A DNA stretch of 33,879 bases from Verrucomicrobia bacterium Opi.OSU.00C (GTDB lineage: Bacteria; Verrucomicrobiota; Verrucomicrobiia; Opitutales; PNEW01), in assembly GCA_002922725.1 (NCBI GenBank), contig PNEW01000013.1, positions 1 to 33,879 on the forward strand, written 5' to 3'. Each line of letters begins with the position of its first letter. Position 1 is the stretch's first letter. Of the stretch, positions 1 through 33,879 are shown in pieces. Below the pieces are notes generated by a model. The model was given only the letters and a program-made list of their open reading frames with translations. It did no database searches and was not told the origin of the DNA. The translations under genes were made by a program, and so were the position numbers.

Positions 1-272
1 CGATCACTAAAGATAAATGACAAAACATTAAACCGTCGTGTTTGACTGATATCCCAGATGTCATCTGTTGGCCAATAAACAGCCGCAATTCCTTTAGAGA
101 TTTTACTGTGAAAAGTAAAACTCTGGGTATCGCGTGCTTGAACGAAATATACTTTCCTCTCATTTGTGTAATCGGGTTTTTTCACTTTTCTCTCCGGAAG
201 AGAACCTAAAGTAACGCTAACTCCTTTAATAGTTTCTGCTAAGTTTAAATCCCCTACACAAAATTTGGATAT
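1..272 (-). pseudogene. M16 (insulinase-family) peptidase, internal fragment, inverted and cut by window edge
   Basis: The minus strand is open from 272 to the window start (about 90 codons) and reads like the central/C-terminal half of an M16 zinc peptidase: CVGDLNLAET, then GVSVTLGSLPERK, a TQSFTF stretch, IAAVYWPTDDIWDI and QTRRFNVLSFIFSD, where the next residue begins as R of the usual DRLR motif. In the family this is the non-catalytic half, whose order is VGD, GSLP, VYWPT, TRR, SDRL and then the C-terminal helices. The helices that should follow are found on the opposite strand at 249-644. There is no start codon in this piece and the frame is closed by a stop at 273-275, so the real gene is broken near 250-266. 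The family call is firm. Whether the break is biological or an assembly chimera is open. Confidence 0.72.
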
Positions 273-644
273 TTAATGGGTTTAGCGATGACTACTCCAG
301 AAGAAGTAATGGCAATTGCTGATATAATTTTGGAAATTGGAAGTGAAATGCAAGATAGAGGAATAAATGCAGATGAACTGAAGCGATCGATCGAACCCTT
401 ACTTACAAGTCTTCGTGTACAAATGCGCAATAATAATTATTGGCTCAATACTGTTCTACTCAGTTCCCAGGAATACCCACAAAAATTGGATTGGGCACGA
501 AGTATAACTGCGGATTATAAATCAATTACCGTCGAAGAAATCAATCGACTGGCACATAAATTCCTAAAAAAAGAAAAAGCCTTAAGGGTATATGTGATCC
601 CCGCGAATCTGAAAGTATCAGCGAACCCAGTTCTGATTGATTAA
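249..644 (+). pseudogene. M16 (insulinase-family) peptidase, C-terminal fragment
   Basis: The reading frame is open from 249, with an ATG at 276 that is probably internal. It encodes the last ~130 residues of an M16 peptidase: KFGYLMGLAMTTPEEV, then INADELKRSIEPLLTSL, NNYWLNTVLLSSQEYP, LDWARS and SITVEEINRLAHKFL, ending in an RVYVIP strand. These are the hallmarks of the closing domain of PqqL/zinc-protease-type M16 proteins. About 25-30 residues of family consensus are missing between the minus-strand piece (ending FSD) and the start here (IPYTKFGYL), consistent with both pieces coming from one gene. The HxxEH zinc site lies in the missing N-terminal half, so this piece cannot be a peptidase alone. 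Confidence 0.75.
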
Positions 645-795
645 ATGATGTGGCTGCCTTTCAGTGTAAGATTGTGGCATGCAATAATGGTAGGATAATA
701 AAAGTACTTTATCGAATAATATGTTTATATAATTGTATTTTAATCCATTCTTTCCCGCTTAGGGTCAAAATACATTCATTATTAGATGTAAACAT

Positions 796-824
796 TTGAC
801 TAAAATGTAATTAAAACTTTTAAA
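796..824 (+). promoter_or_regulatory. Candidate sigma-70 promoter for the SPFH gene
   Basis: TTGACT at 796-801, a 17-base spacer and TTTAAA at 819-824 lie about 57 bases before the start at 881. The -35 box is near consensus and the -10 box is weak. The rest of the 645-880 gap holds only the inverted repeat at 834-850 and no convincing gene. Confidence 0.4.
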
Positions 825-833
825 TCTACTTTG

Positions 834-850
834 CGTTAAAAAGTTTAACG
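834..850. repeat. Small perfect inverted repeat upstream of the SPFH gene
   Basis: CGTTAAA (834-840), a 3-base spacer and TTTAACG (844-850). It sits just downstream of the candidate -10 box and about 30 bases before the start codon. This is where an operator or a 5' leader hairpin would be. No regulator is identifiable. Confidence 0.35.
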
Positions 851-880
851 TAAAAATTAACTCATTTTAAAAGGAAACCA

Positions 881-1780
881 ATGCCAAAATATGCATGGCC
901 ATTAATCGTTATCGCAATCGCTGTTGGACTCTTGTTAATGTTTAGCAGCCGAGTTATTGTTACAGTACCAGCTGGTCATGTAGCAGTAGCGACATTATTC
1001 GGAGAAGTGGAACCTAAACCTTATAAAGAAGGATTACATTTTCCGGTAAACCCACTTCTTAAGTGGTATTTTTTTGATGCACGACAAAAGACTCTTAAAG
1101 ATCAGGCTAATGTTCCATCGCAGGACCAGCTTCAGACTAAAATCGATGTTAGCGTACAATTTCGTCTTGTTGGTGATATGGCTGCGCGAATACTAAAAGA
1201 TACAGGTTCATTTCAAGATGCAGTAAATGTGCACCTAGTACCTAAATTAAGGTCACTATTACGTGAACAAGGTAAATCGGTGGAACGGGCAGAAGATTTT
1301 TTTGCCGAAGAAACCCAAGAAAGGTTACAAATAGCCTTGGAGACTGATTTAAGTACTTATCTTTTAGATAAAGGGATTGATGCACAAGCAGTCCTTATTC
1401 GTGATATTACACTCCCCCCTTTTATTATTCGAGCAATTGAATCAAAGAAAGAACGGGAACAAGAAGTTGAAAAACAAAGAGCTGAACTTGAGCGATTCAG
1501 GACGGAACAACAACAGTTGATTGCATCAGCTGAGGCGAAACGAGAAGCAGCGGAACAGGAGGCTCTACAACGTAGGTTGCTAGCTGATGCCCAAGCTTAT
1601 GAAATTGGAAAAATCAACGAGGCTATATCGACGAATCCTGCTTACCTTCAACTTCAAGCCTTAGAGGCTTTAAAAAGCATTTCCAAGGATCCATCTTCTA
1701 AGTTATATTTTCTCAATGGAGATAGTCCACAGCCTTTGCCGTTGTTAAATATCGGTGATCCTTTAGGAGGTAAACAATAA
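881..1780 (+). CDS. SPFH/Band 7 (prohibitin-like) membrane protein
   Basis: 299 residues. One N-terminal membrane segment (about residues 5-24, PLIVIAIAVGLLLMF) is followed by an SPFH domain opening with VPAGHVAVATLFGEV and continuing to about residue 185 (IRDITLPPFI). A long charged helix follows (about 187-245, rich in E, R, Q and A), typical of the coiled coil through which prohibitins and HflC/HflK oligomerise. The tail is short and proline/leucine-rich. Proteins of this family form large membrane-bound rings or scaffolds that modulate proteases such as FtsH or organise membrane domains. It lies alone, 205 bases before sufS, with a partial Shine-Dalgarno (AAGGA), unusual for this window. 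HflC is possible, but no hflK partner is present, so I give only the family. Confidence 0.88.
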   Translation: MPKYAWPLIVIAIAVGLLLMFSSRVIVTVPAGHVAVATLFGEVEPKPYKEGLHFPVNPLLKWYFFDARQKTLKDQANVPSQDQLQTKIDVSVQFRLVGDMAARILKDTGSFQDAVNVHLVPKLRSLLREQGKSVERAEDFFAEETQERLQIALETDLSTYLLDKGIDAQAVLIRDITLPPFIIRAIESKKEREQEVEKQRAELERFRTEQQQLIASAEAKREAAEQEALQRRLLADAQAYEIGKINEAISTNPAYLQLQALEALKSISKDPSSKLYFLNGDSPQPLPLLNIGDPLGGKQ

Positions 1781-1908
1781 GTTGTTCTGTTATCTTTTAA
1801 ATAAGATATACCACACAAATATAGAGCAGTTTTAAAAATTAGTTTGTTGCCTTTTTACTACAAGTATTAAGTACTCGCTGTGTAAAGTATTTTCAAGTTG
1901 CCCGGTTA

Positions 1909-1938
1909 TTGACTGGGGAAATGTGATTCAATTATTTA
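1909..1938 (+). promoter_or_regulatory. Candidate promoter for sufS-sufU
   Basis: TTGACT at 1909-1914, an 18-base spacer and TATTTA at 1933-1938, about 48 bases before the sufS start. A better-looking TATAAC at 1937-1942 would need a 22-base spacer. The 1781-1985 gap holds no gene. Confidence 0.35.
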
Positions 1939-1985
1939 TAACTATCTTGTTTATGGTAAGTTTAACATGAATCAATTTTAGACTA

Positions 1986-3252
1986 ATGCCCGCTGAAATA
2001 AAGAAAACCTCATTTTCAACCAAACCATTTAGTGGTTTTGATATTGAAAGAATACGTGGTGATTTTCCTATCCTCAATTTACGGATAGGAGATCATCCAC
2101 TTGTCTACTTGGACAATGCCGCGACAACACAGAAACCAAAGGTGCTTATTGAATATTTAAACAAATTTTATAGTGAACAAAATGCTAATATTCACCGTGG
2201 GGTCTATTTTCTTAGTGAAAAAGCTACTGATGCTTTTGAAAGATCTCGCATCCGAATAGCCAATTTCATTAATGCATCCGATGACCGTGAAATAGTATTT
2301 CTCCGAGGAACTACTGAAGCAATTAATTTAGTCGCTCAGTCTTTTGGACGTCGTTTTATAAAGAAAGATGATGAAGTTATTATCTCTATTCTTGAGCATC
2401 ATGCAAATATTGTCCCTTGGCAGATTATATGCGAACTGATGGGTGCTAAGCTCAAGATAATACCTATGGATGATCGGGGAGTACTTGATTTAGAAGCCTA
2501 TGAAAAGATGCTCAATGATCGTACTAGGATAGTTGCTATCACCCATATTTCAAATGCTATTGGAACAGTAAACCCTGTTAAAGAAATGATTGAAAAGGCA
2601 CATCAATGGGATATCCCTGTTTTAATCGATGGTGCACAATCTATTCCTCATTTCCCTATTAATGTTAGTACAATGGATTGTGATTTTTTTGTATTCTCGG
2701 GACACAAAATATTCGGACCGACAGGAGTCGGCGTTCTTTATGGTAAAGAAAAATGGTTACGTGAAATGCCACCTTATCAAGGGGGAGGTGAAATGATAAA
2801 TACGGTAACAATGGAAAAAAAGTACTTTTAAAGATATCCCATATAAATTTGAAGCAGGGACACCAGATATTAGTGGGGTAATTGGGTTATCTGTAGCGAT
2901 TGATTACTTTGAAGGTTTAGATATTGAAGCTATACAAGTTCACGAAATTGATCTTTTGAATTATGGGACAGAAGTTTTGGAGCAAGTTAGTGGGTTAAAA
3001 ATTATTGGAAATGCACCTGAAAAATCAAATGTCTTATCTTTTGTTTTAGCAGATATACACCCTCATGACATAGGGACTTTTCTTGATAGCGATGGGATTT
3101 CTGTTCGCACCGGTCACCATTGTGCACAACCACTGATGAAACGTCTCTCTGTTTCAGCCACAGCAAGGGCTTCATTAAGTTTTTATAATACACGGGAAGA
3201 GATTGATAAATTAAAGGATAGTCTACTTAAAATCAAAAATTTTTTTAATTAA
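1986..3252 (+). CDS. sufS: SufS-type cysteine desulfurase, frame broken at A7 (2815-2821)
   Basis: PLP-dependent class V aminotransferase fold that removes sulfur from cysteine for Fe-S cluster assembly. The first part (residues 1-277) shows VYLDNAATTQKP, ILEHHANIVPW, IDGAQSIPH and the PLP lysine in SGHKIFGPTGVG (K241). The frame then stops at 2827-2829. Deleting one A from the A7 run at 2815-2821 restores EKSTFKDIPYKFEAGTPDIS without further stops to 3252. That part contains the catalytic-cysteine loop RTGHHCAQP. The restored protein is about 421 residues, normal for SufS. The stop overlaps the sufU start by one base, so they are co-transcribed. SufS activity normally needs SufU or SufE, and SufU is next door. 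sufB, sufC and sufD are not in the window. A true null is unlikely given the conservation on both sides of the shift. Confidence 0.88.
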
Positions 3253-3701
3253 TGAATGAATTAACAGAGCTTTATCAAGAAATCATTCTCGATCACAATA
3301 AACGACCACGTAACTACTATTTAATTGAGGATGCAACTCATAGTGCAGAAGGGCATAATCCTCTTTGTGGCGATGAGATTTCAGTTTCTTTGCGCTTGAA
3401 CGGTGACCAAATAGAAGATATTTCTTTTCAAGGTGAAGGCTGCGCAATTTCAAAAGGTTCCGCCTCTTTGATGACAACGCTAATAAAAGGTAAATCACTA
3501 AAAATGGCAAAAGCAGAATCTTCTATTATCAAGCAAATGCTTACATCTTCTGAAGAATCAGAAATCTCAATTGAAGAAATAGGAGATATAATAGCTTTAT
3601 CTGGAGTTCGCCGTTTTCCAGTACGTATTAAATGTGCAACTCTAGCCTGGCACACTTTTGAGGCTGCTCTCAATGGTGACGAGAAGACAACGACCGAATA
3701 A
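3252..3701 (+). CDS. sufU: SufU, sulfur acceptor/IscU-like Fe-S assembly protein
   Basis: 149 residues, IscU/NifU-N fold. It receives persulfide sulfur from SufS. All three metal/sulfur cysteines are visible: NPLCGDE, GEGCAISKGS and RIKCATLAWHTFE. The insertion between the second and third cysteine (MLTSSEESEISIEEIGD) and the terminal region FPVRIKCATLAWHT are typical of SufU rather than IscU. The start overlaps the sufS stop (TAATG), so translational coupling is likely. The usual sufBCD genes are absent here, so the scaffold complex must be encoded elsewhere. Confidence 0.92.
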   Translation: MNELTELYQEIILDHNKRPRNYYLIEDATHSAEGHNPLCGDEISVSLRLNGDQIEDISFQGEGCAISKGSASLMTTLIKGKSLKMAKAESSIIKQMLTSSEESEISIEEIGDIIALSGVRRFPVRIKCATLAWHTFEAALNGDEKTTTE

Positions 3702-3707
3702 TCATAT

Positions 3708-4199
3708 TTGATTGTAATATATTTCTGGATTTTTAAGTTTTTGAATATAAAAGTTAAAGAATTATTTCCTGTTATCCCAGTATTTGCAGGACTGAATAGT
3801 GATGCATTAAACTCTCTCATTGAGAGAGTGCGGGTATTTGACTATTCGCCAGGTGATATTATTATATCTGAAGGGACTTTGGGAGACACACTGTATGTTG
3901 TTGCTGAGGGTGCTGTTGAGGTAGTTAAGAATCTAGACTTAGCGAATGAGAGGGTGATCGCTACCTTGGATGTAAAAGAAACATTTGGTGAGATGTGTAT
4001 AATTGAGCCCGTGGCACGATCAGCATCGGTTCGCGCTCTAACTGAACCAACATTACTTTATGCATTACACAGCTCAGATCTTTACCGTCTTTACAAGGTT
4101 AATCCTGAACAATTTTCTATTTTAATTCTTAATATTGCGCGCGATATTTGCAGACGATTAAGACAAGTAGATGAACTGTATACAGTTAAGGTTGTTTAG
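3708..4199 (+). CDS. Cyclic-nucleotide-binding-domain protein (single CNB domain)
   Basis: 163 residues from a TTG start six bases after sufU; another TTG at 3741 would give 152 residues and begins closer to the domain. The whole protein is one CRP/PKA-type CNB beta-barrel: PVFAGLNSDALNSL, FDYSPGDIIISEGTLGDTLYVV, then the phosphate-binding cassette FGEMCIIEPVARSASVRA with the Glu and Arg that usually bind cyclic phosphate, and a C-terminal helix (FSILILNIARDICRRL). There is no helix-turn-helix, channel or kinase domain, so it is not a CRP transcription factor. It may sense cAMP/cGMP and act through a partner, or serve as a small regulatory subunit. There is no Shine-Dalgarno. Function unknown beyond the fold. 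Confidence 0.82.
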   Translation: MIVIYFWIFKFLNIKVKELFPVIPVFAGLNSDALNSLIERVRVFDYSPGDIIISEGTLGDTLYVVAEGAVEVVKNLDLANERVIATLDVKETFGEMCIIEPVARSASVRALTEPTLLYALHSSDLYRLYKVNPEQFSILILNIARDICRRLRQVDELYTVKVV

Positions 4200-4228
4200 G
4201 GTATTATATCATTTATAATATTCTATTT

Positions 4229-4783
4229 ATGTTCTTAATTCACCTTTTTTATTTCGCTTTAACCGGTATCGGTCTTGGGTTAGTTTTTTTTTGGCGGAGA
4301 AACGAATTAAACTTATTTGATCCCTTGGGATTCTCCATCGAAGGTTCCCTGATATTTTCAACTCTCACTGTTGCAATAATTTTTACTGTGCACTTCTTGT
4401 CCCGTTGGTCCGTGGGACATTGGTCATCGCTTAAGCAAAGTGCCCACGAACTAAATTGTTGGATCGGTGAAATGAAAAATATTCAAATACTTATTATTTC
4501 TTTAGCTAGTGGAGTCGGAGAGGAGATAATATTTAGAGGGTGGTTATTAAATGAAATAGGCCTAATCTCCTCTTCATTGGTGTTTGGGGTTGTTCACTGG
4601 CCACCAAATAAGCACTGGCGGTTTTGGCCTTTTTTTGCATTTAGTATGGGGATGATTCTCGGTTTACTTTGTATCTGGTCTAATACTTTGATTTACGCGA
4701 TTGTTGTTCATGTTGGTATAAATTTATTAAACCTTCGCTTATTACCAAAAATTGTTAATTCTGGAGAGTACGACAAGAGATAA
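4229..4783 (+). CDS. CPBP-family intramembrane glutamic endopeptidase (Rce1/Abi-like)
   Basis: 184 residues with about six hydrophobic segments (roughly 1-22, 41-60, 85-97, 112-122, 133-150, 153-170). The three CPBP motifs are intact: EEIIFR (E98, E99, R103), FGVVH (H123) and HVGIN (H161, N165). These polar residues form the membrane-buried active site of Rce1-type proteases. Bacterial members process membrane proteins or provide bacteriocin self-immunity, and the substrate cannot be inferred here. A TATAAT at 4214-4219 lies nine bases before the ATG, so the transcript may be nearly leaderless. The T9 run at 4284-4292 lies within the gene and the frame is intact across it. Confidence 0.85.
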   Translation: MFLIHLFYFALTGIGLGLVFFWRRNELNLFDPLGFSIEGSLIFSTLTVAIIFTVHFLSRWSVGHWSSLKQSAHELNCWIGEMKNIQILIISLASGVGEEIIFRGWLLNEIGLISSSLVFGVVHWPPNKHWRFWPFFAFSMGMILGLLCIWSNTLIYAIVVHVGINLLNLRLLPKIVNSGEYDKR

Positions 4784-4823
4784 TTTTCATCAAAAAGTGA
4801 AATCTAAAATTATTGATTATACT

Positions 4824-6188
4824 TTACCTATTTTTAGCTTGAATAAACTTGTGTTGAGGATTTTCAATCCAGAATCCACCAATTGCTATGGCGAAAGGTA
4901 TAAAAATTGAAAAGATGAAGATGGGTTCATATTGACCTAGATATTGTTTAGAGAGGCTAAAAATAAAAGGTCCAAGTGAACTGCTAATAACTGTAATAGA
5001 ACCTGATAAACCGGCTATGACTCCTAAGTGGAAACGCCCATAGTAACGCGGCCAGGAAACACCGTTTAAAACTTGCCAACAGCCTGTGGGAATACCAATT
5101 CCTAAAATAATAAAAACCTTTCCTATTATAGAAGGCATAATGAGCATTCCAGCTGGAGCTATAGCACTAGCAGCAGCCATTAAAATAAGAACATATTTAA
5201 GTCGGGTTTTATCGGCTAACCAACCCGTGATAAAATTTGTGATGACACCGACGATAGCCATAGGGATAAACAGATTCAATGTCATAGCTTTGCTTAATCC
5301 AAGTTCTCCACCAATTGAAATGACATGAAAGGTATACCCAGTGGTGAACATTGCGCTGAAAGCAAAGTTTATATTGAGGAGCCAGAATGAATAGGTTCTG
5401 ATCGCCTGTTCCAGAGTGAATTCATGTACAGTCACCCTATCTGAGTTTTTAATAGGATCTTCTTTAACCGGAGGGAGTTCACCATCCATAAAAAGACCAC
5501 ATTCTTCGGGGTTATCTCGAAATAAAATCCACGCAATAAGAGCACTACCGAAGATGAGTAATAAGCCTAAGATTAACCACGCCCCACGCCACCCACACCA
5601 TTCGATAAGAGCATTAAAAACTTTGGGTGTAATAGTAAAGGCGAATGTAGATAACGTTCCGCTGATTGCCATGATCAGACCTCGTTTTTTATCAAACCAT
5701 TTTCCCATAATATTTTGTGACATAACCCAAAGGAATCCTTGGGCAATTAAGCGGATTAAGAAAAATCCAATTAATACAGTGATAAAGGAAGCGCTCCACC
5801 GATTAATCATAACAATGTTAATGCTAATGAAAGCTGCAATACGGTCTGATTGACTTAATAAAATAAGAGAAAATCCCATACTAATTAAGGCAAAGAAAAT
5901 GCATTTTCTTCCGCCATATCGATCATATAGTTTGCCGGACCAGGGTAGGAGTAGTCCTCCAAGAAGAGTTCCAAGGAAATAGGCGAAGCTTAAATGAACA
6001 CGAGTCAAGCCAAGATGAATTATGAGGTGATCTATAAATACACTTACTCCACTGGTTTGTCCTGGCATCGATGAAATAAAAGAAAGTGTTCCTACTCCAA
6101 CAATTAACCAACCGTAAAAAAATGGCATCCGTGCGGGCGATAAAGGAAAATTAGGTGCCCAAAAGTTTGAACCTTTACTTTTCATCAA
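4824..6188 (-). CDS. Major facilitator superfamily transporter, OFA/monocarboxylate-like
   Basis: 454 residues with about 12 membrane segments. The N-terminus (FFYGWLIVGVGTLSFISSMPGQTSGVSVF) is typical of the oxalate/formate antiporter and monocarboxylate branch. The loop-2 MFS signature appears as GKLYDRYGGRKC, and its counterpart in the second half as GWLADKTRLKY. A long charged central loop (about 222-252, RDNPEECGLFMDGE) separates the two six-helix halves. The substrate is probably a small carboxylate, but this is inference from overall resemblance. It is divergent from the lrp-like gene at 6447, with a 258-base shared upstream region. There is no Shine-Dalgarno before the ATG. Confidence 0.82.
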   Translation of the reverse strand: MMKSKGSNFWAPNFPLSPARMPFFYGWLIVGVGTLSFISSMPGQTSGVSVFIDHLIIHLGLTRVHLSFAYFLGTLLGGLLLPWSGKLYDRYGGRKCIFFALISMGFSLILLSQSDRIAAFISINIVMINRWSASFITVLIGFFLIRLIAQGFLWVMSQNIMGKWFDKKRGLIMAISGTLSTFAFTITPKVFNALIEWCGWRGAWLILGLLLIFGSALIAWILFRDNPEECGLFMDGELPPVKEDPIKNSDRVTVHEFTLEQAIRTYSFWLLNINFAFSAMFTTGYTFHVISIGGELGLSKAMTLNLFIPMAIVGVITNFITGWLADKTRLKYVLILMAAASAIAPAGMLIMPSIIGKVFIILGIGIPTGCWQVLNGVSWPRYYGRFHLGVIAGLSGSITVISSSLGPFIFSLSKQYLGQYEPIFIFSIFIPFAIAIGGFWIENPQHKFIQAKNR

Positions 6189-6261
6189 GATTTATCTGGA
6201 TCATTTTTATTAATAGAAGCTATATTAATTGGTGTTGCGTGCTAATAAAAAATTTGAATAG

Positions 6262-6279
6262 TCAATATCCAAATATTGA
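6262..6279. repeat. Inverted repeat between divergent MFS and Lrp genes
   Basis: TCAATAT (6262-6268), CCAA, ATATTGA (6273-6279): a perfect 7-bp dyad about 75 bases upstream of the MFS start and 168 bases upstream of the Lrp-family gene. Lrp/AsnC proteins often bind AT-rich dyads near their own promoter, so this could be a site for the adjacent regulator. In such AT-rich DNA chance is also possible. Nothing else in 6189-6446 is convincing. Confidence 0.3.
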
Positions 6280-6446
6280 GGATAAATAATAAATAAGGCT
6301 CAACTGATACAAAAATAAATTTAGAACGATAGGACTGCGCACTAAATACGCTGCAGCAATTAGCAGACAAGCATTTTCACAACAATCGTATAAATGTAAC
6401 TATTACTTAATAATAGTAAATTTTAATTTCAAATTACCCTTTTATT

Positions 6447-6929
6447 ATGAATAAAATTTTAAAATTGATTACTGAAGATGAGAGTCTTTCTCCCGATCAA
6501 ATAGGAGAAATTCTTGGAATGAATAAAAATGATGTAGAAAAGGAATTGATCAAACTTAAGGATGACAATATCTTATTAGGTTGGAGGCCGATCCTAAATC
6601 AAGAGGCCCTAGGACAAGAATTTGTACGTGCAGTTATTGAAGTGAAAATAAGCCCGGAGCGTGAAGATGGGTTTGATCGTGTTTCTAAACGAATAAGTCA
6701 ATTTAATGAAGTAGAATCATGTTACTTGATGTCAGGAGGCTATGACTTACTGGTTGTTGTCAAAGGAGATACTTTACATAAAGTAGCTGCATTTGTATCA
6801 GAAAAATTAGCTACACTCTCTGGGGTCTTATCGACAGGAACTCATTTTTTATTGAGAGCTTATAAAGAACAAGGTTACTATCTTGGGGATAAAGGGCAAG
6901 GTAGTGATAAACCTGCCATTACTCCGTAA
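6447..6929 (+). CDS. Lrp/AsnC-family transcriptional regulator
   Basis: 160 residues. The N-terminal winged helix-turn-helix (about 1-55: LSPDQIGEILGMNKNDVEKELIKLKDDNI, written here only as key helices LSPDQIGEILGM and NDVEKELIKL) is followed by a ligand-sensing RAM domain (about 62-150) with VRAVIEVKI, the Gly-rich turn MSGGYDLLVVVKG and VLSTGTHFLL. Lrp-type proteins form octamers and respond to amino acids. Its stop overlaps the aminotransferase start by one base (TAATG). That strongly suggests a co-transcribed sensor/enzyme pair in amino-acid metabolism, with the regulator probably controlling the pair. No Shine-Dalgarno is visible. Confidence 0.9.
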   Translation: MNKILKLITEDESLSPDQIGEILGMNKNDVEKELIKLKDDNILLGWRPILNQEALGQEFVRAVIEVKISPEREDGFDRVSKRISQFNEVESCYLMSGGYDLLVVVKGDTLHKVAAFVSEKLATLSGVLSTGTHFLLRAYKEQGYYLGDKGQGSDKPAITP

Positions 6930-8098
6930 TGAACCAGGGTAGTTCAAAATATATAGCGAATCATATCAAAGAGTTGCCTCGTTCGGGAATTCGCGACTTT
7001 TTTGCAATTGTTTCACAAGTACCCGATGCTATTTCACTTGGAATCGGAGAACCTGACTTTATTTCCCCATGGCATGTACGTGAAGCTGCAATTTTTGCCC
7101 TCGAACAAGGCAAAACAAGCTATACTGATAATTTAGGCCTGATTGAGTTGAGGATAGCAATTGTTAAATATCTTGAATCAAATTTTGGTATAACTTATAA
7201 TCCACACGATGAAGTTTTGGTTACAACCGGTGTATCTGAAGCTTTAGATGTAACTTTGCGGGCGATTATAAATCCGGGCGACAAGATATTATATCATGAA
7301 CCTAGTTATGTTTCTTATCACCCTAGTGTAACATTGGCCCATGGTGAAGCTATTTCAGTTCCGACGTGTTCAAAAAATAATTTTAAGCTTGAACCTAAAT
7401 CTTTGATAAATGCATGGCAACCAGGTTGTAAAGCTCTCCTCCTTAATTTTCCTACTAATCCAACAGGCGGGACAATTGATCATGAGAAACTAGTTGAGAT
7501 TGCGCGATTTGTGGTAGATAAAGACCTCCTTGTTATTAGTGATGAAATATATGCTGAACTTACTTTCGAAGGTAAACATAGAAGCATTGCTTCACTCCCC
7601 GGAATGAAAAACCGTACTGTACTTCTTCACGGAGTTTCTAAAGCTTTTGCGATGACAGGCTTTAGGTTAGGTTACGTTTGTGCCACACCCGCGCTAATTG
7701 AAGCTATGACGAAAGTACACCAGTATAGTATGATGTGCGCACCCATTTTAAGCCAAACTGCTGCAATTGAAGCTCTAAATAACGGAGGGGATAGTGTTCA
7801 ACGAATGTTTGAGCAATACTTGCGGCGTCGCGAATACATGGTTCGTCGGTTCAATGAAATCGGATTACCCTGCTATTATCCTGAGGGTACTTTTTATACC
7901 TTTCCCAATGTTCAATCAACGGGTTTAACCGAAATCGAATTTTCGCATCGTCTTCTCCGTGATCAAAAGGTCGCAGTCGTTCCCGGCACCGCATTTGGTG
8001 AAAAAGGAAAAGGGCATATTCGTACTAGCTTCTCATCAAGTTATGAGCATATTATCGAAGCTACTGATCGAATAGAGCAGTTTGTCGGGAACCTATGA
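6929..8098 (+). CDS. Class I/II PLP-dependent aminotransferase (PatA/AspC-like, fold type I)
   Basis: 389 residues. The opening ISLGIGEPDF, the NFPTNPTGG motif (N177), SDEIYAE (D205) and the PLP lysine in GVSKAFAMTGFRLGY (K238, with R246) define subgroup I-gamma aminotransferases that exchange amino groups between aromatic, aspartate-type or branched amino acids and 2-oxoacids. The C-terminal YYPEGTFYTFPNV and the substrate-carboxylate arginine in GHIRTSFSSSYEH are present. It is tightly coupled to the Lrp-family regulator upstream and followed one base later by der. Substrate specificity cannot be read from the sequence. Confidence 0.9.
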   Translation: MNQGSSKYIANHIKELPRSGIRDFFAIVSQVPDAISLGIGEPDFISPWHVREAAIFALEQGKTSYTDNLGLIELRIAIVKYLESNFGITYNPHDEVLVTTGVSEALDVTLRAIINPGDKILYHEPSYVSYHPSVTLAHGEAISVPTCSKNNFKLEPKSLINAWQPGCKALLLNFPTNPTGGTIDHEKLVEIARFVVDKDLLVISDEIYAELTFEGKHRSIASLPGMKNRTVLLHGVSKAFAMTGFRLGYVCATPALIEAMTKVHQYSMMCAPILSQTAAIEALNNGGDSVQRMFEQYLRRREYMVRRFNEIGLPCYYPEGTFYTFPNVQSTGLTEIEFSHRLLRDQKVAVVPGTAFGEKGKGHIRTSFSSSYEHIIEATDRIEQFVGNL

Positions 8099-8099
8099 A

Positions 8100-9485
8100 A
8101 TGAATACTCTTCGACATGTAGCTATTGTAGGGCGACCCAATGTTGGTAAGAGTCGACTTTTTAATCGTCTTTCAAACAGCAACATTGCGATCGTACACGA
8201 TGAACCAGGTGTAACACGAGATGTCAATAGTGTTGTTGTTGATGATAAATTCATACTCTTAGATACAGGTGGTATAGGTTTAACTATAAAATCTAATAGC
8301 CAGGATCTTAATTTTGCTGTTGACGAACAGATAGATTTTGCCATCCAAGCCGCAGATATAATTCTTTTTTTGGTTGATGGCCGTAATGGGTTAACAGCCC
8401 TCGACGAAATTATTGCAGAAAAGCTTCGAAATTATGGAAAAACATCATTTTTAGTGATTAATAAAATAGATTACCCTAAACTTGAAGAAGAAACAGATGA
8501 TTTTTCACGCTTGGGGTTAGGGGCGGGTTTAATGATATCAGCTGAGCACAGTCGGGGTATTGAAGATCTTCGTTCTCATATATATAGACTAATTGGACCG
8601 ATAAGTGATCAAAATATAAATAAAGAAGACCAAAGGATAAAACTATGTTTTTTGGGACGTCCCAACGTTGGTAAATCTTCGATATGCAACAGTTTGATTA
8701 AATCAAAACGCTTGATCGTTGACGAAAAGCCGGGGACGACAAGAGATGCCGTAGAGATTGATTTTGATTACCTCAAAAATGGTGAATCAACTTGGCTATT
8801 TACTCTCATCGATACTGCTGGTTTACGTAAAAAGAAAAAGATCAATTCTTCGGTCGAATACTTTTCAACTGTTCGGTCACATCATGCTATTGAAAGGTCT
8901 AGTGTGGTTTTTTTAGTCCTTGATGCAAAGACGGGTGTAACAAAGCAAGATAAATTGCTTGCTGGAAAAATATTAGAGTTTGGACGTAGTATAGCGATTA
9001 TAGTAAATAAATGGGATTTTGCCCTAGAGTCGTTCGAACGAAATCCAATTCCAGGCTATGAAGACGAAGCAGAATTTCGCAAAGAATTTACAGTATCCTT
9101 GCTTAAAGAACTCTTTTTTTTACCCGATAGTCCAGTTATTTATGTATCTGCTAAGACAGGTTACGCTTTAGAAAATATACTAGAATCAGCATCTTTACTT
9201 AATGAAACGTCGCTACGTCAATTATCTACACCCCAAATTAATCGTTTAATTTCTAAATTAGTATTACGTAAATCTCCTCCAATGATAAAAGGTAGGCGAT
9301 TTAAAGTATACTATGCTTTGCAGACAGGTAAACAACCACATCGCATTCGCTTATATTGTAATCAAATAGCACGTTTAGATGACAGCTACCGACGCTATTT
9401 AGAATCCAATTTCACATCAGAATTTAAATTGCAAGGATGTCCGATAAAAATTGAGCTTGTGGGCAAAGAAACTCGAGGAAAATGA
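8100..9485 (+). CDS. der: Der (EngA), double-GTPase 50S ribosome assembly factor
   Basis: I start at ATG 8100 (MNTLRHVAIVGRPNVG), one base after the aminotransferase stop. A longer TTG reading at 8082 only adds six residues inside that gene. 461 residues hold two tandem G domains, each with GRPNVGKS (about residues 11-18 and 183-190), DTGG/DTAG G3 motifs (LLDTGGIGL, LIDTAGLRKK), NKID and NKWD G4 motifs, and SA G5 motifs. A KH-like C-terminal domain (from about 360; SPPMIKGRRFKVYYALQTG) binds rRNA. Der is essential for late 50S assembly. The T8 run near 9114-9121 is in frame. Confidence 0.95.
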   Translation: MNTLRHVAIVGRPNVGKSRLFNRLSNSNIAIVHDEPGVTRDVNSVVVDDKFILLDTGGIGLTIKSNSQDLNFAVDEQIDFAIQAADIILFLVDGRNGLTALDEIIAEKLRNYGKTSFLVINKIDYPKLEEETDDFSRLGLGAGLMISAEHSRGIEDLRSHIYRLIGPISDQNINKEDQRIKLCFLGRPNVGKSSICNSLIKSKRLIVDEKPGTTRDAVEIDFDYLKNGESTWLFTLIDTAGLRKKKKINSSVEYFSTVRSHHAIERSSVVFLVLDAKTGVTKQDKLLAGKILEFGRSIAIIVNKWDFALESFERNPIPGYEDEAEFRKEFTVSLLKELFFLPDSPVIYVSAKTGYALENILESASLLNETSLRQLSTPQINRLISKLVLRKSPPMIKGRRFKVYYALQTGKQPHRIRLYCNQIARLDDSYRRYLESNFTSEFKLQGCPIKIELVGKETRGK

Positions 9486-9522
9486 GATAATATTTTGAAA
9501 AAATAGTTGAAGGGTTAATTTA

Positions 9523-10527
9523 TTGAGTAAGATTTCAACAGTATTTATGGGGTCTGATGCCATCGCTTTACCGATGCTAAGGGATCTTTTAACTTCTTTC
9601 AATGAGAGGATTAGTTTAAAAGGTGTGATCACGCAACCCGACCATCATTCTGGTCGTGGGTTGAAACTAAAAATTAATCCGATTAAGAGTTGGGCGGTAC
9701 AAAATAATATAGCTGTTAAACAACCTGTAAAATTAGGGAATGAAATATGTCATTGGTTGGAAGAACAAGGATGTGCCTTTATTATTATTATGGCTTATGG
9801 ACGTATTTTACGAGAAAAGTTATTAAAGATTCCTAAGTTAGGTGTAATCAATTTACATGCTTCATTATTGCCAGCTTATCGTGGAGCTTCCCCTATTCCA
9901 GCAGCGATTGCCTCGGGTGATTGCTTTACAGGAGTTACGATAATGCGTGTTGTGCCGGAACTTGATGCAGGGCCGATACTTGATTATGAGAAAGTATCGA
10001 TTGATTTAATAGATGATGCGCATATGGTAGGAACAAAGATTGGAAAAGCAGCGGTTATTGTAACAGAAAGAAATTTATCCAAAATTATAGAAGGAAGATC
10101 AAAATTTGTTCCACAAAACAATAAAGAAGCTACTTTTACACGCCTTTTGGATAAAAAAGATGGAATTCTTGACTTTAGAGCTTCAGCTAATGATCTAGCA
10201 AATCGTATTCGTGCATTAACCCCTTGGCCAGGTTGTGTTTTTTATTTTGATATGCATAGAATTAAAATTGGTAAAGTAAAAGCTGATAACAAGCCTTTAT
10301 CTATTGAGCCAGGTGTGATTATTGGTGAGAAACATGGTGCTTTATGCGTTAGTACGGGTTCTGGTATTTTACGCATGCTTGAATTGCAGCGTCAGGGTGG
10401 TCGCTTGTTACCGGCAAAGGAATTTCTTAGAGGTTTTAAAATGGAATATGGTACTGTTTTACCTGAGAAAAGAATGGTACCTCTTGTATCTTCTCAACCT
10501 TTTTTAAAGAAAAATGGTAGTTATTAG
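9523..10527 (+). CDS. fmt: Methionyl-tRNA formyltransferase
   Basis: 334 residues from a TTG start with GAAGGG about seven bases upstream. The enzyme transfers formyl from 10-formyl-tetrahydrofolate to initiator Met-tRNA. The N-terminal formyltransferase domain contains the catalytic N/H in GVINLHASLLPAYRGASPI and the aspartate in VVPELDAGPIL. The C-terminal tRNA-binding domain begins near residue 208 (DFRASANDLANRIRALTPWPG). The usual partner def (peptide deformylase) is not adjacent. It follows der with a 37-base gap, probably in the same operon. Confidence 0.93.
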   Translation: MSKISTVFMGSDAIALPMLRDLLTSFNERISLKGVITQPDHHSGRGLKLKINPIKSWAVQNNIAVKQPVKLGNEICHWLEEQGCAFIIIMAYGRILREKLLKIPKLGVINLHASLLPAYRGASPIPAAIASGDCFTGVTIMRVVPELDAGPILDYEKVSIDLIDDAHMVGTKIGKAAVIVTERNLSKIIEGRSKFVPQNNKEATFTRLLDKKDGILDFRASANDLANRIRALTPWPGCVFYFDMHRIKIGKVKADNKPLSIEPGVIIGEKHGALCVSTGSGILRMLELQRQGGRLLPAKEFLRGFKMEYGTVLPEKRMVPLVSSQPFLKKNGSY

Positions 10528-10635
10528 GGAAAATTACCCAATAAACCGTGGAATTAACCGCTTTTTTGTCTTTTCTTTGAATCCATTAACCTTATTTTTA
10601 TAAAAGTTACTAAATAGACGTATTTGACAATTTAG

Positions 10636-11295
10636 ATGTTCAAAATGAACTATAGGCTAAAATACATAGAATTTTTTTTTATTTGGGTAATGACTTTTTA
10701 TATCCCGGAGGTATTTGGAAAGGAAAGTGAATCACCTTCCAAACAGTATCATCACCAACTCTCACCAATGTCACAAAATGAAATGGCAAATCTAAGCTCA
10801 GATATAAATATGCTTAAAGCCAAAATAGCTCAGCTTGCGATGAAGGTGGAGCAACTAAACCGAGATAATAATGAAATAAGACTTACCTTGGTTAAAAGAA
10901 TTGATAGAAATGATGAATTTATAACAAAACCAAATTTTTCATTGGCATTGAATGAGTTGAAACAAAAATTAATTGAACATGATGCACAACAGAAATTAGC
11001 AATTATCACTGAATTTACACATTCAATGGAAAAATTAGCGAACCAAACTGAAAGTGCATTAAAGGCTTTGGCTGGAGTGATAGAGGCTCAACCATCATCT
11101 GTCCCTACGATTGAATTTTCCAATGATTATTCTCGAGAAGGTATAGCTTATACAGTGAAAAGTGGTGATACCCTTTCTAATATTGCTAAACTTCACGATT
11201 CTACCGTAAGAGATATTCAAAATGCCAATCACATTGCAGTACCTGAAAAATTGCAAGTTGGCACAACACTCTTTATTCCAAGATCAAGCAAATAA
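10636..11295 (+). CDS. Exported LysM-domain protein with coiled coil
   Basis: 219 residues; an alternative ATG at 10645 (MNYRLKYIEFFFIW) gives a better signal peptide, ending near VFGKES. A mostly helical middle (about 45-140: INMLKAKIAQLAMKVEQLN and similar heptads) suggests coiled-coil trimer or dimer formation. The C-terminus (about 170-216) is a single LysM domain, YTVKSGDTLSNIAKLH to LQVGTTLFIP, which binds N-acetylglucosamine in peptidoglycan. It is therefore probably a periplasmic, wall-bound structural protein, similar in outline to YbgF/CpoB N-terminal coiled coils joined to LysM. It ends five bases before parB. The T9 run at 10672-10680 is in frame within the signal peptide. Confidence 0.82.
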   Translation: MFKMNYRLKYIEFFFIWVMTFYIPEVFGKESESPSKQYHHQLSPMSQNEMANLSSDINMLKAKIAQLAMKVEQLNRDNNEIRLTLVKRIDRNDEFITKPNFSLALNELKQKLIEHDAQQKLAIITEFTHSMEKLANQTESALKALAGVIEAQPSSVPTIEFSNDYSREGIAYTVKSGDTLSNIAKLHDSTVRDIQNANHIAVPEKLQVGTTLFIPRSSK

Positions 11296-11299
11296 TTCT

Positions 11300-12208
11300 A
11301 TGGCACAATCAAAATCTAAATCGAGACTTGGCCGCGGGTTAGATAGTCTAATTACTGGTGGTAAAAATAAGGATATTCAATCGATGGTGACAGAAGAAGA
11401 TATTGAGTCCGGTGAAGAAAAGGGATTTTTAGAAATACCAGTTTCTAAAATTAAGCCTAACCCTTATCAACCGCGAAAAGATATGAATCCTGTTCATATC
11501 AGTGAACTTGCTGAGAGTATCCGTTCCGAAGGACTATTACAACCTATTGTTGTTAGAAGCCGGGGAGATTTTTTTGAGATCATTGCTGGTGAAAGACGCT
11601 TTCGTGCATTTCAGAAGCTTCAACTAACCAGAATTCCAGTCCGAATTTTGAATGTCAGTGATAAATCTTCAGCGGTTATGACTTTAATTGAGAATCTGCA
11701 AAGGGAAGAATTAAACCCAGTTGATGAGGCAGTAGGCTATGCCAGTTTAATCCGTGATTTTGGTCTCACTCAGGAAGGTGTATCTGAGCGAGTAGGAAAA
11801 GGAAGGGCTACTATTGCTAATTCTCTAAGGCTTTTGCACTTGGAAGATGAAATTCAAGGGTTTCTCAGGTTAGGATATATATCTGCAGGTCAGGGTAAAT
11901 TACTATTAAGCATTGATGATAGAGAACAACGGTTACACCTAGCACGACGAGTTATTGAAGAAGATTTGAGTGTGAGAGAAACCGAAAAACTTATAAGTAG
12001 AACAAAAAAAGGGAAAAATAATTCGACTTTAATCCGGCCCTCAGTAGATGTAGAAAATGCAGCAATTCAAGATTTAGAGAAAAAGATAGCTTCTCAATTG
12101 AAAACAAAAGTATATTTTAGGCATAATAAGAAAAAAGGGAAAATCATTATTGAATATTACGGGAATGATGATCTGCAGCGGATTCTGGAGAAATTACGAT
12201 TAGATTAA
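11300..12208 (+). CDS. parB: ParB/Spo0J chromosome-partitioning protein
   Basis: I use ATG 11300 (MAQSKSKSRLGRGLDSLI), where the conserved GRGL..L N-terminal ParA-stimulating box begins; the longer reading from 11222 lies inside the LysM gene. 302 residues. The CTPase/sulfiredoxin-like domain shows KPNPYQPRK and GERRFRAF, and the ENLQREELNPVDEAVGY box follows. The helix-turn-helix (LTQEGVSERVGKGRATIANSL) binds parS, and the C-terminal dimerisation region follows. parA is not beside it: the upstream neighbour is the LysM gene and the downstream one secG. I saw no clear parS 16-mer (TGTTTCACGTGAAACA-like) in the window. Confidence 0.94.
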   Translation: MAQSKSKSRLGRGLDSLITGGKNKDIQSMVTEEDIESGEEKGFLEIPVSKIKPNPYQPRKDMNPVHISELAESIRSEGLLQPIVVRSRGDFFEIIAGERRFRAFQKLQLTRIPVRILNVSDKSSAVMTLIENLQREELNPVDEAVGYASLIRDFGLTQEGVSERVGKGRATIANSLRLLHLEDEIQGFLRLGYISAGQGKLLLSIDDREQRLHLARRVIEEDLSVRETEKLISRTKKGKNNSTLIRPSVDVENAAIQDLEKKIASQLKTKVYFRHNKKKGKIIIEYYGNDDLQRILEKLRLD

Positions 12209-12272
12209 TTTACCTTAGTTATTTTTATTTCTTCTTGAGTGTAACTAACTAATACTTAGCATTTGATACAAT

Positions 12273-12728
12273 ATGAGTGGTATTCTTTTATCTATTTTTA
12301 CACTGATCCTTATACTCGTAAGTATATTTCTAGTTTTAATCATCCTAATGCAAAAAGCGAGTACAAGTGGTGGTATGGGGGCTGCTCTTGGTGGTGGAAT
12401 AGCCGAGTCTACTTTTGGTACGGACACAGTAAATGTACTGACTAAGGGGACTATTTACGCAACGATTGCTTTTTTTATCATTTGTTTGGGACTTTATCTT
12501 GGTTATATGGCTAGTATAGATAATATGAAAGATAACGAACTAGTGCTACCCAATTTACAAGCTGAGAACCTAAGTGAAGATAGTGTATCAATAATTGATA
12601 ACCAGAATGCAATGCTTGAAATTGAAAGAACAGGTAACTCTCAGGTAATCGAAGGTCTTGATATAAATAATGAATCCTTAGAGCCCCTTCATGGGAAGAT
12701 AGACTCATCTGAAGGAGAGAATCCTTAG
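12273..12728 (+). CDS. secG: SecG, preprotein translocase subunit, with long acidic tail
   Basis: 151 residues. Two membrane helices (about 4-26 and 55-77) flank the conserved loop [18 protein letters not shown], continuing to [15 protein letters not shown], which is the SecG signature. SecG sits in the SecYEG channel and aids export. The last ~70 residues ([13 protein letters not shown] onward) form a polar, acidic tail without recognisable domain. Typical SecG proteins are 75-120 residues, so the tail is an extension, as seen in other members with low-complexity C-termini. There is no Shine-Dalgarno. It is 64 bases after parB. Confidence 0.92.
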
Positions 12729-12736
12729 TTTTTGCA

Positions 12737-13642
12737 TTGGAATCATCTTTGGCATCGAGATCTGTACCGAGTATGTTGAACTATTGCCGATTGATGCAGT
12801 ATGCACTGCCATTGGTCATTTGCTTTACTGAACCTTCTATTGGGAAGGCAAAGAATTTAGCTGTACCCTCAAGTATTAATGATACAGAACGTAGACACGT
12901 TGCTTTAGAAAAATTTCGCAGTTACCAATGGTCTAGTGATTTTAGCTTTTTAATAGAGATGAAACACATGCCGCGGCGTGGACGAGAAACTGTATATGAT
13001 GGCCAAATGTGGGGTACAGTTGATAAACAAGGGACTCTTCAACGATACCATTTAAGCACTATTGATAAAGAAAAAGTAGGGAGAAAAAATGTTAATCTGA
13101 TAATTAAAAATGGTATCAACCCATACGTCTATTCTCATGATGATAATGAGGCATATCATAAATTAACCGATAAAGAACTTTTCGAACCATTATTTGCTTG
13201 TCTCATATATACCCCTTTTGACTTACAATTACCTTTTATCTACTGGAATGATTATGTTTATGGAGGTTATGAACGTATAAAAGGCCGGTTGGTTTATACT
13301 TATATATTTTACCCCCCAGATTCTTTAAAAAAAGAAAATCCAGCTTTAGGCTCAATTCGATTGTCGCTGGATGTTCGATTTAATGCACCTGTTAAAATAG
13401 AAATATTTGACGATAAAGAAAGTCTTACAAAAACCTTTAAAATTATTAATTTTAAAAAAATTGGTAAGGAATGGATCCCTAAAAGTATTGACCTATTAGA
13501 TGAACGTTCAAGGGATAAAACACGTTTTACTATAGTGGCAGTCGCGTTTAATATAAAATTACCTCATCAAATATTTTCTCCTCAGACTTTAAATGCAGTT
13601 GTAAGGGCAATACCTATCGATGACTTTCAATTTATTAAGTGA
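12737..13642 (+). CDS. Outer-membrane lipoprotein-sorting-like protein (LolA/TP0789-like)
   Basis: 301 residues from TTG 12737; ATG 12773 (MLNYCRLMQYALPLVICF) gives a cleaner signal peptide and is my preferred start. The mature protein looks beta-rich. Features seen in the LolA-like family of Verrucomicrobiota and spirochaetes are the C-terminal FNAPVKIEIFDDKESL, TFKIINFKKIGKEWIPKSIDL and DKTRFTIVAVAFN segments. A central FDLQLPFIYWNDYVYGG to GRLVYTYIFYPP motif precedes them. This fold has a hydrophobic cavity that carries lipids or lipoproteins across the periplasm. The exact cargo is unknown. It is eight bases after secG, so it probably belongs to the same transcription unit, which links it to export. 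Convergent with the ABC ATPase gene. Confidence 0.65.
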   Translation: MESSLASRSVPSMLNYCRLMQYALPLVICFTEPSIGKAKNLAVPSSINDTERRHVALEKFRSYQWSSDFSFLIEMKHMPRRGRETVYDGQMWGTVDKQGTLQRYHLSTIDKEKVGRKNVNLIIKNGINPYVYSHDDNEAYHKLTDKELFEPLFACLIYTPFDLQLPFIYWNDYVYGGYERIKGRLVYTYIFYPPDSLKKENPALGSIRLSLDVRFNAPVKIEIFDDKESLTKTFKIINFKKIGKEWIPKSIDLLDERSRDKTRFTIVAVAFNIKLPHQIFSPQTLNAVVRAIPIDDFQFIK

Positions 13643-13707
13643 TAAAAGGTTCCTTTCAGTAATATTTGATTAGGGGTGTGCTTTTTCGTCTCTTAATTTT
13701 TTACTTC

Positions 13708-14838
13708 TTACTTTAGGACATTTTTTGTTTTTGGATCGAAAAAGTGGATTCGACCTGGTTCAAAATTTAAATTAATAATTTGATTTATTAGATAGCGATT
13801 TTTGCTTCGTACTTTAGCGACAAAAGGTGTTACTCCAGTATTAAGATATAGAAAGGTTTCCGCCCCCATTGGTTCTGATACTTCCAGTTTTGCTTGGATG
13901 GCGTAACCTGAAATTGGATTATTTACTGTGGTCAAATCACTAATGTCTTCAGGACGTGTACCCAATATTATTTCTTTATTTAAATAGGTTGAAGCTATGC
14001 GAGATTCCTTTTTCTGTAATGTTAAGACAATAGGGGTGTCGGATTCATTGTATTCGATGAATTTTATCTGATTATTTGTTCGTGTAATCTTTCCTTGGAA
14101 GAAGTTCATAGATGGACTACCAATAAATCCTGCGACAAATGTATTTGCTGGGTGATGGTAGAGCTCTAATGGTTCAGCTACTTGCATGATATCTCCATCT
14201 TTCATTACTGTAATTCGATCCCCCATTGTCATTGCTTCAACTTGATCATGGGTTACGTAGATCATGGTGGTTGCCAATCGTGAATGCAACTTTGAGATTT
14301 CTGTGCGCATCGAAACACGCATTTTTGCATCAAGGTTGGATAAGGGTTCGTCAAATAGAAATACTTTTGGCTTGCGTACGATCGCTCGTCCAACAGCAAC
14401 GCGTTGACGTTGACCTCCTGACAGTGCTTTAGGCTTACGATCAAGTAGATCTTCAATTCCTAAAATAGCAGCAGCATCATTAACTCTTTTTTTAATTTCG
14501 AGTTTCGAATGTTTCATTAATTTTAACCCAAAAGCCATGTTATCATAAACGTTCATGTGTGGGTACAAAGCGTAATTCTGAAAGACCATTGCAATGTCTC
14601 GATCCTTAGGAAGAACATTATTTACAATTTTATTTTCTATTTTTATTGATCCTTCAGATATCTCTTCCAAACCGGCAATCATTCGTAAGGTTGTGGATTT
14701 CCCACAACCCGATGGCCCAACCAAGACCATGAATTCTTGATCATTAACCTTAAGATTTATATTATTTACAGCGCGGATTTTCAATTTTTTTCCATCACTG
14801 TAATCTTTAATTAAGTTATTTAAAACTACTTCGGCCAT
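13708..14838 (-). CDS. ABC transporter ATPase, MsmX/UgpC/MalK type (sugar importer)
   Basis: I start at ATG 14838 ([13 protein letters not shown]); 13 upstream codons are possible but not conserved. 376 residues. Nucleotide-binding domain: Walker [11 protein letters not shown]-loop [12 protein letters not shown], signature [14 protein letters not shown], Walker B FLFDEP with D-loop SNLDAKMR, and H-loop [16 protein letters not shown]. The C-terminal TOBE domains (about 240-376: [32 protein letters not shown]) are the hallmark of carbohydrate-uptake ATPases. No permease or binding protein is adjacent, so it may be a shared (multitask) ATPase such as MsmX, serving several importers. Confidence 0.9.
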
Positions 14839-15060
14839 GGAAAAATTATAATGCGATAAAAGTAAATTCCAGTGCAACAGAAAAAATATTTAATATAAAT
14901 ATTTAATATAAATTTTAAAATGTAGATAAAATCTAAATATAAATTAAGAAAAAAATAAAATTTTTTTTATTGCACTTATTATATTTTTGAGTAATTTTTT
15001 TTTCTAGTAATATTTTGTTGATACAACTAAAGATTGTTTTAAAAAAAATATAAAAACTAT

Positions 15061-15085
15061 GACTACATTATATTATAATGTAGTC
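15061..15085. repeat. Perfect 25-bp palindrome (12-bp arms)
   Basis: GACTACATTATA, one T, TATAATGTAGTC. The arms match perfectly. It lies 223 bases upstream of the ABC ATPase start and 270 bases upstream of the histone-like gene. No U-run follows, so it is not a classic terminator. It could be an operator for a dimeric repressor or a DNA cruciform. The adjacent GC-rich ACCCCCGGTGG stands out from the AT-rich surroundings. Confidence 0.6.
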
Positions 15086-15107
15086 TCGTTACCCCCGGTG
15101 GCTTTAC

Positions 15108-15245
15108 ATGGTCATTGAAAAAAAAAATAAAATCAAAAAGACATTAGGTTTTAAGTTTGCACGTAAGTGTTTGTGGCACTTTATCATTTTTATTTTAAAA
15201 GATATGAATAGACTCATGCCGAATTTCCGTATGATTACTGAATAG
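15108..15245 (+). CDS. Possible small basic ORF (45 codons), doubtful
   Basis: ATG 15108 to TAG 15243-15245 encodes a lysine-rich N-terminus (MVIEKKNKIKKTLGFKF) followed by a short hydrophobic stretch (CLWHFIIFILKDM). There is no clear Shine-Dalgarno, although most genes here lack one. I recognise no family. It could be a small membrane-associated peptide or chance in AT-rich DNA. Confidence 0.15.
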   Translation: MVIEKKNKIKKTLGFKFARKCLWHFIIFILKDMNRLMPNFRMITE

Positions 15246-15308
15246 CAATCTACGGTTACTTCTAAAACGATTCAGAATAAATATTTTGGAGAGTTTTAGA
15301 TTAACACT

Positions 15309-15332
15309 AGAATCCCCTAAAAAAAGGATTCT
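15309..15332. repeat. Inverted repeat just upstream of the histone H1-like gene
   Basis: AGAATCC (15309-15315), a 10-base A-rich loop and GGATTCT (15326-15332), ending 22 bases before the start codon. It would form a 7-bp hairpin in the 5' leader or an operator. A role in controlling this gene is inference from position. Confidence 0.35.
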
Positions 15333-15354
15333 TAAATTCAACCCATAAATAAAT

Positions 15355-15678
15355 ATGCCAGCAAAGAAAAAAGCTAAAAAGCAGGCTGCTAAAAAACCAG
15401 CTGCTAAGAAAAAGGTAGTAAAAAAGAAGGCTGCTAAAAAGCCAGCTGCTAAGAAAAAGGTAGTAAAAAAGCAGGCTGCTAAAAAGCCAGCTGCTAAGAA
15501 AAAGGTAGTAAAAAAGAAGGCTGCTAAAAAGCCAGCTGCTAAGAAAAAGGTAGCTAAAAAGAAGGCTGCTAAAAAACCAGCTGCTAAGAAAAAGGTAGTA
15601 AAAAAGAAAGCGGCTAAAAAGCCAGCTGCTAAGAAGAAGGTAGTAAAAAAGAAAGCGGCTAAAAAAAGTAGGAGATAG
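15355..15678 (+). CDS. Histone H1-like lysine/alanine-rich DNA-binding protein
   Basis: 107 residues made almost wholly of K, A, P and V. A 10-residue head ([10 protein letters not shown]) is followed by six tandem copies of [15 protein letters not shown] (residues 11-100) and the tail AAKKSRR. Copies differ only by Q for K in unit 2 and A for V in unit 4. This is the AKP-repeat pattern of eukaryotic H1 tails and of bacterial H1-like proteins (Chlamydia Hc2, Bordetella BpH1, AlgP), which bind and condense DNA non-specifically. It has no globular domain. It stands alone between a hairpin-bearing leader and a strong terminator, so it is probably a single-gene transcript. Repeat number is likely to vary between strains by recombination or replication slippage. 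Confidence 0.85.
15385..15654 (+). repeat. Six tandem 45-bp coding repeats
   Basis: The DNA encoding [15 protein letters not shown] recurs six times with nearly identical codons (GCTGCTAAAAAGCCAGCTGC and so on). Units 5-6 carry a few synonymous changes (AAAGCGGCT). The period is exactly 15 codons. Near-identity at the DNA level implies recent expansion or ongoing homogenisation. Confidence 0.9.
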
Positions 15679-15762
15679 ATATTAAGTTATTATAACCTTC
15701 ACAAAATTCGGGTCCCTAAATTTTCAAATCATTGAATATTAAAGGGATAACGAATGTGTAAA

Positions 15763-15825
15763 TTACCCAGGATAATGGGTAATGTTACCCCTTCGCTTGA
15801 ATTTATAATTTAAATACCAAGCGAA
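15763..15825. other. Two adjacent hairpins downstream of the histone-like gene
   Basis: Hairpin 1: TTACCC (15763-15768) with GGGTAA (15777-15782); a further GTTACCC at 15784-15790 could compete for the same GGGTAA. Hairpin 2: TTCGCTTG (15792-15799) with CAAGCGAA (15818-15825), an 8-bp perfect stem. With the terminator at 15831 they make three hairpins in a row. This may be an mRNA 3' structure or a small structured RNA. Confidence 0.4.
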
Positions 15826-15830
15826 ATGAC

Positions 15831-15867
15831 TCAAAGCCGTAGGTTAAATCCTGCGGCTTTGATTTTT
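15831..15867 (+). terminator. Strong intrinsic terminator after the histone-like gene
   Basis: TCAAAGCCGTAGG pairs with CCTGCGGCTTTGA around a TTAAAT loop (13-bp stem with one G-T/A mismatch position), followed by TTTTT at 15863-15867. It is the clearest rho-independent terminator in the window and ends the histone-like transcript. The opposite strand also has A-rich flanks but no gene to end. Confidence 0.7.
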
Positions 15868-15998
15868 GAGCATAGGGATCTAGAATTTATTGAGATCTTT
15901 ATATAATTATTACGATAGGAATAATGGTAATAGTTTTGTTACTCTGACAAATTTAAAAAAGACTGGATTGGTTGGATTTATTTGTCATATATTTAGAG

Positions 15999-16004
15999 TA
16001 TAAT
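15999..16004 (+). promoter_or_regulatory. Candidate -10 box of icd (leaderless mRNA?)
   Basis: A perfect TATAAT lies only 11 bases before the icd ATG at 16016. A start about seven bases after the -10 would give a 5' leader of roughly five bases. There is no Shine-Dalgarno. The -35 region has only weak matches. Confidence 0.4.
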
Positions 16005-16015
16005 ACTTAAAATAT

Positions 16016-17257
16016 ATGACCTATCAAAAATTGATTGTACCAGAAGGTAGCCGTATTACTCTGAATAAGGGTAATCTAATAGTTCCTAATAGACCAATTA
16101 TTCCTTTTATCGAAGGGGATGGAATTGGGCCAGATATTTGGGCTGCTGCACAGCGAGTGTTCGATGCTGCAGTGAAAAAAGCCTATGGAAGCAAAAAGGA
16201 GATTGTATGGTTTGAGGTCTTTGCTGGGGAGAAAGCATATAACAAATATAATAACTGGCTCCCCGACGATACCTTAACTGCAGTACGTGATTACCTAATA
16301 GGAATTAAGGGACCTTTAACTACACCAGTAGGCGGTGGAATTCGATCATTAAATGTAGCGCTCAGACAGGAATTAGATCTATTTACATGCCTGAGGCCGG
16401 TTCGCTATTTCCGTGGTGTATCTAGTCCAATAAAAAAACCAGAAGATGTTGATATGGTTATTTTTAGAGAAAATACAGAAGATATCTATGCGGGGATCGA
16501 ATTTGAGCAGGGATCAGAGGAGGTAAAAAAAATGAAAAAATATTTGGAGAAGAGCTTCCCCGAACGATTTAAAAAAATCCGTTTTCCTAATACAGTAGGA
16601 CTTGGGTTAAAACCAGTTTCTATTGAAGGTTCAGAACGAATTGTTCGTGCGGCAATTAAATATGCAAAAGAACATAAGCGAAAAAGTGTTACTTTAGTTC
16701 ATAAGGGTAACATCATGAAGTTCACGGAAGGTGCTTTTCGTGATTGGGGATACCAACTTGCGAAGAATGAATTTGGGGCTAAAGAATTGAATGGGGGACC
16801 ATGGTGTCAATTACCTGAAGGGATCATTATTAAAGATGTCATTGCTGATGCATTCCTTCAGCAGATTTTAACAAGGCCATCTGAGTATGATGTTATAGCG
16901 ACACTTAATTTAAATGGTGATTACATTTCGGATGCGCTTGCGGCACAAGTTGGTGGTATAGGAATCGCTCCCGGTGGTAATATCAATTACGATACTGGAA
17001 ATGCAATTTTTGAAGCTACCCACGGTACTGCTCCGAAATATAAAGATCATGATAAAGTCAATCCTGGTTCAGTCATCCTATCAGGAGAAATGATGTTTCG
17101 TTTTATAGGTTGGAATGAAGCGGCTGAAAATATTATAAGAGGAATTGAAAATACAATTAGTTCAAAGGTGGTAACTTATGATTTGGCTCGCTTGATCAAG
17201 GCGGCCAAAGAAGTGAAGTGTTCTGAGTTTGCCACTTCCATTATTAAAAACATGTAG
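16016..17257 (+). CDS. icd: NADP-dependent isocitrate dehydrogenase
   Basis: 413 residues, close to E. coli Icd (416). It oxidatively decarboxylates isocitrate to 2-oxoglutarate in the TCA cycle. [12 protein letters not shown] opens the fold. [16 protein letters not shown] carries the substrate-binding/phosphorylatable serine (S111, matching E. coli S113), and [13 protein letters not shown] is conserved. [22 protein letters not shown] provides metal-binding aspartates (the central segment [13 protein letters not shown] is diagnostic). [17 protein letters not shown] has the Lys-Tyr pair that selects NADP over NAD. AceK-type control is possible, but aceK is not in the window. It is a single gene, convergent with glutaredoxin. 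Confidence 0.95.
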
Positions 17258-17323
17258 AAAAGTCGATATATCGATTACTTAATCAGAGGGATAAAGAGGA
17301 TGATACCAATCGATTGATTGATT

Positions 17324-17590
17324 TTATAAACCTAATCGTTTTTTAATTTCAGGGGCCTGATTAATCTGCTCTTTAAATTCATCAATACTAAAGTCCGCGA
17401 CTAGAAAGTCTCCAAGAACAAATGTAGGTGTAAGATTTTGTCCGCTAATTTCAATTAGGCGATGCATATCTAGAATATTCTGGTTTACATCCTTCAATTC
17501 TAAGTTGATACCAAGATTTTCGAAAAAAGATAATGCTTCATTACACCAGGGGCAACCTTCTTTGATATATAATACAGGTTTAATTATCAT
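17324..17590 (-). CDS. Glutaredoxin-family thiol-disulfide oxidoreductase
   Basis: I prefer ATG 17590 (MIIKPVLYIKEGCPWC), 88 residues; a further ATG at 17611 adds seven non-conserved residues. It has a thioredoxin fold with the redox motif CPWC (C13, C16), the cis-proline motif LTPTFVLGD and a C-terminal helix (SIDEFKEQINQAPEIKKRLG). CPWC rather than CPYC is seen in glutaredoxin-like proteins. It probably reduces disulfides with glutathione or another low-mass thiol. It faces icd across a 66-base gap that contains a 12-bp palindrome (TCGATATATCGA, 17263-17274). Confidence 0.87.
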   Translation of the reverse strand: MIIKPVLYIKEGCPWCNEALSFFENLGINLELKDVNQNILDMHRLIEISGQNLTPTFVLGDFLVADFSIDEFKEQINQAPEIKKRLGL

Positions 17591-17800
17591 GTTATTGAAT
17601 AAGTAGCACAAGATATGGGATTCAATATAGGTTACTTTTGTTTAACGCTAAAAATATTTTTATTATTTGTCGATTTAAACTATCTGATTTATTAGTATAA
17701 ATATAAGATTTATAAATTAACTAGGTTCGATATATTTTAGAGTCTTTATATTGAACAAATGAGACGAATAGTTTGATGATAGCAAATAAATAAAACTCGG

Positions 17801-20686
17801 ATGCAAAAAAAGGATAAGAGAAGAGATAATATTTACATTAAAGGAGCTCGGGAACATAATTTAAAGGATATTGAATTACGCATCCCCCGAGGACAATTGG
17901 TGGTGATCACTGGAGTGAGTGGGTCCGGTAAATCTACATTAGCATTTGATACAATATATGCTGAAGGCTATCGTAAATATATCGATAGCCTTTCTCCAAA
18001 AGCTAGACAGATTCTCGATCAGATTCCTCGCCCTGATGTAGATTATATTCACGGTTTATCCCCAGTTATTGCTATTGAACAGAGGAGCGGTGGTGGAATG
18101 AATCCTCGTGCTACAGTAGCTACAGTTACTGAAATCGCTGATTATGCACGGTTGCTATGGTCAGTTTGCGGGGATACTTTTTGTCCAAAGGACGGAGGGG
18201 CGATTGTTCGACGTTCTGTAGATGATTGTATTACTCGGATTTATCAAGAGCAAAAAGGCAGCCGTATGATGATTCTTGCCCATAATATCAAAGCTAAACC
18301 AGCCATTTTACGTGAGGAGCTCCCACGTATTCGTCAACGAGGTTATCAACGTGTACGAATTGATGGTGAAATAAAAAACCTTGATGATACCGATCTTATT
18401 AATTCTGGATCAAAAGAAATTACGGTGGAGATTGTCATTGATCGTGTTGTTCTGGAAACTGATCAACGTAGTCGCATTGCAGATTCACTTGAACTGGCCT
18501 TTCGTGAAGGTAAAGATAGTGCAACAATTTTAATTGCTAAAAAGAATTCGAGTTGGAAAGAGTTTACAGTAAGTCAGCATTTATCTTGTGAGAATTGTGC
18601 GACAGTTTATAGTCCTATTACTCCAAAATATTTTTCTTACAACCACCCAGAAGGTGCATGTCCTGAATGTGGTGGGCTTGGACAATCTTTGCAATTTAAG
18701 GATAAACTAATTATACCGGATCCTGATAAATCGGTAAAAAATGGTGCGATCAAACCCTGGAGGTTAGGATCTAAGGCCATGATTATTCGACGTAATAGCA
18801 TCCTTAAGCAACTTGTTCAACAATTACCTTATGATCCCAAAATCCCGTGGAAAAAATTGCCGGAGATTGTCCGAAAGGCTTTATTGTATGGGACTGGAGA
18901 AAGATTGTTTAGTTTTAAATTAACGAGGGGTAATCGCAAGGCCGAGATTATGCCATTTGGGGGTGTTATTGAAGACCTGAAAAAAACACGAACACAAACA
19001 AGTAGTGATGGGCTTAGGGCGCGGCTTATGGCTTATCAGGTTGGATCTCTATGTCCAACTTGTAAAGGCAAGCGGTTATCGCCCCTTAGCCTAATGGTAA
19101 AGGTAAATAATACTGGATTTTCGGATTTTATGTCTTTATCGATTTGTGAAGCATTGAGTTTTATACGTAACCTCATTGGGAAAAAAGATGTATATAATAA
19201 TGTAGCTGACGCTCTAGGGGGGTTAGAACACAGGCTTCATTTCCTTAATGAAGTAGGATTAAATTATATTAATTTGGATCGTGCTTATTCAAGTTTGAGT
19301 GGTGGTGAAGCACAGCGTACGAGACTTGCAACTCAATTAGGTATGGGGTTAGTCGGTGTCATTTATGTTCTCGATGAACCCACAATAGGTCTTCACCAGC
19401 ATGATCTTAAAAAATTATTGAATACACTATTGGATCTACGGAATTATGGCAACGCGGTTATTGTAGTAGAACATGATGAGACAACGATACGCAATGCAGA
19501 CTATCTTATAGAGCTAGGTCCAGGGGCAGGATCATCTGGTGGTCAACTTATCTATCATGGTCCTATAAATGATATTAAAAACGAAAAAAATTCACGGATT
19601 GGGCTTTATTTGAATGGTGAAATTAGTATTCAGAAGAATGCACAGAAACTAAGGCCTAAGGGTGGACATATAATGATTACTGGAGCGGTTCATCATAACT
19701 TAAAATCTATTAATGTTTCATTTCCAATCGGAATGTTAACTTGTGTAACTGGAGTATCTGGGTCTGGAAAAAGTACATTGGTAAACGATATCCTGGCAAA
19801 TGCGGCTTCCTTTAAAATTCACCGTGCAAAGACTATCCCTGGTGCTCATAAAGCAATTAAAGGGTTGGATGGGTTTCAGTCTGTAGTTCGGGTTAATCAA
19901 GATCCCATTGGGCGTACTCCACGATCTAACCCAGCAACTTACACTAAATTATTTGATTTATTTCGCCAACTCTTTGCACAGTGTTCACTGGCTAAAGTGA
20001 GAGGCTACAAGCCAAGTCGTTTTAGCTTTAACATCCGTGGGGGCCGTTGTGAACGCTGCAAAGGTGATGGCTCGATGAAACTTGATATGCAATTTTTAAG
20101 CGATATCTATGTGGAGTGTTCGAGTTGTCTTGGACGTCGTTATAATCGTGAGACATTAGATGTTCGATTTAGAGGTTATAACATTGCTGAAATACTTGAA
20201 ATGACGGTTGATGAGGCTATAATTCTATTTCGCCATCAACCCCGGATAATAGGCAAATTGAATACCCTACAAGCAGTCGGTTTAGGTTATATCAAAATTG
20301 GTCAAGCTGCAAATACGCTGTCAGGCGGAGAGGCACAAAGAATAAAACTTTCACTTGAGTTAAGTAAACGTGAACAAGGGAGTACTCTTTATATTTTAGA
20401 TGAACCGACTACAGGGTTAAATTGGGATGATGTCCAAAAACTTATGGACCTTCTATTTAAATTGCGCGATGCAGGTAATACAATTATAATTATTGAGCAT
20501 AATCTAGATGTTATAAATCTTGCTGATTGGATAATCGATCTTGGGCCTGGTGGGGGTGTTGATGGTGGTAAGATCCTTTATTCAGGGATACGACGTGATA
20601 TCGTAAAAAATAAGCAATCTTTAACTGGAGTTTGCTTAAATGAATACTTAGAGGCGAAAACCTTTGATCCAGTAAAAGTAGACTAA
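17801..20686 (+). CDS. uvrA: UvrA, excinuclease ABC damage-recognition ATPase
   Basis: 961 residues (E. coli 940). UvrA scans DNA for lesions with UvrB in nucleotide excision repair. ABC domain I has Walker [10 protein letters not shown] (38-46) and [16 protein letters not shown]. Domain II has [25 protein letters not shown] and [14 protein letters not shown]. Two zinc modules are intact: CENC...CPEC in the first half and CERC...CSSC in the second. The CPKD at about residue 130 keeps only part of a CxxC, as in E. coli. The family hallmarks [12 protein letters not shown] and [17 protein letters not shown] are present. There is no Shine-Dalgarno and no recognised LexA box in 17612-17800. Its stop interlocks with that of the convergent bfn gene once the latter is reframed. 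Confidence 0.96.
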
Positions 20687-21133
20687 TTCTTCTGCTTGAG
20701 AATACTCTCTAGAACTTCAGTCATATCTTCAGCTTCATTAAGAACTTTTTCTGCGACCATGATAGGTTTTTTTACACTGAACTGCTAGAACCATAGAGTC
20801 ACTGGGACGAGAATCAATTTCAACTATTTTTACCCCTAATTCATTTTTCATTTTTAATATGATACGTGCAAAATAAAATTCTTTGTTGAAATCATTAATA
20901 ACAACACGGTCCAGCTCAATGCCGAAACCTTGAAAAATATTTCCTATGAGGTCATGGGTAAGTGGACGAGCTTTTTTTTCTTTATTAATAGCCATGGAGA
21001 TGGCTTTACCAATGTGGCCTTCTACATGAATATGGAAAGTTTTATTTTTTGCTCCCAAAAAAATAGCACACCCATTGGCGTTAGCCGCAGGTACTACAGC
21101 CTTAATGCTAACTTCTAGAACATTATTCTGCAT
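20683..21133 (-). CDS. Bifunctional nuclease family (BFN, DUF151) protein, frame broken at T7 (20767-20773)
   Basis: The uninterrupted frame gives 131 residues ending in a spurious [12 protein letters not shown]. Removing one A from the coding-strand A7 run (plus-strand T7 at 20767-20773) restores [19 protein letters not shown] and continues to a TAG at 20683-20685, for a protein of about 149 residues. Family features are [44 protein letters not shown] and [21 protein letters not shown] proteins of plants have both RNase and DNase activity. In bacteria they are single-domain and their role is poorly known. The restored end matches the usual family tail PIFVAEEVL-like, so I trust the correction. 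Confidence 0.85.
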
Positions 21134-21255
21134 TATTAAAAAACTGCGTATTTAAGGGATTTAAGCAAGTCAATTGCCCATATTGTTTGATTGATGAGGC
21201 TAGTAAAATTGATTTAATTTACATAATATCCTGAGTTAAAATATGATTTATTATT

Positions 21256-22143
21256 TTATTTCAATCTAAACTCCAAGCGTTGAACAAAAGTTTCAAGGAA
21301 TGTAGTATCAGTATCTAACTGAGATAAATGTTTGATAGCAGATCCAGTAAGTTCTTTAGCTTTAGCACGTGAATGATCTATCCCATGCAGCTTAACATAG
21401 GTATTTTTTTTATTCACAATATCAATACCAGCTGTTTTTCCAAGTGTTGTTGATTCACTTGTTATATCGAGTACATCATCGATAATTTGATAAGCCAAAC
21501 CAAGGTTACGGCCAACTATACGCATAGAATGATGGACGGATCGATTAGCCGATGTTGTATGAATACCCATCATTAGTGAAGCAGTTAATAAGGCCGCGGT
21601 TTTATTGAGATAGATAAAATCTATTTGTTCAGCTGTATAATCATTTCTTTCACCAAGGATATCTTCCATTTGTCCTCCAATTAGTTTTCGGCTACCTGCT
21701 GCGTCACTTAACTCATGAATGAGGGGAGTAGCTATTTCGGGTTGATCTCGATAGCTCTCCGATAACAACCAAAAAGCATGGGTAAGAAGAGCATCACCGG
21801 CTAAAACTGCCGTAGCTTCATCATATTGCTTATGACATGTTAAACGACCTCGGCGTAAATCACTGTTATCCATACTGGGAAGATCGTCGTGGATAAGTGA
21901 ATATGTATGCAAACATTCAACGGCAGTAGCTGCTGGAATAGGATCGGCTAAAGTCGGATAGAGATTATTACCAGCTAGAACAAGAACAGGCCGAACTAAT
22001 TTACCACCTCCTTCAAGGCTATATCGCATGGCCTCATGTAGTTGTATTGGTTGTTCTTCTGCCTGAGGGAGATAGTGGTTTATCCCTTTTTTGGCTAAAT
22101 CACTATAGTGATCTAGTGTAGATTCAAATTTTAAATCATCCAT
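21256..22143 (-). CDS. ispA: Geranylgeranyl/farnesyl diphosphate synthase (IspA-like)
   Basis: 295 residues, all-helical polyprenyl synthase. The first aspartate-rich motif is DDLPSMDNSD (86-95), with the two-residue insertion typical of bacterial FPP synthases. The second is YQIIDDVLDITS. GGGKLVRPVL replaces the usual GGKRLRP, GGQMEDILGE is conserved and LNKTAALLTAS matches the KT motif. It condenses IPP with allylic diphosphates to make FPP or GGPP for quinone, undecaprenyl and carotenoid synthesis. The residue five before the first motif is Tyr (TYSLIHDD), which favours short chains. xseB and dxs, common neighbours in other bacteria, are absent. Confidence 0.9.
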   Translation of the reverse strand: MDDLKFESTLDHYSDLAKKGINHYLPQAEEQPIQLHEAMRYSLEGGGKLVRPVLVLAGNNLYPTLADPIPAATAVECLHTYSLIHDDLPSMDNSDLRRGRLTCHKQYDEATAVLAGDALLTHAFWLLSESYRDQPEIATPLIHELSDAAGSRKLIGGQMEDILGERNDYTAEQIDFIYLNKTAALLTASLMMGIHTTSANRSVHHSMRIVGRNLGLAYQIIDDVLDITSESTTLGKTAGIDIVNKKNTYVKLHGIDHSRAKAKELTGSAIKHLSQLDTDTTFLETFVQRLEFRLK

Positions 22144-22480
22144 AATATTATCTGATAAAATATAATTAAACCTAATAGGTTAAAAATAGTGTATTCAATA
22201 TATATATTTATTTTTCAACTACTATGAGGATATATTTTATAATGTTGTTACGAATAATAAGATGAGGATTGTCAGTTGAATTGGTAATAAACTATCAAAC
22301 TAATTCTATCCCAGAGATTTAATTCTTTGCATTTTAAGAGGTAATATTGAATGTCCGGTATATGGGTTACTTTTTTCCTTGGCTTTTTAGAGATTTTAGA
22401 ATAACCCCAATATTGTTTCTTTTACGTGGAAAAGAAGCAGAACAAAGTCCAATAAATAACACAATTTATTTATTGATACG
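22144..22480. other. Divergent intergenic region, no supported gene
   Basis: 337 AT-rich bases between ispA (-) and the FmdB-like gene (+). It contains an ATG at 22351 with AAGAGG nine bases upstream but only 17 codons (MSGIWVTFFLGFLEILE), possibly a leader peptide or chance. A 13-base string ATAAGATGAGGAT at 22257-22269 recurs at 24186-24198 in another intergenic region. No terminator or RNA gene is visible. Confidence 0.45.
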
Positions 22481-22789
22481 ATGCCGACATACGAATACAT
22501 TTGTAAATTTTGCGGTGAAGAAGTTGAAGTATTTCAATCTATCGTTGCTAAACCACTTATTAAATGTCCAGCTTGTAATCGACGAGGGTTAGTCCGACAA
22601 ATTGGATCAGGAGCCGGTATTATATTTAAGGGTAGCGGTTTTTATCAAACGGACTATAAGAATAACGGAGATTCAAAAAAAGAATCCGAATCAGCTTCTA
22701 AGAGTGACAAAAAGGTGGATAAATCTAAAGAGTCAAAAGAAAAAGTAGCGAGCCCACCTGAGAAACCAAAAAAACAAAGTGAAGAATAA
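22481..22789 (+). CDS. FmdB-family zinc-ribbon protein
   Basis: 102 residues. MPTYEYICKFCGEEVEVFQS followed by IKCPACNRRGLVRQIGSGAG is the diagnostic FmdB/CxxC_CXXC_SSSS ribbon, with zinc ligands C8, C11, C29 and C32. FKGSGFYQTDYK is the usual end of the conserved part. The remaining ~45 residues are a lysine/glutamate/serine-rich low-complexity tail. FmdB was named as a putative regulator of formamidase, but the general role of this small family is unknown. It is 11 bases before the next gene, so they are probably co-transcribed. Confidence 0.88.
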   Translation: MPTYEYICKFCGEEVEVFQSIVAKPLIKCPACNRRGLVRQIGSGAGIIFKGSGFYQTDYKNNGDSKKESESASKSDKKVDKSKESKEKVASPPEKPKKQSEE

Positions 22790-22800
22790 TCGATCCTTGT

Positions 22801-23476
22801 ATGGCCAAGAAAACTGAAGAATATGATCCTAGTCTAACCGGTATAGTTCTTACAGCTGTTTTCTGTGTTTTTATTGGATTATTTCTTGCCGCAATAAACA
22901 CTTCTCTTCTTCCGATTAAAATAGTAAAAGCACTTCCTGCATTGGAAGATCGCGAAAAAAAAGATGGTTTACTATATACCCGGAAATGAGAATGGAGGTA
23001 ACACCTGGAAAGTTAAAGCAAATGCTTATTTACAACAAGATCCAGGAACTTTAAATCTTAATGAGGCAGAGTTGAATGCATGGTCTCGTAATACTTTTAA
23101 GTCTGACACGAGGAATAAAGATGATGGGGAAGGTTTTGGTTTTAAAGCGAAAATTGCGCCACCAAATTTTAGGATTTATGATGATAAACTACAAATATCG
23201 GTAAAAATGGATATTTCTATAATGGGAATGAGTGGGAATGTTATATGTAACTCAACTGGTTTATTTTATAACTTAAGAGGTAACTATTTCTATCACGCCA
23301 ACTCTGTATTTATCGGGGCTTGTCCTATTCCTAGTATAGCTAATCTTCCAAACTCTATAGTTAAATATTTCGGGAATAAGTTTTTGGAAAGTGAGGTGTC
23401 CGATGAACTTCGAGGACCTTGGAGTCAATTGAATGATGTAAGGGTTGTGAAGGATCGCTTAAAATTAGTGAGATAA
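22801..23476 (+). CDS. Membrane-anchored protein of unknown function, frame broken at A8 (22955-22962)
   Basis: The first frame (MAKKTEEYDPSLTGIV..., 62 codons) has one membrane helix (about 12-34, GIVLTAVFCVFIGLFLAA) and runs to EDREKKDG. Removing one A from the A8 run at 22955-22962 joins it as EDREKKMVYYIPGNENGG to the second frame, which extends to 23476. The result is about 224 residues. The outer part looks like a mixed alpha/beta domain with NLNEAELNAWSRNTF, KIAPPNFRIYDDKLQISVKM and FYHANSVFIGACPIPSI; a lipid- or ligand-binding domain is possible but not demonstrable. It resembles conserved verrucomicrobial hypotheticals in layout (one N-terminal anchor plus a periplasmic domain). No function assigned. 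Confidence 0.72.
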
Positions 23477-23549
23477 ATAAGTAATTGATATAGACAGTCA
23501 TTGATTATCGTTATAAATAAAATTTGAATTTTTAAGCGTGGTAATAGCT

Positions 23550-23580
23550 TGGGTTTTTTATTTTTGATTCATCAAACCCA
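23550..23580. terminator. Weak hairpin between convergent genes
   Basis: TGGGTTT (23550-23556) can pair with AAACCCA (23574-23580) across a 17-base T-rich loop, directly at the 3' end of the isochorismatase-like gene (-). A T-run lies in the loop on the plus strand. It may act as a terminator for either gene, but the stem is short. Confidence 0.3.
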
Positions 23581-23581
23581 G

Positions 23582-24151
23582 TCAATGAGAAATTGAACTG
23601 TATTTTTTCACTAAAGATGTCATTGAACGAAATTTAGGGTGATTTGCTCCACCAAGAATACTGTAAAAAACACTCTCAGAGGGTAAGATATGACATTGGG
23701 CATGATGAAGAAACTTTAAAATTACTTCACCATCAGTAGCGCGACGGCAACCTGTACAATCGTTCAATATTGTTACAAGAAAATCTTTTTCGAGGGCATC
23801 AATGACTGTCTGATAGACGCAGATAGGTGTTTCTATTCCCCCAATGAGTAGGTGTTCAATGTTTTGATTCTTGAGGAAATCCAAAAGGCCTGATGCCTTG
23901 ATTGAAGAGAAATAAGATTTTGAATATACAGATCCTTTCGAGGCTAGTTGGTTAAGTTTAAAATGTTGAGGCCCCAATTTATCTGGAGCTTGTTCTGTAA
24001 ATATTACCGGAATATTTAGTAATTGTGCTGCTTCAACCGCAAAACAGCAGCGATTTAGTAGTGATTCTGAAGAATCAATTACTTTCATAATAGACTCCTG
24101 CATATCAATAATAAGTAGTGCTAAAGATTGAGTGATGTTATTCCCATTCAT
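23582..24151 (-). CDS. Isochorismatase-like cysteine hydrolase
   Basis: 189 residues with the catalytic triad of the family: D16 in LLIIDMQESI, K78 in YSKSYFSSI and C111 in GGIETPICVYQT, preceded by the cis-peptide glycine-isoleucine turn. VIFTEQAPDKLGP and ILNDCTGCRRATDGE are typical of the YcaC/nicotinamidase-like branch. These enzymes hydrolyse small amides or enol ethers. The substrate is not predictable here; the second half matches YcaC-like members rather than PncA, and PncA metal ligands are not evident. It is a single gene flanked by convergent and divergent neighbours. AGAGA immediately precedes the ATG, too close for a normal ribosome-binding site. Confidence 0.87.
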   Translation of the reverse strand: MNGNNITQSLALLIIDMQESIMKVIDSSESLLNRCCFAVEAAQLLNIPVIFTEQAPDKLGPQHFKLNQLASKGSVYSKSYFSSIKASGLLDFLKNQNIEHLLIGGIETPICVYQTVIDALEKDFLVTILNDCTGCRRATDGEVILKFLHHAQCHILPSESVFYSILGGANHPKFRSMTSLVKKYSSISH

Positions 24152-24310
24152 TCTCTTATCTGAAATATTAATTTAATAGTGTGTGATAAGATGAGGATGA
24201 AGACAAAGAAGGTTATCAGTTAATAACACTTTATTTATTAATCAAATAGCGCATAATGCAAATATTTATTGATTGGCAAGACATCAGAAAATATTTTCAT
24301 TCTATAAATC

Positions 24311-24817
24311 ATGGTGAATGCTGAATGGCAATTAAAGACAATTTCAAAACAATCGCAATTAACAGGTAGTCCTTTCGAGGTGGGACAAAGAATTATCAGT
24401 TACATTTTTAAAGATGATAGTGGTAAAATACATCGAAATGACATACATGCTGTCGATTTGGATAAATACGACCTTCCTGGAACCTTGCTAGGGTGGTGGG
24501 AGCAAGTAGTAAAAAACTATGATGATGAAATTGAAGCGGAAAAACACGCCGTGAATTCTAGTGAAGAACTATTTCTTTCCCTTTATGAAGGTGAAGAGGC
24601 AGAAACTCATGAGCGGGATGTTATTAAATTTTTGTTAGCTTTAATGCTTGAACGGAAAAAAATTTTAAAACCAATGATTAAATTCCCAACAAATAGAATT
24701 CAAAAATACCTACATAATCGAACTAATAGAGAATACGAAGTCCCGATTATTGATATTACGGCTAAGTCCGTTCAAAAGATAATGGGAGAGTTAAAAGAAG
24801 TAGTAGTAATGGAATAA
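24311..24817 (+). CDS. Conserved hypothetical of planctomycete/verrucomicrobial type
   Basis: 168 residues without signal peptide or membrane segment. The layout W.LKTISKQSQLTGSPFEVG, RIISYIFKDDSGKIHRND, TLLGWWEQVV, and a helical second half with DVIKFLLALMLERKKIL resembles a family of short proteins widespread in Planctomycetota and Verrucomicrobiota that begins with a zinc-ribbon-like C..TG..F..G motif. Here the ligand cysteine is replaced by serine (KQSQLTG), and there is no cysteine at all in the protein, so metal binding is unlikely. The function is unknown, and the family assignment is from memory. TATAAA directly precedes the ATG. Confidence 0.6.
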   Translation: MVNAEWQLKTISKQSQLTGSPFEVGQRIISYIFKDDSGKIHRNDIHAVDLDKYDLPGTLLGWWEQVVKNYDDEIEAEKHAVNSSEELFLSLYEGEEAETHERDVIKFLLALMLERKKILKPMIKFPTNRIQKYLHNRTNREYEVPIIDITAKSVQKIMGELKEVVVME

Positions 24818-24886
24818 CCCTTCCCTCAAATAGAAATTATTTCATTTAAAAGAAATAATTCTGCGGTTCCAAATTATGTGGTTGAG

Positions 24887-25165
24887 CTAAGATTTATCGG
24901 ATTTAGGAATTTCTATTTTGTTCTCTTCTTTATTTTTAGCTAATTCTTCAGTATTTTCTTCAGTATTTACCGAAGTGCGTATGTCTTCTTCAATCTCGTG
25001 GGTTGCTTTCTTGAATTCTTTAATCGATTTACCCATACCACGTGCTAATTCAGGAAGTTTCTTTGCACCAAATAGTAAAAGGATAGCAAAAAATATTATA
25101 AGAACTTCTGTTGTGCCGATTCCTTGTAAGAAGGCAATATTAATACTATTCAGTATTTCGTACAT
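24887..25165 (-). CDS. tatA: TatA/E, twin-arginine translocase pore subunit
   Basis: 92 residues. One N-terminal membrane helix (about 18-35, TTEVLIIFFAILLLF) is followed by the hinge FGAKKLPELARGMGKSIKEF, whose FG and amphipathic helix are diagnostic for TatA. An acidic/lysine tail (EENTEELAKNKEENKIE) completes it. TatA oligomers form the size-variable path for folded proteins. It is 103 bases downstream of rpoD on the same strand. tatB/tatC are not in the window. No Shine-Dalgarno. Confidence 0.92.
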   Translation of the reverse strand: MYEILNSINIAFLQGIGTTEVLIIFFAILLLFGAKKLPELARGMGKSIKEFKKATHEIEEDIRTSVNTEENTEELAKNKEENKIEIPKSDKS

Positions 25166-25268
25166 AAGCTGAAAGTAATAGAATTAGGTAAACTGTAAAT
25201 AACCAATATCATTAAAAAGCTCAAATGGAATTAAACACTTATATTACTTCTAACATTATTTGAAGAAA

Positions 25269-27058
25269 CTAGGCACGTTTCTGAGAGATTTCCAATTGAC
25301 GTGTTGCATGATCTGGTTCAAAAAATCCGTGTAATTGGCGAATACGTGTTGGGTGACGCATTTTTCGCAACGCCTTTGCTTCAATCTGGCGAATGCGCTC
25401 ACGTGTTACATTAAATTGCCGCCCAACTTCTTCCAGAGTTCGACTATAACCATCGACAAGTCCAAAACGTAATGAGAGTACGCGGCGTTCACGCTCTGTA
25501 AGGCTATCTAGTACATCCATAATCTTTTCTCGTAACAAGCTGTAAGCGGTCATATCGTATGGGTTTTCTGCACCTTTATCTTCAATAAAATCTCCGAAAT
25601 TAGTGTCATCACTCTCCCCAACTGGACTTTGTAATGAGATGGGTTGTTGGGCCATTTTCATTATTGATTGAACACGTTCAACAGGTAGTTGCATCTCTTC
25701 TGCAACCTCCTCAGCAGTGGGTTCGTGACCGAGTTCTTGCAATAATTGCTTTTGGACCTGCATTACCTTGTTTAGCGTTTCAATCATATGGACAGGGATA
25801 CGAATTGTACGCGCTTGATCGGCGATCGAACGGGTAATAGCCTGTCTAATCCACCAGGTGGCATAGGTAGAGAATTTATAACCACGGCGATATTCGAATT
25901 TCTCAACTGCTTTCATTAATCCCATATTTCCTTCCTGGATGAGATCAAGGAAGGAGAGCCCCCTATTTGTATATTTTTTTTTGCAATACTAATTACTAGG
26001 CGTAGGTTAGCCTCAACCATTTCTGTTTTTGCTCGGTGCGCATGCCTCATGCCTTTCCGGACTTCCTGAATGATGCGCACTAATTCCTTTGGGTCGATGG
26101 ACATATCGTCCTCTATTTTCTTTAAGCGGTTAAGAATTTTACGAGTATTTATCGATCGATGTTTTTTAGTCCGTGCTTTTTCTGCAAGGTTAAGATTGTC
26201 AAAATGTTCTATAATTTCCTTTTGCAGGGGATCAATAGTTCGAAGAAATCCTTCAAAGACTTTTAACTTGAAGCAGTATTTTCTAAAAATGGGTTTAAGC
26301 GCAACCTGATATTTATTAAACTGTGTAAACGCGCGTTTCTGCCGTATTTTACTTGTTGATTTGGCTATATGTTCAGCCCAGTTCTTATCCATTTTTTCAC
26401 TTATATCTTCAGACTTTTCAATCCACCTAGGGAGGTTCTTAAAATAAATTTCGCGGCTATTTATTTTTTTATCAAGTACTACACGATCAAAGCGCTCTTC
26501 ACGGTTGAGTAATTTATGGGCTAATTGGTTTTGGAATTTGGTTGATAGGCCAACTGAAAATAGCTCATTTTGTGCCTTTTGCTCTGCTGTTTCAATACGT
26601 TTGGATATTGCAACTTCTTCTTCCCTTGTAAGCAGCGGGACTTGACCCATTTGCTTCAAATACATTCGTACTGGATCATCGAGGATATCGAGATGACTAC
26701 TTTTCATCTGTGCCTCGTTATGCTTTTCAAGTCGCTCCTTATACATTTCGACTTCTTCAGCATCAATGATATCGATTTCTAAATTCTCAAGGATGATAAT
26801 AAATTTTTCTATTTCATCAGGAGTGTTAACTGATTTAGGAAGAATTTTATTAATATCTTTAAAAGTTAGGTATCCCTGTTCCTTCGCAAGACGAATAAGT
26901 GCCCGAATTTTATCATTTACTTGTTCTTTTTTGGAACCTGATAAAATTGACTTTCGAGTAGCTTTTTTAACCTTTTTAGCCTTTTTAGCTTTTTTAACCT
27001 TTTTAGCTTTTTTAACCTTTTTCTTGGTTGCTTTCTTTTTTACTTTAGTCTTTGGCAT
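25269..27058 (-). CDS. rpoD: RpoD, housekeeping sigma-70, frame broken at T9 (25974-25982), lysine-rich N-terminus
   Basis: The primary sigma factor directs core RNA polymerase to -35/-10 promoters. Frame 1 (380 codons) covers a lysine-rich head, region 1.2 ([21 protein letters not shown]), a long non-conserved region and region 2.1 ([15 protein letters not shown]). It then runs off frame at a coding-strand A9 (plus-strand T9, 25974-25982). The second frame resumes with [20 protein letters not shown] and includes 2.4/3.0 ([31 protein letters not shown]), 3.1 and 4.2 ([19 protein letters not shown]). The invariant IAKKYTNRG needs A7, so two A are surplus (A10 would also restore frame with an extra Lys). 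The restored length is about 595. The first ~36 residues ([17 protein letters not shown]...) mimic histone tails. It lies eight bases after dnaG, as in the classical dnaG-rpoD operon. Confidence 0.93.
26951..27058 (-). repeat. Lysine/alanine/valine low-complexity repeat encoding the sigma-70 N-terminus
   Basis: The first 36 codons of rpoD consist of K, A, V and T in near-repeats ([14 protein letters not shown]). At DNA level AAAAAGGTTAAAAAAGCT-type units repeat imperfectly. Composition resembles the histone H1-like protein at 15355. Such a tract is prone to length change. Confidence 0.75.
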
Positions 27059-27066
27059 CTGGGGTG

Positions 27067-28909
27067 TTAATTGATTTTACTATTTTGAATAAACGGAATA
27101 TTTTTTTTCATATTTCGCAGTTCGATAATATTTCGCTGAAGTTTTGGAAACTTGTCTGATGGAGAGGGTAAATTAGCAATCTTTTCTTCCAGAATTTTTA
27201 ATCGGTGACGGAGAAATTTTTCAAAAATGGCCTGTACGCAGGCATTAGCAACTTTGATCGGGTTTTCAAATGATCTTTCATCAGCAAGAATGGAGTAATA
27301 GCAATTCTTTTCTTCCTCGTTTTCAAGTAATCGATCAAGATTGTTAATTCCTTCCCAAAGTCCTTGTTGGATGTCTGCAATAACATGCGCGAGGAGCTTT
27401 CCATAAACTAATTCTGTGTCAATCCATTCAATATCAATAATTTCAGCAATGGGTTGGCTTAATACTGGGCTCTGAAAAACGCAACACAGTAGCTCAAATT
27501 CAGCAGTTGTCAACTGTGATGTTACAGGGTTTTTTTTCGTAATCCTGGTTTTTATGAATAGATTTTTTACTTTTTTTCCTTTTAAACCGATTAAAATCAC
27601 CTCTTAACGACATTGGATCCACATTGATGAGTATAGCTGCTTTTTGCAGGTATTCATCTTGAATGACAAGCAGGTCAGATTCATTAATTATTTCAAATAA
27701 CTGTAATAATGCTTCCGCTTTGGCTTGAGGAGAAGGGCTTTTATCGGGCAAAAGGGCCTGGATAAGATAATCGATGGCCGTTAGTGCTTGTTTCTGTAAT
27801 TGGTCAAAAGCTCCCCTCCCTTTTTCTATGAGCAGGCTATCAGGATCAGTCTCTATTGGTAGTACAATGAAGCGAATTTCGAGTCCCACACGCAAAGCCA
27901 TAGGTAGAATTCGTAATGCAGCCTTCTGTCCAGCACTGTCACCATCTAGGACGCAATCAATAGTATTAGTATACCGTTTAAGTAAGAGCAATTGAGCTTC
28001 AGTTATGGATGTTCCCTGTGGAGCAACGGCAGTATTTATCCCATATTGCCAGCACCGTATGGCATCTAATTGACCCTCAACTAGGACAAAATAGCCAACT
28101 TTATCGATATGATGACGAGCCTGATCCAAGCCAAAAATCACTTTACTTTTATAAAAAATAGGGGTTTCTGGTGAATTAATATACTTTGCCTGATGCGTGG
28201 GATTGTCAGTTTGGGTAAATGGAAGTAGACGCGCCGTGAATGCTATCACTTGACCTTTATAATCACGAATCGGAACAAGTAGTCTGTCGCGAAATCTTGG
28301 TTTTAAATTCCTTGGGTCGGTTTCCTGATCACGAAAATAGAAAAGACCACATTTTTTTAGGGCCTTAAGAGAGTAACGTTGTTTCAAAAGTAGCTCTATC
28401 AATTTAGTATCTTTCTGAGGGGCAAAACCGATTTTATACTTTTCTGCAATTTGCATTTTGAATTTTCTCTTCTGTACCCAATAACTTTGAGCTTTTTTTG
28501 AGATTGGCTGTTCGCTCATAAAGATACGATGGTAATAATCACAAGCGCGATCGTGGATTTCTATTATTTCTTTGCGGACAGACCGTGATTCACTAGTTGG
28601 GGCAAACCCCTGCTCATACTCAAGATTTTGGTTAAATCGATTAGCAATTGCCTCAACCGATTCTGTAAATGTCAATTTCTCGTACAATTCGATAAATCTG
28701 AAAATATCCCCAGCGTAATTACTTGAGAAACATTTGAACATGTTTCTCTCAGGGTGGATGAAAAAAGATGGTGTTTTTTCTGTTGTGAATGGGCTCAATC
28801 CAACGAAATTCCGTCCGCTTTTCTTGAGTGAAACTACAGGTGATACTACATCAAAGATATTAACATGATGTTTAATTTCATCGATGCACTTGCGAGAGAT
28901 TCGCGGCAT
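27067..28909 (-). CDS. dnaG: DnaG primase, frame broken near A8 (27530-27537), degenerate zinc site
   Basis: DnaG makes RNA primers for replication. The first frame (469 codons) holds the N-terminal zinc-type domain, the RNAP-like core (KKAQSYWVQKRKF, YKIGFAPQ) and the TOPRIM domain (FVLVEGQLDAIRCWQYGI, DGDSAGQKAALR, TDPDSLL). It ends just past FKRKKSKKSI. The second frame, open from about 27600 to 27067, carries the C-terminal helicase-binding domain (QLTTAEFELLCCVFQSP to the end). Deleting one A of the A8 run (plus-strand T8, 27530-27537) joins them as YEKNPVTSQLTTAEF, giving about 613 residues; the nearby A7 run (27571-27577) is an alternative site. In the CHC2 region GLSPFTTEKTPSF...FKCFSSNYAGD only C60 of the usual C, H, C, C ligands remains. 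Confidence 0.93.
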
Positions 28910-28935
28910 AAAATTGAGGTTCCTTCGCTCTGAGG

Positions 28936-30443
28936 TTAGGGAGTTGGTGTTAACGACATAAATTCGAGATTAGCTTTTTGCCATTGAGGATGGTTTGGTG
29001 CCATTTCTAAAAACTCTTTATATAAATCTAAAGACTTATGCCTATTATTGACAATATTGTTATATCCTCTGGCAAGAGAAAGTGTTAATTCTGGGCTAGA
29101 ATAAAATTTATCTTTAGCATTTTTAAGTTCTCTAAAATATCGGAAAAGATTTTCATCCTGACTTAGGATATGCAATAACTGATGGGTATAAGTTATATTC
29201 AGTGTATCTCGCCGGATTGCTTCTAGGGAAGTCGCTTCCGCATAGCGTAATTGTCCATCAAGTTCGAGGGCTTCCGAAAGTTCATTCCAGGTAGATGCCG
29301 CTCTATCATTTAAAGCCAGAGATTGTCTATATTTTACAATTGAGGCTTTATAATCCGCAGATGCTTTTAATTCACGGGCTTCTTGAAGTAAACTTTTAGA
29401 AGTTGGTGGTGGAATTAATACTTTTGCTATCTCTTGAGTCTTATCTATCAAAACAGGAGGTACTATAATTACTGAATTGGGAAATTCATTGAATATTCTG
29501 GCTGATTCAATATTTTCGGGAGAGCCATCAGTTCCTTGATGTTTAGCAATTAAGGTTTGTGCTTCAATTGTATGAGATAATAATCTGTTTCTATCACTAT
29601 CCCGTTTGGATAATAGGTGTTGCCCACGTATTTCCTCTGTAATCTGATTTTGTTCGACAAGAGTTTTTTCAAGTTTCCCTTGGCGTTCTCTCCATGTGCG
29701 TAATTCTTGCCGAGCATAAAAAAGATGTGAGGTATCAAGAAAGTTAGGGTATTCGTCATCTATTTTGTTTAGCCATTGTTCAGCTGTTGAGTAATCTTTT
29801 TGCTCCAGGCTAATTTTTATGAGACCAAGCAGAGGTTCACGACTGTTATTAGACATTAAGTCCAGCCCAGATTGATACCAGTTTTTTGCCTGAATTAAAT
29901 TTCCCATTTGATGGAATAATCTACCTAAGTGAGTGGCTGTATTACCATTCGGTTTCAATTTAAAGCTTTGAAGGTATGATTCTATCGCATTATTAGGGTC
30001 TTTTAATTTGGTATAAATATTACCTAATGATTTCCATATTGCTTGATCATAAGGAAATTTTTCAAGGTAAAGATTATAAGCATTAACTGATCCTCGTAAA
30101 TCACCTCCTTGAATAAAGCTTTTTGCTGCATAAATAAAATAGTGCTTCCGTAACTTGTCTATTTCAGCTAGTTCCATGAAATAAAAAGCAGCACGGATAT
30201 TATCCTTTTTGTCCGCGTATGCAAATGCCAGAGGCTCAAGAATAATAGCCATTCCTGGATACTTATAATTAAGCTCTTCTAATAAATTTATTGCCTGATT
30301 TATGTTACCTATATCAAGATTATGATTGGCGAGAGCAATAGATTTCTCTATAGTTGATTCTCGTTGCTTACAGCTTATTTGAAAAAAAAACATGCTGTGT
30401 AAATAAGTATAATTATCAAATTTCTACCTCTATAAATATTCAT
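28936..30443 (-). CDS. TPR-repeat lipoprotein, N-terminal frame shifted at A9 (30382-30390)
   Basis: The uninterrupted frame starts at ATG 30393 (MFFFQISCKQRE) and gives 485 residues of tetratricopeptide repeats: about residues 12-215 hold five to six 34-residue units (for example WKSLGNIYTKLKDPNNAIES, HLGRLFHQMGNLIQAKNWYQ). A linker with a proline-rich stretch (VIIVPPVLIDK) and further TPR-like units (330-480) follow. Upstream, ATG 30443 in another frame reads MNIYRGRNLIIILIYTAC. Adding one T to the T9 tract (or deleting two) would join it to FFFQISCKQRE, giving a lipoprotein signal with a lipobox ending in ISC. That is my preferred gene model; without it the protein has only a stub signal. 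TPR proteins scaffold complexes, and the partner is unknown. It is 26 bases before dnaG, so possibly co-transcribed. Confidence 0.7.
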
Positions 30444-30495
30444 ATTTGGTTAATCTAAATTTCCGTATTCAATAATTACCTGTCAAGAACTGAAA

Positions 30496-31545
30496 ATGGC
30501 TAAATTTCTTACCCTGTGTTTTCTATTTGTTACCTATTACCCACTAGCAGGAGGTGGGTTCTGGGAATCCGAGGAAGAAAGAAGTTCTTATCTTGATTTG
30601 GTATGGGAATACCATTTGGATAATTTTAATTCAAGAAACTATAGTCGAGGTGTTAAAATCCTTTTTGATAACTTTGAAGAAGAAACAAAAAAAATGCTTG
30701 TTCCTGGAAAACTACGAAAAGCCGGGATTAAAATATATACAAATTCAGGTAGTGGAATTGCTACTCCAAAAGAATTAGTAATAGCAGTGATTGATGGATT
30801 AGTTCAACGTGGCTTTAAGAGAAAAGAGCTTTTTATCCTCGATGTCAGTGAACATGATTTGCGGAGTAGTGGATTTGTTCCACCTCTTAGTAAAAAAACG
30901 GATGAAGTTGCTTTCGTCGGTGTTCCGGTTTACATTTTAGAAACTAAAAAATACTATGACAAACTCTGGTACCATGAAAGTCCTTTACCATCACAAAGCC
31001 AGTTAGCGCATGCTACAGAATTGATTGGTGACTATGGTGAACAATTAGGTGACACAGATCGGAAAAGTTATCTTCCCAAGCCATTGTTAACGGATGTTGA
31101 TTTTTGGGTAAACCTGCCAATAGCCCTAGATAACCGTATACTTGGAATAACCGGAGTATTGGCTAATGCGACACTTTGGGCTATTAGCAACCGAGATAGG
31201 TTTTTTGTCAGCCCCGCAAATGGACCTATTGCAATTGCAGAGATAGCGGCTATTCCTGAATTGAAATCAGGATGGGCTTTTTCAATTATCAGTTTGGAAC
31301 GATATCAATTCATTGGAGGGCCAATTTTCAACTCTCTCTATACCCGTTCTGAACCCTTATTATGGATGAGCATAAATCCTGTCATTCTCGACGCATTAAT
31401 GGTCAAACGATTTAAATACCACAAAAAAGAAAATGGATTTAATAAGACCACTAGAAGTAATCAATTATTTAATTATGCCCAGAGTTTGGGGGTAGGGCAT
31501 TATAATCAAAATAGAATACAGTGGATTCAATTACCCCAAAAATAA
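30496..31545 (+). CDS. Exported DUF362-like protein
   Basis: 349 residues with a short signal peptide (MAKFLTLCFLFVTYYPLAGG). The body shows the order of the DUF362 family: an early SGSGIATPKELVIAVIDGL turn, FILDVSEHD, DFWVNLPIALDNRILGITG with the LP...ITG segment, VLANATLW, GPIAIAEIAAIPEL, a YQFIGGPIFNSLYTR motif and a closing WMSINPVILDALMVKRF (DPV..D-like). DUF362 proteins are often fused to ferredoxin domains; here there is no Fe-S cysteine motif, and a secreted form of this size seems typical of Verrucomicrobiota. The function is unknown. It has its own promoter region, divergent from the TPR gene. No Shine-Dalgarno. Confidence 0.6.
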   Translation: MAKFLTLCFLFVTYYPLAGGGFWESEEERSSYLDLVWEYHLDNFNSRNYSRGVKILFDNFEEETKKMLVPGKLRKAGIKIYTNSGSGIATPKELVIAVIDGLVQRGFKRKELFILDVSEHDLRSSGFVPPLSKKTDEVAFVGVPVYILETKKYYDKLWYHESPLPSQSQLAHATELIGDYGEQLGDTDRKSYLPKPLLTDVDFWVNLPIALDNRILGITGVLANATLWAISNRDRFFVSPANGPIAIAEIAAIPELKSGWAFSIISLERYQFIGGPIFNSLYTRSEPLLWMSINPVILDALMVKRFKYHKKENGFNKTTRSNQLFNYAQSLGVGHYNQNRIQWIQLPQK

Positions 31546-31638
31546 CTATATATTTTTATAAAGCTGACTTTTGTGGTATAGGTTTATAAAATTTATAGAT
31601 AAAAGTATGATTGCTGTATGACTGCTATTACTTATAGT

Positions 31639-31644
31639 TATAAT
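31639..31644 (+). promoter_or_regulatory. Candidate -10 box for the EIIA-diadenylate cyclase gene
   Basis: TATAAT 22 bases upstream of the ATG at 31667. The best -35-like string (TTGCTG, 31611-31616) is 22 bases away, too far for a standard promoter, so only the -10 is proposed. Confidence 0.3.
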
Positions 31645-31666
31645 CCGACCTTAACCCCTCAATTAT

Positions 31667-33028
31667 ATGTCTCTCGAAAGATATCTTGCTAAATCTCGTA
31701 TCATTGAAATCGAAAGTGGTGATCTAAATGGTGCTTTGAGAGAATTATTAAAAGTAGCAACAAAGCGCCTTTCAACAAGACTTTCTTCGAAACGCCTACT
31801 TAGCCAGCTCCTAGATCGTGAAAGTATTATGACAACATATTTAGGGAATGGAGTTGCGATCCCTCATTTGCGGATAAAGATGAAAAGACCTTTTGTATTT
31901 GCGATTGGTCGATGTCGTGAAGGTTTTAAGTATGACGGGGTACCGAAAGGAACAGAAGTTCGCATTTTACTTTTATTTCTTGCATCAAATAAAGTGAAGA
32001 ATTATCTTAGTGTTTTAGCCTCTATTGCCCGCCTCTTTCGTAAAAGAACTCTAATCGATAATATTTTACGTGCGCCCAATTTAGAGGTTTTCCAAGAGAG
32101 AGTTATTCAGGGGCTGAGTGGTTTACCAGTGAAGCCTGGAATACGCCAATCCAGGTTTAATAAACTTTTATTGAAAGAAGGAGAGAAAATTGCTAAGGCC
32201 TCTCGATGTTCGGCAATTCTTATTTTTGGTGATACTTTCAATGGCGGTATAGATTTAAGCCCAGATTTTCCAAAATTCAGGACGGTCATTGTAACACGAT
32301 CGTCTCCCGAGCGACTCCAAGAGCACAATAATGAGACGATGATGATCGAAGTAAAACCCTATTCTAACCACCGTCTTTCACAGTTGCGAAGTGCGGTTTT
32401 AATAGGACTAACACGTGGTGTTTTTAAATATAATGATCGTTTGTGTTGTGTGGCCGGTATATTAGATAGCAATCAATTTGATACATTGGTCGTGGTGGAT
32501 GTTGAACGAGAATTTCAGTCGGTACTCACACGTGAGGCAGATATTTTACCTTCATCTGTTTCATTTGAAGTGCTTGAAAGAATCCTCGCAATTGCCACTG
32601 ATTTGTCACTTGAAGGGCGTGAAGGAAGGTCGATTGGTTGCCTATTTGTTTTAGGTGATACCAAAAAAGTTAATACAATGATAAAATCATTGGTTTTAAA
32701 TCCATTCCATGGCTATAAGGAAGAAGATCGCAATGTATTGAATCCTTTTATGGATGAAACGATCAAAGAGTTATCTTTTATGGATGGAGCTTTCATAATT
32801 CAAGGGAATGGCATTATTGAATCTGCAGGTAGCTTAATTAACACACCTAGTGATTATTATCATGAAATGCCCAGTGGTTTCGGTGCGCGCCATGTTGCTG
32901 CTTCAGCTATCTCACGGGCAACTGATAGCATTGTAATTGTTGTTTCTGCCACTTCAGGTCGAGTAACTTTATTTCGTCATGGTGTAATGTTGCCTCTGAT
33001 TGATAATTCGTTGGGAGGAGTTCAATAA
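31667..33028 (+). CDS. PTS EIIA - PK_C-like - diadenylate cyclase fusion (DacZ-like)
   Basis: 453 residues, three domains. (1) About 1-150: PTS EIIA type 2 (fructose/Ntr), with the phospho-acceptor site [12 protein letters not shown] (H67) and [11 protein letters not shown]. (2) About 165-290: a pyruvate-kinase C-terminal-like alpha/beta domain ([59 protein letters not shown]). (3) About 300-445: a DAC/DisA_N domain with [24 protein letters not shown], the catalytic DGA (373-375) in [18 protein letters not shown], and [13 protein letters not shown] (R408-H409). Domains 2 and 3 together match the archaeal DacZ architecture, while the EIIA is an added N-terminal module. It probably makes cyclic di-AMP from two ATP. 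The phosphorylation state of H67 may regulate it. The third base of RHR is Val, as RHx variants occur in DacZ. No EI or HPr lies nearby. Confidence 0.85.
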
Positions 33029-33087
33029 GGAATGAATTTACGATTATCATTGCTTTTAATCATAGTTTATTGGTAGCCGTAATATCT

Positions 33088-33255
33088 ATGCCAAGAGAAA
33101 ATATTATATTAGAGTGTACTGAAGCTATCAAAGAAGGAAAATCACCCTCGCGCTATATGTCTACACGCAATAAGAAATTGCAACAGGGGCGTTTGGAAAA
33201 AAAGAAATATAACCCTTTTTTAAGACGACATACGCTCCACCGTGAAGTTAAATAG
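33088..33255 (+). CDS. rpmG: Ribosomal protein L33 (bL33)
   Basis: 55 residues from ATG 33088 ([17 protein letters not shown]); an upstream ATG-like start at 33070 adds six non-conserved residues. The conserved end STRNKK...[21 protein letters not shown] identifies bL33 of the large subunit. Only one cysteine (LECTE) remains, so it is the zinc-free C-minus form. A small insertion ([11 protein letters not shown]) replaces the first CxxC. I recall similar insertions in other Verrucomicrobiota. It follows the cyclase gene by 60 bases. No secE/nusG beside it. Confidence 0.93.
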
Positions 33256-33332
33256 GAGTTATCGATGTTAAATTTATCCGTTAAAAGCTTATAAATTGTT
33301 TTGACGGTGGATGAATTTCATCGATGGTGAGC

Positions 33333-33569
33333 TTATTCCCCATTTGTAGCTTTATTAGAGGGCATGCTCCGATCCATCCGCCAAGCGTGTCGATATTTAT
33401 GTATCCAATCAAGTAGGGCACGGTCAAAACCAATATCTTTTCCTTCCTTTTCTGATTCTAACCATTTGTGTTTAAGGATTTCTTCTCGCTCAGCAAGAAA
33501 CTCCGTATAAAGGCTGGAACTTTTTATTATATCTTGAGTGGGTTTTGAGGTTGATTGATCTGATTTCAT
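33333..33569 (-). CDS. Small conserved hypothetical protein
   Basis: 78 residues, no signal or membrane segment. A charged, helical core (YTEFLAEREEILKHKWLESEK, DIGFDRALLDWIHKYRHAWR) is similar in pattern to short proteins found in several phyla with LAEKEEIL.HKW.ESEK..H.IG...A..DW...HR..WR. The function is unknown. It lies between rpmG (+) and mrp (-), 98 bases after the mrp start side, and could share a transcript with mrp. Confidence 0.6.
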   Translation of the reverse strand: MKSDQSTSKPTQDIIKSSSLYTEFLAEREEILKHKWLESEKEGKDIGFDRALLDWIHKYRHAWRMDRSMPSNKATNGE

Positions 33570-33666
33570 TGAAATTAAATTATAAACAAATTTTAAGGAA
33601 TTTTCCTTCTAAAGGAATAGGAATGGATTTATAATAAAGATTTTAATAAAATAAAAGACTAAATCA

Positions 33667-33879
33667 TCAAATTGATTTAATGAGGTTTTCTGCAATTATT
33701 TTATAGGCATTTGTAGGCGAGCTTTGTGGTTCACCGACGACAATAGGAATTCCATTATCACATCCCACACGAATTCCTTCATAAAGAGGTACTTGTCCTA
33801 ATAACTTCGTATCCAATTCAAGGGCGGTTTTTTCCCCACCACCTCGACCAAAGATGTAATGTCGTTCAGTGGATTGTGG
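33667..33879 (-). CDS. mrp: Mrp/NBP35-type Fe-S carrier ATPase, C-terminal part (cut by window edge)
   Basis: The minus strand is open from the window end to a TGA at 33667-33669 and reads RHYIFGRGGGEKTALELDTK, LLGQVPLYEGIRVGCDNGIPI, VVGEPQSSPTNAYKIIAENL. The GRGGGEK, LLGQVPL...IR...D.G.PIV order is diagnostic for the C-terminal third of Mrp/ApbC, a MinD-type P-loop ATPase that carries Fe-S clusters to apoproteins. The P-loop and the CxxC cluster-binding pair would lie outside or at the missing N-terminal side. Identification is by resemblance of about 70 residues. It complements the sufS-sufU genes at the other end as Fe-S machinery. Confidence 0.85.
   Translation of the reverse strand, partial: PQSTERHYIFGRGGGEKTALELDTKLLGQVPLYEGIRVGCDNGIPIVVGEPQSSPTNAYKIIAENLIKSI

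Follow-up and report, generated by a model that had tools for sequence, protein, structure and literature searches.

Close to the end of the window, i.e., the whole 33,879-nucleotide stretch that was analysed, an ATG-initiated open reading frame on the forward strand (31667..33028) encodes a protein of 453 aa, in which an EIIA domain is followed by a DacZ_P (PK_C-like) domain and a DAC domain. All features of this gene given below lie on the same strand. The PTS_EIIA_2 domain spans residues 25-143 (31739..32095), has an EIIA-Ntr fold by Foldseek, and scored an E-value of 2.2e-16 and 60.6 bits against a Pfam cut-off of 27. Within it, H67 (31865..31867) in the motif AIPHLR is the predicted phospho-histidine, judged by conservation among homologues. 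DacZ_P, which Pfam curates as a 'probable sensor domain', covers residues 165-284 (32156..32518; E 3.8e-15, 56.1 bits, Pfam cut-off 27.4) with a pyruvate-kinase C-terminal-like fold by Foldseek. The DAC catalytic domain (PF02457) covers residues 314-440 (32606..32986; E 2.7e-21, 75.8 bits, Pfam cut-off 27), for which Foldseek returned CdaA and DisA, and it contains the motifs DGA at residues 373-375 (32783..32791) and GARH at residues 406-409 (32882..32893). D373, G374, G406, R408, and H409 were invariant in all 112 homologous loci. P66, H67, and R69 occurred in 111 of 111 loci, a count that is inflated for H67 because part of the set was recruited by a PH-containing pattern. In a diverse alignment of 43 sequences, EIIA_2 and DAC were present in all 43 and DacZ_P in 42.

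The original prediction had read this protein as an EIIA with an intact phospho-histidine site joined to a DAC domain with DGA and GARH motifs. Both parts were confirmed at the positions it had given, and the EIIA_2 and DAC matches of the domain search it proposed were significant. Its claim that a PK_C-like domain precedes DAC, with an affinity to archaeal DacZ, also agrees with the domain order in Pfam and with DacZ as the best match in NCBIfam. From its sequence, the fusion protein is predicted to be a diadenylate cyclase making c-di-AMP.

The whole-chain AlphaFold2 model, built from the 43-sequence alignment, reached a pLDDT of 81.7 and a pTM of 0.73. Its best PDB match in Foldseek was PtsN/EIIA-Ntr (3urr) with a TMt of 0.83, and the next matches were CdaA/DacA, DisA, and CdaM. 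When the middle domain was modelled alone (pLDDT 77), all top PDB matches listed by Foldseek were pyruvate kinases (E 6e-6, TMq ~0.58), which supports the PK_C-like reading of the original prediction independently of the Pfam name. In pyruvate kinases, the fold of the C-terminal domain binds FBP (PMC6741144); a further metabolite is a possible ligand of the PK_C-like domain.

The gene upstream of the cyclase (30496..31545, forward strand) encodes a protein of 349 aa with a signal-like N-terminus and no match in Pfam or NCBIfam, and in 43 of 66 loci a member of its protein cluster lies upstream of the cyclase. The cyclase loci showed no conserved operon that would include PTS or potassium genes. 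The conserved neighbours were nuoA, Mrp/ApbC, a TolB-like protein, rpoD, and an unknown secreted-like protein. Since none of them is related to c-di-AMP or the PTS, no functional link is drawn from them and operon logic was rejected. On the reverse strand of the window, rpoD (25272-27058) is split into two overlapping frames carrying regions 1.1/1.2 and regions 2-4, and such a frameshift in an essential gene is probably an assembly or sequencing indel. The gene dnaG (27070-28909, reverse strand) looks split too, with the zinc ribbon, DNAG_N, and Toprim located in 27503-28909, while the ORF at 27070-27600 has no Pfam match yet belongs to the same homology cluster as dnaG. This looks like a second indel adjoining that of rpoD.

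Relatives were identified with a pattern-plus-tblastn scan of genome contigs, which yielded 129, and the best 80 of these 129 were examined. They cover the full length and share 48-61% identity across residues 1-450; 63 of the 80 could be ranked, all of them as Opitutia, and the other 17 carried no rank below phylum. The DacZ_P search returned 59 positive genomes in Opitutales, including the source genome, and 8 in other Verrucomicrobiota families. Outside the order, the fusion also occurs in families f31 and f74, where its PHAR site is intact; in families f45 and f76, DacZ_P-DAC was seen with no EIIA that could be recognised. In an order sample of 62 Opitutales genomes, DAC occurred in 56 (~90%), as a single copy except in one genome with two, and was nearly always found as the EIIA-DacZ_P-DAC fusion. 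The taxonomic survey proposed with the original prediction places the protein in a widespread, lineage-specific class: it is the standard Opitutales cyclase and not a one-off. A second DacZ-type DAC paralogue of ~300 aa without EIIA was observed at two loci, L211 (genome G173) and L164 (genome G419), and stands beside the fusion in G173. As G173 has both kinds, the short DAC of G419 was taken as a separate paralogue and rejected as a case of EIIA loss.

Representatives of the DacD class, a class of the Corrigan & Grundling classification as used by Braun et al. 2019 (PMC6741144), are listed there only from Opitutae/Verrucomicrobia, namely from Lacunisphaera limnophila, Puniceicoccaceae, Coraliomargarita, and Verrucomicrobia and Opitutae bacteria. 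Because Lacunisphaera loci (L052, L055, and L074) carry the EIIA-DacZ_P-DAC fusion and such genomes normally have one DAC, the architecture is, by taxonomy and the single DAC, probably the already catalogued DacD class and so not new. Galperin's 2023 article in J Bacteriol ('All DACs in a row') reportedly describes DacZ_P and classifies these proteins. Literature searches for EIIA-cyclase fusions returned nothing, and no paper testing or discussing EIIA control of a diadenylate cyclase was found. The original prediction knew of no description of such a link; control by the EIIA has apparently never been tested, and the architecture is probably described.

PTS components were counted in the order sample, with EIIA_2 and PTS_EIIC as the EIIA and EIIC classes covered. 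HPr was found in 53 of the 62 genomes, EIIA_2 in 51, the N-domain of EI (EI_N) in 49, and PTS_EIIC in 5. Of 41 genomes whose fusion has an intact H67, 30 have no EIIA_2 domain other than the fused one; PTS_EIIC occurred in none of these 30, and EI together with HPr in 24. EI was also present in 14 of 18 genomes of the relatives sample. The EI frames were mostly ~590-620 aa long; in one relative (G388), the EI of 586 aa scored 560 bits with PTS_I_fam and fell below the cut-off of a longer, 748-position EI model. A seemingly stand-alone EIIA in G395 was rejected, as it is a fusion cut at a contig end. In the source genome, the sole DAC and the sole PTS_EIIA_2 found are those of the fusion protein. 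The original prediction had proposed a search for EI and HPr there, and HPr is present with both a GIHARPA (His15) and a VNAKSIMG (Ser46-type) site. EI was not found, an absence that is not secure in an assembly of 287 contigs and 82.6% completeness. The PF02896 match in this genome sits in a 925-aa frame that, judged by its length, looks like pyruvate phosphate dikinase. What is new here is the genome context: the fused EIIA is usually the sole EIIA_2, EIIC is lacking, EI and HPr make up the PTS, and the EIIA or its histidine is in part lost together with that PTS.

As the fused EIIA is the sole EIIA_2 in most genomes, PtsN-like tasks would fall to it, and the EIIA could be the output of the protein, acting on trans partners such as potassium transporters or kinases while the cyclase and PK_C-like domains tune or co-localise it. 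E. coli PtsN binds TrkA and KdpD (PMC7900238). In line with this reading, family f4 (G149 and G176) has a degenerate fused EIIA and, in addition, a separate 161-aa EIIA whose PHGR site is intact. However, lineages without a fused EIIA keep the cyclase and have no separate EIIA_2, and an N-terminal sensor with a C-terminal DAC is the usual input-output order of DAC proteins. We regard an output role of the EIIA as unlikely.

The preferred reading, in which the EIIA is an input to the cyclase, was followed through the fate of H67 across lineages. In the unbiased order sample, the histidine was kept in 42 of 54 assessable fusions, and families f31 and f74, which are distant, likewise retain it. 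EI and HPr are both missing from several reduced genomes of 0.8-1.0 Mb. Of these, G402, G414, and G424, which belong to one genus, and G415 have lost the EIIA domain, while in G410 it is degenerate and the histidine is missing. All five keep the DG (DGA) and GxRH motifs despite the loss or decay of the EIIA. Given that the DAC motifs persist in lineages that lack an EIIA, catalysis is unlikely to depend on this domain, which is probably modulatory and perhaps restraining. The histidine was intact in 34 of 40 genomes with EI and HPr versus 2 of 7 genomes lacking both (Fisher p 0.005, counted per genome and inflated by kinship). Phylogenetically independent pairs, of which there were only 3-6 (3 supported contrasts), were underpowered and did not decide for or against a co-loss of the histidine with the PTS. 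The co-loss of the EIIA or its histidine with EI and HPr is suggestive only.

Other lineages depart from this pattern. In family f10 (G367, G407, G417, and G428), H67 is replaced by tyrosine in 4 of 4 members, which keep EI and HPr, and G427 also has tyrosine at this position. The four f10 loci are L150, L143, L142, and L137, and no other EIIA_2 was seen in G407 and G428. Conversely, two PTS-less lineages (G391 and G406) keep the PH motif and its histidine without detectable EI or HPr. Both groups would be explained if the EIIA were a structural or oligomerisation module whose phosphorylation is physiologically unused or used in some lineages only. A module of this kind is at odds with the retention of the histidine in 42 of the 54 unbiased fusions and in f31 and f74, and with the outright loss of the EIIA domain in several PTS-less lineages, and we find it rather improbable.

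The surroundings of c-di-AMP itself were assessed in the same 62 genomes. PgpH (PF07698), a domain of the c-di-AMP phosphodiesterase type, occurred in 54 of them, in 52 of 56 DAC-positive versus 2 of 6 DAC-negative genomes (Fisher p 0.0017, uncorrected). The source genome gave no PgpH hit, which its 82.6% completeness may explain. In the 0.8-Mb genome G415, a PgpH domain lies ~2 kb from the EIIA-less cyclase (locus L191, ~2189-2770 and 4210-5091), the sole such closeness noticed. The ydaO riboswitch was absent from 61 of the 62 genomes and was rejected as a c-di-AMP read-out. The one strong hit (L222; G398 C32:6320-6489) is in a genome that is 50% complete and in which no DAC was found. Since ydaO is essentially absent, protein receptors of c-di-AMP are expected. 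The missing riboswitch would also fit a DAC domain that is inactive or makes another product. Against this speak the invariant DG and GxRH residues, the co-occurrence of PgpH with DAC, and the kinship to haloarchaeal DacZ, of which the H. volcanii enzyme is active (PMC6741144), so that such a defect or change of product is very improbable.

We lean slightly towards a mechanism in which phosphorylation of H67 by EI and HPr modulates c-di-AMP synthesis. The fusion protein would belong to the DacZ branch of diadenylate cyclases (DacD class) and act in the cytoplasm, and PEP-derived phosphate would pass from EI to His15 of HPr and on to H67 of the EIIA. The phosphorylation state of H67 may then alter how the DAC domains meet and so set c-di-AMP synthesis, and PgpH would degrade the product in most Opitutales. 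In most members of the order, the cyclase would be the sole EIIA_2-type output of a regulatory PTS without transport, with a likely role in coupling PEP or carbon-nitrogen status to potassium and osmotic control. Control by the PTS is plausible and has indirect support; counting against it are EI and PgpH not being found in the source genome (82.6% complete), the H67Y of f10, the histidine of G391 and G406 without EI or HPr, the degenerate fused EIIA of f4, the few independent pairs that did not bear out the association, and the lack of both a conserved operon and, in 61 of 62 genomes, a ydaO riboswitch. Lineages without the EIIA or its histidine are natural controls for this mechanism. In proteobacteria, K+ uptake and (p)ppGpp enzymes are under the control of PtsN, and c-di-AMP reports K+ elsewhere (PMC7900238, PMC13104625). 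As EIIA control of K+ transport and of nucleotide second-messenger enzymes has precedents, the novelty would lie in the target and not in the type of mechanism.

A fusion found order-wide, and usually as the sole EIIA_2 of a genome, would give a direct signal path from PEP to c-di-AMP. To our knowledge, the determinants of the c-di-AMP level are poorly known for most cyclase families. It is a possibility, which we hold tentatively and rate somewhat below an even chance, that in Opitutales a c-di-AMP synthase is the main or only EIIA output of a PTS without sugar-transport parts, so that EI-HPr-EIIA phosphate flow is turned into a cyclic dinucleotide signal. If true, two regulators of potassium and metabolism that usually occur in different bacteria, the PtsN-type EIIA and c-di-AMP, would be physically joined. 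Each has been described to regulate potassium, in different groups of bacteria (PMC7900238).

Among known systems, archaeal DacZ/CdaZ (H. volcanii, M. jannaschii) resembles the fusion protein in having a PK_C-like domain followed by DAC. The PK_C-like domain directly N-terminal to DAC, which marks the DacZ/CdaZ superfamily, is found in the fusion protein. A direct match to haloarchaeal dacZ was 31-34%, the C-terminal 200 residues being ~32% identical, and activity is on record for H. volcanii DacZ (PMC6741144). The archaeal DacZ proteins examined are without EIIA, unlike the fusion protein, which scored far below the cut-off of the haloarchaeal DacZ equivalog NF041371 (105.3 versus 430 bits). 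In addition, the Haladaptatus dacZ has the N-domain DACZ_N (PF19294) and no DacZ_P, whereas the fusion protein has no PF19294 match. With PtsN/EIIA-Ntr, it shares the fold (TMt 0.83), the PH(x)R active site, and a regulatory PTS without EIIC, while it stayed below the cut-off of the PtsN equivalog TIGR01419 (45.9 versus 138.7 bits). PtsN is not fused to a cyclase, and the EI of PTS-Ntr is the longer, GAF-bearing PtsP, whereas the EI of the relatives is of the classical kind (~590 aa). CdaA, CdaS, CdaM, and DisA share the DAC catalytic domain and its motifs with the fusion protein but have other partner domains and matched it only weakly in NCBIfam, with at most 38 bits as against 105 bits for DacZ.
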